Shown here one piece after another: positions 1 to 52,179 of a stretch of 52,179 nt of DNA. A program made the translations under genes and the position numbers. Source of the stretch: Bacteroidota bacterium (GTDB lineage: Bacteria > Bacteroidota > Bacteroidia > NS11-12g > UBA955); assembly GCA_030834125.1 (NCBI GenBank), contig JAURFW010000013.1, positions 1-52,179 of the forward strand, read 5' to 3'. Position 1 is the stretch's first letter; the number at the start of each line of letters is the position of its first letter. The notes under the pieces are model-generated. The model saw only the letters and a program-made list of their open reading frames with translations. It was not told the DNA's origin and ran no database searches.

Positions 1-72
1 AACATATTTTAATTTTTTTAGTGTTCCGTCCGATACCACAAAAAGATTGTTTATCCACATTCATTGATGTTT

Positions 73-95
73 AAGGCCGTCCAAAAGACGGTCTT
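73..95. terminator. Hairpin, terminator-like
   Basis: A 9 bp stem (AAGGCCGTC with GACGGTCTT, one G-T pair) closes a CAAAA loop. It lies 160 bases before the recombinase remnant. There is no U-tract longer than two, so it is either a weak terminator of something left of the window or part of the recombination-site structure. Confidence 0.4.
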
Positions 96-163
96 AACTA
101 TTTGTATACAATGCTATTACACGTTTTGTGAGGTAGTTTTGTGTTCATGCAAGCACATCTTTT

Positions 164-239
164 TTGGGCAGAATTTGGGCAGGTTTTTGACCAAAATCGC
201 CTTCGATTCCTGGAAAATACTCGAACTCAAACCTGCCAA
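164..239. repeat. Direct and inverted TTGGGCAG-type repeats upstream of the recombinase remnant
   Basis: TTGGGCAG occurs at 164-171 and again at 175-182, one helical turn (11 bp) apart. GGCAGGTTT (178-186) is perfectly inverted as AAACCTGCC (229-237). Tandem plus inverted short motifs immediately upstream of an integrase gene resemble arm-type binding sites of tyrosine recombinases; that reading is inference. Confidence 0.45.
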
Positions 240-253
240 AAGGAGGGGGAATT

Positions 254-775
254 ATGATCCGATTTTCCCTAAAAATCCCTAAAAGTAATACTCCTCATTC
301 GTACACAGGTAAAACCGTAGGTATCATCCATGTGGAAATGAAATTTGATGCTGGTTTACGTTTGAGAAGGTCACTTCAAATGAAGATTACAGTGGATGAT
401 TGGATTTTGGAACGTCAACGAGTAAAACCTCAGGCCCAAGGGGCTATGGAGGTAAATATGGTCTTGAATCAAATTGAGGCGAAGTTTCAGGAGTTGAATC
501 ATCGGGTGCGTTACACAGGTGAGCAGTTGAACATTCAATTGGTGGAAGATGAAATCTTACATGCATTTAAAAACGGAGGCATCAGAAGCAAACAAAAGCA
601 GAAAAAGCCGTTGGAGTTTTTTAATGAATATTTGGAGTCTTGCCGACATCGATTGTCAACTAGTTCCATTAAGGCGTATCAATCAGCCATTAAACATTTA
701 CAAGGGTATTCGGAGGTTCATCGGGCGCCACTCGCCTTGGACGATATACAATTCTCCTTCCTCAATAACACTTAA
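254..775 (+). pseudogene. Truncated tyrosine recombinase (N-terminal domains only)
   Basis: The 173-residue product looks like the N-terminal half of a Bacteroidota phage-type integrase. An Arm-type DNA-binding domain covers roughly residues 1-80, followed by a SAM-like core-binding segment that includes FFNEYLESCRHRLSTSSIKA (about 121-140). Complete members are about 380-420 residues and carry a C-terminal catalytic domain with R-H-R-Y residues. That whole domain is absent here, and no continuation is visible in any frame downstream. The start at 254 is supported by a strong AGGAGG at 241-246. The protein cannot catalyse strand exchange; it could at most bind DNA. It is probably the scar of a former integrated element. 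Confidence 0.75.
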
Positions 776-842
776 GTAACGAGTTTAAACTTCCTTTAAT
801 TGTGAAGGAAGCAGCTCGATGATTCATTGGTTTCTAATTTGT

Positions 843-973
843 GGTTAACGGTTGGGTGTATGAGCAGTAGCGGATTAAACCCACTAAACTTTCAGATTGC
901 AAGATACTTAATAAAACACAAAAACGGTTAAGGTATGACACCCAAACCGCTATTGCTTATACACCGTGTTGGT
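843..973. repeat. Long imperfect inverted repeat between recombinase remnant and YHYH gene
   Basis: A 19 bp arm at 855-873 (GGTGTATGAGCAGTAGCGG) is inverted at 947-965 (CCGCTATTGCTTATACACC). Only two positions differ and both would be G-T pairs in a folded single strand. The loop is about 73 bases. Outside the arms lie GTTAAC (left) and GTGTTGG (right). I remember similar paired motifs from intergenic regions of other Bacteroidota, but I could not check this. The size and layout are also reminiscent of an integron attC site, with imperfect end motifs. Confidence 0.65.
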
Positions 974-984
974 GGTAGTAATTC

Positions 985-2328
985 TTATTTTTCAACAATA
1001 ACTTTCCTTGTCAAGCTCATATTGTTGGTAGATATTTTAATTAAATAGGTGCCTGAATATAATGTTTGGATGTCGAAATAACCAACGGTTTGTCCACTTT
1101 TTAAGGTTTTTTCTTGGATTAATTTCCCTTGCATATCATACATTTCAATATTTAAATCTTGGAGATTTAATCCTCCAATTTGTATGGCAATGAAATCAGA
1201 CGTTGGATTAGGAAATATTTTGATATTTTTATTTTCCAAATCACTTTCTACAGTTGACAATGTTGCGTCATAAACTGTTGTATTTTCGTCCACCAAATTA
1301 ACCTTTCTATCCTGATAAACACCATAAAAAGTAGGTCCTACTGCATAAGGGTAAGCTGAGTTCCAATTGGAATCTACAGTAGTAAAATAACAATAGATAC
1401 CATTGGGGTACTCTGGAGTCACACAAAAACGTCCGTTATGTTCATCTAAATAATCGGATTGACTGCTATGATTTACATATTCATAATCTTCTCTAAATGT
1501 TCCAAGCGGCCAAGATGTTTCGGATGGAACATTACCAGTACCTCTGGTTGTTTTTAACTGATAGCTCGATTTTATTCTTACAATTCCTCCTGTACCATCT
1601 GTATTTGCATAACCATAAGATCCATATATCGGGAAACCATCATAAGCAAACCCAATTAGTGGAGAATGTTGTGTACTATCTATCGCATATAAACCATCTG
1701 CATCGTAAAGATTACAGATAGTAGAAACAACATTTAAATCTAAATCAAATGCTGATGGATTCTGATGATGATGGTAATTTCCCATTGCTGGATGACCTTT
1801 AGAACAGTCGAATCCAGACATTTCAGCTAGAATAGCATCCCTATTCCAATCCATTGTTGCTCCAGGACCTCCAGGGCAACGTGGATTTCCCGGCCCTCCA
1901 CACAAAGAGTTAGTAGTTGGATTCCAAGCTACACCATCTCGATAATCAAATAAAGCAACACCGTTGATAAATACTCCAATATTTCCCATTGTTGTCGCAG
2001 TTGGCGTTCCCGAATTTTGAGTTGGATTTAATGGAAATTTAAAAATGGCATCTTGATCTTCTGCTTGTGATGGGTTTCCATCTAGAAATGGTCCAGTTGG
2101 ATAGGACGGAATTCCTTTTGTGTGGATGAATACATTGTTCGTTGAATATTCTACCATTTGACAATTCACCAATATATTATTGGAAATAGTTGTTGAGTTT
2201 CCAGACATATAATAAGACCCTGTTGTTGTGGTATTTTGTAACCAAGAAGTTATTGCTGGATTAGTTTGAGCAAACATACTTGTGATGCTCATCAATAATG
2301 CCCCAAAGGCTATTGTTGTTTTTTTCAT
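985..2328 (-). CDS. YHYH-domain protein exported by T9SS
   Basis: This 447-residue secreted protein has a signal peptide (1-20, ending SMFAQ), a YHYH domain in the middle and a type A T9SS sorting domain from about residue 370 (KIFPNPTSDF to the C-terminal VIVEK). The name-giving motif reads GNYHHHQ at about 193-199. Nearby Cys residues at about 143, 151 and 175 and several His could bind a metal. YHYH proteins have no established reaction. The gene is the last of the minus-strand sigma/MbnP/MbnH unit, 45 bases after the di-haem peroxidase gene, so a link with metal or redox protein maturation at the cell surface is likely by context. The family call is firm; the function is inference. Confidence 0.85.
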   Translation of the reverse strand: MKKTTIAFGALLMSITSMFAQTNPAITSWLQNTTTTGSYYMSGNSTTISNNILVNCQMVEYSTNNVFIHTKGIPSYPTGPFLDGNPSQAEDQDAIFKFPLNPTQNSGTPTATTMGNIGVFINGVALFDYRDGVAWNPTTNSLCGGPGNPRCPGGPGATMDWNRDAILAEMSGFDCSKGHPAMGNYHHHQNPSAFDLDLNVVSTICNLYDADGLYAIDSTQHSPLIGFAYDGFPIYGSYGYANTDGTGGIVRIKSSYQLKTTRGTGNVPSETSWPLGTFREDYEYVNHSSQSDYLDEHNGRFCVTPEYPNGIYCYFTTVDSNWNSAYPYAVGPTFYGVYQDRKVNLVDENTTVYDATLSTVESDLENKNIKIFPNPTSDFIAIQIGGLNLQDLNIEMYDMQGKLIQEKTLKSGQTVGYFDIQTLYSGTYLIKISTNNMSLTRKVIVEK

Positions 2329-2373
2329 TTATAAATATTATGATGACATATAAGGTTAGACGACAAGAAATTT

Positions 2374-3405
2374 TTATTCCTTCGCTTGGTCTGCTATTTT
2401 TTTGAATTGATGTTTTTTATTGAATACAAAATCTTTGTCGTTTAAGGTGAGTAAGAAGGAAATAAGGTCTACTTTTTCATTTGAGGATAGTTCTATTGAC
2501 TCATTAAATTGTAACGAAAGTGTTTCCGAATATTCAATACCTGAAGTGTAGTGGTTTATTACTTCCTTTAGTGTCATAAATCGTCCATCGTGCATGTACG
2601 GATAGGTGAATGATAAATTTCGGAGACTTGGCACTTTAAATTTTCTTTTGTCATTTTCATTTTGTGTGATAACATATCTCCCCATATCATTCAGTGTTTG
2701 GTCAATCGGTAATCCATTGTTTTCAAAATTGTAATTGGAAAAAAAAGGTTCGGAATGACAACTTGCACAATTGTTTTTATATAATTGATAACCATTTTTT
2801 TCTTGTTCAGTAAATGTTTCTTTACCCATTTTTACCTTATCGTATTTTGTATTTGACGAAACAAGAGTAAGTTGAAACTGTGATAAGGCTTTTAAAATTT
2901 TAGATGTACTAATAGTGGAATCTTGAAAAGCATTTAAAAATAACTTTTTGTATGCTTTAGATTCATTTAACTTTTTAATCACTTCGTTTATATTGCTACC
3001 CATTTCGCTAGGATGAGAAATAGGCGCCAAGGCTTGCATATCTAAATGGTTTATTGCTCCGTCCCACATAAATGTTTTTTGCCAAGCTAAATTGAATAAG
3101 GCAGGTGCATTTCTATTGCCAATAGAATCAAAAATGCCGTGACTTAAATCGTGGTCAGTATGTGCAAAGGCGTTAAAAGGAGAATGACAAGAAGCACAGG
3201 AAATTGTATTGTCTTTCGAAAGTATAGGGTCATAAAATAATATCCTACCTAATTCTATTTTATTACTATCTAAGGGGTTTTGCTCAAAATTATAAACTGT
3301 TTTTGGAAAATAATCAGGTGGGGAGAAAAAGAGATTATCCTTTTTTAAAACAAAGGATAGTATCATAAATGCAAATAAGACAAGGATAACTTTGTTTTTC
3401 CACAT
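2374..3405 (-). CDS. MbnH/MauG-like di-haem cytochrome c peroxidase family protein
   Basis: The 343-residue protein has an N-terminal hydrophobic export segment (about 5-20) and two haem c motifs, CASCH at 70-74 and CASCH at 213-217. This is the layout of the bacterial cytochrome c peroxidase/MauG superfamily. The YMHDGRF segment near residue 270 is typical of the distal part of the second domain. MbnH, a family member, oxidises a tryptophan of its partner MbnP to kynurenine using peroxide. Here the gene directly abuts an MbnP-family gene with no gap, which makes the MbnH role more likely than general peroxide removal. It should act in the periplasm and need cytochrome c maturation. Which subfamily it belongs to cannot be settled by eye. 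Confidence 0.85.
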   Translation of the reverse strand: MWKNKVILVLFAFMILSFVLKKDNLFFSPPDYFPKTVYNFEQNPLDSNKIELGRILFYDPILSKDNTISCASCHSPFNAFAHTDHDLSHGIFDSIGNRNAPALFNLAWQKTFMWDGAINHLDMQALAPISHPSEMGSNINEVIKKLNESKAYKKLFLNAFQDSTISTSKILKALSQFQLTLVSSNTKYDKVKMGKETFTEQEKNGYQLYKNNCASCHSEPFFSNYNFENNGLPIDQTLNDMGRYVITQNENDKRKFKVPSLRNLSFTYPYMHDGRFMTLKEVINHYTSGIEYSETLSLQFNESIELSSNEKVDLISFLLTLNDKDFVFNKKHQFKKIADQAKE

Positions 3406-4065
3406 TTAACGAGTTGTATTAAAAAGAAAGACAAATTTATCCGCAATCTGCACCGCATTATCATTGGGTGACATTATTTGATATTCTTCTGAAATTTCTA
3501 TTTCTTCAAACAACTTATCTAATTGTATAGATACCTTTCCATTAGTTTTCAAAGAAACTTGTCTTAGTGTGTTATATGGAGGGGAATACCCTCCAATGTG
3601 CCAATAAAACTTATTTTTACGTGCAGGACAAAGGCTGGATGTCCCTTCTAGTTTAAAGTTGATGTAACCACTCTGCCAAGTCCAATACATACCATTTGCA
3701 GGGTCTAGATCTCCTTCAAAAATGCCTGAAACATTAGTTAAACTATCAACCCCAATATTGAATCGTATTTTATCGAACTTGAAAAATTCATTTTCCATTA
3801 TGATAAACGAACGACTATCTGTAGCATCAATCAAATGTGCTTTTTTTATTGATGAGTGTACGATAGAATCATTTTTATAGTAAGTTAAATTGCTGATGTA
3901 ACATTTAAAATTACTTATGTTCAGGGTATCATTTTTAAAATAATACACTTTGTTTAATGTTAAATTCTCTCTCTCAAATTTTGGCAGAAAAGTAATTTTA
4001 ACCGCATTTTGAGAATGCGTTTGAAAAGTCATAAATAACATACCAAATAATACATACTGTTTCAT
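3406..4065 (-). CDS. MbnP-family periplasmic copper-binding-type protein
   Basis: The 219-residue protein has a signal peptide ending near THSQN (residue 20) and the pattern of the MbnP domain: an early beta-rich half with KCYISNL, then DPANGMYWTWQSGYINFKLE (121-140), and FYWHIGG (153-159). In methanotrophs the partner MbnH converts a Trp of MbnP to kynurenine and the protein binds copper; Trp128, Trp130 and Trp155 are the candidates here. It starts directly at the end of the CnrX-like gene and ends directly at the start of the di-haem peroxidase gene. It is therefore translated as a pair with its presumed modifying enzyme. There is no methanobactin precursor or biosynthesis gene in the window. 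Confidence 0.82.
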   Translation of the reverse strand: MKQYVLFGMLFMTFQTHSQNAVKITFLPKFERENLTLNKVYYFKNDTLNISNFKCYISNLTYYKNDSIVHSSIKKAHLIDATDSRSFIIMENEFFKFDKIRFNIGVDSLTNVSGIFEGDLDPANGMYWTWQSGYINFKLEGTSSLCPARKNKFYWHIGGYSPPYNTLRQVSLKTNGKVSIQLDKLFEEIEISEEYQIMSPNDNAVQIADKFVFLFNTTR

Positions 4066-4524
4066 TTATTTGGGTTTTCTTGGATGAATATTTTTATTGA
4101 ATAGAATGTCTAATTCTCCAATCAACAAATCGAAATTTGGCATTTGTTCAGGTGTACAAATAGATTTAATGTCTTTGAAATGATTAAAATGAATGCGTTC
4201 GATTTCTTGTTGCGTGTGACCAATTTCCTTAGTTAGCGAATCTGTTTCTTGGTTACTGTATCTTTTAATGAGTAGGCGATAAAGTTCCTTTTTTAGCTGA
4301 ATTATCTTTTGGTCATTGGTACGAATGTCCATTCTGTGTTGGTCAATTAACTTTTCGTAGGCAACAATTTGTTCTTCGTCAAATGCCAATTTTTCTATGA
4401 TTACTTTCTTCGGACCATAACCAAAAGGTTTGTGTTTTCTATTTTGCATCATAAAAAACAGGGTAGCTAAATTGGATATTATTAATAGCCCTATCAGTAG
4501 TAGATAAAATTTTCTTCTATTCAT
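4066..4524 (-). CDS. Periplasmic heavy-metal-sensor-like protein (CnrX/CpxP-Spy type)
   Basis: The 152-residue protein is anchored by one N-terminal membrane helix (about 6-26), followed by a highly charged all-helical domain. Features are a Pro/Gly linker (KPFGYGPKK), LAFDEEQIVAYEKLIDQHR, a long basic/acidic helix pair and a late TPEQMPNFDLL segment. This matches membrane-anchored CpxP/Spy/CnrX-like 'heavy-metal resistance' proteins of Bacteroidota. CnrX senses Ni/Co in the CnrYXH system and signals through an anti-sigma factor. The gene overlaps the upstream small membrane protein gene by 8 bases and abuts mbnP, so it probably senses the metal handled by the downstream products. The ligand cannot be told from sequence. 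Confidence 0.75.
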   Translation of the reverse strand: MNRRKFYLLLIGLLIISNLATLFFMMQNRKHKPFGYGPKKVIIEKLAFDEEQIVAYEKLIDQHRMDIRTNDQKIIQLKKELYRLLIKRYSNQETDSLTKEIGHTQQEIERIHFNHFKDIKSICTPEQMPNFDLLIGELDILFNKNIHPRKPK

Positions 4525-4777
4525 AGTATAGTGAATTATTGTTTACTTCTACCAATTCAATCTCATTATTGAATTGGTTAATCTCACTTGAAAATCCTAA
4601 AAAATAAAATTGAGCCAACATTAAACCTATCACGAAAGAAGCTGCAATGCCTACTTTTAATATCGGTATATTATTTTCTCTATTCTTTTCAAAACGACAT
4701 TCTATTGTGTGATAAAGTGCGTCAGGCACTTCTATGCGTTTTATGTTTTTGAGAATATCTAGGTTATCTAGTTCCAT
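4517..4777 (-). CDS. Small membrane protein, putative anti-sigma factor
   Basis: The 86-residue protein has an N-terminal cytoplasmic stretch of about 40 residues (MELDNLDILKNIKRIEVP...), one transmembrane helix (about 42-62, VGIAASFVIGLMLAQFYFLG) and a short acidic periplasmic tail. Its position directly after an ECF sigma gene (38 bases) and overlapping a CnrX-like gene is that of an anti-sigma factor such as CnrY. There is no zinc-binding HxxxCxxC motif, so it is not a classical ZAS anti-sigma. I infer the role from topology and context only; the sequence itself is not a recognisable family. Confidence 0.6.
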   Translation of the reverse strand: MELDNLDILKNIKRIEVPDALYHTIECRFEKNRENNIPILKVGIAASFVIGLMLAQFYFLGFSSEINQFNNEIELVEVNNNSLYYE

Positions 4778-4815
4778 ATTTACTTAGACGATATTTTAAT
4801 AGTATTCCTACGTTG

Positions 4816-5337
4816 TTATAGTATTTTTTTTAAAGAAGTTTTTGCTCGCTGAAACAGAGATTCAACTGCTCCTTCGGATAGTTTCATTATTTCAGCTACT
4901 TCCCTTTGCGTTAAACCTTCAATTTTCAATAAAATGATGACTGTTTTTTGATTTTTAGGAAGACGATATATTTTTTGCATTAAAATTTTTAGGCTTTCAT
5001 CTTGCTCCATTAGAATCCCTGGGTGGTCAAAGTCGGGTAGGAGGTTTTCTTTATATGAACTATCACTACTTAAAAGTGAAATGATAAAACTCCGTTTTTT
5101 ACGTTGTTTATATTTTAAAAAGTCAAGCGATTGATTAATGGTAATTCGGTAAATCCAAGTTTTAAGGTCCGCATCCTTTCGGAAAGTTTGCCACTTATCA
5201 AAAATTTTCACAAAAACATCTTGTGTGATTTCTTCAGCATCTTGCCTGTTTTGACAATACTGCAATGCGAGATTGAATACCAAGTTTTTATATTGATTAT
5301 AGATATTCTTATATGTCACAGATTTTTTTACCACCAA
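4816..5337 (-). CDS. ECF-type RNA polymerase sigma factor
   Basis: The 173-residue protein has sigma region 2 (about 10-80, with QDAEEITQDVFVKIFDKW and LKTWIYRITINQSLDFLK) and region 4 (about 118-172, with LTQREVAEIMKLSEGAVESL as helix-turn-helix). That is a complete ECF sigma without regions 1 or 3. No ATG lies in a suitable place: the frame opens at TTG (5337), next to a GTG, with an AGGAGG about 20 bases further upstream. As first gene of the unit it probably directs transcription of its own operon when released by the downstream membrane protein. It is intact, in contrast to the truncated sigma near 34.9 kb. Confidence 0.88.
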   Translation of the reverse strand: MVVKKSVTYKNIYNQYKNLVFNLALQYCQNRQDAEEITQDVFVKIFDKWQTFRKDADLKTWIYRITINQSLDFLKYKQRKKRSFIISLLSSDSSYKENLLPDFDHPGILMEQDESLKILMQKIYRLPKNQKTVIILLKIEGLTQREVAEIMKLSEGAVESLFQRAKTSLKKIL

Positions 5338-5748
5338 CTTGTTATATGGAGAATAAACCTCCTAATTTATAAGTATCTTTTACTAGAAAACAGGAACTTT
5401 TGTTCTCGTTTATCATTTTTATTCAAAAATAAAAAAATAAGTTCTTTACAGAATTAAACTTTTTTCAATACTATTTTGGACCGGTCTAATAATTTCTGGA
5501 GGATCTTCTGTTAATCTTTGAGAGTGTTTAACCGAAGTCTTTTAATTAAAAAACGGTTACACTATAAAAGTATAACCGTTTTATCATTATATGTTGCTCC
5601 CCCTCTTGGAGTGTAAATTTAGAGTTTAAGTAATTGAAATATAATTAGATGTATGAAGGAGTGGTGATCAGGTGAAACAATTCCATTTCAATTTGTCAGT
5701 GTTGAAAACAATTGTAATTAATAAAATATTATATTATTTTGCACTTCT
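5338..5748. other. Intergenic region upstream of the sigma operon
   Basis: These 411 bases between the divergently read sigma gene and the WD40 remnant encode nothing I can support. They should hold the sigma operon promoter. Visible elements are the GC-rich palindrome GACCGGTC at 5479-5486 in an otherwise A/T-rich stretch, about 140 bases before the sigma start, and the terminator-like hairpin at 5550-5582. Just before 5749 there is a near-match to a Bacteroidota -7 element (TATTTTG, ending about 8 bases before the ATG). Confidence 0.5.
5550..5582. terminator. Bidirectional hairpin terminator
   Basis: AAAACGGTTA (5550-5559) pairs perfectly with TAACCGTTTT (5573-5582), with A- and T-runs built into the stem ends. 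No gene ends right at it, which suggests it belonged to a gene now lost from this spot. Confidence 0.6.
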
Positions 5749-6271
5749 ATGCAGATTAAAAAGTATATCCATTATTTATTACTTTTAACCTTTTCAACAC
5801 TTACTTACTTTGCCCAAGCTCAAAACGAGGCTAAAATGGTTTTGCCCATTAGGCATACAGATTTTGTTACCTCAGCACACTATAACGCCAGTGGCAGCCA
5901 AATAGTAACGGCGTCTTATGATAATACCGCCAGGAAGTTTTGGTAATATGACAATCAATGCAAATACTGAAATATGGAATTTTGTTTCAAAATTTAATTT
6001 GAATGGCCAGATAGGTTGTGCATCCAATTCTAGCATAAATTCGGAAAATAGAGTAAAAATAATAATATCCCCTAATCCTTGTAAATCGCAATTGCGCGTA
6101 ATTAATCGAGCAGATACCAAATCCAATTATTTTATCTATACAATTCTTGGAGAACCCGTTTTAAATGGAGTTTTACGCCGGGGTAATAATGAATTTGATT
6201 TATCTGAGCTAGCTTCAAATATCTATATATTCAAAGCAGGAGATATGTATACTCGGATAATTAAAAATTAA
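5749..6271 (+). pseudogene. WD40-protein head fused out of frame to a T9SS sorting-domain tail
   Basis: Two reading frames together look like the ends of one deleted gene. Frame A (5749-5946) encodes a signal peptide (ending FAQAQ) and the start of a WD40 repeat (HTDFVTSAHYNASGSQIVTA, then DNTARKFW) and stops at residue 65. Frame B (5918-6271 as an open frame) encodes a C-terminal T9SS type A sorting domain: IIISPNPCKSQL, then LSELASNIYIFKAG. Full WD40/T9SS proteins are many hundreds of residues long, so the middle appears to be lost and the frame broken around 5935-5946. Secretion of the tail is impossible without the signal peptide. I regard the locus as dead. Confidence 0.6.
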
Positions 6272-6312
6272 GTATGATTTAAACTTAATAGCTTTTAAGA
6301 CGTTTTGTTATA

Positions 6313-6489
6313 ATGAAAATAGATTTTTTAAAGTATTCACATGTTTTTATTGCTTTCATAGCTATGTGTTATTCAATTTATATGGGTTTAACTGGTCATG
6401 AGGAAGAAGCACAGTATTCAGCACATTGGCCTGGGACCATTTTATTATTTGCCATTGCAATTGAACAAATGAGAAGGAGGAAAGAATAA
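6313..6489 (+). CDS. Small membrane protein, 58 residues
   Basis: The short frame starts at ATG 6313 and ends TAA 6487-6489. It encodes 58 residues with a hydrophobic segment (HVFIAFIAMCYSIYMGL, about 10-26), an acidic turn (GHEEEAQYSAHW, with two His) and a second hydrophobic segment (GTILLFAIAIEQM, about 41-53), ending RRRKE. This gives a likely two-helix membrane protein with a basic cytoplasmic end. Its stop overlaps the start of the next tiny gene by one base, a sign of translational coupling. I do not recognise a family. The codon use looks normal and the two frames support each other. Confidence 0.5.
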   Translation: MKIDFLKYSHVFIAFIAMCYSIYMGLTGHEEEAQYSAHWPGTILLFAIAIEQMRRRKE

Positions 6490-6578
6490 TGGATTACACA
6501 ATGTACATAGTCGGAGGGTTTCTTTTTGCACTTTACTGTACCTTACATGTCTGGAGCATTATGAGACACAAGAAGTAG
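6489..6578 (+). CDS. Small single-helix membrane peptide, 29 residues
   Basis: The frame opens at ATG 6489 inside the TAATG overlap with the preceding gene and is preceded by a strong AAGGAGG six bases or so upstream. It encodes MDYTMYIVGGFLFALYCTLH followed by VWSIMRHKK: one hydrophobic helix and a basic end. Size, coupling and the good ribosome site argue that it is translated. It resembles the accessory single-helix subunits found with membrane complexes, but no family is recognisable. Confidence 0.45.
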   Translation: MDYTMYIVGGFLFALYCTLHVWSIMRHKK

Positions 6579-6713
6579 CTTTTCGTACAAACAGAATTTT
6601 TTATTGAGTCATTCTGGTGACAAATGTATTATAGAGACTTTAGTTAATATAGGTGTCGGTTGAGTTTATGCGTGTTTATATTATATCAACATGTGATTAA
6701 TAAGAAAGTGTTA

Positions 6714-7505
6714 ATGATTACCAATAAAAAAGCAACTGACAATCTGATGAGATATTTTATCTTAATATTTTGGGCATTATTTTGGTTATTTAATGTTATT
6801 GATAAGTTAATGGGCGGAGCTCATTACTTATTTGTTGGAAAGGATAGATTCGCTCAAATTCAAAGGTATTTTGACTCAATAGGACTTGGTAATCCAATGG
6901 TTACCAATTTTACGCTGACGTTCACAGCGGCATTGGAAGCTTTTGCCTTGGTGTGTTTTTTAGGTGCGTTGTACCATCTTATTCGAAAAAATCTTGAATC
7001 TAATCGGGTTTGGTTTTTCTTAGGAATTTCTACAACACTTACTGTATACATCTTTTTTTCAATTGGCGATCAAATTTTTGGTGATCATTCGGAACTTTTA
7101 GAACACGCCTTGTTTTGGTTTATTGCGCTGTTGTCTTGGATTATTTTTAATCGCAATAACCAATTTCATATATTCGATAATTTCTCCATAAGTAAAAAGC
7201 CAATCTTACTTTTTACTTTGTTTGCGATAATTATAGGGTCCATTACATGCTTTAGTATTTTTAGGCATAATCAAATCGCATTTAAGGAACGGACACAAGC
7301 TGTTCAAGCAAAGAGAATAAGTGAAAACAAGTATAAAATCGAGTTCCCCTTTCTTGCTGGTAGTAGCGCATTTGAAAGTACAATAGCAAAATTCAAGGAA
7401 CAACATACTGATTTAAGAATCAACTACATTTATACCGCCCCGAAACCCATGAGGTTAGGTCAATCCGATGGACTGATTATTTATTTACAAACCGAAGAGA
7501 AATGA
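6714..7505 (+). CDS. Multi-pass membrane protein, tandem paralogue A (DoxX-like)
   Basis: The 263-residue protein has four or five hydrophobic helices in the first 185 residues and a C-terminal soluble part of about 75 residues. Motifs shared with the next gene are NVIDK near the first helix, NP followed by a helix with AALEAF, GDQIFGD followed by LLEH and FW, and a C-terminal Y-(K/E)-FPFLA segment. The helix order with an early 'DK' and a second helix containing a Glu recalls DoxX-type quinone-linked membrane proteins, but that is only a resemblance. I chose ATG 6714 because it gives the same length as the paralogue; the frame stays open upstream to a TTG at 6660. The gene overlaps the next by 4 bases. 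Confidence 0.7.
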   Translation: MITNKKATDNLMRYFILIFWALFWLFNVIDKLMGGAHYLFVGKDRFAQIQRYFDSIGLGNPMVTNFTLTFTAALEAFALVCFLGALYHLIRKNLESNRVWFFLGISTTLTVYIFFSIGDQIFGDHSELLEHALFWFIALLSWIIFNRNNQFHIFDNFSISKKPILLFTLFAIIIGSITCFSIFRHNQIAFKERTQAVQAKRISENKYKIEFPFLAGSSAFESTIAKFKEQHTDLRINYIYTAPKPMRLGQSDGLIIYLQTEEK

Positions 7506-8296
7506 TAAAAGAGAAAGTAGCGATAAAGTATCTAATCCTTATTTATTGGACCTTTTTCTTCTTAACTGGCGTTATCGATAAGATTGTACCTGATGTATAT
7601 CCATTTTGGGTTGGAGCGGATTTTTATACTTTGTTTATTAAACTTTTCGCTTCTTTAGAAATTAAAAATCCCATTTACGCAACTATTACATTGGCGGGGG
7701 TTTCGCTGATAGAGGTCATGACTTTCGTTTGTTATTTATTTGCGCTATGTGGTTTATTCTTTAAAAATGAGAGTTCCTCAGATCAGTGGTTTAACAGAGG
7801 GGTCTCTCTTTCCATTTTGTTGTTTAGTTTCTTTACCATAGGTGATCAAGTTTTTGGAGACCGTTTTACACTTCTTGAGCACAGTATTTTTTGGATAATT
7901 TTGGTTGTTTCATGGGTGTTATTTAATCATAATTCACTTTTGGGTGATCAATCATTTCAACTTCGTTTTACGGGGGAAGTTAAAATTGGTTTAATTGTGT
8001 GGGCTGCCATCGTTATTATTATCTCCTATTTCAACTTTGGATTTTCCAAGAATACATTCGCAAACAAATTCAAACCGGTTCACGGTGAAGAAGTGGTTGA
8101 GGGTATTTATAAATTTGATTTTCCCTTCTTGGCAGACAAGAGAACTTTGGAGTACACCATTCGTTCGTTCGAAAATAAACACCCTGAATTGGAGATAAAC
8201 TATTTATATACAGGGCCAAACGAATTGAATACAAAAAAGAAGACGCATATGTTACTGTATGTATTCACTGAAGAGAAGCCTACGGAAGCAAATTGA
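7502..8296 (+). CDS. Multi-pass membrane protein, tandem paralogue B (DoxX-like)
   Basis: The 264-residue protein is a diverged duplicate of its upstream neighbour. The first helix ends GVIDKI; later come SLIEVMTF, GDQVFGD with LLEHSIFW, a last membrane helix near 165-182, and a C-terminal part with YKFDFPFLADKR and LEINYLYTGPNE. An ATGA overlap of 4 bases with the upstream gene indicates translational coupling. The two products could form a heterodimer. Function is unknown to me. It ends directly at the first copy of the intergenic repeat. Confidence 0.7.
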   Translation: MIKEKVAIKYLILIYWTFFFLTGVIDKIVPDVYPFWVGADFYTLFIKLFASLEIKNPIYATITLAGVSLIEVMTFVCYLFALCGLFFKNESSSDQWFNRGVSLSILLFSFFTIGDQVFGDRFTLLEHSIFWIILVVSWVLFNHNSLLGDQSFQLRFTGEVKIGLIVWAAIVIIISYFNFGFSKNTFANKFKPVHGEEVVEGIYKFDFPFLADKRTLEYTIRSFENKHPELEINYLYTGPNELNTKKKTHMLLYVFTEEKPTEAN

Positions 8297-8414
8297 TTTT
8301 TCTCCGGAAAGTTATTTCCCTAATTGAACCTGTCAAGGCCTATCCGCATAGGCAAACCCGTTAGTATTTTGACGTTATATTTCAATGAGTTAGGCTTAAC
8401 ATTTATTTCCGTTC
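8297..8414. repeat. Intergenic repeat, copy 1
   Basis: The stretch begins ATTTTTCTCCGGAAAG just after a stop codon and ends TTTCCGTTC. It aligns over its whole length with 10812-10930: shared blocks are TTTTTCTCC, AAAG, TATTTCC, TAA-TGAAC, CAATGA and TTCCGTTC. Inside is the perfect hairpin GCCTAT-CCGC-ATAGGC, framed by GTCAA and TTGAC. Identity is perhaps 60-65 per cent by eye. Confidence 0.55.
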
Positions 8415-8428
8415 AAAAGATTTAAAGA

Positions 8429-8460
8429 AAAAGCACTCGCCATTACTCACGAGTGCTTTT
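8429..8460. terminator. Bidirectional terminator between convergent genes
   Basis: AAAAGCACTCG (8429-8439) pairs perfectly with CGAGTGCTTTT (8450-8460). It serves the paralogue pair on the plus strand and the 8521-8976 gene on the minus strand. Confidence 0.85.
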
Positions 8461-8520
8461 CATCTATGTTTGATAGGCTTTTTTGGTGTTTATCTCATTC
8501 AAAGAGATATTTAGCCAAAA

Positions 8521-8976
8521 TTATTTGAGCTTGCTTAATTGAGACATTTTCACAATAACATACAGCGGAAGAACACCCAATACGCCATGCATTATCATCG
8601 GGTAAACGCGCATGGATTCTGTAATGCCTTCAGGCATATAAGGATCAATTTTTACAATGAAAATGGCAATGATGTTTACAACACTTAATGAAAGAAGTGT
8701 TTTAAGCATAAAGGATTTTATTAAAGGTTTCGCCTCTTCGTTCATTTCGTAGTCAGATATGTTCTTTTTTGCAGGAAACGAGATGATACCCATTACTAAA
8801 AAGAGAGCAATAGAAGTAAGTGATAGCATTTTATCATTATTAAATGTCGGTATCAATGAGGATAATGCAAGCAAAGAGAATAAAAAGTACCCCAATAAGA
8901 AGTAAAAGCGTTTTAGCATCACTGCACCATATATACTGATGGCAGAAATGAGGATGGCGATAATTAAGATTTCCAT
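8521..8976 (-). CDS. Unknown four-helix membrane protein
   Basis: The 151-residue protein has four hydrophobic segments, at about 2-22, 26-45, 52-70 and 90-108, and possibly a fifth near the C-terminus (MIMHGVLGVLPLYVIVKM). A charged loop (KKNISDYEMNEEAKPLIKS) lies in the middle. I do not recognise a family. It is the last of three co-directional minus-strand genes (10258 to 8521), 41 bases after the small sorting-domain frame, and ends at a clear terminator. Nothing suggests it is broken. Confidence 0.65.
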   Translation of the reverse strand: MEILIIAILISAISIYGAVMLKRFYFLLGYFLFSLLALSSLIPTFNNDKMLSLTSIALFLVMGIISFPAKKNISDYEMNEEAKPLIKSFMLKTLLSLSVVNIIAIFIVKIDPYMPEGITESMRVYPMIMHGVLGVLPLYVIVKMSQLSKLK

Positions 8977-9017
8977 ATTTTTATGAGTTTAAGATTTAAT
9001 TAATTTGTTGTCAAGGG

Positions 9018-9242
9018 CTAATCATTTTTCAGCAGTTTGTGGCTGCTAAAATTGCCTTCATTTTCTAATTTCACAGTGTAAAATCCGTGTGGAATATTGG
9101 AAACATCAATCTCTAGGATTTGGTCGAATTTCATGGTTATACCATCACCAGGATTAATTAGTTTATCAATCTGTTGAGCTTTTGTGAAAAGTGTAAAATT
9201 GATAACAGAGAATGCAATAAGAAGTAGTTTTTTATTTTTCAT
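9018..9242 (-). CDS. Mini-protein: signal peptide fused to partial T9SS sorting domain
   Basis: The 74 residues consist of a signal peptide (1-22, ending FTKAQ), a linker of about 25 residues and the last strands of a type A sorting domain (LEIDVSNIPHGFYTVKLENE, then SSHKLLKND). The usual start of the domain (YPNP motif) and any passenger are missing. It may be the scar of an internal deletion in a larger secreted protein. It could also be a real small secreted peptide that occupies the T9SS. It sits 17 bases after a full T9SS protein gene on the same strand. Confidence 0.5.
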   Translation of the reverse strand: MKNKKLLLIAFSVINFTLFTKAQQIDKLINPGDGITMKFDQILEIDVSNIPHGFYTVKLENEGNFSSHKLLKND

Positions 9243-9259
9243 ATTTATTATCTGTTTTT

Positions 9260-10258
9260 TTAATTAGTTGTTTTAACAAACATGACAGGATTATGCGATT
9301 CAGCAGTTAACTTTAAACAATATATGCCTGCTGATAATTTTGAAATATTGATTTGGTTGGTGCCCGTATGTATTGCACCAGATTGCAAGATTTTTCCATT
9401 TGCATTACATATTTGGTAACCACTCTCCAAAAGTCCCTCAGGTAATTTTAGATTAAGTATTTCCGAGCTCGGGTTTGGGTAAACTTTTAAAAGAGAACGC
9501 TTTTTGCTGATGTTCTTTAGAGGGAGGCCGTTAATAAATTTTGTCACTAACACGTTTTGAAAACCAGGAGGGCATGGCCCTGTTTGGGTCATATGTCTGC
9601 TTTCTATTACAGGAATGGCATAACCATCCGTCCACCATTGGTAGGCATCCATGTTGGTAATACATGCAGATGATCCAATTTGTCTGTCAGACCAGGTACG
9701 CCTAGCTCTAACCAATATGGCGTTTTCAAAGACTGTTTTATTAGGCATCGTGAGCTTACCACTCGCAATTCCCTCAGTGATAGCTCTATCATCTCGAATT
9801 AAATAGGGAGGTCCGTTAACCACAGTGAAGGGATTTTCATTTTTACGTTCTTCGTGTTTATCACCAACACCAAAAGGGTATGGCATTACTGTTAAAGACT
9901 CTTCGTAAATAGACGAAAGAACGGTTTTTTCTCCGTGGAAAGTAAAACCATCATCCCGGTAACCCAACATAAACTCTCCATCATCTTCATATTTGACGTG
10001 TGTAGCATTAGGATAATCCGCGGACGAGGGATTTGAATAAATGGGTGCTATTTCTATCGGCGTCCATTGGATTAATCCGGTTAAACCTGAAAAATCCCAG
10101 TCCCCTGAGCGTTTAATAGCCAATGTGTCGTTCTTGACTTCTATGGTATATCCAACTCCTTTTTCTGGGATGGTTGGCTTCTGAATCGTTTGGGCGTTTG
10201 TTGTACCAAGGAAAGATGCACTCAATCCTATTAGTAAATAGATATTGATAATACGCAT
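9260..10258 (-). CDS. Secreted protein of unknown function with T9SS sorting domain
   Basis: The 332-residue protein has a signal peptide (1-22, ending GTTNAQ) and a passenger domain of about 220 residues, rich in Trp, Asp and Arg, that I do not recognise (segments GEFMLGYRDDGFTFHGEKT, RARRTWSDRQIGSSACI, MDAYQWWTDGYA). It ends in a type A sorting domain from about 258 (LLKVYPNPSSEIL, then LSAGIYCLKL). It should be exported and attached to or released from the cell surface. Its promoter must lie in the 277-base gap towards the divergent 10536 frame. It probably forms a transcript with the two minus-strand genes behind it. Confidence 0.8.
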   Translation of the reverse strand: MRIINIYLLIGLSASFLGTTNAQTIQKPTIPEKGVGYTIEVKNDTLAIKRSGDWDFSGLTGLIQWTPIEIAPIYSNPSSADYPNATHVKYEDDGEFMLGYRDDGFTFHGEKTVLSSIYEESLTVMPYPFGVGDKHEERKNENPFTVVNGPPYLIRDDRAITEGIASGKLTMPNKTVFENAILVRARRTWSDRQIGSSACITNMDAYQWWTDGYAIPVIESRHMTQTGPCPPGFQNVLVTKFINGLPLKNISKKRSLLKVYPNPSSEILNLKLPEGLLESGYQICNANGKILQSGAIHTGTNQINISKLSAGIYCLKLTAESHNPVMFVKTTN

Positions 10259-10535
10259 AAACGAATATTAATTTTTTTTTGCAAAAAATTATATCAATCA
10301 TTTGGGGAAATAAAAATAATCATGGTAATCCTCATCTAGGTTACGTCTAGAATAGCGTTTAAGCGCAAAATCATAGTTGTCATGTAAATGTCAAATTTAT
10401 GTAGTAATAAAAATTTAACATTCTTCATAACCCGTTAATAGAGTTAAATCTTTGTCACAAACCAACGGAATACACAATTTAAGTAGGGACTTTGTACGTA
10501 TTGGACTTACGATTGACATGTATTAAATTGATTGA

Positions 10536-10796
10536 ATGCTAAAGAAAATTTTAATTGCAACTTTGCTAACAGGGAGCTCAGCCTCACTTTTTAGCCAAAG
10601 TAAATTCGCTTTTTGGAAAAAAGACCGCGAGTATGCAAAAAACTCTTTTACTATTAATACCTCAGGCCCAATACCAGGATTTGGTTTCTCGTTTAATCAT
10701 CAATTAAACAAACAAACTACAATTTCTGCCTTTTATGGGGAGTCGGAGGGGTTTGATATTGAGCGATCTGACCCAATTAGTTTTGGAGAGGGCTAA
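10536..10796 (+). pseudogene. Truncated outer-membrane-barrel-like protein
   Basis: The frame encodes 86 residues: a signal peptide (1-20, ending SLFSQ), a charged linker and two or three probable beta strands (SFTINTSGPIPGFGFSFNHQ, then TTISAFYGES). It stops after PISFGEG, in the middle of what would be a barrel. Barrel proteins of this kind are normally 200 or more residues. The second copy of the intergenic repeat begins 16 bases after the stop, as if the 3' part of the gene had been replaced. It may be an exported remnant, but I would not expect it to fold. Confidence 0.5.
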
Positions 10797-10811
10797 TTTA
10801 ATAAAAATTAG
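10793..10811 (+). terminator. Weak hairpin plus T-run
   Basis: CTAATTT pairs with AAATTAG around a 5-base loop and is followed by ATTTTTT. The stem is A/T only, so termination would be inefficient. It overlaps the stop codon of the truncated barrel frame. Confidence 0.4.
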
Positions 10812-10930
10812 ATTTTTTCTCCACAAAGTATTTCCTTAAGTGAACTTGGCAACTGGGGTTTTGAGTACAAAACCTGCCAAGCTTTTGGTGTTGAATATCA
10901 ATGATTTGACCTAAATATTCGATTCCGTTC
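10812..10930. repeat. Intergenic repeat, copy 2
   Basis: This is the second copy of the element at 8297-8414, also placed just after a plus-strand stop codon. Its interior forms a two-tier hairpin: CTTGGCA with TGCCAAG outside and GGTTTT with AAAACC inside. The arms are different bases from copy 1 but in the same place, so the fold seems better conserved than the sequence. Confidence 0.55.
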
Positions 10931-10959
10931 GAGCTTTTTAAGAATTTCAATAAAAAAGA

Positions 10960-11451
10960 TCAAACGTCGTATAATCCTCCAATTAATCCATCAAGCAATT
11001 CTTGTGATGGATAGCCATTCTTTAAATCTAAGGTGTTCTCATCTACAAACCTTCCCTGCTCTTCATATTTTTTATCTTCATCTTCAATATCTTCACAGCT
11101 AGAACAAAAACTGCCAATCCAATCAGAATTATACTTAAGTATTCCATCTTTTAATTTATACATTGTTGCTGTATATTCACCATTATACTGGAAAAATACA
11201 ATCTCAAAATAATCATCAATGAAATAATCTTTCAAAAGAGGAAATTTTTCTAAAAGCTCCGATACAACTTCATTGAATTCAGATTCATCATTGCCTAACG
11301 GAGAACCATACATTTCGGCTAAATCTAAATTACTTGAAATATTTAATTCATTTTTATCGAGATAAATAAAGTCATTTTCCTGAGTCACTTTTTCTAAAAA
11401 TTCTGAGGAGAATACATTTTCAAATCCTATATTCAGTAAAATAGCATGCAT
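10960..11451 (-). CDS. Acidic hypothetical cytoplasmic protein
   Basis: The 163-residue protein has no signal peptide and no membrane segment. It is strongly acidic (for example SSCEDIEDEDKKYEEQ near 122-137) and carries a CSSC pair at about 120-123. The pattern of an acidic alpha/beta protein next to other lone unknown genes is reminiscent of immunity proteins of contact toxins, but no toxin gene is in the window and I recognise no family. It stands alone on the minus strand between repeat copy 2 and the kinase-like gene. Confidence 0.55.
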   Translation of the reverse strand: MHAILLNIGFENVFSSEFLEKVTQENDFIYLDKNELNISSNLDLAEMYGSPLGNDESEFNEVVSELLEKFPLLKDYFIDDYFEIVFFQYNGEYTATMYKLKDGILKYNSDWIGSFCSSCEDIEDEDKKYEEQGRFVDENTLDLKNGYPSQELLDGLIGGLYDV

Positions 11452-11586
11452 AAAAATTTATTTTTAGTTTAGCCGAAAATAAATCACTTTTACCGAAGCA
11501 CAAAACTTTTCATAGTGGGCAAAAATTACCAATAAGAGTCAATTTATTTTTTTGTATGAATTACCAATATTCGAAATGTTTCAACC

Positions 11587-12126
11587 ATGAATAACCAAAT
11601 AAAAAAAAACAAGGATGATGATTTCTTTTATAAAATTTATAAACGGGATGTTTTACTTTGTTCAGATTGTGAAATTGAAGATAGGTTAGTGAAAATAAAA
11701 AATAATAGTAAGTATTTCTTCGATTATAAGTGGTCGAAATCAAATTTGACTATTAAAACAAAATTATTTGAAAATACTAACCGAAAAATAACAATGAAAC
11801 ATTTGGTCAGTTTAGCTATTTATTTAGATCGGATACATAGAAAAAATCATTTTCATGGTGACATTCATGAGAGAAATATAATTGTAGATAATCAAAAGCT
11901 AATTCTCATAGATTGGGAACCCTGTTTTATTCAAAAACTTTTTGGAAAACGTATAATAAAATCACACTATGAGGGGATAGCCACAGAAGACAAAAAAAAT
12001 AAAAGAATTACACAGTTAACCGATAAGAAAGGGTTTTTAAAACTATTACCCATAAAATATCATAAACTAATTGATACAAAGCTTATGAGTACATTTTCGT
12101 GCAGTCAATTATTAAATTCCATATAA
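11587..12126 (+). CDS. Minimal protein-kinase-like protein
   Basis: The 179-residue protein contains a kinase-type catalytic loop, HFHGDIHERNIIVD (about 97-110; HxDxxxxN), followed by LILIDWEP, where DWE takes the place of the metal-binding DFG. That matches the LPS-kinase/RIO/aminoglycoside-phosphotransferase superfamily. The N-terminal 75 residues are too short for a normal N-lobe, and I see no glycine loop or obvious VAIK lysine. The C-lobe tail is also short. It is either a reduced kinase, a pseudokinase or a 5'-shortened gene. The region is very A/T-rich compared with the core genes, which fits acquired DNA. Confidence 0.55.
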   Translation: MNNQIKKNKDDDFFYKIYKRDVLLCSDCEIEDRLVKIKNNSKYFFDYKWSKSNLTIKTKLFENTNRKITMKHLVSLAIYLDRIHRKNHFHGDIHERNIIVDNQKLILIDWEPCFIQKLFGKRIIKSHYEGIATEDKKNKRITQLTDKKGFLKLLPIKYHKLIDTKLMSTFSCSQLLNSI

Positions 12127-12203
12127 ATTTGGAATTGGTAAGGATTATTTTCTTTCCAATTTACATAACAATGTTAAAAATAATTATACTTGTGTAAAAA
12201 ACT

Positions 12204-12788
12204 ATGGGACAAGTAAGTATTGAATTGACACATGACCAAAATGATTTTGAGTTAAATAGGCATTTTTTTGTAGATGAACTGTATAATTCTTTTGAATCAA
12301 AATGGGTTGAAATAATTAATAAATTTGAAGGTAAGTTTTTAAACGAGGGGTACATAATAGCACCACCAAATGGAGTAAGCGTAGACACTTCATCTTTTTC
12401 TACTTTGGATGATGGAAAACCTAATTTTGATAGGGCCGTTTGTATGTTTTTGGAAAGAGTAGTTGATGGAGGATTTGATTTTTCAACTGGACAAGAAGGT
12501 TTCCCTGAAGAATTTTATTATGATTTATATAGGCTACTGTCTTATTATTATGAATTGAATGATCTTGATGACTACAATCAACCCGTATCAGACGAGATTC
12601 ATAAAAAAATAAATGACCAGCTTGAAAAGGACCTAGAATATCATAATAATGAATGGTGGAGCTTTTTTTGTGGAAATGCCACTGTAAATGGTGAGAACGG
12701 ATACTATTCTTTAGGGATTAATTTTACTCCCAAAGGATTTATATTATCTAATGACTATTACGATGAAGATTCAGATGAATATTGGTAA
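12204..12788 (+). CDS. Acidic hypothetical protein
   Basis: The 194-residue soluble protein is rich in Asp, Glu, Tyr and Phe, with segments FEGKFLNEGYIIAPPNG (about 46-62), FDFSTGQEGFPEEFYYDLYR, NEWWSFFCGNATVNGENGYY and an acidic C-terminus (DYYDEDSDEYW). No family is recognised. Its last 41 bases overlap the 3' end of the convergent HEAT-like gene. Like the 10960 gene it has the look of an accessory or immunity-type protein, without direct evidence. Confidence 0.55.
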   Translation: MGQVSIELTHDQNDFELNRHFFVDELYNSFESKWVEIINKFEGKFLNEGYIIAPPNGVSVDTSSFSTLDDGKPNFDRAVCMFLERVVDGGFDFSTGQEGFPEEFYYDLYRLLSYYYELNDLDDYNQPVSDEIHKKINDQLEKDLEYHNNEWWSFFCGNATVNGENGYYSLGINFTPKGFILSNDYYDEDSDEYW

Positions 12789-13305
12789 GAAAGTCGAATT
12801 TTAACATTCTTTCTGCTTGAATTCGGATTCCAGGACTCAGTGGTATTAGAAATTGAGGTTCACTAATGCCTGTAATTTCATTTTGTAATTCTGGGTGATG
12901 TTTTACCATGCGAAACAATGCTCTCAATGCTGAAATACGGATAGATGGAATGTTCTTTATATCGGTCCATAATGAGAGCGCCCAATCAAAATATAATGAC
13001 TGAGTATTTTCAGGGATTTCAATTTTCTCAAGCAGTTTTAAAACTTCGCGATGCTGAGAAGTGCCATTTTTAATAGCAACTTTAATCAATTTTGCACAAT
13101 CAATCTCTAGTCCTTTTAATGTATCCAAATTAGAGTGTGAGAGTAACCAAGTAGATCTCCAAGATAAATACGGCTCATCCTCAAAAGCTAAATCCAACAA
13201 GATTTCTTCACACGAATGTTCGTTTACATAACTTAAAAGCAGTTCTTTTGGCTTTCTTTCGATAAGTAAATTTCTAAGATTATCTTTTACCGATTTTGGA
13301 TCCAT
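12748..13305 (-). CDS. HEAT-repeat-like all-helical protein
   Basis: The 185-residue protein is predicted entirely helical. Units of 30-35 residues resemble HEAT repeats (EEILLDLAFEDEPYLSWRST, SLRALFRM-type segments, GIRIQAERMLKFDFL). It lacks a signal peptide and probably serves as a protein-binding scaffold in the cytoplasm. The gene starts 6 bases after the stop of nothing: it follows the GH81 gene on the same strand (GH81 ends at 13312), so both may be on one transcript. Its C-terminus overlaps the convergent 12204 gene by 41 bases, so one of the two ends may have been extended by loss of the original stop codon. Confidence 0.65.
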   Translation of the reverse strand: MDPKSVKDNLRNLLIERKPKELLLSYVNEHSCEEILLDLAFEDEPYLSWRSTWLLSHSNLDTLKGLEIDCAKLIKVAIKNGTSQHREVLKLLEKIEIPENTQSLYFDWALSLWTDIKNIPSIRISALRALFRMVKHHPELQNEITGISEPQFLIPLSPGIRIQAERMLKFDFLTNIHLNLHRNSH

Positions 13306-13311
13306 TGAGCC

Positions 13312-16300
13312 TTATTGCTTTACTACCTTCAGGTACTCTTTACCAGAATTTCCGTTGATTACTAGGATGTATGATCCCGCAGAGAGCTTAGAGAAATCTA
13401 ATTCCAATGACTTTATATCTGCAATTTGGTTTGATTGATAAATTCTTCCACTTAAATCCATAATGATAAAAGATTTAATTGGGGTTGTAGATTGAACCAT
13501 AAGCTTATTAGAAACAGGATTTGGGAAAATAAGCGTGTTTTTTTGTTTTATTTTACGATTTGAGTTGCTTTCGCTAGCTCTAACCATCTCGAAATTCCAA
13601 TAACCACTGCCATAATCTATACCAGTTGTTAATGAATTAGCATTTAATGTGGCTTCATAAATACGCTGTGTAGGTACGTTCGTGCTGTTACTAAGGTCTC
13701 CAGTATTTGTTGCTTTTGGAAGACCTAAGTATAGTCCTTTTCCATTAATGATTATTGATCCGTTGATACTATCAATTTCCCAAGTTCCATTGGTCATCCC
13801 ATCATGCGGTGCCACTGCTTTGCCGCATGCCTCAGTGCCTTTGTTTTGCCATCCTTCAAGCCAAGTAGTTTCTCCCAAAATATTCTGGAATTTGCCCGAA
13901 GAATCGAAATGGTAAATATCATCGAATAGACAATTACGAGTATTTAAATCTCCAGAAGAATTACTCCACCATATGAGATTGCCTTTGCTCGGTCCAACAC
14001 CGAGAGCACCTGCTTTAGGAGCCAATTTCCATGAACCAACTATTGAAAAGATCTTAATATTTATAGTTTCTGTGTTTACACTGCTTCCACTATCGTCATA
14101 GGCAATAGCTCCAACCGTATAATCACCTTTAGTTAACTTTGGAGAAAGCGTATAAGGGGCAGTGGAGTCGGTAAAAAATAATACATTATTAATCCAAAAT
14201 TTAACATGTGATATTTTTCCATCTGCATCATTTGCGGTAACGGAAATAGGTATAATTTGACCTTGGATAAAGGTTTGATTATTCTGAGGTTGTGTGAGTT
14301 TAGCGGTTGGTATAATATTACTTCCATCGTTTATTAAAACCAAGATTTCACTGTAGTCTGAATACAATGAGTCAAACACTGTCAGTTTGAATTTATAAGT
14401 ACCTTCTACCAAGCCAGTGAAAGTAGGTTTTGCCAAATTTTCATCATCCACAGATAAAATTGTTGGCCCGTATACTTGATTCCATTTGTAGTTGATATAA
14501 CCAAGCAAACCCGGAGTACTGTTACTACCATCTAACGTAATGCTATTATTGTCCTTAGATTGCGCCTTGTTTCCCCCAGCATCAGCAGTAGGGGTGATAT
14601 CAGTAATTGGTTCAATATATTTAAAACTAAGTGTAGACAAATTCATGCCAGCACCTTCAAAATCTAAGCGAAGTACTCTATTCCCCTTTTTAAGTGGAAG
14701 GGTTGATTTTACCGAGCCGAAAGTTTCCCATTTCCCAGTACTAGGAAAAGTAATACCCTTTGCTACTTGCTGTTCATTTTGTTCGATATTTAATGGGCCT
14801 GCCGAACCATTGTTCCCATTTGAGTAGCGAATTTCAACTTCATAAATCCCGTCTTTTTCAACTTCTATACTGTATTCTGTCCATTCCCCAGCATCAATCC
14901 ATGTTAGTATAGCTCCTTCGTTTGGATCTTTGGTTACATCAGCTTGTTCGCTTAATCTAAAGTCGCCAAGATTTGCTGAGCTTGCATCCTGATAGGAGAT
15001 TCCTTGTCCAATACCCCCTTCAAACTCATCAAAAAGACCAGACTGAACAATCCCGGGGATGTAAGTGCGATTCCCTCCATAAGGTATTTGATCTCCCACT
15101 TGTATTGTTTTGAAGTTACTTGTTGAGAAAACTTGATCTTTAAATATTTTCACGTAATAAGTATGTAGTCCTAGTCCCAAATTTTCGACTTTAAATTTAT
15201 AGGGTGATTGGGATAAGGAATCAATTGCCTTTGATTTGTAATACAATACAATTTTACTAGGAGTTTCATTTAATGAATCAACAGTAAGTAAAGTACTACC
15301 TCCTTTATAAACTTGGTTAAACTGACTATTTAAAGTTCCATGGATATCTGCATCTAAACTTGTTTTCAACTTATGAGGAGGAACTGTAAATTTAAATCCA
15401 TTTGAATATTGGATTTTTAAAGTGTCGGAACTGTAGTTTTTAGCCACATAAATCAATTGAGTATCCTTTTTAAATACCACAGCTAGAGGGTGGTTTGCAG
15501 TAATTTCTGATTGAAGAGTGCCTAGTGCATTTAAAGCATGTAACCAGTGATAAGTTTGAGCATCGGAAATTCCAAATTTTAGGTTTCTATTAGCATAAGA
15601 ATTATAAAGTTGTATTGCTTTTGGCGCATCTTGGAATGCAAGGAACTTCCAATATACATCATGCCAAAGGTTATCATTAGCTTGATTAGTAAGAATACCC
15701 GTATTTTTAGCCATTTCCTTCCATAGCTTTTGCGCGTAATCGGTGTCGTGATAAAGGTAAAATGATCCACCGTGGATAGGATATAGCTCTATTCCGTAGG
15801 ATGCAGCAATATCATTAGTCCAAAATGTTCCATTATCATAAGAATTTCCCCAAACACGGGATACTAAAGCATAATTTTGATTAGAACCAAAATTTCTATC
15901 TTTAGTATCGAACCAATACTCTTCAATTGCCGATTGTTCAGTTGTGTATAAGTAAATTCCCAAATCTCGAATTGCTTTATTCCCAGTAATTGAACCCCAA
16001 TGAATTAAACTTGAGTTAAACTGCATGCTTTCTGAAGTGGATTCTTGGTCGTTACCTTGGGGGAAACTCGCAAATCCATTTGCCCAACAATGGCCGCCGT
16101 ATGGATTGAAATTTCTTAGGAAAGGAAATAAAGAATCATTGCGATTGTAGCTGGCAGCATCTCGTACCAAAAGATTTACCATTTCTCCATAGTCTTTGGC
16201 CCATCCTGGTTCAAATTCTTCTAAAAATGCGGCGGCATGAATAAAATATCCCCAATGAAAGTGATGATCATTTAAGTTTCCATCTTGGCCATGACCAGCG

Positions 16301-17589
16301 GGGTAGCCAATTAAAGAGGTCCAGTCTTTAGTATAATGAAATAGGAATGCAACTTCATTTGTTTCGGCACTTAGCCAATCTTCCAGTCTTGCCCTTACGG
16401 TTTTTTTAATAGTATTTACAGCGTCATGATTCCCCATTTCATGAGCAATTCTGGCAGACTGAATCAAACGGTTCATGACCTGACCTTCATTGTATGAGTC
16501 TGTCCATGATGAAAGGCCATCATATTGCAGCGATTGTATTTTTTTGTTGAGTAATTCGGGATCAAAACCCTCGCTGTATAGGTCTACATAAGGAAGGGTT
16601 GGAAGAATTCCTTTAAATGTATTTTTCACCTCAAATGCATTAGTATCAATTAGCTTCAACGCCCCGCGAACGGTTGAAAATTCGGCAATGTACTTAGGAT
16701 TTACAAGACTAGTCCTTGACCATTGATGGGGGAGAAGACCTATTAAAGGCATTGAGTCGGTTCCTTCATGAACTTGATATTCAACTTCAAAATGAGTCGT
16801 TACAACCGAATTTGAACTATCGTATGAAAATGAGCTCGATGTATTTGTTGGTTCTACATAGGCATATTTTTGGTAGGAAACTGCTCTATTTAGCAAAGTT
16901 CCGGATCCTTTAGGTAGCATTATAATTGACCAGTAGTTCTTACCATTAAGATCCGATTCAAAAACTTTTCCATTTTGAGTCCAACTACTTCCGCTTGGTG
17001 CATAAACAGCAAAATCGGCACCATTATATGCATTTTCAATAGTTATTATTTCATCATTTATGGTAACAGTTCCAGTGTTAAGTGTAATGCTAGCTACATC
17101 TGCAGAGTCCTTTTGATAATATACAAAGGGTATCCCCATGGCAACTACTGCCTGCATTCTATGTCCATTATTACTCCATTCCATTTCAATGTGCCAATCG
17201 GAATAGTTGCTAATGTTTGCGGCAGTAGAATTTAAACCTTTTACTCCCGATACTATGGGGAGGATATCACTAATTACACCCCATGGTATGTACGAGGTTA
17301 CAAGGCCTGAAGGTGTGGTTTTTAAAGTTAGGGGATAATTAAAAAGATTGTCGCAATGCGCATTTTTAATTTTTGCAGACCACCAATCGTTGGTTGGAAT
17401 GGGTTTGTTTTTTACTTTCCCTGTCACAAATGGGGTTCCCGAAGGTACTGAGTTCCTTCCAGCCACATCAGTTCCGGGAAATTTGTTGGTATAACTGCCT
17501 TTTCCAACAGATATAAATTGAGAAAATATTATGTTACTTTTTAGGCAAATTAATATGATGATTAGGGGTAGTTTTTTAATAATAGACAT
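13312..17589 (-). CDS. Secreted multidomain GH81 endo-beta-1,3-glucanase
   Basis: The 1425-residue enzyme should hydrolyse internal beta-1,3-glucan bonds with inversion, outside the cell. Order of parts: signal peptide (1-23); GH81 catalytic region (about 30-720) with NDHHFHWGYF near 440 and the acidic NDQESTSESMQF near 513, which carries the catalytic Glu pair; a linker; CBM6 (about 850-985, EFEGGIGQG to LSFKYI); a K319L/PKD-type domain (about 997-1083); a bacterial Ig-like domain (about 1088-1183); a lipocalin-like GSWKLAPKAG domain (about 1185-1335); and a T9SS type A domain from about 1351 (IFPNPVSNKL to KVVKQ). No SusC/SusD or other glycosidase lies nearby. The gene is intact. Confidence 0.93.
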   Translation of the reverse strand: MSIIKKLPLIIILICLKSNIIFSQFISVGKGSYTNKFPGTDVAGRNSVPSGTPFVTGKVKNKPIPTNDWWSAKIKNAHCDNLFNYPLTLKTTPSGLVTSYIPWGVISDILPIVSGVKGLNSTAANISNYSDWHIEMEWSNNGHRMQAVVAMGIPFVYYQKDSADVASITLNTGTVTINDEIITIENAYNGADFAVYAPSGSSWTQNGKVFESDLNGKNYWSIIMLPKGSGTLLNRAVSYQKYAYVEPTNTSSSFSYDSSNSVVTTHFEVEYQVHEGTDSMPLIGLLPHQWSRTSLVNPKYIAEFSTVRGALKLIDTNAFEVKNTFKGILPTLPYVDLYSEGFDPELLNKKIQSLQYDGLSSWTDSYNEGQVMNRLIQSARIAHEMGNHDAVNTIKKTVRARLEDWLSAETNEVAFLFHYTKDWTSLIGYPAGHGQDGNLNDHHFHWGYFIHAAAFLEEFEPGWAKDYGEMVNLLVRDAASYNRNDSLFPFLRNFNPYGGHCWANGFASFPQGNDQESTSESMQFNSSLIHWGSITGNKAIRDLGIYLYTTEQSAIEEYWFDTKDRNFGSNQNYALVSRVWGNSYDNGTFWTNDIAASYGIELYPIHGGSFYLYHDTDYAQKLWKEMAKNTGILTNQANDNLWHDVYWKFLAFQDAPKAIQLYNSYANRNLKFGISDAQTYHWLHALNALGTLQSEITANHPLAVVFKKDTQLIYVAKNYSSDTLKIQYSNGFKFTVPPHKLKTSLDADIHGTLNSQFNQVYKGGSTLLTVDSLNETPSKIVLYYKSKAIDSLSQSPYKFKVENLGLGLHTYYVKIFKDQVFSTSNFKTIQVGDQIPYGGNRTYIPGIVQSGLFDEFEGGIGQGISYQDASSANLGDFRLSEQADVTKDPNEGAILTWIDAGEWTEYSIEVEKDGIYEVEIRYSNGNNGSAGPLNIEQNEQQVAKGITFPSTGKWETFGSVKSTLPLKKGNRVLRLDFEGAGMNLSTLSFKYIEPITDITPTADAGGNKAQSKDNNSITLDGSNSTPGLLGYINYKWNQVYGPTILSVDDENLAKPTFTGLVEGTYKFKLTVFDSLYSDYSEILVLINDGSNIIPTAKLTQPQNNQTFIQGQIIPISVTANDADGKISHVKFWINNVLFFTDSTAPYTLSPKLTKGDYTVGAIAYDDSGSSVNTETINIKIFSIVGSWKLAPKAGALGVGPSKGNLIWWSNSSGDLNTRNCLFDDIYHFDSSGKFQNILGETTWLEGWQNKGTEACGKAVAPHDGMTNGTWEIDSINGSIIINGKGLYLGLPKATNTGDLSNSTNVPTQRIYEATLNANSLTTGIDYGSGYWNFEMVRASESNSNRKIKQKNTLIFPNPVSNKLMVQSTTPIKSFIIMDLSGRIYQSNQIADIKSLELDFSKLSAGSYILVINGNSGKEYLKVVKQ

Positions 17590-17636
17590 TATTTAATCGT
17601 TGTAATTCGGTATTCAGTGAAAAGATCTGTAGCATG

Positions 17637-17659
17637 CAGGAATTGATATTTAATTCCTG
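17637..17659. promoter_or_regulatory. Perfect inverted repeat upstream of the GH81 gene
   Basis: CAGGAATT (17637-17644) and AATTCCTG (17652-17659) are separated by 7 bases, 48 bases upstream of the GH81 start. In this 158-base gap it may be an operator or a 5' leader hairpin. It has no T-run, so a terminator is unlikely. Confidence 0.4.
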
Positions 17660-17747
17660 ACTTAAATACCTAAGCACTGTATTTGTAGTAAATATAGTAC
17701 TTTTTACAATAAGTAAGATTATTTGTTTTAAAGAAGTGGAGGTTGAA

Positions 17748-18323
17748 TTATTTTAATATTAATCCCTCATGACCAAATTCGGCTAATTCTTTTTGGTAAT
17801 AATCTATAGTTAATTTAAAATTTGGATCGGTTGGATTCAAAATGTTATAAGGTAGGCTTTCAAAATCTTCGATATCGGGGTTTCCCTCATTATTACGTTC
17901 TAGAAAGCGAATACAAAATCCTTTTGTATTAAAGTATAAACGATTTTCAAAATAGTAAGATTCAGCTCCACCATAGGAAAATAAAAAAAAGGGCTCTCCA
18001 TTATGCAGGTACAATTCAATATTATTGCCTCCATCAAATTCAAAGGCTTCTATTTCAATTAAGCTAATTTCATCGGTTATTTGAGTGAATTTTCTAATTT
18101 TTGGAAATGCTACTTTTTCTTCCTCATATAATTCAATTTCAACCCAATTAGTGTCTAATTGGATCAATGTTCCATTTTTCCTTGCTTCTTGTGCTTCCCC
18201 ATACCATGTATTTATTTGTTGGATACGAAGTTGAGTACTATCATTTTCTTGTTGCGCACTTAAAGTAATTGGGTTAACTAATAGGAAAAATATCAAATAG
18301 AAAATATTTTTTACGTGTTTCAT
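17748..18323 (-). CDS. Exported protein of unknown function
   Basis: The 191-residue protein has a signal peptide (1-23, ending TLSAQQ). The mature part is acidic and beta-rich (segments NWVEIELYEEEKVAFPKIRK, GGAESYYFENRLYFNTKG). No lipobox and no sorting domain are visible, so it is likely periplasmic. I do not recognise a family. It is read divergently from the lipoprotein gene at 18406 and is separated from the GH81 gene by 158 bases. Confidence 0.6.
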   Translation of the reverse strand: MKHVKNIFYLIFFLLVNPITLSAQQENDSTQLRIQQINTWYGEAQEARKNGTLIQLDTNWVEIELYEEEKVAFPKIRKFTQITDEISLIEIEAFEFDGGNNIELYLHNGEPFFLFSYGGAESYYFENRLYFNTKGFCIRFLERNNEGNPDIEDFESLPYNILNPTDPNFKLTIDYYQKELAEFGHEGLILK

Positions 18324-18405
18324 CTAAAGCAAATTACGAAATTGTATTGAAATTAATTATTAGGTCTAATTCAAAACTTATAAAATTTTGCTATATTGTC
18401 GGTCT

Positions 18406-18933
18406 ATGAGTAACATAAAAAAGATAATTTATCCCTTTTTGACACTCCTAATGATTGTGTCAATGGTTTCTTGCGGAAGCAATGAAGAAGAAAAAGTAAA
18501 AGACGTTGTGATGAAGTTTCGTACCGCGGTTCAAGAATTGAAGTTTGATGAAGCAAGCAAATATTGTGAAGAGAATACAGGTAAAATGATCAGTAGCATT
18601 GGTGGAATGATGGCAATGGTCCCAGAGGACAAGAAAAAAGAAATAAAAGATGAGAAGTTCGAAATTTCTAAAGTCGAATTCAATAAAGACACGGCATACG
18701 TATATTATTGGGAAGGAAAAACTATCGATAAAAACGAAGAAGCAAAGAAGATGGAGCTTGTAAAAATCGATGGAGATTGGAAGATATATATGAATAAAGA
18801 AGACGGAGAAAAATCAGATAAAGAAGGAACGGATACCGATGCGGATAGTGGTGAAATTGAAGAAGATATTGATGCGGATGCAGAGGAAGCTGAAGTAGAG
18901 ACATCAGCGGACGCGACGGAAGAACCTATGTGA
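18406..18933 (+). CDS. DUF4878-type lipoprotein
   Basis: The 175-residue lipoprotein has a signal sequence ending in the lipobox-like SMVSC (acylated Cys near residue 23). A cystatin/NTF2-like domain follows (VKDVVMKFRTAVQELKFDEA to VKIDGDWKIYM, about 32-128), typical of DUF4878. The tail is a low-complexity acidic stretch (Asp/Glu/Ala/Thr) of about 45 residues. I chose ATG 18406 rather than the TTG at 18388 because the lipoprotein signal starts there. The next gene begins 6 bases after its stop, so both are probably co-expressed at the envelope. Confidence 0.75.
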   Translation: MSNIKKIIYPFLTLLMIVSMVSCGSNEEEKVKDVVMKFRTAVQELKFDEASKYCEENTGKMISSIGGMMAMVPEDKKKEIKDEKFEISKVEFNKDTAYVYYWEGKTIDKNEEAKKMELVKIDGDWKIYMNKEDGEKSDKEGTDTDADSGEIEEDIDADAEEAEVETSADATEEPM

Positions 18934-18939
18934 TAGGTT

Positions 18940-19608
18940 TTGAAAAAAAATCTAAATAAATATATATTAATAATCTCCGGATTAGGTATTCTATTGTTTG
19001 TATTGCTTAACTTTCAAAGTTGGGATGAGCACTACGAAAAGCAATATTGGGAATCACCTGATCGGGAGATTTTGCATTTACACGATTCGGTTTTAAATAA
19101 AATAGAATCTGGGGATCTCGTTTTTCGAAGAGGACATGGTTGGATAAGCGATGTCATAGCCCGATATTCTCAATCGGGAAATTTAGATTTAAGTCATGTA
19201 GGAATAATTATTAAAAATGATGATCAGTTGAAAGTCTTTCATGCCATTTCTAATCATACCGAAGGTTATGACGGAATAATTGAACAACCTTTTGATAAGT
19301 TTTTAAAGCATTGTGAGAAGAATCAATTATTAATTATCCGGTTAAAGGATATCTCTCAAACACAGAAAAAACAAATTGAAACATCAATTCATTCTTGGCA
19401 ATTAGTTAATCCCACTTTTGATTCGCAGTGGGATTGGAAAGATTCGAGTGAGTTGTATTGCTCTGAGTTCATAATTAGAGTACTTTCAGACTCGGCCAAG
19501 GTAATTCAATTACCTAAAGATCAGGACAGTGTGAACTACTTCTTCATGAATTTAAATGAGCTTTATGACTTCCCAAATCGAAAGATAATTTATAGTACGT
19601 TTCACTGA
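18940..19608 (+). CDS. YiiX-family permuted NlpC/P60-like cysteine hydrolase
   Basis: The 222-residue protein has an N-terminal membrane anchor (about 7-24). A permuted papain-like fold of the YiiX/YebB family follows: ESGDLVFRRG, then DLSHVGIII (candidate catalytic His near 86), and SELYCSEFIIRV (candidate Cys near 178). The His preceding the Cys is the mark of the permuted group. Likely substrates are peptide, amide or lipid-linked bonds in the periplasm; the exact one is unknown. It starts at a TTG, 6 bases after the lipoprotein stop, which indicates an operon. After its stop comes a barrel fragment. Confidence 0.75.
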   Translation: MKKNLNKYILIISGLGILLFVLLNFQSWDEHYEKQYWESPDREILHLHDSVLNKIESGDLVFRRGHGWISDVIARYSQSGNLDLSHVGIIIKNDDQLKVFHAISNHTEGYDGIIEQPFDKFLKHCEKNQLLIIRLKDISQTQKKQIETSIHSWQLVNPTFDSQWDWKDSSELYCSEFIIRVLSDSAKVIQLPKDQDSVNYFFMNLNELYDFPNRKIIYSTFH

Positions 19609-19622
19609 TTTTCGGCCTTTTT

Positions 19623-19799
19623 ATGTTTGTAGGCAGACATTGGTTTTACACACCTGAGGTAGGTGTAAATTGGAGGAATTTCGTTGTTACAGCCTCATTC
19701 CCATTAGCATTTAAAGAGGGCTATACCAATAATAATCCAAATGCGATTTTACCTTTTGTTATTAGAGGAACTTGGAGAATTCCGGTAAAAACGAATTAG
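19623..19799 (+). pseudogene. C-terminal fragment of an outer-membrane barrel-like protein
   Basis: A 58-residue frame begins ATG 19623 (MFVGRHWFYTPEVGVNWRNF) and ends FVIRGTWRIPVKTN. The alternating aromatic/polar strands and a closing strand at the C-terminus resemble the end of a beta-barrel. There is no signal peptide, so on its own it could not be exported. The stop codon overlaps the convergent SRPBCC gene by 4 bases. I read it as the 3' end left after a deletion that joined it to the hydrolase gene. Confidence 0.4.
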
Positions 19800-20254
19800 C
19801 TGTTATTAGGAAATAAAGATTCCATTTTTTTATATCGATAGTTAAATATCGATTCTACTTTCTTGTGTACAAATAGCGCTCCTGCTATACTTCCTAAAAA
19901 AGACTTCCCAATATCGTAATGCAGAATGTCAGTCATTAACACCCCTTCGGGCACTGTTTTGAAATGGTGTTCGTGGTGCCATATATTATAAGGTCCTTTT
20001 CTCTGTTCATCCACAAAAAATAATTTGTCTTTGACATGTGTTATTTCAGTACACCAATCCATTTTTATTCCAAGAAATGGCGAAATTTTATAAGTAATAA
20101 AAAGCCCTTCATACATTTCTTCGGGGACTTCAGAGGTTATTTTAAATGTCATATCCTCAGGAGTAATTTCATTTAGATTTTTTGGCGAAGAAAAGAACTT
20201 CCATGCTGTATCTATATCAATAGGTAAAACCTGAGTGCTAATGAGCTTTTTCAT
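19796..20254 (-). CDS. SRPBCC (START-like) family protein
   Basis: The 152-residue soluble protein has the helix-grip pattern of SRPBCC proteins: an opening strand with LPIDIDTAWKFFSSPKNLNE, a middle FITYKISPFLGIKMDWCTEI, GPYNIWHHEHHF, and a long C-terminal helix. Bacteroidota homologues of this size are often called ligand-binding or cell-division-inhibitor-like proteins without a proven ligand; they bind hydrophobic molecules in a central cavity. It is a single gene, convergent with the barrel fragment. Confidence 0.8.
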   Translation of the reverse strand: MKKLISTQVLPIDIDTAWKFFSSPKNLNEITPEDMTFKITSEVPEEMYEGLFITYKISPFLGIKMDWCTEITHVKDKLFFVDEQRKGPYNIWHHEHHFKTVPEGVLMTDILHYDIGKSFLGSIAGALFVHKKVESIFNYRYKKMESLFPNNS

Positions 20255-20330
20255 TCATTGTATAACCTTTTTTGGTCGTTTTTGTTTCAAAAAGATTCGA
20301 TTTATCTATTGTTTGTTTCATATTTGAATT

Positions 20331-20519
20331 ATGAATCAGCGGTGTATGTTTTGTCATCAAATGGTGGAATTAATTTATGTTCATGGGCATTATCAATGTC
20401 CGAAATGTGGAATTAACAATTTGCCCTGCTGCGACGGTGATAATTGCCATACTGATTATACTAAATCCAGCAAATCAAAAAGTAACGAATCTGGAGGTGC
20501 AATAAAAAATGAAAATTAA
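20331..20519 (+). CDS. Small zinc-ribbon protein
   Basis: The 62-residue protein has CMFCHQ (5-10), CPKCG (23-27) and a further CC plus CH downstream, so at least one four-Cys zinc site and possibly extra ligands. The tail is Lys/Ser-rich. The end of the gene overlaps the start of the next gene by 11 bases, in another frame, which suggests coupled translation. Its partner is not known; a nucleic-acid or protein-binding role is typical of such ribbons. Confidence 0.65.
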   Translation: MNQRCMFCHQMVELIYVHGHYQCPKCGINNLPCCDGDNCHTDYTKSSKSKSNESGGAIKNEN

Positions 20520-21591
20520 TTTATTAAAAGATATAATTTTCATTTTTACTATTCTCCTATGTACTAATGCAATAGTTGCACAAAACAGAATGGGATTTTC
20601 TTTTCTTTGGGGAGAAATGAAACCACACTCCTCATACATTGAACCTTTGCGGGCAGATGTTCGCGGTATTCAAATTTCAGCTGATTGGGATCGGGAGGTT
20701 ATTTTAGAAAAGTTATTCTCAGTTAATTCGAAGCATTCATATTTGCCAAATTTCGGGGCTACTGCCTTGTATTTAGATATGGGACATCCTCAAACGGGTA
20801 ATCAAGTGGCGTTGGGTGCAACAGTTGGAGGGAAATTTACTTTCGGTAAGTCATTTCATTTAGGATGGAAATACGCTCAGGGGTTTTCTTATTTATCTAA
20901 AAAATACGATTCGAGTACTATTCCCATTAATTATGGAATAGGTACACATGTGAATTATTTTGCACAAATAACAACCTATGCGCTTTTAGACTTGAATAAC
21001 TTTGCAACCTTCAATATTGGATACAACCTCACTCACAGTTCAAATGGAAATTGGGAAAAACCCAATGTAGGCTTGAATGTATTAAATTTTAATGCCGGTC
21101 TTTATTATCGAATTTCTGATAATAAACGATTTCGAACGCATCGCAAATATTCGGCGTTCCCATGGTATGCAGGAGTAAAAATGGGTATTAGAGATAAAAG
21201 TTTGGAGTATCCTCATAAATCTTTTGTTTGGATTTTGGATTTAGGCTATAGAATACAAAATAATTCATCTGGATATTGGGACTATGGCTTAGATTGGTTT
21301 TATGATCCCAATTATTATTGGAATGATTTAGGGGATTTAATAGAAACACGAGAGAGTCAGATTCAGGAGTTGGGCGTTAGAGCAGGTAAGGTATTTTTAT
21401 GGGGAAGGTTGGGATTGAGGTTTGATGCGGGTATATATGCCATTCAGCCTATGCACACTGAGAAACCTTGGTTTTATAATGCAATAGGATGGGAATACAG
21501 AATTCGAGACAATTGGCTATTTAGAAATAGATTAAAGGCTCATTTGAATAAAGCAGATTATATGGAATGGGGAATTCAATATTTGTGGTAA
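20509..21591 (+). CDS. Lipid A 3-O-deacylase (PagL-like acyloxyacyl hydrolase)
   Basis: The 360-residue outer-membrane protein has a signal peptide (1-25, ending IVAQ). Barrel strands follow, with the catalytic segment NLTHSSNGNWEKPNVGLN near 172-189. The HxSN core supplies the catalytic His and Ser of PagL, and the downstream Asn/Gly belong to the oxyanion region. PagL trims an acyl chain from lipid A in the outer membrane. Bacteroidota members are longer than the 150-residue Pseudomonas enzyme and have an extra C-terminal barrel part, as here. It is coupled to the zinc-ribbon gene and ended by the 21597-21619 hairpin. Confidence 0.82.
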   Translation: MKINLLKDIIFIFTILLCTNAIVAQNRMGFSFLWGEMKPHSSYIEPLRADVRGIQISADWDREVILEKLFSVNSKHSYLPNFGATALYLDMGHPQTGNQVALGATVGGKFTFGKSFHLGWKYAQGFSYLSKKYDSSTIPINYGIGTHVNYFAQITTYALLDLNNFATFNIGYNLTHSSNGNWEKPNVGLNVLNFNAGLYYRISDNKRFRTHRKYSAFPWYAGVKMGIRDKSLEYPHKSFVWILDLGYRIQNNSSGYWDYGLDWFYDPNYYWNDLGDLIETRESQIQELGVRAGKVFLWGRLGLRFDAGIYAIQPMHTEKPWFYNAIGWEYRIRDNWLFRNRLKAHLNKADYMEWGIQYLW

Positions 21592-21596
21592 AGAAA

Positions 21597-21619
21597 AAGG
21601 AGGCCATTTTGGCCCCCTT
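21597..21619. terminator. Bidirectional hairpin terminator
   Basis: AAGGAGGCC (21597-21605) pairs with GGCCCCCTT (21611-21619), with one A-C mismatch and an ATTTT loop region, between the convergent deacylase and barrel genes. Confidence 0.7.
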
Positions 21620-21643
21620 GTCAATATTTTAACTGCGTTAAAT

Positions 21644-22327
21644 TTAGAACCGTATACCCATTCTAATTCCATTATTAGAAGAAATTCCGAGATTGGTAAC
21701 TGTCATTAATTTAGTTTCCACCGTTTTATCCGATACATTATCCCATTGTTGTTGGTATCCATTAAACTGGTGGTTAATTCCAAAGCCAATTTCCGCACCG
21801 ATATATACATTTTCTACAATGTAATAATCAGCACCAAACAATAAGTTTACAGCAAAGGAATAAGCTCCAGAAATTGAATTTTCATATTGCCCGTCTTTTA
21901 CATAAACGAAGCCATTTAATGTATTAGTTCCACTAGCAGAAGCACCGCCGGTTCCAAATACAAACTGACCTCCATAATAAGGTTGTAATTTACCCACGCC
22001 ACCAATGTGCTTCTCTATTCCTAAACCAATACCCATACTCCAATTGTTTTGATCTTTAGTACCTGTTAACGTTCGGTCACCAGCATCATAGATCACTTCG
22101 GAATTGTTATAAAGTGAAGCAAGTAGACTGGCCCTTATGGCAAGATCTGGATGTAGGAAAAATCTATAACGCAAACCAGGAGCATCAAAGCTTATTGGAC
22201 TGCTACCTACTTGAAGATTAAGTACAACCTCAGCAGTTTGTTCTTTGTCGGTACTGTAACCAGTTTGACCAAGAATAATGCTTGTACTCATCAGGCTGAT
22301 GAGTCCTAAAAAAAATTTTATTTTCAT
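21644..22327 (-). CDS. Outer-membrane beta-barrel protein
   Basis: The 227-residue protein has a signal peptide (1-20, ending IILGQ). A barrel of about eight strands follows (FDAPGLRYRFFLHPDLAIRA, NWSMGIGLGIEKHIGG, NLLFGADYYIVENVYIGAEI) and ends with the typical aromatic residue (IRMGIRF). It resembles OmpA-like or Opacity-type small porins. The open frame extends to 22432, but those 35 residues are not a plausible start; ATG 22327 fits the signal peptide. It is divergent from the 22381 gene, sharing a 53-base control region. Confidence 0.8.
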   Translation of the reverse strand: MKIKFFLGLISLMSTSIILGQTGYSTDKEQTAEVVLNLQVGSSPISFDAPGLRYRFFLHPDLAIRASLLASLYNNSEVIYDAGDRTLTGTKDQNNWSMGIGLGIEKHIGGVGKLQPYYGGQFVFGTGGASASGTNTLNGFVYVKDGQYENSISGAYSFAVNLLFGADYYIVENVYIGAEIGFGINHQFNGYQQQWDNVSDKTVETKLMTVTNLGISSNNGIRMGIRF

Positions 22328-22380
22328 AATGTTTAATAGCAAAAGTAAATATTTGTACTTGAAAGTATTTTTTTTGTGTA

Positions 22381-22965
22381 ATGATTTTGAGATTAATGGC
22401 TTGTGGTGTATTCTTTTTTGTGCAATCTGCAATTGCTCAATTTGGATCTATTTGTGATTCGATCTCTCATTATAAAAAAAATACGGAACCCTCATTTTCA
22501 GGAAGTTTAGATGGTAGATATTCTTATATTTTAGGCAAATCTGTGGATATTTATGGATTAAGACTAGGTGCTGACTATAAAAAGTTTGCCGTATTTGGAG
22601 GGATTTATTTTACTGGTTTTCAAAGTGAATCACAAGAAAAAAGATTCTCATATTTTTATCTCAGCGGGACTGGGGAATACCGTTGGATACAAAATGATAG
22701 ATGGCAATTTAATCAAACTGCTCAAGTTGGTGTTGGAATGGCAAATTTAGAGTTTAAGAATACCCAGGGGGAAACTACTTATTCAGACCACATAATAATT
22801 CCAGTTGAAATTGGAGCAAACGCAACCTATCGGGTTTGGAACTTTATTGGTATATCTGCGGGTATAGGAGCAAGAATTTCTGTAATTCCGGGATCTTATT
22901 TTTCAGCACCGTATTACACCGCAGGATTAGCATTCTTTCCAGATGCTTTTCCCCACTGGTTCTAG
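22381..22965 (+). CDS. Outer-membrane barrel-like protein of unknown function
   Basis: The 194-residue protein has a signal peptide (1-20, ending SAIAQ). Alternating strands follow (YIFGAD-type segments: VDIYGLRLGADYKKFAVFGG, QTAQVGVGMANLEF, NFIGISAGIGARISVI) and it ends FPDAFPHWF. It is probably a small barrel or a periplasmic beta protein. It is divergent from the 21644 barrel gene and its stop overlaps the convergent TlpA-like gene by 4 bases. No family name can be given. Confidence 0.65.
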   Translation: MILRLMACGVFFFVQSAIAQFGSICDSISHYKKNTEPSFSGSLDGRYSYILGKSVDIYGLRLGADYKKFAVFGGIYFTGFQSESQEKRFSYFYLSGTGEYRWIQNDRWQFNQTAQVGVGMANLEFKNTQGETTYSDHIIIPVEIGANATYRVWNFIGISAGIGARISVIPGSYFSAPYYTAGLAFFPDAFPHWF

Positions 22966-24518
22966 TTTTTGTTTGCTTCTTTCTCCTTATCTAAATGCTC
23001 AATAAATTCTGGAATCTTTTCCGCATCAATGCGGTTCGCAACAATCTTCTTGTTTTCGTCCAAAATATAAAGAGTAGGGCTAGCAATTACATAATAGGAA
23101 TACAGTGCATCTGCATATTTCTGTGCTCTAACTTCTCCTCTTATTAGATTAGTGAAGTAATCCATTTTTGGATTGTCCTTTAAATATTTGTACCACTCTT
23201 TTTTCTTATCGCCAGAAGCAAGAGTAATCACTTTCCAACCTTTCTCTTTATGTTTTTCGTACATTTCAATCACCTTTGGCATAACTTCTTTGCAATGACC
23301 ACAAGTAGGATCCCAAAACATTAAAATAGTGTACGGCGCATTGAATGAATTAGTGTTTATCCAAACGGAATCTTGATTTTTCAACTCTAAATCAGCTCCT
23401 GTAGCTCCAATTAATGAGTGAGAACGTCGATAAGCATTTTCACACATTTTAGAAACAGTATTGCTATCTACCCACCAAGCACGTCCTTGACAATATTGAG
23501 ATAGTGCCATGTGAACAAAAACTCTGTCCAGTCCCATAATCTTGCTCGATTCAAATCTGTTGGTTAAATACCAAATGATATATTTTTCGTTTTCTATGCT
23601 GTTCTGACATTTCTGAAGTAAGAAGTTGCATGCATCAATACAACTATCTGCATCTGGCACAATAACTTTATCAAAATATAGATCTAATTTGTTCTTTAAG
23701 ATATTTACAGGCATTCTTACAAGAGCATCCTCATTTAAATCTACATGATCCCAATAATGAGCTTTGTAATATTTGTAAGTATAGCTGCTATCTTTTGTTC
23801 CATCCTCTAAGGTTGGTAATTCTGTAGGGATGTCAATTAGGAACATAGAATATAGGAATCTTGATAAGATATTACCTGGGTGATTTGCAACAAATACGCT
23901 ATCATAGTTGTTCTTTTCTTTAAGGATTTCTGTTCTAATAGGATCCCATTTTTCAATGTTCTCCTCAGAACTATCTTTTGCTACTTCTTTATCTACCTCA
24001 ATCAGTTTTTCAATTATTGCAATTTTGTTCAATTGGTATTCAAGAAACTGTTCATTCTCATCGCAACCTTTAACTTTCCATGTTTGGTAATAGGTATGGC
24101 TATACCATGAAGTATCACAAGTAATTTGAAAATCTTGGTCATCGCCAATCAATAATTCGAAATAGTCGCGCTTTTCTGGTAATACAAAAAGATACATACC
24201 ACGTTGGAGAAGTTTATTGCCAGTGAAACTAGCTATACCCTTGGCATCAACTACTGCTGTGTCACGAAGATATTTCCCTCCAATATGATGATCTGCTATG
24301 TATACCGTATCTCCCGTTTTTAATCCATTTACTTTAAATCTGATATTGTAGTCTCCACTAATTCGGCCATCCCATGCAGCGGTGTCCTTGATTTTTGGGT
24401 AAACTCCAACATTGCTAATTTTTTCAACTTGAAACGGTCTTTCGTATGGAGTTGTTTGTGCGTTACTACTGAAAATTCCAAATGAAGCTAAAACGAGAAG
24501 AATGATTTTATTTTTCAT
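22962..24518 (-). CDS. TlpA-like thioredoxin-fold protein (DUF4369/DUF5106 type)
   Basis: The 518-residue periplasmic protein has a signal peptide (1-20, ending FSSNAQ). An N-terminal beta domain follows (about 50-130, FKVNGLKTGDTVYIADH), then a helical middle (about 150-370). The C-terminal thioredoxin domain carries FWDPTCGHCKEVMP, with the CGHC redox pair near 404 and a cis-Pro in ASPTLYI. It is likely a thiol-disulfide reductase acting on exported proteins, for example in cytochrome c maturation. I took ATG 24518 as start; the 20 residues upstream do not look like a signal. It is divergent from the ATL gene and shares a perfect palindrome with it. Confidence 0.82.
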   Translation of the reverse strand: MKNKIILLVLASFGIFSSNAQTTPYERPFQVEKISNVGVYPKIKDTAAWDGRISGDYNIRFKVNGLKTGDTVYIADHHIGGKYLRDTAVVDAKGIASFTGNKLLQRGMYLFVLPEKRDYFELLIGDDQDFQITCDTSWYSHTYYQTWKVKGCDENEQFLEYQLNKIAIIEKLIEVDKEVAKDSSEENIEKWDPIRTEILKEKNNYDSVFVANHPGNILSRFLYSMFLIDIPTELPTLEDGTKDSSYTYKYYKAHYWDHVDLNEDALVRMPVNILKNKLDLYFDKVIVPDADSCIDACNFLLQKCQNSIENEKYIIWYLTNRFESSKIMGLDRVFVHMALSQYCQGRAWWVDSNTVSKMCENAYRRSHSLIGATGADLELKNQDSVWINTNSFNAPYTILMFWDPTCGHCKEVMPKVIEMYEKHKEKGWKVITLASGDKKKEWYKYLKDNPKMDYFTNLIRGEVRAQKYADALYSYYVIASPTLYILDENKKIVANRIDAEKIPEFIEHLDKEKEANKN

Positions 24519-24525
24519 GCGTATT

Positions 24526-24540
24526 TTTACAATTTGTAAA
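24526..24540. promoter_or_regulatory. Perfect 15 bp palindrome in a divergent intergenic region
   Basis: TTTACAATTTGTAAA reads the same on both strands around a central T. It sits in the 52 bases between the starts of the TlpA-like gene (minus) and the alkyltransferase-like gene (plus), where an operator for a dimeric repressor would be expected. In such A/T-rich DNA it may also be chance. Confidence 0.35.
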
Positions 24541-24570
24541 TTTAAGACAAAAATTAAACCAAAAAGTTGC

Positions 24571-24909
24571 ATGTCCAAGGAAAGTGATGATTTCTACAAT
24601 CGGGTTTTCGATGTAGTACGCCTTGTACCCCATGGAAGGGTTACCACATATGGAGCCATTGCGCGCTTTTTAGGTGCCGCAAGAAGTTCACGCTTGGTTG
24701 GATGGGCAATGAATAGGAGCCATAATATTATTCCAATAATACCTGCACATCGCGTGGTTAATAGAGCAGGTATTTTATCAGGAAAGGCGCATTTTAATGA
24801 TCCAAATGAAATGCAGCGTTTACTAGAATTAGAAGGGGTAGTAGTTAAAGACGATCAAATAATTAACTTCGATGATGTTTTTTGGGACCCTGCTTCAATG
24901 GATCTTTGA
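24571..24909 (+). CDS. Alkyltransferase-like (ATL) DNA-damage recognition protein
   Basis: The 112-residue protein is the C-terminal DNA-binding domain of the O6-methylguanine-DNA methyltransferase family: RLVPHGRVTTYGAIARFLG, SRLVGWAMNRS (Arg finger region), then IPAHRVVNRAG. The active site PCHR of true methyltransferases reads PAHR here, so there is no acceptor Cys and no transfer is possible. ATL proteins with Trp or Ala at this position bind O6-alkylguanine, flip it out and hand it to nucleotide excision repair. The start is ATG 24571. The last 47 bases overlap the convergent pseudouridine synthase gene. Confidence 0.9.
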   Translation: MSKESDDFYNRVFDVVRLVPHGRVTTYGAIARFLGAARSSRLVGWAMNRSHNIIPIIPAHRVVNRAGILSGKAHFNDPNEMQRLLELEGVVVKDDQIINFDDVFWDPASMDL

Positions 24910-25573
24910 ATAATTGCCACCATTGTTCTTTGGGATATGGCGCACTCACCCGAATTTCAGATTTGTCTTTTACTATGTGCGGAGTAATTAATGTTCGAGC
25001 ATGAAGCGCAATAGCTCTTCCTCTAAGGGAGTTCTTGGCGCCATATTTTAAATCTCCTAGAATAGGACAACCCATGTGTCCAAACTGAGCTCGAATTTGA
25101 TGGAATCTACCTGTTTGTAGTTTTACCTCATATAAATTCTTGCCTCCATAATTAGCCAATAATTTGTAGGATAGGTGAGCTTCTTTAGAGCCTGTTCTTG
25201 GTCTTGTATATACATGTGCCCTATTTATTCTGCCATCCTTTGCAATATAATTAAACAATGTCCCCTCGTCCTCTTCCATTCTATTTTCTGTTAACAAATG
25301 ATAAATCTTTGTATTGGTCTTTTCCTTAAAAATCTCGTTCAGTCGGGTTAATGCCTTAGATGATTTCGCCATTACAACAACTCCTGAAACGGGACGATCA
25401 ATACGATGCACTAGTCCTACAAATGCCGCACCCGGTTTTTGATATTTCACCCTAATGTATTCCTCAACTAATTCTTGCAAGTGACGGTCTCCGGATGAAT
25501 CTCCTTGTACGGGTATACCTGAAGGTTTATTGATAAAAATTAGGTGATTATCTTCCCAAAGTACATCTAACAT
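24863..25573 (-). CDS. RluA-family rRNA/tRNA pseudouridine synthase
   Basis: The 236-residue enzyme converts uridine to pseudouridine in RNA. It opens with MLDVLWEDNHLIFINKPSGI and has the catalytic motif HRIDRPVSGVVVMAK (Asp near 66), plus YEVKLQTGRFHQIRAQ and GCPILGDLKYG. There is no S4 domain at the N-terminus, so it belongs to the shorter RluA/TruC-like group; the target site is unknown. ATG 25573 fits the family start; the frame open upstream to 25681 is not family-like. It is convergent with the ATL gene (47-base overlap) and divergent from the MATE gene. Confidence 0.9.
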   Translation of the reverse strand: MLDVLWEDNHLIFINKPSGIPVQGDSSGDRHLQELVEEYIRVKYQKPGAAFVGLVHRIDRPVSGVVVMAKSSKALTRLNEIFKEKTNTKIYHLLTENRMEEDEGTLFNYIAKDGRINRAHVYTRPRTGSKEAHLSYKLLANYGGKNLYEVKLQTGRFHQIRAQFGHMGCPILGDLKYGAKNSLRGRAIALHARTLITPHIVKDKSEIRVSAPYPKEQWWQLFKDPLKQGPKKHHRS

Positions 25574-25649
25574 AACTGCAAAAGTAGTTAGAAGTTGTCT
25601 TTTGTTTGATGTTTCTGTCGATTCCCTATTATTTTTGTTGAAGTTGAAG

Positions 25650-26996
25650 ATGTTTACAGACTTTAGACCAAACGCAGCCAAAATTTTAAAGTTGGCTTAT
25701 CCAGTTATTTTGGGTCAGTTGGGGATTGTGTTAATGGGAGTTGCGGATACAATCATGGTTGGGGATTTAGGTAAAGAATCTTTGGCAGCAGTTAATCAGG
25801 CGAATAATCTGTTTTTTATGCTTTCTGGATTAACCTTTGGGGTGCTATTTGCAATTAGTACTCTAGTAAGTGTAAAGGTTGGAGAGAAGCGTGCAAGTGA
25901 TGGGTATACCATTTATCAATCTGGAATTTGGGTTTCACTATTATTATTTGTTATTCAGTTTGTTATAATGAGTGTTTTGATTGCTCAATTTCACCTTTTA
26001 GGGCAAACACCTGAAGTTAATTCTCTTGCTCCAGGCTATCTTAAAATCGTAGTATGGTCCATTCTTCCGCTCTTATTATTTCTTAATTGTAGACAATACG
26101 CCGATGGATTAGGGCATACTAAAGTTTCAATGGTATTGACTTTTCTTGGGTTAGGATTTAATGTTTTGTTTAATTGGTTATTTATTTATGGCCATTGGGG
26201 ATTTCCTACAATGGGTGTTGAGGGTGCTGCCTGGGCAACTTTATTAAGTAGATGGATTATGACCATTTTAGGGATGTATTATGTTAGGTATTCTAAACTA
26301 ATGTTGCAATACATCGAAAAAGGAAGAATAAGCTTTTGGGAAGCTCGAAAGCATACCATAGAAATCTGGTCAATTGGGATTCCAATAGCATTTCAAACAT
26401 TTGCTGAATGGGCATGTTTTGCAATTTCTGGAATAATGGTAGGTTGGTTCGGTAATGATCCATTAGCAGCGCATGCAGTTGCATTAAATGCAGCTTCGGT
26501 TACATACATGATTGTAACAGGGATTGCTACTGCTGGTAGTATTTTTACTGGAAATGCTTTTGGAGAAAAGAACTATTATAAAATTAAACATCTTGGTCAA
26601 ATTACTTTAGTTTTAATAGTTGCCTTTGAGCTTTTTAATGCTGCACTCTTCATATTGTTAAATAAGCCTATTGCCAATTTGTACAGAGTAGAGGAAAGTG
26701 TGCTTCCGTATATTTTACCATTGTTCTTTTTAGCCGCGGTATTTCAAGTTGCTGATGGTATTCAAGCAGGTGCCATGGCATTATTGCGAGGAGTTAAAGA
26801 TGTGCGATGGGCGAGTATTATCTCCATGGTTAGTTATTGGGCTGTTTCATTGCCACTTTCTTATTTACTTGGTGTTATTTTTGGGGATGGGGTTTATGGA
26901 GTGTGGATTGGCCTTACCATTGGACTTTTTGTTGCAGCAATATTTGGTGTAGTTAGATTTTATAGAAACGTAAAGAAATGGGAAGAAGTAGTTTAA
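25650..26996 (+). CDS. MATE-family multidrug/Na+ antiporter
   Basis: The 448-residue protein has twelve predicted membrane helices in two six-helix halves. Typical MATE segments are LAYPVILGQLGIVLMGVADT (about 14-33), a central loop, and GIPIAFQTFAEWACF opening the second half. NorM-type MATE proteins export cationic drugs or metabolites with Na+ or H+. The start at 25650 gives the correct N-terminus. The next gene starts 19 bases before this one ends, so the two are translationally coupled and the transporter may work with the product of that gene. Confidence 0.92.
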   Translation: MFTDFRPNAAKILKLAYPVILGQLGIVLMGVADTIMVGDLGKESLAAVNQANNLFFMLSGLTFGVLFAISTLVSVKVGEKRASDGYTIYQSGIWVSLLLFVIQFVIMSVLIAQFHLLGQTPEVNSLAPGYLKIVVWSILPLLLFLNCRQYADGLGHTKVSMVLTFLGLGFNVLFNWLFIYGHWGFPTMGVEGAAWATLLSRWIMTILGMYYVRYSKLMLQYIEKGRISFWEARKHTIEIWSIGIPIAFQTFAEWACFAISGIMVGWFGNDPLAAHAVALNAASVTYMIVTGIATAGSIFTGNAFGEKNYYKIKHLGQITLVLIVAFELFNAALFILLNKPIANLYRVEESVLPYILPLFFLAAVFQVADGIQAGAMALLRGVKDVRWASIISMVSYWAVSLPLSYLLGVIFGDGVYGVWIGLTIGLFVAAIFGVVRFYRNVKKWEEVV

Positions 26997-27811
26997 GATT
27001 GATTAATATCTTATTAGTAATGCTATTTGTGCATTGTGGCAAGGCGCAAATAAAATGGAATAAATGGCTGTCCTTGGAGATAGGTTCGGCATATGGAAAT
27101 AGAATATTATTGAGTGCAAACCCATCAGCAACTTATGGATATTCCGAACAAGAATTATCAGATTCTTTTATAAAATGGGACGGCTATACAGAATTATATC
27201 ATGCAGGGTTAGGAATCTATTTTCAGTCAAATCCTCAAACAACTTATTACCTCGGTGCTTCAGTTTCTGAATGGGGTTTTGAACGTCTCAAAGAAGGGAA
27301 TATGTTTGGATTTCAACCACACCCTGAACTTAATGTTTACCCAGCACTTACTCAAGGTGGTACTCAGCAATTAATATTTCAATTTAAACAGCGCTATATA
27401 GAATTTACCAGTAGATACTTACATAAATTAAATGGACAGCGTTTACAATTAGGTACAGAATTTGAACTTTGGGTGTTGGGTGAAGCAAATATTGGATGGT
27501 TGATAGGTGATGAAATGATAATTAATAGCCGAGGATTTTCATTAGTAGAAGGTGATAAAATTGTGAAATACGATTACACAGAGAAATTAAATAGCGATGG
27601 TACAGTCACTTATGATAAAGTCATAAATCCCAAAATGAACGCATCAATGGGTATTGGAGTAAGGGCGGAATATCATCTAGACCAAAAGTGGTCAGTAGAT
27701 GCTCTAGCAATAGTAAAATCTATGCTGAGTCCAAATCACACGGGAGTTTTAACCGGGGTAGGTCACCAATTTGGTATTCAATTGGGGATTCAATATAAAA
27801 TCCCCAATTAA
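26978..27811 (+). CDS. Exported beta-rich protein, probably outer-membrane barrel
   Basis: The 277-residue protein has a signal peptide (1-23, ending HCGKAQ). Many alternating strands follow (WLSLEIGSAYGNRILLSANP, YYLGASVSEWGFERL, IEFTSRYLHKL, NASMGIGVRAEYHLDQ) and it ends FGIQLGIQYKIPN. It is probably a barrel of unknown function, coupled by a 19-base overlap to the MATE exporter. The last codons form the arms of the hairpin at 27780-27809. Confidence 0.7.
   Translation: MGRSSLRLINILLVMLFVHCGKAQIKWNKWLSLEIGSAYGNRILLSANPSATYGYSEQELSDSFIKWDGYTELYHAGLGIYFQSNPQTTYYLGASVSEWGFERLKEGNMFGFQPHPELNVYPALTQGGTQQLIFQFKQRYIEFTSRYLHKLNGQRLQLGTEFELWVLGEANIGWLIGDEMIINSRGFSLVEGDKIVKYDYTEKLNSDGTVTYDKVINPKMNASMGIGVRAEYHLDQKWSVDALAIVKSMLSPNHTGVLTGVGHQFGIQLGIQYKIPN
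27780..27809. terminator. Hairpin terminator built into the 3' end of the coding region
   Basis: AATTGGGGATT (27780-27790) pairs perfectly with AATCCCCAATT (27799-27809) around CAATATAA, with A/T-rich runs outside. The arms are the last codons of the 26978 gene up to its stop. It also lies just behind the stop of sdhB on the other strand, so it can end both transcripts. Confidence 0.8.
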
Positions 27812-27816
27812 ATATT

Positions 27817-28572
27817 TTATTTACCGTTTAATTTAGCCTTATAGTATTCGCGATTAAGATTCGCAATTACTGATAATGGAATTTCTTTAGGACACTCAGC
27901 AGCACAAGCTCCTGTGTTAGAACAAGCTCCAAACCCCTCAGCATCCATTTGGTTTACCATTGCTACTACTCGAGATTCACGCTCGGCTTGACCTTGAGGT
28001 AGTTCTGATAATTGAGTAACTTTTGCACCTACGAATAACATAGCAGATGCATTTTTACAAGCACTAACACAAGCCCCACAGCCAATGCAAGTAGCCGCTT
28101 CAAAAGCGGTATCTGCAATATCTTTTGGAATAAGAATACTGTTAGCATCTACTGCACTGCCTGTATTAACCGATACAAATCCTCCAGAGGCAATAATGCG
28201 GTCGAACGCACCTCTGTTGACAGATAAATCCTTTATTACCGGGAAGGCATTGGATCTCCATGGTTCTACTACTACAGTATCTCCGTCTTTGAAACTGCGC
28301 ATATGTAATTGGCAAGTTGTAACTCCTTGTTTTGGACCATGTGGGCGACCATTAATAACCATGCTGCACATTCCACAAATACCTTCACGACAATCATGGT
28401 CAAATGCTACAGGTTCTTTGCCATCTTCGATTAGCTGTTCATTTAGTACATCGAACATCTCCAAGAAGCTCATATCTGGACTCGCTTCCACAGAGTATGT
28501 TTCAAATAACCCTGTTGTGTTTTGGTTTTTTTGACGCCAAACTTTTAGGTTGATTTTCATTGAATTTCCCAT
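27817..28572 (-). CDS. sdhB: Succinate dehydrogenase iron-sulfur subunit
   Basis: The 251-residue protein passes electrons from the flavin of SdhA to the membrane quinone. The N-terminal ferredoxin domain has the 2Fe-2S ligands in CREGICGMC and a later Cys in TTCQLH. The C-terminal domain has [15 protein letters not shown] for 4Fe-4S and [13 protein letters not shown] for the 3Fe-4S cluster with shared Cys. The true start may be Met5 (28560), since homologues begin near [11 protein letters not shown]. It is the last gene of sdhCAB, 6 bases behind sdhA. Confidence 0.96.
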
Positions 28573-28578
28573 GATTGC

Positions 28579-30558
28579 TTATTTGTAACTTCTTTGTTGG
28601 ATTTTAATATTTTCGTAATTCAATTCTTCACGATGTAACTCCCAGTTGTTTTCACCTTTGTTTTCCCAAGCAAAAACACAAGTAAAGTCGTTATCGTTTC
28701 TCATTGCTTCTCCCTCTTCGGTTTGATACTCTTCGCGGAAGTGACCTCCACAACTTTCATTTCTATTAAGTGCATCGTGACACATTAATTCTCCAAGTTC
28801 TAAGAAATCAGCCACTCTACCCGCTTTATCTAATTCTGGATTAAACTCATCTACAGATCCAGGAATTCGTACATTTTTGTAGAAATCTTCACGTAATGCT
28901 TTGATCTCTTCAATGGCTTCTTTTAAGCCCTTTTCATTCCTTGCCATACCGCATTTATCCCACATGATTTTACCTAATTCACGGTGGTAACTTTCCACGG
29001 ATCTAGTACCTTGAATTCCCATTAATTGGTTAATTCTATCTTTAGCTCTTTTCTCAGCCTCGATGAAGGCTTCATGATCTGTTGGGATAGGCTTGGTATG
29101 AATTTCCTTACTTAGATAACTTCCAATAGTGTAGGGAATTACAAAATAGCCATCAGCAAGACCTTGCATCAAAGCTGAAGCTCCTAATCTATTTGCTCCA
29201 TGGTCTGAGAAGTTTGCTTCCCCTAAAGCATATAATCCTGGAACGGATGTTTGTAATTCATAATCTACCCATAATCCACCCATAGTATAGTGAACAGCAG
29301 GATAGATTCTCATTGGGACCTCATAAGGATCTTCATCTGTAATCTGTTTGTACATATCAAATAAATTACCGTATTTTTCCTCTATCAATTCTTTCCCCAA
29401 TGCTACTAAAGTGGCGTCGTCAGGATTTGAAATGCCTCGCTTGGTCGCTTCGGCGCGGCCATACTTTTCCGTCATATTATATTTGAAGTCTAAATATACA
29501 GCCATTTTGCTTGGCCCAACACCATATCCAGCATCGCATCTCTCTTTTGCAGCGCGGCTAGCTATATCACGTGGCACTAGGTTACCGAATGCAGGGTAAC
29601 GACGCTCAAGGTAATAATCTCTTTCTTCTTCGGGGATATTGTTAGGTGCACGATTGTCATCTTTTTTCTTTGGTACCCAAATTCTACCGTCATTTCTTAA
29701 CGATTCGCTCATTAAGGTCAATTTTGATTGATAATGGCCAGAAACTGGAATGCACGTTGGATGAATTTGAGTGAAACAAGGATTTGCCATTAATGCACCG
29801 CTTTTGTGAGCTTTCCAAGCCGCAGTTACGTTAGATCCCATGGCGTTAGTGCTTAAGTAGAATACATTACCATACCCTCCAGTACATAACAAAACAGCAT
29901 GTCCAAAATGCCTTTCTAATTCACCAGTAACTAAATTTCTTGCTATAATACCACGAGCCTTTCCATCCACCTTAACAACTTCAATCATCTCATGTCGGGC
30001 ATACATTTTAACATTGCCTAATCCAATCTGACGCTCAAGTGCAGAATATGCACCAAGTAATAATTGTTGTCCAGTTTGACCTGCGGCATAAAATGTACGT
30101 TGCACTTGTGTTCCTCCAAAAGAACGATTAGAAAGCGTTCCTCCATATTCTCTAGCAAAAGGAACTCCTTGAGCTACACATTGATCTATGATATTTGTGG
30201 ATACTTCGGCAAGTCTGTGCACATTGGCTTCTCTTGATCGATAATCTCCACCCTTGATTGTATCGTAAAAAAGTCTGTAAACACTATCACCATCATTTTG
30301 GTAATTTTTGGCCGCATTGATTCCACCCTGAGCAGCAATGGAGTGTGCTCTCCTTGGCGAATCTTGAAAACAAAATGCCGAAACTTTGTATCCCATTTCT
30401 GCTAACGTAGATGCAGCACTTGCACCAGCCAATCCAGTTCCAACAACAATAATGTTCAAGTTACGCTTGTTAGCGGGATTTACCAACGGAACAGAACTTT
30501 TATATTGTGTCCATTTAGTGGACAACTCCCCCTGTGGTACTTTTGATTCTAATTTCAT
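28579..30558 (-). CDS. sdhA: Succinate dehydrogenase/fumarate reductase flavoprotein subunit
   Basis: The 659-residue catalytic subunit oxidises succinate to fumarate in the TCA cycle. The FAD-binding loop is [18 protein letters not shown] (about 36-53). [18 protein letters not shown] contains the His that binds FAD covalently. Active-site segments include [25 protein letters not shown] and [15 protein letters not shown]. Length and insertions match the Bacteroidota/Wolinella-type enzyme, not the proteobacterial one of about 590 residues. It lies between sdhC and sdhB with 6-base gaps on both sides. Confidence 0.97.
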
Positions 30559-30564
30559 CTTAAT

Positions 30565-31239
30565 TTATTTAATTAAACCCAAATGCATGACAACTGGAAT
30601 AGCTGCAAAAATGAGTGGAATAACAATTGAAAAAACTACTCCTAAAGACTTAATCAATGGGGTATATGATTTGTGATTAACACCTAGAGTTTGGAAAGCG
30701 CTAGAAAAACCGTGCAACAAGTGATAACTAAGGCTAATACACCCTAATACATAAACAATTACAGCTACTGGATTTAGAAAAATCTCTACCATTTCATGGA
30801 ATAATGTGTGCTCTTCTGTAATACCATGAGGTATTTCAAAACGACTTACTACCCAAAAATGCTTTAAATGAAGAACTAAGAAAATTAAAATTATGGTTCC
30901 TAATAATCCCATACTTCTGGAGTACCAAGTGCTGTTGGCACTTCCTCCATCAATTTGATAGCGTGACTTTCTTTTTTTACGATTATCACCAACCAGCCAT
31001 AATCCTTGAACAATATGCAAAAGCAAACCTACAAAAAGGCCAATTTCTGCAGTGCGGATTAGCCAATTGCTCGACATGAATTCTGCAGCCACATTAAATG
31101 TAGCTCCGCCATCGTTGAAAAATACCATGGCATTGATAAGGCAGTGAACCAGTAAGAAAGCAATCAATGAAACTCCCGTCACCGCCATCACAAGTTTTCT
31201 TCCTAAGCTAGATGAAAACAAGAATGACATAACTCCCAT
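30565..31239 (-). CDS. sdhC: Succinate dehydrogenase cytochrome b subunit (single-anchor type)
   Basis: The 224-residue membrane anchor has five helices and conserved His residues suitable for two b haems (LLVHCLINAMVFF, GLLLHIVQG, LVLHLKHFW, SLSYHLLHGFSSA). It matches the Bacillus/Wolinella type in which one protein replaces SdhC and SdhD; no sdhD follows. It transfers electrons to menaquinone, in keeping with the menB gene nearby. It is first in the operon; a TAAATTTG -7 element lies about 27 bases upstream. Confidence 0.93.
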   Translation of the reverse strand: MGVMSFLFSSSLGRKLVMAVTGVSLIAFLLVHCLINAMVFFNDGGATFNVAAEFMSSNWLIRTAEIGLFVGLLLHIVQGLWLVGDNRKKRKSRYQIDGGSANSTWYSRSMGLLGTIILIFLVLHLKHFWVVSRFEIPHGITEEHTLFHEMVEIFLNPVAVIVYVLGCISLSYHLLHGFSSAFQTLGVNHKSYTPLIKSLGVVFSIVIPLIFAAIPVVMHLGLIK

Positions 31240-31265
31240 ATTTTTTATGATTTAAACCGTTTCCG

Positions 31266-31273
31266 CAAATTTA
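31266..31273 (-). promoter_or_regulatory. Bacteroidota-type -7 element of sdhCAB
   Basis: On the minus strand the bases read TAAATTTG, a match to the TAnnTTTG element of the Bacteroidota housekeeping sigma factor. It lies 27 bases before the sdhC start. A TTG-type -33 element is present upstream but the spacing is not ideal. Confidence 0.45.
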
Positions 31274-31442
31274 ATAATTGCAGAGCACAAACGTTTACTC
31301 AATTACGCAGAATATCTATTTGGAAAGTTTCTAATCTAGAAATTAAACTCAAAATCATAAGCTAACACACAGTAGGATAATGGATAAGCCTAAAATAGAA
31401 ATTGAATGATTGTTGTTGAATTTGACGCTATGTTTTAAACAA

Positions 31443-32045
31443 TTAGATTCTGCTCAATTCCAGTTGTTGCAGTCTTTGAACATATTTACCAAAAATGTCA
31501 AATTCAATATTTATAATACTGCCCTTTTTAAGTTTTGATAAATTCGTATTTTCCCAAGTGTAGGGGATAATGGCTACTGAAAATGCACTGGGGAATGAGT
31601 CCACAACAGTTAAACTTACACCATTAATAGTTATTGAACCTTTACTCACGGTAATGCCTAGGCCGTCAGAATAAGTGATAAATATCATCCAAGAACCATT
31701 TGTATCATAAAATTCGTCTACAAGGCCTTTTGCGTCAACATGTCCTTGTACAAAATGACCGTCGAAACGCCCATCCGCTTTCATCGCTCGTTCCAAGTTT
31801 ATTTCATCACCAATCTGCCAATTTGCCAAATTTGTTCGATCTAGAGTTTCTTTAATGGCAGTTACTTTATATGTTGAATTTTTTACATCAACTTCCGTAA
31901 CAGTTAAACATACTCCATCATGTGAAAAGCTTTGATCTACTTTTAGTTCACATGCAATATGCGACTCGATTGTAAAACACTTATTTTCTCTGTCATTGTG
32001 AATTTCAACGATTTTGCCAATACCTTCTATTATTCCGGTGAACAT
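31443..32045 (-). CDS. ribE: Riboflavin synthase, alpha subunit
   Basis: The 200-residue enzyme makes riboflavin from two molecules of dimethylribityl-lumazine. Two lumazine-binding repeats are visible: MFTGIIEGIGKI with SHDGVCLTV and the second with HFVQGHVD, GSITINGVSLTVV. Length is standard. It is transcribed alone, divergently from grpE, and separated from sdhC by 203 bases in which I see only a short TTTCTA/TAGAAA hairpin near 31328-31342. No FMN riboswitch is visible upstream. Confidence 0.95.
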   Translation of the reverse strand: MFTGIIEGIGKIVEIHNDRENKCFTIESHIACELKVDQSFSHDGVCLTVTEVDVKNSTYKVTAIKETLDRTNLANWQIGDEINLERAMKADGRFDGHFVQGHVDAKGLVDEFYDTNGSWMIFITYSDGLGITVSKGSITINGVSLTVVDSFPSAFSVAIIPYTWENTNLSKLKKGSIINIEFDIFGKYVQRLQQLELSRI

Positions 32046-32126
32046 AATAATCGAAAATAATAAAAAATGATGACATTAACATGGTATAAAACTGTTTTTT
32101 ATCTGACAAACTGACACAAATTTCAG

Positions 32127-32142
32127 TTGGCAGAGTTATTGT
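32127..32142 (+). promoter_or_regulatory. Sigma-54-like (-24/-12) promoter upstream of grpE
   Basis: TTGGCAG at 32127-32133 and TTGT at 32139-32142 have the GG and G spaced 11 bases apart as in sigma-54 promoters (TGGCAC-N5-TTGCW); the -12 C is replaced by T. Directly upstream CTGACA is repeated at 32103 and 32111. The start of grpE follows 24 bases later. Confidence 0.4.
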
Positions 32143-32165
32143 TAAATATAATTAAAGGAAAAACT

Positions 32166-32717
32166 ATGGCACGTAAAAATAAAGTAGAACAGCAATCAAA
32201 ACAGGAAGAAGAGGAATTAAAAACTCAAGAAGAATATAATGAGGAAATTGAAAATGTTGACGATGAAAATAATCAAGATGATAGTGAAAAAGATCCAGTG
32301 CAATTAGAGAAGGAGAAATATCTTCGTTTATATAGTGAATTTGAGAATTTTCGAAGAAGAACTAATAAAGAGCGAATCGATTGGATGCAAAATGCGAGTA
32401 AGGATATTGTTAAGGAGTTGTTGCCAATTATCGATGATATGGAAAGAGGGATTAAAGCATTAAAAGATGCGGGTAATGATTCAGCGGTTGAGGGGATGGA
32501 ATTGATATATAAAAAATTATATTCGACACTTGAAAATAAAGGGTTAAAGCCTATGGTTTCTGTAGGTGAGGTTTTTGATTCTGAAATACATGAAGCTGTC
32601 ACTCAATTTACGGCCCCTACGCCGGAAATGAAGGGTAAAGTAATCGATGAAATAGAAAAGGGTTACTTCCTGAATGATAAAGTATTGAGATTCGCAAAAG
32701 TTGTAGTTGGAAATTAA
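32166..32717 (+). CDS. grpE: Nucleotide exchange factor GrpE
   Basis: The 183-residue protein releases ADP from DnaK. A charged N-terminal tail (about 1-50) leads into a long coiled-coil helix (LEKEKYLRLYSEFENFRRRT). The beta-wing domain carries GVEGMELIYKKLYSTLENKG and HEAVTQ. ATG 32166 has a good AAAGGAA site; the open frame upstream to 32127 overlaps the promoter. dnaJ follows after 6 bases, so both co-chaperones are made together. dnaK is not in the window. Confidence 0.95.
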   Translation: MARKNKVEQQSKQEEEELKTQEEYNEEIENVDDENNQDDSEKDPVQLEKEKYLRLYSEFENFRRRTNKERIDWMQNASKDIVKELLPIIDDMERGIKALKDAGNDSAVEGMELIYKKLYSTLENKGLKPMVSVGEVFDSEIHEAVTQFTAPTPEMKGKVIDEIEKGYFLNDKVLRFAKVVVGN

Positions 32718-32723
32718 AAGGAA

Positions 32724-33839
32724 ATGAGCAAAAGAGATTATTACGATATACTGGGAGTTTCCAAGTCAGCATCTGCCGAGGAAATTAAAAAGGCCTACCG
32801 AAAGCTAGCTATTAAATATCATCCAGATAAAAATCCTGATGATAAAGAGGCAGAAGAGAAATTTAAAGAAGCGGCAGAGGCATATGATGTATTGAGTAAT
32901 CCCGAAAAGAAGGGAAGATATGATCAGTTTGGTCACGCTGGTATGGGTGGTCAAGGCTTTGGTGGCGGGGGCTTTTCCATGGATGATATATTTAGTCAGT
33001 TTGGAGATGTTTTTGGAGATGAAAGTATTTTTGGCTCGTTTTTTGGTGGCGGCGGAGGCCGAAGAGGAGGTTCTCGTCGTACAGTAGGGTCTAATATTAG
33101 AATAAAACTGAAACTAACCCTTCCTGAAATGCGTAATGGGGTTGAGAAGAAAGTTAAGTATAAGCGCATGGTGGCTGCCGAAGGTGTGAAGTTTGGTAGT
33201 TGTAAACATTGCGGTGGATCAGGTGTGGTTAAGCAAGTCACTCAAACATTTCTGGGGCAAATGGCAACTCAAAGTGCTTGTCCAGTTTGTGGTGGTTTGG
33301 GCCAAATAATTGAGTCAAAACCTAGCGAAGCAAATGAACAAGGATTAGTTTCAAAGGAATTTGAAACAAGTTTAAAAATCCCTGGAGGTGTGGCAAACGG
33401 AATGCAATTGAGTATTTCAGGTAAGGGTAACGAAGGCCCTGCCGGTGGTGCATCTGGTGATTTGATAGTTTTAGTTGAGGAAATTCCTCATGAGGAGTTA
33501 ACTCGTGATAATAATAATGTAATATATAATCTTTGGTTGAGCTTTCCTGAGGCAACTTTAGGTTCTTCAGTTGAGGTCCCAACTCTTGATGGTAAGGCCA
33601 AAATTAAAGTAGATGCAGGTACACAACCAGGTAAAGTTCTTCGTTTGAAAGGAAAGGGTTTTCCTGAATTAAATGGTTATGGGAAAGGCGACCAACTAGT
33701 GGTTGTGAACGTCTATATTCCGAAAAAAGTAAATTCTGAAGAAAAGGAGTTATTGCTTAAGCTCCAAGATTCCGATCACTTTAAGCCAGACGAAAAAGGA
33801 AAGTCTTCCTTCTTCGACCGGTTGAAAGAGATGTTTTAA
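32724..33839 (+). CDS. dnaJ: Chaperone DnaJ with a reduced zinc finger
   Basis: The 371-residue co-chaperone stimulates the DnaK ATPase. The J domain (about 1-70) has the HPD motif in KYHPDKNP. A Gly/Phe-rich linker follows (about 75-125). The zinc region contains only two CxxCxGxG motifs (CKHCGGSG and CPVCGGLG, about 157-195) instead of four. By spacing these correspond to the inner pair (zinc site II), so zinc site I is missing. The C-terminal substrate-binding domains look complete and length is normal. This may be a lineage trait and not damage. Confidence 0.95.
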
Positions 33840-33847
33840 TTTTTCCT

Positions 33848-34669
33848 TTATGGGAATTTAGGATATTTCTGAAATTCAGGTTTGCGTTTTTCAAGGAAAG
33901 CGTTTTTTCCTTCTTGGGCTTCTTCGGTAAGGTAATAGAGTAAGGTAGCATCACCTGCTAATTCCATTAAACCGTGTTGCCCATCAAGCTCTGCATTAAA
34001 AGCACGTTTTAACATACGGATGGCCATTGGGCTAAGCTCCATAATGGTTTTACACCAGTCTACGGTTTCGTCCTCTAATTGCTCCAACGTGACTACTTTA
34101 TTTACCAGTCCCATTTTTTCGCATTCGTTTGCTGTGTATTGACGACATAAGAACCATATTTCACGAGCTTTCTTTTGTCCTACATGGCGAGCTAAATAGC
34201 TAGACCCAAAACCACCATCAAAACTTCCCACCTTCGGTCCAGTTTGACCAAATTTTGCATGTTCAGCGGCAATACTTAAGTCGCATACAACATGGAGTAC
34301 ATGTCCTCCACCAATTGCATAACCATTTACCATTGCGATAACTGGCTTAGGAAGGGACCGAATTTTTTTATGTAAGTCAAGTACGTTTAATCTTGGAACC
34401 CCAGAATCATCAACATATCCACCAATCCCTTTTACATTCTGATCACCACCTGAACAAAATGCTTTATCTCCAATTCCAGTAAGAATTACCACAGAAACTT
34501 CTGGGGTTTCTCGTGCATAATCCATAGCATCTAGCATGTCCATAACTGTTTGTGGACGAAATGCATTATAGACTTCTGGACGATTTATAGTGATTTTTGC
34601 GATACCCTCGTGGAATTGAAAGAGGATGTCAGAATATTCTCGGATAGTTTCCCAATTTCTTGCAGACAT
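33848..34669 (-). CDS. menB: 1,4-dihydroxy-2-naphthoyl-CoA synthase
   Basis: The 273-residue crotonase-fold enzyme closes the second ring in menaquinone synthesis. Distinctive MenB segments are [59 protein letters not shown] and WFLCRQY. The C-terminus [13 protein letters not shown] is also typical. The quinone it supplies is the likely acceptor for the SdhCAB complex encoded 2.6 kb away. It is convergent with dnaJ, 8 bases apart. Confidence 0.96.
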
Positions 34670-34703
34670 AATACTGCAAAGTTAATACGGCAATGAATAA
34701 ATA

Positions 34704-34752
34704 GGGCGGGGTTACATCATAAAACTTCCAGTTTTGTTCAGAAACCCCACCC
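34704..34752. terminator. Long nested hairpin
   Basis: GGGCGGGGTT (34704-34713) pairs with AACCCCACCC (34743-34752), one C-A mismatch, and an inner stem AAAAC/GTTTT lies inside the loop. It is very GC-rich for this genome. It sits behind the truncated sigma gene and may end its transcript or act in the leader of menB. Confidence 0.55.
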
Positions 34753-34760
34753 AAAAGGTG

Positions 34761-34979
34761 TTAATTTATATTGAGTGCAATGCTTAGATTATAGGCAATT
34801 TTAAATAAATAAGCTTTGATTTTGCCCGATTCAACTTTGTCGCGATTAATCCATAATCTTTCAAACGAGTTTTGAACAATTTCTTGAGCATCTTCCGGGA
34901 CTTTTATATTTTTGAGGGCAAATCTGTACAGAGCATTACTATAATCATCAACGATTTGGTTAAACTCTGCATCATTCAT
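34761..34979 (-). pseudogene. Truncated ECF sigma factor (region 2 only)
   Basis: The 72-residue product contains only sigma region 2: FNQIVDDYSNALYRFALKNI, PEDAQEIVQNSFERLW, and the -10-recognition helix ending YLFKIAYNLSIALNIN. Complete ECF factors are 160-190 residues with region 4 after a linker; here the frame stops right after region 2 and no region 4 is visible before the hairpin and menB. The start is ATG 34979. It could only act, if at all, as a competitor for RNA polymerase core; loss of function is more likely. Confidence 0.7.
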
Positions 34980-35041
34980 CCTAAGATTGTTTATATTTAA
35001 CGAGGTGGAAGTAGATTTAGTTACAAAAAAAATGAAATAAT

Positions 35042-35782
35042 ATGGGAACAAGTCAAGAAGAATGGTTTAGCGAATGGTTTGATACCCCTTATTACCATCA
35101 ATTATATAAGCATAGGGATGATTCTGAAGCGAGAGAATTCATAACAACCTTGTTATTTAAAATGGAATTGTTTGCGGGTGAATCTATTTTGGATGTGGCT
35201 TGTGGAAAAGGAAGACATAGTAGAGTATTTAATGAAAAAGGAATGAGAGTAACAGGTTTTGATTTGTCTCCAAAAAGTATAGAACAAGCAAAAATATACG
35301 AGAATTCTAATCTTGCATTCCATATTCATGATATGAGAAAATCTTATTCTAAGTGGGGAGAATTTGATGCAGCCGTAAATCTATTTACCTCATTTGGTTA
35401 TTTTGATAGCAGAGACGAAGATGTTCAAAGCTTGAAAAACATTGCAAAGGTATTGAAGGACGAGGGTTTATTTGTACAAGATTATTTAAACGCATCATCG
35501 GTCATTGATAGTTTACCTAATAATGGGAAACAATCCATCGATGGGGTTTCTTATCTGTGGAAAAAACAATATCAAAATGGATTTATTACAAAAGATATTG
35601 ATGTAAAAGAAGGTAAAGACAAATATCATTTCCAGGAGAAAGTAAAAGTTTATTCAAAAGATGAGTTGTGTGAAATCCACGAATCTTCTGGACTTACTGT
35701 TAAGGAAGTATTTGGGAATTATAAATTAGATCTTTTTCAAGATGATTCGCCGAGAATTATTATAGTATCACAAAAGAAATAA
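35042..35782 (+). CDS. Class I SAM-dependent methyltransferase
   Basis: The 246-residue enzyme shows the Rossmann methyltransferase motifs: ILDVACGKGRHSRVFNEKGM (motif I, about 49-68), TGFDLSPKSIEQAK (motif II), FDAAVNLFTSFGYF (motif IV), and LKDEGLFVQDYL. The pattern is that of the small-molecule UbiE/Tam group; the substrate is unknown. The start lies 62 bases from the divergent truncated sigma gene, and the PAP2 gene follows 3 bases after the stop, so both are on one transcript. Confidence 0.88.
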   Translation: MGTSQEEWFSEWFDTPYYHQLYKHRDDSEAREFITTLLFKMELFAGESILDVACGKGRHSRVFNEKGMRVTGFDLSPKSIEQAKIYENSNLAFHIHDMRKSYSKWGEFDAAVNLFTSFGYFDSRDEDVQSLKNIAKVLKDEGLFVQDYLNASSVIDSLPNNGKQSIDGVSYLWKKQYQNGFITKDIDVKEGKDKYHFQEKVKVYSKDELCEIHESSGLTVKEVFGNYKLDLFQDDSPRIIIVSQKK

Positions 35783-35785
35783 TTC

Positions 35786-36409
35786 ATGCATTTAATTGAA
35801 CCACTGCAATATTGGGACGAGAAATTATTTAAACTAATCAATCAAGATTGGGCATCAGTTAAATTAGATGGTATAATGTATGTTTTGAGTTCAAAATATA
35901 CATTCATATTCTATTATGTTGCTGCAATTACCTGGTTTATTATACGCTACAAGAATAAGTTTTACATTCCATTAATTACAGCATTATTAGCATTTGCTCT
36001 CGCCGATAGTATTAGCGCCAAGATTTGTAAACCTTATTTTGAACGTCTCAGGCCTGCATTTGAATCTGAGTTACATCCTCGTCTTCCTGATGGCCCTCCT
36101 GGAGGGAAATTCGGATTTGTTAGTTCCCATTCGGCAAATTCATTTGCTGTATATCCTTTATTGTTATTTTTATCATTTACAGCGGGAAGTAAAGGAAAAT
36201 ATATTATTAATAAAACCACTTATTATAGTTGGTTTGGATTTGTGTTATTCGTTTCTGCCGCAATCGCCTATTCAAGGGTGTATCTCGGAGTGCATTATCT
36301 GGGAGATGTTTTAGGAGGGGCAATTTTAGGATTTGTAATAGGAGTTAGCTTAAAATATATCTTTCAGAAATTGGTGTGGAATAATTGGATAGACTCAGAC
36401 ACTATTTAA
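35786..36409 (+). CDS. PAP2-family membrane phosphatase
   Basis: The 207-residue protein has five or six membrane helices and the three phosphatase motifs: KPYFERLRP (about 78-86), VSSHSANSF (SxHS, about 111-119) and SRVYLGVHYLGD (about 165-176). Members remove phosphate from undecaprenyl pyrophosphate or phosphatidic-acid-type lipids at the membrane. The early YWDEKLFKLINQDWAS is typical for Bacteroidota members. It is coupled to the methyltransferase gene, with only 3 bases between. Confidence 0.9.
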   Translation: MHLIEPLQYWDEKLFKLINQDWASVKLDGIMYVLSSKYTFIFYYVAAITWFIIRYKNKFYIPLITALLAFALADSISAKICKPYFERLRPAFESELHPRLPDGPPGGKFGFVSSHSANSFAVYPLLLFLSFTAGSKGKYIINKTTYYSWFGFVLFVSAAIAYSRVYLGVHYLGDVLGGAILGFVIGVSLKYIFQKLVWNNWIDSDTI

Positions 36410-36412
36410 TTT

Positions 36413-36420
36413 TACATTTG
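36413..36420 (+). promoter_or_regulatory. TAnnTTTG -7 element before the enoyl-CoA hydratase gene
   Basis: TACATTTG matches the Bacteroidota -7 consensus and ends 4 bases before the ATG at 36425, so the transcript would be almost leaderless unless the start lies further downstream. A TTG at 36385 is the nearest -33 candidate, a little too far. Confidence 0.4.
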
Positions 36421-36424
36421 TAAC

Positions 36425-37204
36425 ATGTCATACGAATTTATTTTAGTTCATGAAGAGCTTGCTCCCTTTGTAGCGGGTGTTCAATTGAATCGTCCAAAAG
36501 AATTAAATGCCCTAAATCTTCAATTAATGAGTGAATTGCGGTCTGCATTGGAAGATTTAGATGCAAATGATGCAGTTAGAGCAATTGTAATTTTTGGAAA
36601 TGAAAGAGCATTTGCTGCCGGTGCAGATATTAAGCAAATGGCAGGGAAAGGGGCAATCGATATGTTAAAGATTGACCAATTTTCTACCTGGGATTCGATT
36701 CGTCGAATTAAAAAGCCAATCATAGCTGCGGTTAGCGGATTTGCTTTAGGTGGTGGTTGTGAATTAACAATGCTGTGTGACATGATTGTAGCAAGTGAAA
36801 CTGCTCAGTTTGGCCAACCTGAAATAAATATTGGAGTAATGCCGGGTGCGGGAGGTACACAGCGTCTAACAAAGGCTGTAGGAAAAGCTCGTGCTATGGA
36901 AATGGTTCTCACGGGTAATTTTATCTCTGCAGAGGAGGCTAAAGAGGCAGGATTAATAAATAAAGTTGTGCCAGTTGAACTCTTCTTAGATGAAGCAATT
37001 AAGTTAGCAAAGAGAGTTGCAGAGAAATCGCCAATTGCAATTCAACTTGCAAAGGAAAGTGTATTGAAGTCATTTGATTCGGGATTACAAGAAGGTTTGT
37101 TTTTTGAAAGAAAGAATTTCTACACGCTTTTTGCTACAGAGGATCAAAAGGAAGGTATGGCTGCATTTATAGAGAAAAGAAAGCCAGACTTTAAAAATAA
37201 ATAA
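36425..37204 (+). CDS. Enoyl-CoA hydratase/isomerase family protein
   Basis: The 259-residue crotonase-fold enzyme has the oxyanion-hole region FAAGADIKQMAGK, and both catalytic glutamates in GGGCELTMLCDM (about 113-124) and GQPEINIGVMPGAGGTQRL (about 133-151). Both being present favours true hydratase activity on trans-2-enoyl-CoA in fatty-acid breakdown. Its length and KRKPDFKNK end are standard. It is the last of the plus-strand run before the perfect terminator. Confidence 0.93.
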   Translation: MSYEFILVHEELAPFVAGVQLNRPKELNALNLQLMSELRSALEDLDANDAVRAIVIFGNERAFAAGADIKQMAGKGAIDMLKIDQFSTWDSIRRIKKPIIAAVSGFALGGGCELTMLCDMIVASETAQFGQPEINIGVMPGAGGTQRLTKAVGKARAMEMVLTGNFISAEEAKEAGLINKVVPVELFLDEAIKLAKRVAEKSPIAIQLAKESVLKSFDSGLQEGLFFERKNFYTLFATEDQKEGMAAFIEKRKPDFKNK

Positions 37205-37232
37205 ATTGGTTTCCGTAATAGGAATTGGACAT

Positions 37233-37266
37233 AAAAAAAGGCACTTCAATTGAAGTGCCTTTTTTT
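37233..37266. terminator. Perfect bidirectional terminator
   Basis: A 34 bp perfect palindrome, seven A, GGCACTTCAATTGAAGTGCC, seven T, lies between the convergent hydratase and Omp28-like genes and should stop transcription in both directions. Confidence 0.95.
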
Positions 37267-37280
37267 ATTGATTGTTTTTA

Positions 37281-38264
37281 TTATTTAACGTCTGCATATG
37301 CAGCATTAACGTAGAACATTTCTGTGCTTGAAACTTTCTTCCAAACTATTGCAACAACTGCACTATTAGAAGCATTGAAGTTCCACCATCCAAAACCATA
37401 TCCAATTTGGCTCACTAAAGAAGCATCCCATGCGTCTTTTAAACCTTGAGATGGAGTAGAGTATTTGTAAGTTGCAGTTTTTTCAACTTCAGAACCGGCA
37501 GAAGGATTTGTCATATCGGCAGCATCACCAAAAGCAACTGGAGCATTTTTGAAAGTAGTACCACCACCAAATGTGTTACCCGCAGCGCTATATTTTGCTG
37601 ATCCACGAACTATATTTTTATGAGTGATTTTCTGCCAAGATGAACCAACAACCTGAGCTGCATCAACACTTTTTTCAATTACTAATAATGAAGTGTAGTA
37701 TTCTGCACCACTTTCTGGTTCAAGAGCTTTCATTTTATAAGTAATGTTAATGTTATTACCTGATGCAGCTGCTTTTACTGCAACACCTACCTCTGGACTA
37801 ACAGCTGAATTGTAGTTGTTAGCAAACTCAAGAATTTGATCTTTGGTAACGGCACTATTTCCTAAAACTGAATTTGAACAATAGAATTGAGGGATGTATC
37901 CGTTAGGCTTAGATTGTTGGTAAAGTTCAACAGAGAAAGGTGCATAATACAATGAATCAGGGTTGTTTTTAGCTTCATCTGTAGTTAATGGAACCAAGAA
38001 AGACATTGAACTTAACGCTGGATGTAGGTCAATCATTACCAAATCATCGGTCTTTGAAGCATCCATAGCACTTTTGAAAGTTGGTGAACCAACTGAACCA
38101 CATGGTCCGCACCAAGTAGCCGTATTATAGATTAATAATGAACGTTGCTTTTCAGCAACCGTTAAAGGAGCATCAGAAGTTCCTGATGTGTCATCCTTCT
38201 TACAGCTTTGCATGAATCCCATGGCACCAGCTGAAATCAAAGCAAGAAATACTAATTTTTTCAT
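37281..38264 (-). CDS. Omp28-related lipoprotein with CxxC motif
   Basis: The 327-residue protein has a lipoprotein signal (MKKLVFLALISAGAMGFMQS, then C21). A thioredoxin-like segment follows with TATWCGPCGSVGSP (about 49-62), matching the Omp28 family of Bacteroidota surface proteins. The C-terminal half is a beta domain (AVSPEVGVAVKAAASGNNIN to the end). It has no sorting domain, so it is held by its lipid. The CGPC pair suggests a redox or disulfide role, though Omp28 was first described as an adhesin/fibrinogen-binding antigen. Confidence 0.85.
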   Translation of the reverse strand: MKKLVFLALISAGAMGFMQSCKKDDTSGTSDAPLTVAEKQRSLLIYNTATWCGPCGSVGSPTFKSAMDASKTDDLVMIDLHPALSSMSFLVPLTTDEAKNNPDSLYYAPFSVELYQQSKPNGYIPQFYCSNSVLGNSAVTKDQILEFANNYNSAVSPEVGVAVKAAASGNNINITYKMKALEPESGAEYYTSLLVIEKSVDAAQVVGSSWQKITHKNIVRGSAKYSAAGNTFGGGTTFKNAPVAFGDAADMTNPSAGSEVEKTATYKYSTPSQGLKDAWDASLVSQIGYGFGWWNFNASNSAVVAIVWKKVSSTEMFYVNAAYADVK

Positions 38265-38443
38265 TTCAATTTTATTGATATAATTTCTACGAATTAAGAG
38301 ATTTTTGTTTGCTTTTCCAATTTTATTGCTTCAGTTTATTAGTTGAAATAAAATGTATCCATGTATAAATTCTAAATTTACTTATTTCACCACGAAAGTT
38401 TTGATATTTCGAAATTGCTCTGCTTAATTTGAAACATTAAATT

Positions 38444-39019
38444 ATGTTTAATCTAATTTTATTCGGACCTCCAGGCGCTGGAAAAGGAACACAGAGCGAA
38501 AAATTGCTTGCAAAATATAGTTTAGTTCACATTTCAACTGGCGATTTACTTCGTGCAGAAAGAAACGCCGGTACTGAATTAGGTAACAAGGCAAATGAAT
38601 TTATCTCAAGAGGTGAATTAGTTCCTGATGAGGTTGTTATAGGAATGGTCCGAAACTTTATGAAAGAGAGAAGTGATAAGGCAGGATTTATTTTTGATGG
38701 ATTCCCACGAACAATACCTCAAGCCCAAGCACTCGATCAATTGCTGACGGAATTTAATGCGCAAATTAATTGCGTATTAGGATTGGAAGTTGATGAGGAT
38801 GAACTTGTAAAAAGATTACTGCTTCGAGGTGAAACTTCGGGTCGTGTTGATGATCAAAATGAGGATACTATCAGAAACAGGTTCCAAGAATATCAAAACA
38901 AAACTCTTCCTATACAGGAACACTACAGTTCCCAAAATAAATATCATGGAGTAGAAGGTGTAGGTGAAATAGACGATATTTTCGCATCGCTTTGCAGCCA
39001 CATTGATAAATTAATTTGA
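38444..39019 (+). CDS. adk: Adenylate kinase
   Basis: The 191-residue enzyme interconverts ATP, AMP and ADP. It has the P-loop FGPPGAGKGTQ (about 6-16), the AMP-binding ISTGDLLRAE and FDGFPRT, and a short LID around RGETSGRVDDQNEDTIRNR with no zinc Cys. The short form of about 190 residues is the norm in this phylum. A TAATTTG motif lies about 15 bases upstream. The following HAD gene overlaps by 4 bases. Confidence 0.97.
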   Translation: MFNLILFGPPGAGKGTQSEKLLAKYSLVHISTGDLLRAERNAGTELGNKANEFISRGELVPDEVVIGMVRNFMKERSDKAGFIFDGFPRTIPQAQALDQLLTEFNAQINCVLGLEVDEDELVKRLLLRGETSGRVDDQNEDTIRNRFQEYQNKTLPIQEHYSSQNKYHGVEGVGEIDDIFASLCSHIDKLI

Positions 39020-39780
39020 GTCAAAAATTCAGAATAAACCGATCGGAATTGGATTCAATAAAATGGATTCTCTTCGATTTAGATAATACTTTATGGGATT
39101 TTGATAAAAATGCAAAAGAAGCACTAAAAGTATTATTCCATCGGCATAAACTAGAGTTTCATACTGGTTATCAAGTTGATCAGTTCATATATCTTTATGA
39201 AGATGTAAATAAAGCATACTGGGCAAAGTACGAAAAAGGAGAAGTAAGTAAGGAAGTACTGCGTACAAGAAGATTTACGGATACTTTTGAGAAAATGGGT
39301 TTACAACCTACACTTTACCCAAAATCAGTATGGCAAGAATATTTAGAGATATGTCCGGTAATGACTGAAATGATCCCTGGAGCATTGGAAACATTAAGGT
39401 TGTTGAAGCCACATTTTTCAATTGGCATACTAACAAATGGATTTGAGGTTACCCAGTCTACAAAACTTAAATGCTCTGGAATTGAACCATACATTGATTA
39501 TTTCCAATCTTCAGAAAGAATTGGTATTGCAAAGCCATCCGGAGAGTTTTTTAAAAAGGCTTTAATGTCAATTGGGGTTAAAGAAGACGAAGTTTTATAC
39601 ATCGGTGATAATTGGAAGACAGATGTGCAAGGAGGAATCGATGCTACTATCAATACCTTTCATTATTTGTACGATTTATCCGTTGTAGATAAAACTGATG
39701 GCTACACTCAAAGCAAACACTTTATGGGTCATGTCGATGATTTGGTAGAATGGGCAAATTGGATTTTGACAGAAAACTAA
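39016..39780 (+). CDS. HAD-superfamily hydrolase, YjjG-type nucleotidase
   Basis: The 254-residue protein shows the HAD motifs: WILFDLDNTLWDFDKN (motif I with DxD, about 18-33), GILTNGF (motif II), K in AKPSGEFF (motif III) and YIGDNWKTDVQG (motif IV). The cap and length match the YjjG family of non-canonical pyrimidine nucleotidases, a house-cleaning activity that fits a place beside adk. Translation starts at a TTG that overlaps the adk stop (TTGA), so the two are coupled. Confidence 0.85.
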   Translation: MSQKFRINRSELDSIKWILFDLDNTLWDFDKNAKEALKVLFHRHKLEFHTGYQVDQFIYLYEDVNKAYWAKYEKGEVSKEVLRTRRFTDTFEKMGLQPTLYPKSVWQEYLEICPVMTEMIPGALETLRLLKPHFSIGILTNGFEVTQSTKLKCSGIEPYIDYFQSSERIGIAKPSGEFFKKALMSIGVKEDEVLYIGDNWKTDVQGGIDATINTFHYLYDLSVVDKTDGYTQSKHFMGHVDDLVEWANWILTEN

Positions 39781-39800
39781 GCTAATTATTCTTAACTTTG
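39766..39800 (+). promoter_or_regulatory. Bacteroidota-type promoter for the 39805 gene
   Basis: TAACTTTG (39793-39800) is an exact TAnnTTTG -7 element. TTG at 39766-39768, inside the end of the HAD gene, can serve as -33 (24 bases between). The ATG follows 4 bases after the element. Confidence 0.5.
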
Positions 39801-39804
39801 TAAC

Positions 39805-40494
39805 ATGAGAAAATTAAGCTCTCTTCTAATTGCTGCATTAGCTTTTCTTCAAGTTAATGCGCAAACATTTACAACAAAAGAACCAACAAAAGCAGATTAT
39901 TTTCTAACTGCTGCTGGTTATCATGATTTAACTATTCATTTTGAAAATTTAACGCAAGAGCCTTTGGTACTTGCATATGAGAAAGTATATGTCGATTTCC
40001 CCGCAGCTTGGGGCTTCCAATTGTGCGATAATCGCAATTGTTTTACTGGATTTATTGATGGAGATACATTTACAGCTATACAGCCTGGTGATGAAACTAG
40101 TTCATTAAAATTAACGGTATATCCTCAGAATGTATTAGATACAGGAATAGTATCATATAAAATTTATAATAAATACAAGCCTGAGGATGTAGATACTATT
40201 GAATACCGTATTTATGTGGTATGGAGCGCGTCAACTCCCGAAGTTAGAATCGAGTCTAACTTAAAAGTGTATCCTAACCCAGTAAATAATAATCTCACTG
40301 TTTCTAATTCTTTTAATATTCAATCTTACTCTTTTTTCAGTAATACCGGCCAATTAATCCGTGAAGGAAGATTAGTTAGTGAAAAAGACACATTTACAAT
40401 TGATTGTTCAGATTTGAAGGATGGTGTTTATTTTCTTCAAATGCTTAGTGAAAATAGCTTAAGAAGAAAGCAGTTTGTGGTAAGTCATAACTGA
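39805..40494 (+). CDS. Secreted protein with T9SS sorting domain
   Basis: The 229-residue protein has a signal peptide (1-19, ending QVNAQ) and a beta-sandwich domain (about 25-145, with a CDNRNC Cys pair). A type A sorting domain starts near 155 (LKVYPNPVNNNL, then LKDGVYFLQML and QFVVSHN). The beta domain resembles DUF1573/Ig-like modules but I cannot name it. It is followed after 10 bases by the large membrane-protein gene and then mnmA. Confidence 0.8.
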   Translation: MRKLSSLLIAALAFLQVNAQTFTTKEPTKADYFLTAAGYHDLTIHFENLTQEPLVLAYEKVYVDFPAAWGFQLCDNRNCFTGFIDGDTFTAIQPGDETSSLKLTVYPQNVLDTGIVSYKIYNKYKPEDVDTIEYRIYVVWSASTPEVRIESNLKVYPNPVNNNLTVSNSFNIQSYSFFSNTGQLIREGRLVSEKDTFTIDCSDLKDGVYFLQMLSENSLRRKQFVVSHN

Positions 40495-40504
40495 TATTGA
40501 ACAG

Positions 40505-42523
40505 ATGGGTGTGAGTTTTTGGGCTTGGCCCGTTTCAATACTCGTCGGTGTTTTAATATCGTATTTTACATATAAAAATTTAATCGCAAAGTCACGGACT
40601 TGGATCATTCCTGCGACTTTGCGATTTTTAGGGGTTGGCCTATTGGTTTGGCTGCTTTTTAATCCTACTCTGATTCTTAAATCAACTCGATTCGAAAAGC
40701 CTATTGTTCAGATTTTTGGGGATTTTAGTTCTTCTTGTAAAAATGAATCTATTGCAGTAATTAAAACTCTAGATAGTTTGATAATGTCAAGGTATGGGAA
40801 TAGAGTTGATATACAAAGAGTGGCTTTTAAGGAAAATCTGGTATATGTGAACAGTTGGGATTCAGTTGGAAATGAAAGTGTTTCGGAACTAACAAGACTA
40901 GATTTAGTTCAGCAGGATTTAAATTCTGTTAAAGATGAGGTTGCTGGGTCAATAATAGTCACTGATGGAATTGTAAATAAAGGGCAATCTCCTTTGCTCC
41001 AAGGTAAAACCAAGCAACCATTAATTATTATTGGTGTTGGGGATACTTTTGTTTACAATGATTTTGCTATTGAGTCCATTCATTCAAATCAAGAAGTTTT
41101 TGAAGGAAATGCTACTCAAATTGAAATTGATGTTAAAGCAATACAATGTGCAGGAATCCCATCAATTATTGAGGTTTATGATGGGAGAAAATTAATTTCA
41201 AAGACGGCTTGGACTCCTAAATCAAAAATTGATCGAGAAAAAATTTCCTTGACTGTAAAGTCTCAAAAAGAACAATTAAAGCTTACTGCAACTATTAAAT
41301 CCAATAAACTCAACGAGGATAATAAATTGAATAATAACCTTGTGAAAATTATTGATGTTGTAAAAAGTAAGAAAGAAGTCTGGTTGATTTATGGAAAATT
41401 AAATCCAGATATTAAAGTTTTATCAGAAATTATTAGTAATAGTAACAGGTATCATGTAACATCAATTATTGAAGAAAATGTAAAGGGGATTTTCGGAGAT
41501 ATTTGTATTTTTCACGGTGTACAAAAATCACAATTGATTCAAGAATGTAGTAATAAGGATATCCCATTTTGGACGTTTTTAACCACTCCGAGTTCAATAG
41601 TTGTAGCAAATAGAATTTCGGGTGCTCAAATTTCCGGAATGAAAAGAGACCAATGGCAAACAATAACTGCCTACCCAAATGGTTTTTTTAACGATTTTTT
41701 AATTCCAGAATCTACCACTATTAGCAAATGGGGTGGCCTTGAATCTCCTATTGTAAAGGCATCTGCCTTGGAGGAGAATATTCAATTTTACCAGTCTTGG
41801 AATAATTTAAAAACGGATTATCCTTTGTTTTTCAAAAGTGCGAATCAAAAAAATCAACTGTGGTTTTTAGGGGAAAATATCTGGAAATGGAAATTGCAAA
41901 ATTCAAGGATTACCTCGGGAAATAAAGTTTTTAAGGACTGGGTAATTGGGAACATAAATTGGTTGAGTTTAAGTACTGCAACTAGAAAAGGAATTAATGT
42001 TAATATTGGAAGTGGCGAATGGGTTGTTGGGCAAGAGAACAATATCTCTCTTTTAGAAAAAGATGCTTCAGGTAAACTTCGCATGGATACAAAATTAAAA
42101 GTTGAAATTTTTGATTCCACCGGAAAAAAAACAGATGTTCAAATTGTTAAAAATGCCAATTTTCAAATCATTAATTTTAAACCAATTTCAAGTGGTATGC
42201 ATACACTTCGTGTAAGTTCAGATTTAAATCCAACACCGACAAATAAATTCTGGTTTGTCAAGAATCAGAGTATTGAGAAAACTAATAATGTGGCGAGGTT
42301 TGATCTATTGAGGAATTGGGCTAATCATAACGGTGGCCATCTCTATATGTCAACTAACCTGAAAGCCGTTATGGAAAGGCTAGCCGATTTTAAATTAGAC
42401 TCTAAACGTTCCTATCAATATTCTAAACAAATGTCATTCAATGAATTAGTTTTCACCTTGATATTTTTAATTTTGTGTTTCTCTATTGAGTGGTTTTTAC
42501 GTAAATGGTTCGGTAAAATATGA
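40505..42523 (+). CDS. Large membrane protein of the BatA/VWA-associated type, function unknown
   Basis: The 672-residue protein has two membrane helices at the N-terminus (about 5-22 and 34-52) and one near the C-terminus (about 645-662). In between lies a long extracytoplasmic part that begins with a von-Willebrand-A-like strand (KPIVQIFGDFSSSCKNES, a degenerate metal site) and continues with beta domains. The architecture recalls Bacteroidota proteins with a BatA-like N-terminus and a glutamine-amidotransferase-like middle. Catalytic residues are not obvious. Its end overlaps mnmA by 4 bases; the tight coupling to a tRNA-modification gene is probably only positional. Confidence 0.7.
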   Translation: MGVSFWAWPVSILVGVLISYFTYKNLIAKSRTWIIPATLRFLGVGLLVWLLFNPTLILKSTRFEKPIVQIFGDFSSSCKNESIAVIKTLDSLIMSRYGNRVDIQRVAFKENLVYVNSWDSVGNESVSELTRLDLVQQDLNSVKDEVAGSIIVTDGIVNKGQSPLLQGKTKQPLIIIGVGDTFVYNDFAIESIHSNQEVFEGNATQIEIDVKAIQCAGIPSIIEVYDGRKLISKTAWTPKSKIDREKISLTVKSQKEQLKLTATIKSNKLNEDNKLNNNLVKIIDVVKSKKEVWLIYGKLNPDIKVLSEIISNSNRYHVTSIIEENVKGIFGDICIFHGVQKSQLIQECSNKDIPFWTFLTTPSSIVVANRISGAQISGMKRDQWQTITAYPNGFFNDFLIPESTTISKWGGLESPIVKASALEENIQFYQSWNNLKTDYPLFFKSANQKNQLWFLGENIWKWKLQNSRITSGNKVFKDWVIGNINWLSLSTATRKGINVNIGSGEWVVGQENNISLLEKDASGKLRMDTKLKVEIFDSTGKKTDVQIVKNANFQIINFKPISSGMHTLRVSSDLNPTPTNKFWFVKNQSIEKTNNVARFDLLRNWANHNGGHLYMSTNLKAVMERLADFKLDSKRSYQYSKQMSFNELVFTLIFLILCFSIEWFLRKWFGKI

Positions 42524-43713
42524 ATATGCTTAATAAAAGAGTGGTTGTAGGCTTAAGTGGGGGGGTTGATAGTTCAGTTGCTGCGCTGTTACTAAAGAAA
42601 CAAGGATTTGAGGTTATTGGTTTGTTTATGCGTAATTGGAATGATGCAGAAGTTACCTTAGAAGATGAATGTCCATGGATAGATGATAGCCGAGATGCGA
42701 TGTTGGTTGCAGAAAAATTAAGTATCCCATTTCAAGTAATAGATTTATCCGAACTCTACAAAGAGCGCATTGTAGATTATATGTTTAGGGAGTATGAATT
42801 AGGGAGAACACCTAATCCAGATGTATTATGTAATAGGGAAATAAAGTTCGATGTATTTTTGGAAAGTGCTTTGAAGTTAGGAGCTGATTTTGTTGCAACG
42901 GGTCATTATGTAAGAAAAGGGCAGCTTGAAAACGGAGAGTATACCCTGGAACGTGGGTTAGATAGGAATAAGGATCAAAGTTATTTTCTTTGTCAACTGA
43001 GTCAATATCAATTAAGTAGAGCATTATTCCCAATTGGCGAATTGGAGAAATCTAAAGTTCGTGAACTAGCTAAAGAATACGATCTGATCACTGCGGATAA
43101 AAAGGACTCTCAAGGTTTATGCTTCATCGGTAAGGTTAGTTTACCTGAGTTTTTGCAGCAAAAGTTGAGTAGGAAGAAGGGTAGAGTGTTTGAGATAAGT
43201 GCGGATCATCCAGAAGTAATTGAATATTCCGAATATCTTTCATATGCAGATCCTATCGAAGCAGCTGAGAAAAGAATGGTGTTGAACGAAAGTATGGGTA
43301 CAGATATTGGGGAACATAATGGTGCCCATTTTTACACAAGGGGGCAACGAAGAGGATTAAATATTGGCGGCAAATCTTTACCATTGTTTGTTCTTCAAAC
43401 AGATGTAGACAAGAATATTATTTATGTAGGTCAAGGCGAAGAGCATTTAGCAATGTTATATAAAGGCTTAAGAATTAATGCGGAAGATGTGCATTGGGTG
43501 AATCCTTCCTATCAATTGATGTCACATGAAGGTAAAAAATATCATTGTCAAGTCAGATACAGACAAACGGCATTTGAATGTCAAATTTCCTTAAAATTGA
43601 ACGAATCTATGATAGTTATTTTTAGTGAAAATCAGAAAAATGTCACACCAGGTCAATTTGTTAGTGTTTTTGATGGAGATAAATTATTTCTCAGCGGAGT
43701 AATTTCTCAATAG
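42520..43713 (+). CDS. mnmA: tRNA-uridine 2-sulfurtransferase MnmA
   Basis: The 397-residue enzyme puts sulfur on U34 of Lys, Glu and Gln tRNAs. It has the PP-loop GLSGGVDSSVAALLL (about 11-25), the catalytic Cys in NPDVLCNREIKF (about 102-113) and the second Cys in DSQGLCFIGKV (about 199-209). The tRNA-binding and beta-barrel domains at the C-terminus are complete. A Bacteroidota-type insertion near 225-260 (DHPEVIEYSEYLSYADPIEA) lengthens it compared with the 368-residue E. coli enzyme. Confidence 0.96.
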   Translation: MNMLNKRVVVGLSGGVDSSVAALLLKKQGFEVIGLFMRNWNDAEVTLEDECPWIDDSRDAMLVAEKLSIPFQVIDLSELYKERIVDYMFREYELGRTPNPDVLCNREIKFDVFLESALKLGADFVATGHYVRKGQLENGEYTLERGLDRNKDQSYFLCQLSQYQLSRALFPIGELEKSKVRELAKEYDLITADKKDSQGLCFIGKVSLPEFLQQKLSRKKGRVFEISADHPEVIEYSEYLSYADPIEAAEKRMVLNESMGTDIGEHNGAHFYTRGQRRGLNIGGKSLPLFVLQTDVDKNIIYVGQGEEHLAMLYKGLRINAEDVHWVNPSYQLMSHEGKKYHCQVRYRQTAFECQISLKLNESMIVIFSENQKNVTPGQFVSVFDGDKLFLSGVISQ

Positions 43714-43763
43714 TTAGAATATAAGGGCAACATAATTAAAATAATTTCAGTCTTTATGGCGTT

Positions 43764-43782
43764 CAGTAATTTGTAATTACTG
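43764..43782. promoter_or_regulatory. Inverted repeat upstream of the giant PKD gene
   Basis: CAGTAATT (43764-43771) and AATTACTG (43775-43782) are separated by TGT, 35 bases before the ATG at 43818. It may be an operator or a 5' leader stem. Confidence 0.4.
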
Positions 43783-43817
43783 GATATACAATAAAATAAA
43801 TTTAGCTGCATAGAAAG

Positions 43818-46800
43818 ATGAAATTTAATGGTGCTGTGATAAAGAGAATGGGCTTACTCTTGCTTTTATTCTCTGTTTTTAGTTCAAAGGCTCAAATAAG
43901 CTCTACGGGAAAGTTATTCTTTATGACTTTTTTAGAAATGGAAACCCGCACCGGTTGGGGAGGAAATCCAAACCCATATCCTGATACTCTTTTAATATTT
44001 GTGACATCTGAGGTGGATACAAAATGTAAGATTGATAATCCTCGTTTACCGGGTTCTAGCTTATCCTATAATTTAAAGAAAGGTATTGTCAATAGAATAG
44101 CAGTTGATAACGTCTTTTACTATCCAGTGGGTTCCGAATTTAATTCGGCAGATATAAATTCGAAAAAAGGATTGCGCCTTCAGTCCGATGATCCTGTGAA
44201 TGTGTACTGTATGAATCTTGAACTAAATCGCTCGGACGGAACATTTATTATGCCATATGAAAGCATACCCGCCGCACCAGAATATTATATTGTTAGCTTT
44301 CCCCCGAATGTAAGAAACGGGAGCCGTTATACTGAAAGTGAATTTGGTATAATTTGTATGGATGCTAGTTGTAAAGTTGAAATTACTCCAACCGCAGATA
44401 CCAAGGGAGGAAAACCTGCTGGGAAAGCATTTACTGTAAATATGCAACGCGGTCAAGTTTATCAAGTACAATCTGATGATGCTGATGGTACTAATAATAC
44501 GGATCCCGCAGAATACAGTTGGACCGGTTCAGGTGCTAAAGCGGGCGATATGACAGGTACAAAAGTAAGAGTGATTAATAGTTGTGCTAAGATTAATGTA
44601 TTTTCAGGAACACGTAGTTCTTATGTGTCACGTGGAAACTGTGCCTCCGGCCTAAACGGAAAGGACCATTTATACACTCAAACATTGCCTACTGCAGCAT
44701 TAGGTAAAGAATACGTTTTAATGCCTTATGCAAATCAACGAAATGGTTTTGTTTACAGAGTGGTTGCCGCACAAGACTCAACATATGTATACATCAACGG
44801 AACCTTAAAAACTATGATACCCAAGGCTGGTGATTGGATTACCCAAGAACAATCAAGTGATAACGCAGTTTCAGTTACCACAAGTAAGCCAGCATATGTT
44901 GCTCAGTATATGAAAAACGGTAGATGTAATGGGTGGAATGGTAGTAGTGATGGGGATGCCGCAATATTCATTTCTGCGGATGTAAATCAACGATTATTAA
45001 CGACAATTGTGGGAACTGCTTCAACTAGCAATATGAAAAATCATTGGGTTAATATCCTGGTTGATCAATCTGCGAAGAAGGCGGTTAAATTCAACGGATC
45101 ATTCCTAAATCAGAGTGTTTTTAATAATGTTGCCGGCGGGAAATATGCATATGCTCAGGTGAGTGTCAATAATTTTAGTTCAAACACAATTTCTTGTGAT
45201 AGTGGATTTGTTGTTGTTGCCTATGGGACAGGACCTTATGAGAGTTATTCGTATAGTGCGGGAGCATTATTTGAAAGCGTAGAATATGATTTTAGTATAA
45301 CAAGAAAGGGTAAGTGTCCAAGTGAACCAGTTACGTTGGTTGAGAAAAACACAAAAAAGGTAAAAGCGATCAAATGGAACTTTGGTGATGGTTCTCCAGA
45401 AGAATGGGGTGACTCTGTAGTACATAAATTTTCAAGAATTGGATCATATTATGCCGTAATGAAGTGTGTTGTGGAAAATAATTGCGGTGTTGACGATACT
45501 GTTGTGAGAAGTAAAATCATCAATGTTTTGCCTGGTCCTGTGTTGGAATTTCCTGATACAATGACCCAATGTGCCGATAAACTCAATCTTACTATTGAGG
45601 CGCCAATTTCAAATAAGTTTTTATATAAATGGCATGATGGCTCGACCAAATCATTTTTTGAGGCAACTTCAGACCAATTAGTGTGGGTTCATATTTCTGA
45701 TACTTCAACCTTGTGTGAAGCCAAAGATACAACATATGTTAGACGAGCTAATACTATAAAAGCTCGATTTGACTATGATTCTGTTAACTTCTGCGATACT
45801 CAAAATTATTTCCGATTAGTAGATTCCACTCGTTTTAGAGATGATGCTTGGGCATATTCAAATTGGTGGATTCAAGATGCAATCACAGCTAAATTTTTTA
45901 TAAAAGATAGTGTTAGGACCTTCGACGTAGTATTCGATACGGTTAGTCAGAATAGAATCGTTTATATCGTTGAATCTCAAAAAGGATGTAGGGATACATT
46001 AGATACACTTATTGAAGTGCATAGTTTCCCGGTAGCTGAACTTCTAGCCGAGTTTGATCCCGTTGCTTGTGAAAATAGAGATATCACTTTTATAGATAGT
46101 AGTCAAACGGTTTATGGTAGGGGAGTTACATATTGGGAATTTAGTGATGGAACTACAGATACCAATTCAAATCCTGGAACACAACCTTGGATACTTCATT
46201 CATTTCCAAGTAATGATACATTCACTTACAGAATGATTACAGAAACTAAATTTGGCTGTAGGGATACTGTAGATAGTATGATTGTCGTCTATCCCAGGAC
46301 TGAAACGGCCATAGGTATAAAAGTTGTGGATTTGTGCCTAAATCAAAATGAATTTGAGTTTTATGATAATTCTCTTATTGATTTTGGATCTTTTAACGAC
46401 CAATGGTTAATAGATGGTCAAACCTATGATGATAAAGGAGCACTTACCAATATTAATTTCAAAGACACAGGTTACCATATGGTTAGGTTAACCACAAAAA
46501 CAGATTATGGATGTACAGATACCATATTTGATTCAGTTTATGTTGCAATGGAGCCCAAAGCCATTTTAGTTGTTACTGATTCCAATCAGTGTCTTGGATA
46601 TAATGAGTTTACCTTAGAATGTCAGAGTGTTGCATTCGGAACTAATTCACTTACATCTCGCAGTAATTGGAAGTTTGAAGATGGAACAACGGCCTATGCT
46701 AAGATTGTTCCAGGAAAGTCTTTTTCTGCAAGTGGTAAGTTTTGGACAAGACTTATTGCGGAAACTACTCTGGGTTGTTTGGATTCTACAGAAGTTACTC

Positions 46801-48383
46801 TTGAAGTATTTGAAGATCCAGATGCTACAATAACACCAGATAATGCAGTTCAATGTTTTACCGGAAATTCATTTGATTTCACCACAAAAAATGTTTGGAC
46901 CAATACAAGTATTGGAATAAACCAAGATTGGGATTTTGGAGATGGTACTAATAAGAAATCGGTTGCATCTCAACCCGATGAAGTATTTAATAAAACATAC
47001 GCTTCTGCTGGTAGTTATTTAGTTACACATATTGTGACTTCTGCTCAAGGTTGCGCTGATACGGCAACTACCAATGTGGATGTAGTTTCAAGCCCTGCTG
47101 CTGACTTCACTATGAATAAAGATACTGCTTGTTTTTATTCCCAATATTTCACATTTACGGATATAACAAATTACACCGGAACTTATAATGTGGAGTGGCG
47201 TTATAGTGATGGTACTCCTTCAGACTTTTCATCTGTGGTAACTGGCAAGAAATTTACCTTGGGTGGGAAGAAAAATATCAAGTTATTGGTAACTACCTCA
47301 GAGGGTTGTACGGACTCTATAGAAAAAGCAATAGAGATTTTCCCAGTTCCAGTTGCTAATTTTACCATAAATAACAAACAACAATGTCAAGATAATAATT
47401 CCTTTGTATTTTCAAATACTACAAATGAGAATGGAACAAACAGTTGTACTTATGATTGGGGAATTCTTGGTCCATCAACAGTAACTTATAATGGTAAATC
47501 GCTACCTAATCAAACTTTTACCCAGGTTGGTACCTACGATGTTGGCTTATTAGTTACCTCTGATAAGAATTGTGTATCGTCAATGACAGATGCACTTTTC
47601 GTTAGGGAAAATCCAACCGTAAGCATAACGGGTGAAGATCAATGTCTATTTATACCTGTTCAATTCACTTCTAACCTTACATTAAACTCTGGTACTGCAA
47701 CGTATAATTGGAATTTTGACGATGGCGGAAGTTCTAACTTAGACAACCCTACCCATACGTACAATCAATCAGGAACTTACAATGCAAGTTTAGTGGTTAC
47801 TAGTAACTACGGTTGCACTGGGACATCAAATACTTGGCCATTGACAATTTATGAAAAGCCCAAGGCAAGTTTCACTTCAGAGTATTTGTTATCGCGTGGA
47901 TTAGAAACAGATTGGAGTTTTACATCAACCGGGACAGGTGCTGATAATTTAAATTGGTATTTTGAGGATGGGCAGTTTGCAACAGGGACAGGACCAATAT
48001 TCAAAACATTTAGTTCAACTGGTGATTTTAATGTGAAATTAATTGCATCTACCAACGCTGGTTGTGCAGATAGTATAACAACTAGCATTTTCCTGAAGCC
48101 AGAATTATTAATGTGGATTCCTAATACGTTTACACCTAATGAAGATGGATTGAATGATAATTTTGGTCCATCTGCCACATTTGGTTTGGAGCGTTATCAA
48201 TTACAAATATTCGATAGGTGGGGAGCAAAAATATTCGAAACTACAGATCCAGAAAACCGTTGGACAGGTCATGATTCTGAAGGAGTGCTTGTGCCTGAAG
48301 GAGTTTATGGATATCATTTATTATTTAGATATGTAGATAATAAGTTATATGTATATAAAGGTACAATCACTGTGCTATATTAA
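43818..48383 (+). CDS. Giant surface protein: IgGFc-binding domain, PKD repeats, type B T9SS sorting domain
   Basis: The 1521-residue protein has a signal peptide (1-25, ending SSKAQ). An IgGFc-binding-protein N-terminal domain spans about 30-490 (PVNVYCMNLELNRSDGTF, EYYIVSFPPNV, TKVRVINSCAKINVFSGTRS). About ten PKD or PKD-like domains fill 500-1425 (WNFGDGSP, WDFGDGTN, WNFDDGGS among them). The gliding-motility-type sorting domain from about 1430 opens IPNTFTPNEDGLNDNF and ends KGTITVLY. Nearly every PKD unit ends with a GC(R/T/A/L)D motif, and its early Cys probably forms a disulfide with it. It is likely an adhesin or a component of the cell-surface track; type B domains often tie cargo to the surface through partner proteins. 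Confidence 0.92.
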   Translation: MKFNGAVIKRMGLLLLLFSVFSSKAQISSTGKLFFMTFLEMETRTGWGGNPNPYPDTLLIFVTSEVDTKCKIDNPRLPGSSLSYNLKKGIVNRIAVDNVFYYPVGSEFNSADINSKKGLRLQSDDPVNVYCMNLELNRSDGTFIMPYESIPAAPEYYIVSFPPNVRNGSRYTESEFGIICMDASCKVEITPTADTKGGKPAGKAFTVNMQRGQVYQVQSDDADGTNNTDPAEYSWTGSGAKAGDMTGTKVRVINSCAKINVFSGTRSSYVSRGNCASGLNGKDHLYTQTLPTAALGKEYVLMPYANQRNGFVYRVVAAQDSTYVYINGTLKTMIPKAGDWITQEQSSDNAVSVTTSKPAYVAQYMKNGRCNGWNGSSDGDAAIFISADVNQRLLTTIVGTASTSNMKNHWVNILVDQSAKKAVKFNGSFLNQSVFNNVAGGKYAYAQVSVNNFSSNTISCDSGFVVVAYGTGPYESYSYSAGALFESVEYDFSITRKGKCPSEPVTLVEKNTKKVKAIKWNFGDGSPEEWGDSVVHKFSRIGSYYAVMKCVVENNCGVDDTVVRSKIINVLPGPVLEFPDTMTQCADKLNLTIEAPISNKFLYKWHDGSTKSFFEATSDQLVWVHISDTSTLCEAKDTTYVRRANTIKARFDYDSVNFCDTQNYFRLVDSTRFRDDAWAYSNWWIQDAITAKFFIKDSVRTFDVVFDTVSQNRIVYIVESQKGCRDTLDTLIEVHSFPVAELLAEFDPVACENRDITFIDSSQTVYGRGVTYWEFSDGTTDTNSNPGTQPWILHSFPSNDTFTYRMITETKFGCRDTVDSMIVVYPRTETAIGIKVVDLCLNQNEFEFYDNSLIDFGSFNDQWLIDGQTYDDKGALTNINFKDTGYHMVRLTTKTDYGCTDTIFDSVYVAMEPKAILVVTDSNQCLGYNEFTLECQSVAFGTNSLTSRSNWKFEDGTTAYAKIVPGKSFSASGKFWTRLIAETTLGCLDSTEVTLEVFEDPDATITPDNAVQCFTGNSFDFTTKNVWTNTSIGINQDWDFGDGTNKKSVASQPDEVFNKTYASAGSYLVTHIVTSAQGCADTATTNVDVVSSPAADFTMNKDTACFYSQYFTFTDITNYTGTYNVEWRYSDGTPSDFSSVVTGKKFTLGGKKNIKLLVTTSEGCTDSIEKAIEIFPVPVANFTINNKQQCQDNNSFVFSNTTNENGTNSCTYDWGILGPSTVTYNGKSLPNQTFTQVGTYDVGLLVTSDKNCVSSMTDALFVRENPTVSITGEDQCLFIPVQFTSNLTLNSGTATYNWNFDDGGSSNLDNPTHTYNQSGTYNASLVVTSNYGCTGTSNTWPLTIYEKPKASFTSEYLLSRGLETDWSFTSTGTGADNLNWYFEDGQFATGTGPIFKTFSSTGDFNVKLIASTNAGCADSITTSIFLKPELLMWIPNTFTPNEDGLNDNFGPSATFGLERYQLQIFDRWGAKIFETTDPENRWTGHDSEGVLVPEGVYGYHLLFRYVDNKLYVYKGTITVLY

Positions 48384-48421
48384 AATACGATGATTAACGT
48401 GTGTGCAATATAGATTACAAT

Positions 48422-48451
48422 AAAAAAAGCCTTCGAAAGAAGGCTTTTTTT
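48422..48451. terminator. Perfect bidirectional terminator
   Basis: Seven A, GCCTTC, GAAA tetraloop, GAAGGC, seven T. It lies between the convergent giant PKD gene and rpoD and suits both directions. Confidence 0.95.
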
Positions 48452-48468
48452 ATTGGGCTATTTTAAGT

Positions 48469-49332
48469 TTAACCTAAATATGTTTTGAGTATTTTACTCT
48501 TGCTTGATTTTCTCAATCTACGCAATGCTTTCTCTTTAATTTGTCGAACACGCTCTCTTGTTAAACCAACTTTATCTGAAATGTCTTCTAGAGTATGCGC
48601 AGCATTTCCATCGAGTCCAAAATAATATTTCAAAACGTCTCTTTCTTTATCGCTTAAAGTAGATATTACACGGTTTATTTCGTTTTGTAATGACTCATTC
48701 AATAGTGGCATATCAGGGTTCGGTTCGTCATTGTTATCTAATACACCTAATAAAGTATTATCCTCACCTTCTGCTAAAGGTGCATCTATACTCAAATGTC
48801 TACCGCTAGAACGAAGTGCATTTTCAACTTCAGTAATTGCAATATCTAATGAGTCGGCTATTTCTTGTGGCGTTGGCTCACGCTCTAATTCCTGTTCTAA
48901 TCTTGCAGACGCCTGTGTTATACGTCCAAGGCTACCTACTTTATTTAATGGTAGTCTAACTATTCGACTTTGATCAGCTAGCGCTTGAAGAATTGATTGA
49001 CGAATCCACCAAACTGCGTAAGAGATAAATTTAAAACCACGGGTTTCATCAAAACGCTTCGCTGCCTTTATTAATCCCATGTTTCCCTCATTAATTAGGT
49101 CTCCTAAAGTTAAACCTTGGTTTTGATATTGTTTAGATACAGAAACAACAAAACGTAAATTTGCATTTACTAATTTTTCTAATGCAGCTTGGTCACCTTC
49201 TCTGATTCTTCTGGCTAATTCAACCTCTTCTTGTGCGTCTATCATTGATACTTTTGAAATTTCGTTCAAGTATTTGTCTAATGATTTATTTTCGCGATTG
49301 GTAAACTGTTTTGAAATTTTAAGTTGTCTCAT
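48469..49332 (-). CDS. rpoD: Primary sigma factor of RNA polymerase
   Basis: The 287-residue sigma-70 factor recognises the TAnnTTTG/TTG promoters of this phylum. It has region 1.2 ([12 protein letters not shown]), region 2 ([20 protein letters not shown], then [13 protein letters not shown]), region 3 and region 4 ([18 protein letters not shown]). It lacks region 1.1 and the large non-conserved insert of E. coli RpoD (613 residues), which is the normal state in Bacteroidota. A very good promoter of the same class lies upstream, which suggests self-activation. It ends at the terminator shared with the PKD gene. Confidence 0.96.
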
Positions 49333-49371
49333 GTATTGCTAACGTTTTTAAATTAAATATTTTTAGCCGTG

Positions 49372-49402
49372 CAAAGGTACAAAATAATTGATTTTTTTAC
49401 AA
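49372..49402 (-). promoter_or_regulatory. Canonical Bacteroidota promoter of rpoD
   Basis: On the minus strand TTG (49400-49402) and TACCTTTG (49372-49379) are separated by 20 bases: both elements match the -33/-7 consensus exactly. The rpoD start follows 39 bases downstream. This is the best promoter match I found in the window. Confidence 0.75.
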
Positions 49403-49430
49403 GTTTTAATTACTAATGTTTGACCCTCTA

Positions 49431-51395
49431 TTAGGGATTTCCAAAGAATTGGAAGGCTGAAAAAGCACTCAAATATGCAATTGCTCCATACAAGAAAAAT
49501 AATATAATCGACCACTTCCAAGTTTGAGTTTCTTTTTTCAATACAGCCATAGTGCTAATACACTGAAGAGCAAAGGCATAAAATAACATCAAACTTATTG
49601 CGTATCCTATTCCGTAGGCTGGTTTTCCTGTTTCTGGATTAATTTCGGATTGCATTTTCTTTCTGATACCAATTACATTTTCGTCTTCGGCTCCTGTTTG
49701 AAATAATGTACTCATAGTTCCAACAAAAACTTCTCTTGCAGCAAAAGATGAAATTAATGCTATTCCTGTTTTCCAATCATAACCTAAAGGTTTAATTGCG
49801 GGTTCTATCATTTTACCCAAGTGTCCGGCATAGGACGCTTCCAGTAAATAACTTTGTTCTATTTGCTCTATGCTTTCTGGATTTTTTTGTGCTATAATTC
49901 GAGCTTTATTACGCGCTTCTTCCATTGCCTTATCTGGTCCAAAGCTTGATAATACCCATAGTGCCATGGAAATGATCACAATTATTTTTCCTGCTTCGTT
50001 AAGGAAAGACTTGCAGCGTAGCCATGCTCCATTAATTACTGTTTGAATTCTAGGTGCTTGATAGGTGGGTAGTTCTAATACGAATTCCGATTGTTCCTTC
50101 CCTTTACCGAGCATTTTGAAAAATATAGCGAATAATATGGCCATAATAATTCCTGCAAAGTATGCGAGAGTCATTATTAAAGTTTGTGCTGGAATGGGAC
50201 CCCATAAAACTCCTGCCGGAACTATTAATGAAGTCAATAATATATATACAGGAATGCGAGCGCTGCAACTCATTAGTGGCACAACCAACATGGTGGCAAG
50301 TCGTTCTGAGCGGTTTTTTATTGTTCGTGTAGCCATTATCGCAGGAATTGCACAAGCAAAACCTCCTATAAGTGGAATTATTGAACGTCCGTTTAATCCA
50401 AGTTTCCTCATTAACTGATCAGACAGGAAACTCGCACGAACCATATATCCACTATCCTCTAAAATACCAATAAGGAAGAAAAGAATAAAAATTTGTGGTA
50501 GGAAAACAATTACCCCTTCTAATCCACTTAACAAACCACTATTTACAAAGTCTACAACATATTCATTTGTGACAATTTTGGATGTTTGACTTCTTAACCA
50601 AGAGAAAGAGTGTTCAATCCAAGTCATCGGGTAATCAGCTAAGCTAAAAACACCTTGGAATATTGCTAGCATAATGCTAAAAAAGATAAAAAAACCAATA
50701 ACAGGATGAGTTACCCATTTGTCAATTTTTAGTGTATTCCCTTCTCGTTTTTTATTTTCTCTGATTACTACTTTTTTTACAACTTTATCAATATCATTAT
50801 ACCTTCTCAGAGTTTCAGTAGAAATTCCTCTATTAGGTTTGCCCTCTAAAAAACGTGAAAGTTTTTCATTCATATCAGCATTTTCAGATAAGGGTTTGCC
50901 AACTGAAAATTGAGAGAAAAGACCTTCCACCGGTTTTATATCCTTAGTTATTCTTGGATTGAATGAAATAATAGAAATTCCAAGAATCGATTTTAATTCG
51001 TCAGTATCAATTTTTATATCTCGTCTTTGTGCAGAATCTTCCATGGTTAATATACAAACTGCCGGAATTTTTAATTCAGCTACCTGTGATAATAGGAGAA
51101 GATTACGTCGAAGATTTGAACTATCTAAAACATAAATGATTGCATCAGGCTTGGGAGTGCCCTTGCCGATTAAGTTTGAAACGACAACATGCTCATATTC
51201 TGAATTTGTAAAGAGACTATAAATTCCGGGTAAGTCTACCAATTCAAACCATTCATTGCTAATTTTTACTTTCCCCTCATGGGAATCAACTGTAGTGCCA
51301 GGGAGATTTGATGTTTTTTGATTTAGCCCGGTTAACCTGTTAAATAAGGTTGACTTACCACAATTCGGATTACCAACTAATGCTACGCGTCTCAC
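49431..51395 (-). CDS. feoB: Ferrous iron transporter FeoB
   Basis: The 654-residue protein takes up Fe2+ through the inner membrane. The N-terminal G domain has G1 GNPNCGKST (8-16), G2 with TTVDSHEG, G3 DLPGIYSL and a G4 that reads TMED in place of NxxD. The C-terminal channel part has two gate domains with about ten helices (EGVIVFLPQIFILFFLIG, RTIKNRSERLATMLVVPLMS). It starts at a GTG that overlaps the feoA stop by one base (TAGTG). FeoC is absent, as usual here. Iron depletion is the expected signal, but I see no Fur box. Confidence 0.95.
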   Translation of the reverse strand: MRRVALVGNPNCGKSTLFNRLTGLNQKTSNLPGTTVDSHEGKVKISNEWFELVDLPGIYSLFTNSEYEHVVVSNLIGKGTPKPDAIIYVLDSSNLRRNLLLLSQVAELKIPAVCILTMEDSAQRRDIKIDTDELKSILGISIISFNPRITKDIKPVEGLFSQFSVGKPLSENADMNEKLSRFLEGKPNRGISTETLRRYNDIDKVVKKVVIRENKKREGNTLKIDKWVTHPVIGFFIFFSIMLAIFQGVFSLADYPMTWIEHSFSWLRSQTSKIVTNEYVVDFVNSGLLSGLEGVIVFLPQIFILFFLIGILEDSGYMVRASFLSDQLMRKLGLNGRSIIPLIGGFACAIPAIMATRTIKNRSERLATMLVVPLMSCSARIPVYILLTSLIVPAGVLWGPIPAQTLIMTLAYFAGIIMAILFAIFFKMLGKGKEQSEFVLELPTYQAPRIQTVINGAWLRCKSFLNEAGKIIVIISMALWVLSSFGPDKAMEEARNKARIIAQKNPESIEQIEQSYLLEASYAGHLGKMIEPAIKPLGYDWKTGIALISSFAAREVFVGTMSTLFQTGAEDENVIGIRKKMQSEINPETGKPAYGIGYAISLMLFYAFALQCISTMAVLKKETQTWKWSIILFFLYGAIAYLSAFSAFQFFGNP

Positions 51396-51646
51396 TAAAT
51401 AGAAGTTTCAAGTTCTTCGTCCGTTTTAACCACGATTTGTTCAGCTTCAGACAAACGCAATCCCAAGACGTATGAATCTATTCTGAATGCAACGGGGTCA
51501 CCACTTGGGGCTGAATATAGCTTTACTATTTGAGTTCCGGGTACACATCCCATTTCTGCTAATTTTTGATTTAAATCACCTTCAGCTAATTTAATAATTT
51601 CGGCAGGACAGTCAAATCTTAAATCTTTAGCAGTTTGCTCACTCAC
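51395..51646 (-). CDS. feoA: Ferrous iron transport protein FeoA
   Basis: The 83-residue cytoplasmic SH3-like protein regulates FeoB. It has the family pattern LAEMGCVPGTQIVKLYSAPS and DPVAFRIDSYVLGLRLSEAE. It is the first gene of feoAB and is coupled to feoB by a one-base overlap. Its start is 38 bases from the end of the minus-strand frame upstream, so feoAB could be read through from that gene or have a promoter in this short gap. Confidence 0.93.
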   Translation of the reverse strand: MSEQTAKDLRFDCPAEIIKLAEGDLNQKLAEMGCVPGTQIVKLYSAPSGDPVAFRIDSYVLGLRLSEAEQIVVKTDEELETSI

Positions 51647-51684
51647 AATGCAAATTTAGAACGATTTTAAATAAGAACCAAGAT

Positions 51685-52179
51685 TTAGTCTTCTATTGAA
51701 GAGAAAATATCATTTATTAGAGCAAAGTATAAACGATCCGTACCACTTACAACCTCATCAATTGAACTGTAAGTTGAATTTAATCTCTCGTGCTCATCTT
51801 TCAACACATACAAAATTAAATCAATATTCGTGAGGTTGTTTTGACACCAAGAAGACTCCCAAATATTTTTGGTGAGTTCATATTGGTGTGGTTTTACACT
51901 TTCATCTGCAGAAATGAAGTAGTCTAGTCCATTTTTTAATAACTCATATTGATGTTCCGGCAATAATTCAGGTAATACTTTTAAATAGAAATCTGCTGAA
52001 TTAATTAAATTATTATTCAAATTAATTGAATGCGCAATAGCTGCTTGAGTTCTGAAATTACTGGAGTAATTTTTATTCAAAGCAATGGATTCTAATACCT
52101 TGGAGTATTTTAATTCGTCTTTCAACTCATATTTAGCATTTAATATCCAATTTAAAGTATTGAAAATTTGTATTTCCTC
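51685..52179 (-). CDS. Partial gene, all-helical protein of unknown function (runs off the right edge)
   Basis: The frame is open from the window edge to a stop at 51685, so only the C-terminal 164 residues are visible; the TTG at 52125 is not needed as a start. The visible part is entirely helical and soluble (FRTQAAIAHSINLNNNLINS, HQYELLKNGLDYFISADESV, DEHERLNSTYSSIDEVVSGT). It resembles helical-repeat tails of larger enzymes such as M1-type aminopeptidases, but I cannot confirm that. It lies 38 bases before feoA on the same strand. Confidence 0.55.
   Translation of the reverse strand, partial: EEIQIFNTLNWILNAKYELKDELKYSKVLESIALNKNYSSNFRTQAAIAHSINLNNNLINSADFYLKVLPELLPEHQYELLKNGLDYFISADESVKPHQYELTKNIWESSWCQNNLTNIDLILYVLKDEHERLNSTYSSIDEVVSGTDRLYFALINDIFSSIED

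Follow-up and report, generated by a model that had tools for sequence, protein, structure and literature searches.

Pairs of MbnP and MbnH genes outside the methanobactin operons have already been published (TIGR04052/TIGR04039, GenProp0940; PMC3621798), and some of those in Methylosinus lie near a TonB receptor accompanied by the ECF sigma factor MbnI and the sensor MbnR (PMC3621798). In the MopE/SACCP and CorA/CorB systems of methanotrophs, a copper protein formed by conversion of tryptophan to kynurenine has a partner di-haem protein, copper-dependent expression and a surface location (PMC3621798, PMC3912023). The YHYH domains of phages are predicted to be Zn-dependent hydrolases (PMC7824862), and an integron cassette typically contains a single ORF, some containing two and others none at all (PMC8618304). 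MbnP/MbnH pairs are widespread.

The window considered here, the whole stretch of 52,179 nucleotides from a Bacteroidota bacterium, brings members of these families together in six consecutive genes on the minus strand. The first, at 4816..5337 (-), encodes an ECF sigma factor (Sigma70_r2 2.1e-17, r4_2 2.5e-12) and is followed by the gene for a small single-pass membrane protein of 86 amino acids (4517..4777 (-)), a candidate anti-sigma factor, CnrY-like in size and position, and by that for a CnrX-fold periplasmic sensor of 152 amino acids (4066..4524 (-)), which in its AlphaFold2 model has one N-terminal membrane helix and then an alpha-hairpin. Next come an MbnP-family protein of 219 amino acids (3406..4065 (-); PF20243 4.4e-41) with an export signal, an M126-Y-W128-T-W130 core and H156; an MbnH/MauG-type di-haem enzyme of 343 amino acids (2374..3405 (-); PF03150, CCP_MauG, 9.7e-55) with two CASCH haem motifs; and a YHYH-family protein of 447 amino acids (985..2328 (-); Pfam PF14240 2.6e-60, Por_Secre_tail 2.6e-16) with a signal peptide, an invariant YHHHQN motif and a T9SS sorting tail. 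A check of the ORFs places all six where an earlier note on this DNA had put them, with the order, motifs and spacings described there, the latter being 45, 0, 0, -8 and 38 bases from the YHYH end to the sigma end. The location of the sigma ORF given in that note likewise stands, but its start is probably GTG 5319 (167 amino acids) and not TTG 5337, because the relatives differ by 4 bases just upstream and align in frame only from the GTG.

That the six genes are a real, conserved unit is supported by comparison of sequences across the Bacteroidota. All six occur in the same order in 22 of the 62 loci with long enough flanks, so that the arrangement is not a matter of chance; the neighbourhood search proposed in the earlier note thus finds the genes together well beyond the source genome, and an operon unique to it is ruled out. 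The count, first 23, was lowered by a stricter limit, because one multicopper oxidase had very probably been matched via the common T9SS tail. MbnH follows MbnP in 63/66 loci, YHYH comes directly after the pair in 51/66, and the small membrane protein lies between the sigma and sensor genes in related loci. Similarly, the 119 genomes of the class hold 20 strong sensor homologues (E < 1e-20), of which 13 neighbour MbnP and a further 3 adjoin YHYH only. In loci lacking the sigma gene, upstream genes of about 750 amino acids were considered as TonB receptors, a view ruled out by the three tested: one encodes a malic enzyme, another a CotH protein and the third an adhesin-like protein.

The MbnP match to PF20243 reaches 141 bits (cut-off 27) over positions 2-188 of 189, and M126, W128, W130 and H156 are invariant in 48/48 sequences, which bears out the earlier description of a Trp-rich core by an invariant WxW; the candidate copper ligands are those that we take over from the M. 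trichosporium protein. Searches by sequence and profile found no solved MbnP structure on which Met126 and His156 could be mapped. Against the TIGR04052 equivalog the protein scores 30.5 bits, under the curated cut-off of 140, and the MbnH-like protein scores 222.5 bits against TIGR04039, under the cut-off of 362.85, although this is still its best family in the NCBIfam library; that both fall under the cut-offs of the characterised groups counts against a copper-handling role. The closest profile match of the di-haem protein among PDB structures is MbnH (6e1c, "Di-heme enzyme"), and its haem motifs C70/C73/H74 and C213/C216/H217, together with Y286, are invariant in 42 MbnH-like sequences. 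Tyr286 occupies what we take to be the distal ligand site of the second haem; in the alignment 6e1c likewise has Tyr there, and the cytochrome c peroxidases 1iqc and 3o5c have Met. The alignments and the best PDB match support an enzyme of MbnH/MauG type and not of CcpA type, as had been proposed, and Tyr286 together with the pairing with MbnP rules out an ordinary CcpA peroxidase.

The likeness of the sensor to CnrX appears only by structure prediction, the Pfam match to Metal_resist (E 0.15) being below the cut-off. With the AlphaFold2 model (pLDDT 86), the top 8 Foldseek matches, and 15 of the top 16, are CnrX or NccX, and the comparison with CnrX gives Z 11.1 over 103 residues, the best of the solved structures compared; the model supports a membrane-anchored CnrX alpha-hairpin fold. 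In a near-ungapped structural alignment, with an offset of 4 read from the aligned ranges, the positions of CnrX Glu63 and Met123 are occupied by Leu59 and Ile119, which are conserved as hydrophobic, and the metal site must therefore differ, a point that also speaks against copper handling. Among the CnrX ligands only His119 has a counterpart, His115; conservation in the sensor is 25/25 for H63, 24/24 for H115 and 22/24 for C123. The CnrX-like sensor of the earlier note thus holds good in its fold (Z 11) and gene arrangement, but not in Glu63 and Met123, which are replaced. The small membrane protein has a hydrophobic span near residues 51-75 and a conserved C-terminal LY motif in the alignment; its profile matches nothing among PDB chains, and its size, topology and position fit a CnrY-type anti-sigma factor.

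Nickel and cobalt are the metals for which sensors of the CnrX family are best known, and Spy and CpxP, which share the fold and also match the sensor model, deal with envelope stress. The unit might then answer a metal other than copper, or peroxide or envelope stress, with MbnH, a relative of the di-haem peroxidases, mainly removing peroxide, and MbnP and YHYH being protective or structural. We consider this unlikely given the near-constant pairing of MbnH with MbnP, the Tyr in place of Met at the peroxidase ligand position, and the copper proteins encoded by neighbouring genes in the relatives. A T9SS-tailed multicopper oxidase follows MbnH in four loci (L038, L039, L040, L044) and lies next but one to YHYH in another (L075), while in L082, L083 and L084 the sigma/anti-sigma/sensor trio stands, without MbnP, in front of YHYH and a CxxxC SCO1 protein. 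SCO1 is a copper chaperone of cytochrome oxidase. Because these neighbours are multicopper oxidase and SCO1, copper is the better supported candidate, and we infer that it is the metal of the unit.

Our preferred reading, held with slightly more belief than doubt, is that the six genes form a single regulated unit for handling copper, moving as an integron-type cassette in the lineage of the window; the occurrence of the trio in three genomes (L086, L087, L088) without MbnP, MbnH or YHYH nearby weighs against it. Anchored in the inner membrane, the CnrX-fold sensor would detect a metal ion in the periplasm, copper being the most likely one. When the metal state changes, the way in which the sensor contacts the anti-sigma factor, a small single-pass protein, would change as well, and the latter would then free the ECF sigma factor, by which the unit would be driven. 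MbnP would be exported to the periplasm, where MbnH with peroxide may oxidise its Trp128, the first Trp of the WxW, to kynurenine, which with Met126 and His156 would form a Cu(I) site. For YHYH, presumably exported by the type IX system, the most likely role would be to bind copper, either on the cell surface or outside it, so as to scavenge the metal or pass it on, and the response could be to copper shortage or to excess.

One version of this copper-unit explanation is concerned with acquisition and not protection: the unit would be on at copper scarcity, the metal-free sensor being the active state, and MbnP and YHYH would scavenge copper for cytochrome oxidase. CnrX-type sensors are switched on by metal binding, which favours a response to excess. 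In the opposite direction, SCO1 and, in L084, a TonB receptor-like protein share the sensor trio, and the methanotroph analogues CorA/CorB are copper-repressed (PMC3621798, PMC3912023). We give acquisition a chance only a little short of even.

YHYH could alternatively be the real business end of the unit, a metal-dependent surface hydrolase whose metal MbnP and MbnH only supply or regulate. It is the best conserved exported protein, its identity to the window protein being 55-93% in the relatives as against 18-91% for MbnP, and in three loci the sensor trio accompanies YHYH without MbnP. The zinc-dependent hydrolase proposed for the phage domains (PMC7824862) would likewise favour this alternative and disfavour copper handling. 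Such a role nevertheless seems improbable to us, as YHYH has no known catalytic function, its AlphaFold model with 46 relatives gave no useful fold (mean pLDDT 53), and the same three loci carry SCO1, again pointing to copper. Within YHYH, Y185, H186, H187, H188, Q189 and N190, as well as C175, H179, C205 and H221, are invariant in 46 relatives. The T9SS export tail that had been read from the sequence is confirmed by PF18962 (2.6e-16) and TIGR04183 (54 bits, cut-off 23).

Judged by their boundaries, the six genes seem to be mobilised together, as one cassette, in the lineage of the window. The 5' boundary lies at 5337..5338 (-), where in upstream comparison homology with three relatives (L003, L004, L005) begins at G|TTGGTGGTA; in each of them the homology between genomes breaks off precisely at G|TT, and the neighbours differ on both sides. 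At the 3' boundary, inspection revealed an integron-attC-like imperfect palindrome (844..974 (-)), whose 5' box CACCAAC complements the cassette's own first bases; a covariance model whose training set includes this site scores it at 127.7 bits (E 4.2e-28). The cassette comprises exactly the six genes in 4.5 kb. This attC-like bracketing is absent from the earlier note. The upstream neighbour within the window has no attC-like site, and Rfam at gathering thresholds finds nothing in the window. One might take the boundaries for a dispersed palindrome that arose by coincidence and has no part in recombination, since no canonical integrase (TIGR02249 over cut-off) was found in the source genome, in those of the three relatives or in any of 58 genomes from the order, and we therefore speak of an integron-like cassette and not of a shown integron. 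Coincidence is nevertheless highly improbable in view of the shared stop at G|TT, of cassette starts that complement their own 3' site at 66/77 variable positions, which 0 of 20,000 shuffles reach, and of consecutive same-strand attC-like sites about 1-2 kb apart, in arrays of other cassettes. A recombinase of about 360 amino acids is encoded next to arrays. Because the cassette junction sits before the sigma gene, the relatives share no conserved block there, and consensus promoter sites occur at chance level; with such bracketing there is no conserved space in which an autoregulated promoter could lie.

Roughly one in three of the Bacteroidota loci examined has a dedicated switch beside MbnP/MbnH, which also have a frequent third partner, so that the signal becomes directly testable, while the uncharacterised YHYH family gains a functional context. 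The arrangement suggests a complete sensor-regulator-effector circuit in one cassette, far past the usual one-gene size, in a group with few known integrons. In its boldest and still doubtful form, a periplasmic copper-sensing ECF switch of CnrX fold, with a new His-based site, would control a kynurenine-copper protein made with peroxide and the surface copper protein YHYH across Bacteroidota, the whole circuit being one six-gene cassette of an integron-like system whose tyrosine recombinase is non-canonical.

What is new is that the six genes stand alone between integron-attC-like boundaries, in the window and in its relatives. Integron cassettes and CALIN arrays share with this cassette the 3' attC-like site, the G|TT junction, the self-complementary ends and the arrays of other cassettes; six genes in 4.5 kb and the lack of a canonical integrase set it apart. 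The unit resembles MopE/SACCP and CorA/CorB in its partner di-haem protein and, as proposed here, in a copper protein made by Trp-to-kynurenine conversion, but those proteins show no marked sequence similarity to MbnP (PMC3621798) and no sigma/anti-sigma/sensor unit is described for them. With CnrYXH of Cupriavidus metallidurans it has in common an ECF sigma factor, a small single-pass membrane protein and an anchored alpha-hairpin sensor, whereas the order here is sigma/anti-sigma/sensor, CnrX Glu63 and Met123 are not kept, and the trio adjoins MbnP/MbnH/YHYH as putative targets and not an efflux pump. The earlier claim that no described system joins these parts needs qualifying, in that MbnP/MbnH pairs near other ECF sigma genes are published; a description of CnrX-type control or of a YHYH partner for MbnP/MbnH was not found in the literature. 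Compared with those published pairs, in which the same two protein families stand side by side, the proteins of the unit score under the family cut-offs and a TonB receptor is lacking, while control lies with a CnrX-fold sensor and a tiny anti-sigma factor in place of a FecR-type MbnR, and the T9SS-tailed YHYH protein regularly joins the pair as a third partner.

The six minus-strand reading frames match exactly the order and spacings that the earlier note had described, from a sigma factor (4816-5337), a small membrane protein that is the candidate anti-sigma factor (4517-4777) and a sensor (4066-4524), through MbnP (3406-4065) and an MbnH-like di-haem protein (2374-3405), to a YHYH protein (985-2328). 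Pfam matches cover the ECF sigma factor, MbnP, the CCP_MauG di-haem protein and the YHYH domain, the last with the type IX sorting tail already noted, while the same search of the window proteins matched neither the sensor nor the small membrane protein significantly. In NCBIfam the di-haem protein is nearest to MbnH (222 bits, under the equivalog cut-off) and MbnP likewise falls below its equivalog cut-off. The sigma factor probably starts at the GTG at 5319, because the relatives show a length difference immediately before this codon and share its reading frame only from there onward.

Scanning approximately 85,000 species genomes with MbnP yielded 65 Bacteroidota loci, whose neighbourhoods were scored with profiles made from the window proteins; stricter limits and extra genomes then brought the number of loci with MbnP to 76. 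Among the 66 loci with 2.6 kb of downstream sequence, MbnH follows MbnP in 63 and YHYH directly follows MbnH in 51 (within 6 kb in 56), and the trio of sigma factor, anti-sigma factor and sensor immediately precedes MbnP in 30 of the 71 loci with enough upstream sequence. The neighbourhood search proposed in the earlier note thus found all six genes together and in order, in 22 of the 62 Bacteroidota loci with long flanks on both sides, and that the unit is real and conserved is hardly in doubt. In three further loci (L071, L072, L073) YHYH lies ahead of MbnP-MbnH, once with one intervening gene. The trio is scattered over the MbnH tree, with 12 changes against a shuffled mean of 20.6 and many weak branches, a distribution that is consistent with, and no proof of, an old six-gene unit that repeatedly lost its switch. 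A census of 119 genomes of the class found MbnP in 83, YHYH in 41 and close sensor homologues in 24. Of the 20 strong sensor matches (E < 1e-20), 13 adjoin MbnP, three a small YHYH gene at loci that lack MbnP, one an MbnH and three none of these, and the trio is therefore tied mainly to MbnP and YHYH. The window's own genome holds two more MbnP/MbnH loci (L068:4913-7987 and L069:6505-8412). In one of them MbnP carries a T9SS-like tail and is accompanied by two MbnH-like genes, and the other has a single MbnH; YHYH and the sensor trio are absent from both.

Independent evidence for one module comes from its boundaries, between which lie 4.49 kb with exactly these six genes and nothing else. In the closest relatives (L003, L004, L005) homology to the window begins exactly at G|TTGGTGGTA (window 5338/5337), and an imperfect palindrome of 127-131 bases follows YHYH in the window (844-974), L004 and L005, the contig of L003 stopping short of this position. 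The palindrome opens with CACCAAC, the complement of the unit's own first bases. RNAalifold of six sequences gives an attC-like double arm with two-sided changes in 7 of 18 pairs, and a covariance model trained on six sites finds others in arrays: a pair flanking a 597-aa gene of the window's genome (C60), and runs of several consecutive sites in the genomes of the relatives. Over 11 pairs of a cassette start and the 3' box of the same cassette, one of them unreadable and scored zero, the two are complementary at 66 of 77 variable positions, a value reached in 0 of 20,000 shuffles. AttC-like sites with mutually complementary ends also bracket other genes of the lineage (L003, L004, L005, L101). 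We consider an integron-like cassette with these boundaries very probable. We call the system integron-like, and not an established integron, because no integron integrase reached the family cut-off in the window's genome, in L003-L005 or in 58 genomes of the order. Six tyrosine recombinases (L111, L112, L113, L114, L115, L116), mostly of about 360 aa, are encoded about 8 kb or less from attC-like sites, such proximity occurring in 6 of the 19 listed cases from the 58 genomes; they score below the integron-integrase cut-off, and in a related protein whose whole sequence was read (L102) the stretch joining the two parts that match is shorter than in the model. These enzymes are possible components of a non-canonical integron platform. 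Most published cassettes carry a single ORF, and some carry two or none (PMC8618304), and integrons are seldom reported in Bacteroidetes (PMC9024848). Only 18 bases separate the junction from the probable start codon of the sigma gene, too few to hold a promoter, so that transcription of the unit must begin outside it or at a promoter within it. Just past the attC-like site, at 254-775 on the plus strand, is a gene fragment for the N-terminal part (Phage_int_SAM_5) of a tyrosine recombinase of the phage/transposon type, cut at 173 aa. Elsewhere on that strand, 5749-6271 joins the start of a WD40 protein to a T9SS sorting tail in a different frame and looks like a gene missing most of its middle, and 6660-8296 holds a tandem pair of similar-looking membrane-protein genes (281 and 264 aa) with a 4-base overlap.

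The AlphaFold2 model of the sensor (pLDDT 86) comprises a membrane helix and a helical hairpin, for which the top 8 and 15 of the top 16 Foldseek matches are CnrX or NccX; by VIA the likeness is clear (Z 11.1 over 103 residues), yet under the level beyond doubt for helical bundles. The designation 'CnrX-like' therefore stands for the fold and fails for Glu63 and Met123 of CnrX, which in an almost gap-free alignment at an offset of 4 correspond to Leu59 and Ile119 here, while His119 of CnrX corresponds to His115. His63 (25/25), His115 (24/24) and often His112 (18/24) are conserved; judged by their register they sit roughly level with one another on the hairpin and could form a different metal site. 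Sigma release of the CnrYXH type is fairly probable.

In MbnP, M126, W128, W130 and H156 are invariant in an alignment of 48 sequences. In the Methylosinus trichosporium protein, Cu(I) is held by His, Met and a solvent ligand, with kynurenine, formed from the first Trp of WxW, nearby; the residue pattern of the window protein fits this site, although sequence and profile searches found no solved MbnP structure that could be aligned to it. The best match of the MbnH profile is 6e1c, a 'Di-heme enzyme' which we take to be M. trichosporium MbnH (7.7e-60, against 5.9e-57 for cytochrome c peroxidases), and Tyr286 of the di-haem protein, invariant in 42 sequences, aligns with Tyr of 6e1c and with Met of the peroxidases. 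We regard kynurenine formation in MbnP as quite likely. Across 46 sequences of the YHYH protein, the YHHHQN motif and a number of Cys and His residues do not vary, and the structure model of the protein is poor; a Zn hydrolase has been predicted for YHYH domains of phage (PMC7824862), and a literature search on YHYH together with copper returned nothing relevant.

Copper is suggested by two kinds of neighbouring gene. In L038, L039, L040 and L044 a multicopper oxidase with a T9SS tail comes after MbnH, either next to it or with one gene between (the oxidases of the first two assigned by similarity to those of the others), and another is next-but-one to YHYH in L075. In three loci (L082:6012-9344, L083:4910-8321, L084:1943-7607) the same trio precedes a small YHYH gene, a short third protein, MORN-like in both tested, and a SCO1-type copper chaperone (CxxxC), one of the three being assigned from 42% identity. 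A TonB-receptor-like gene is also present in L084. Copper is, with good likelihood, the metal of the unit, and for the whole chain, from copper sensing through sigma release to modified MbnP, we lean slightly in favour. The trio also occurs some 230-280 bases upstream of three more genes in L087 and L088; those of L087 encode an ATP-grasp protein, a PLP decarboxylase with similarity to FslC, a siderophore enzyme, and a urea-transporter-like protein, perhaps a metallophore locus.

We could not find a description of this combination in the literature, although its parts are known: a search for reports joining MbnP with YHYH found none, and a 2013 paper (PMC3621798) described MbnP/MbnH pairs well outside the methanobactin producers, in some cases close to genes for an ECF sigma factor and a sensor. 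MopE and CorA of methanotrophs are copper proteins with kynurenine (PMC3621798, PMC3912023, PMC3423442).
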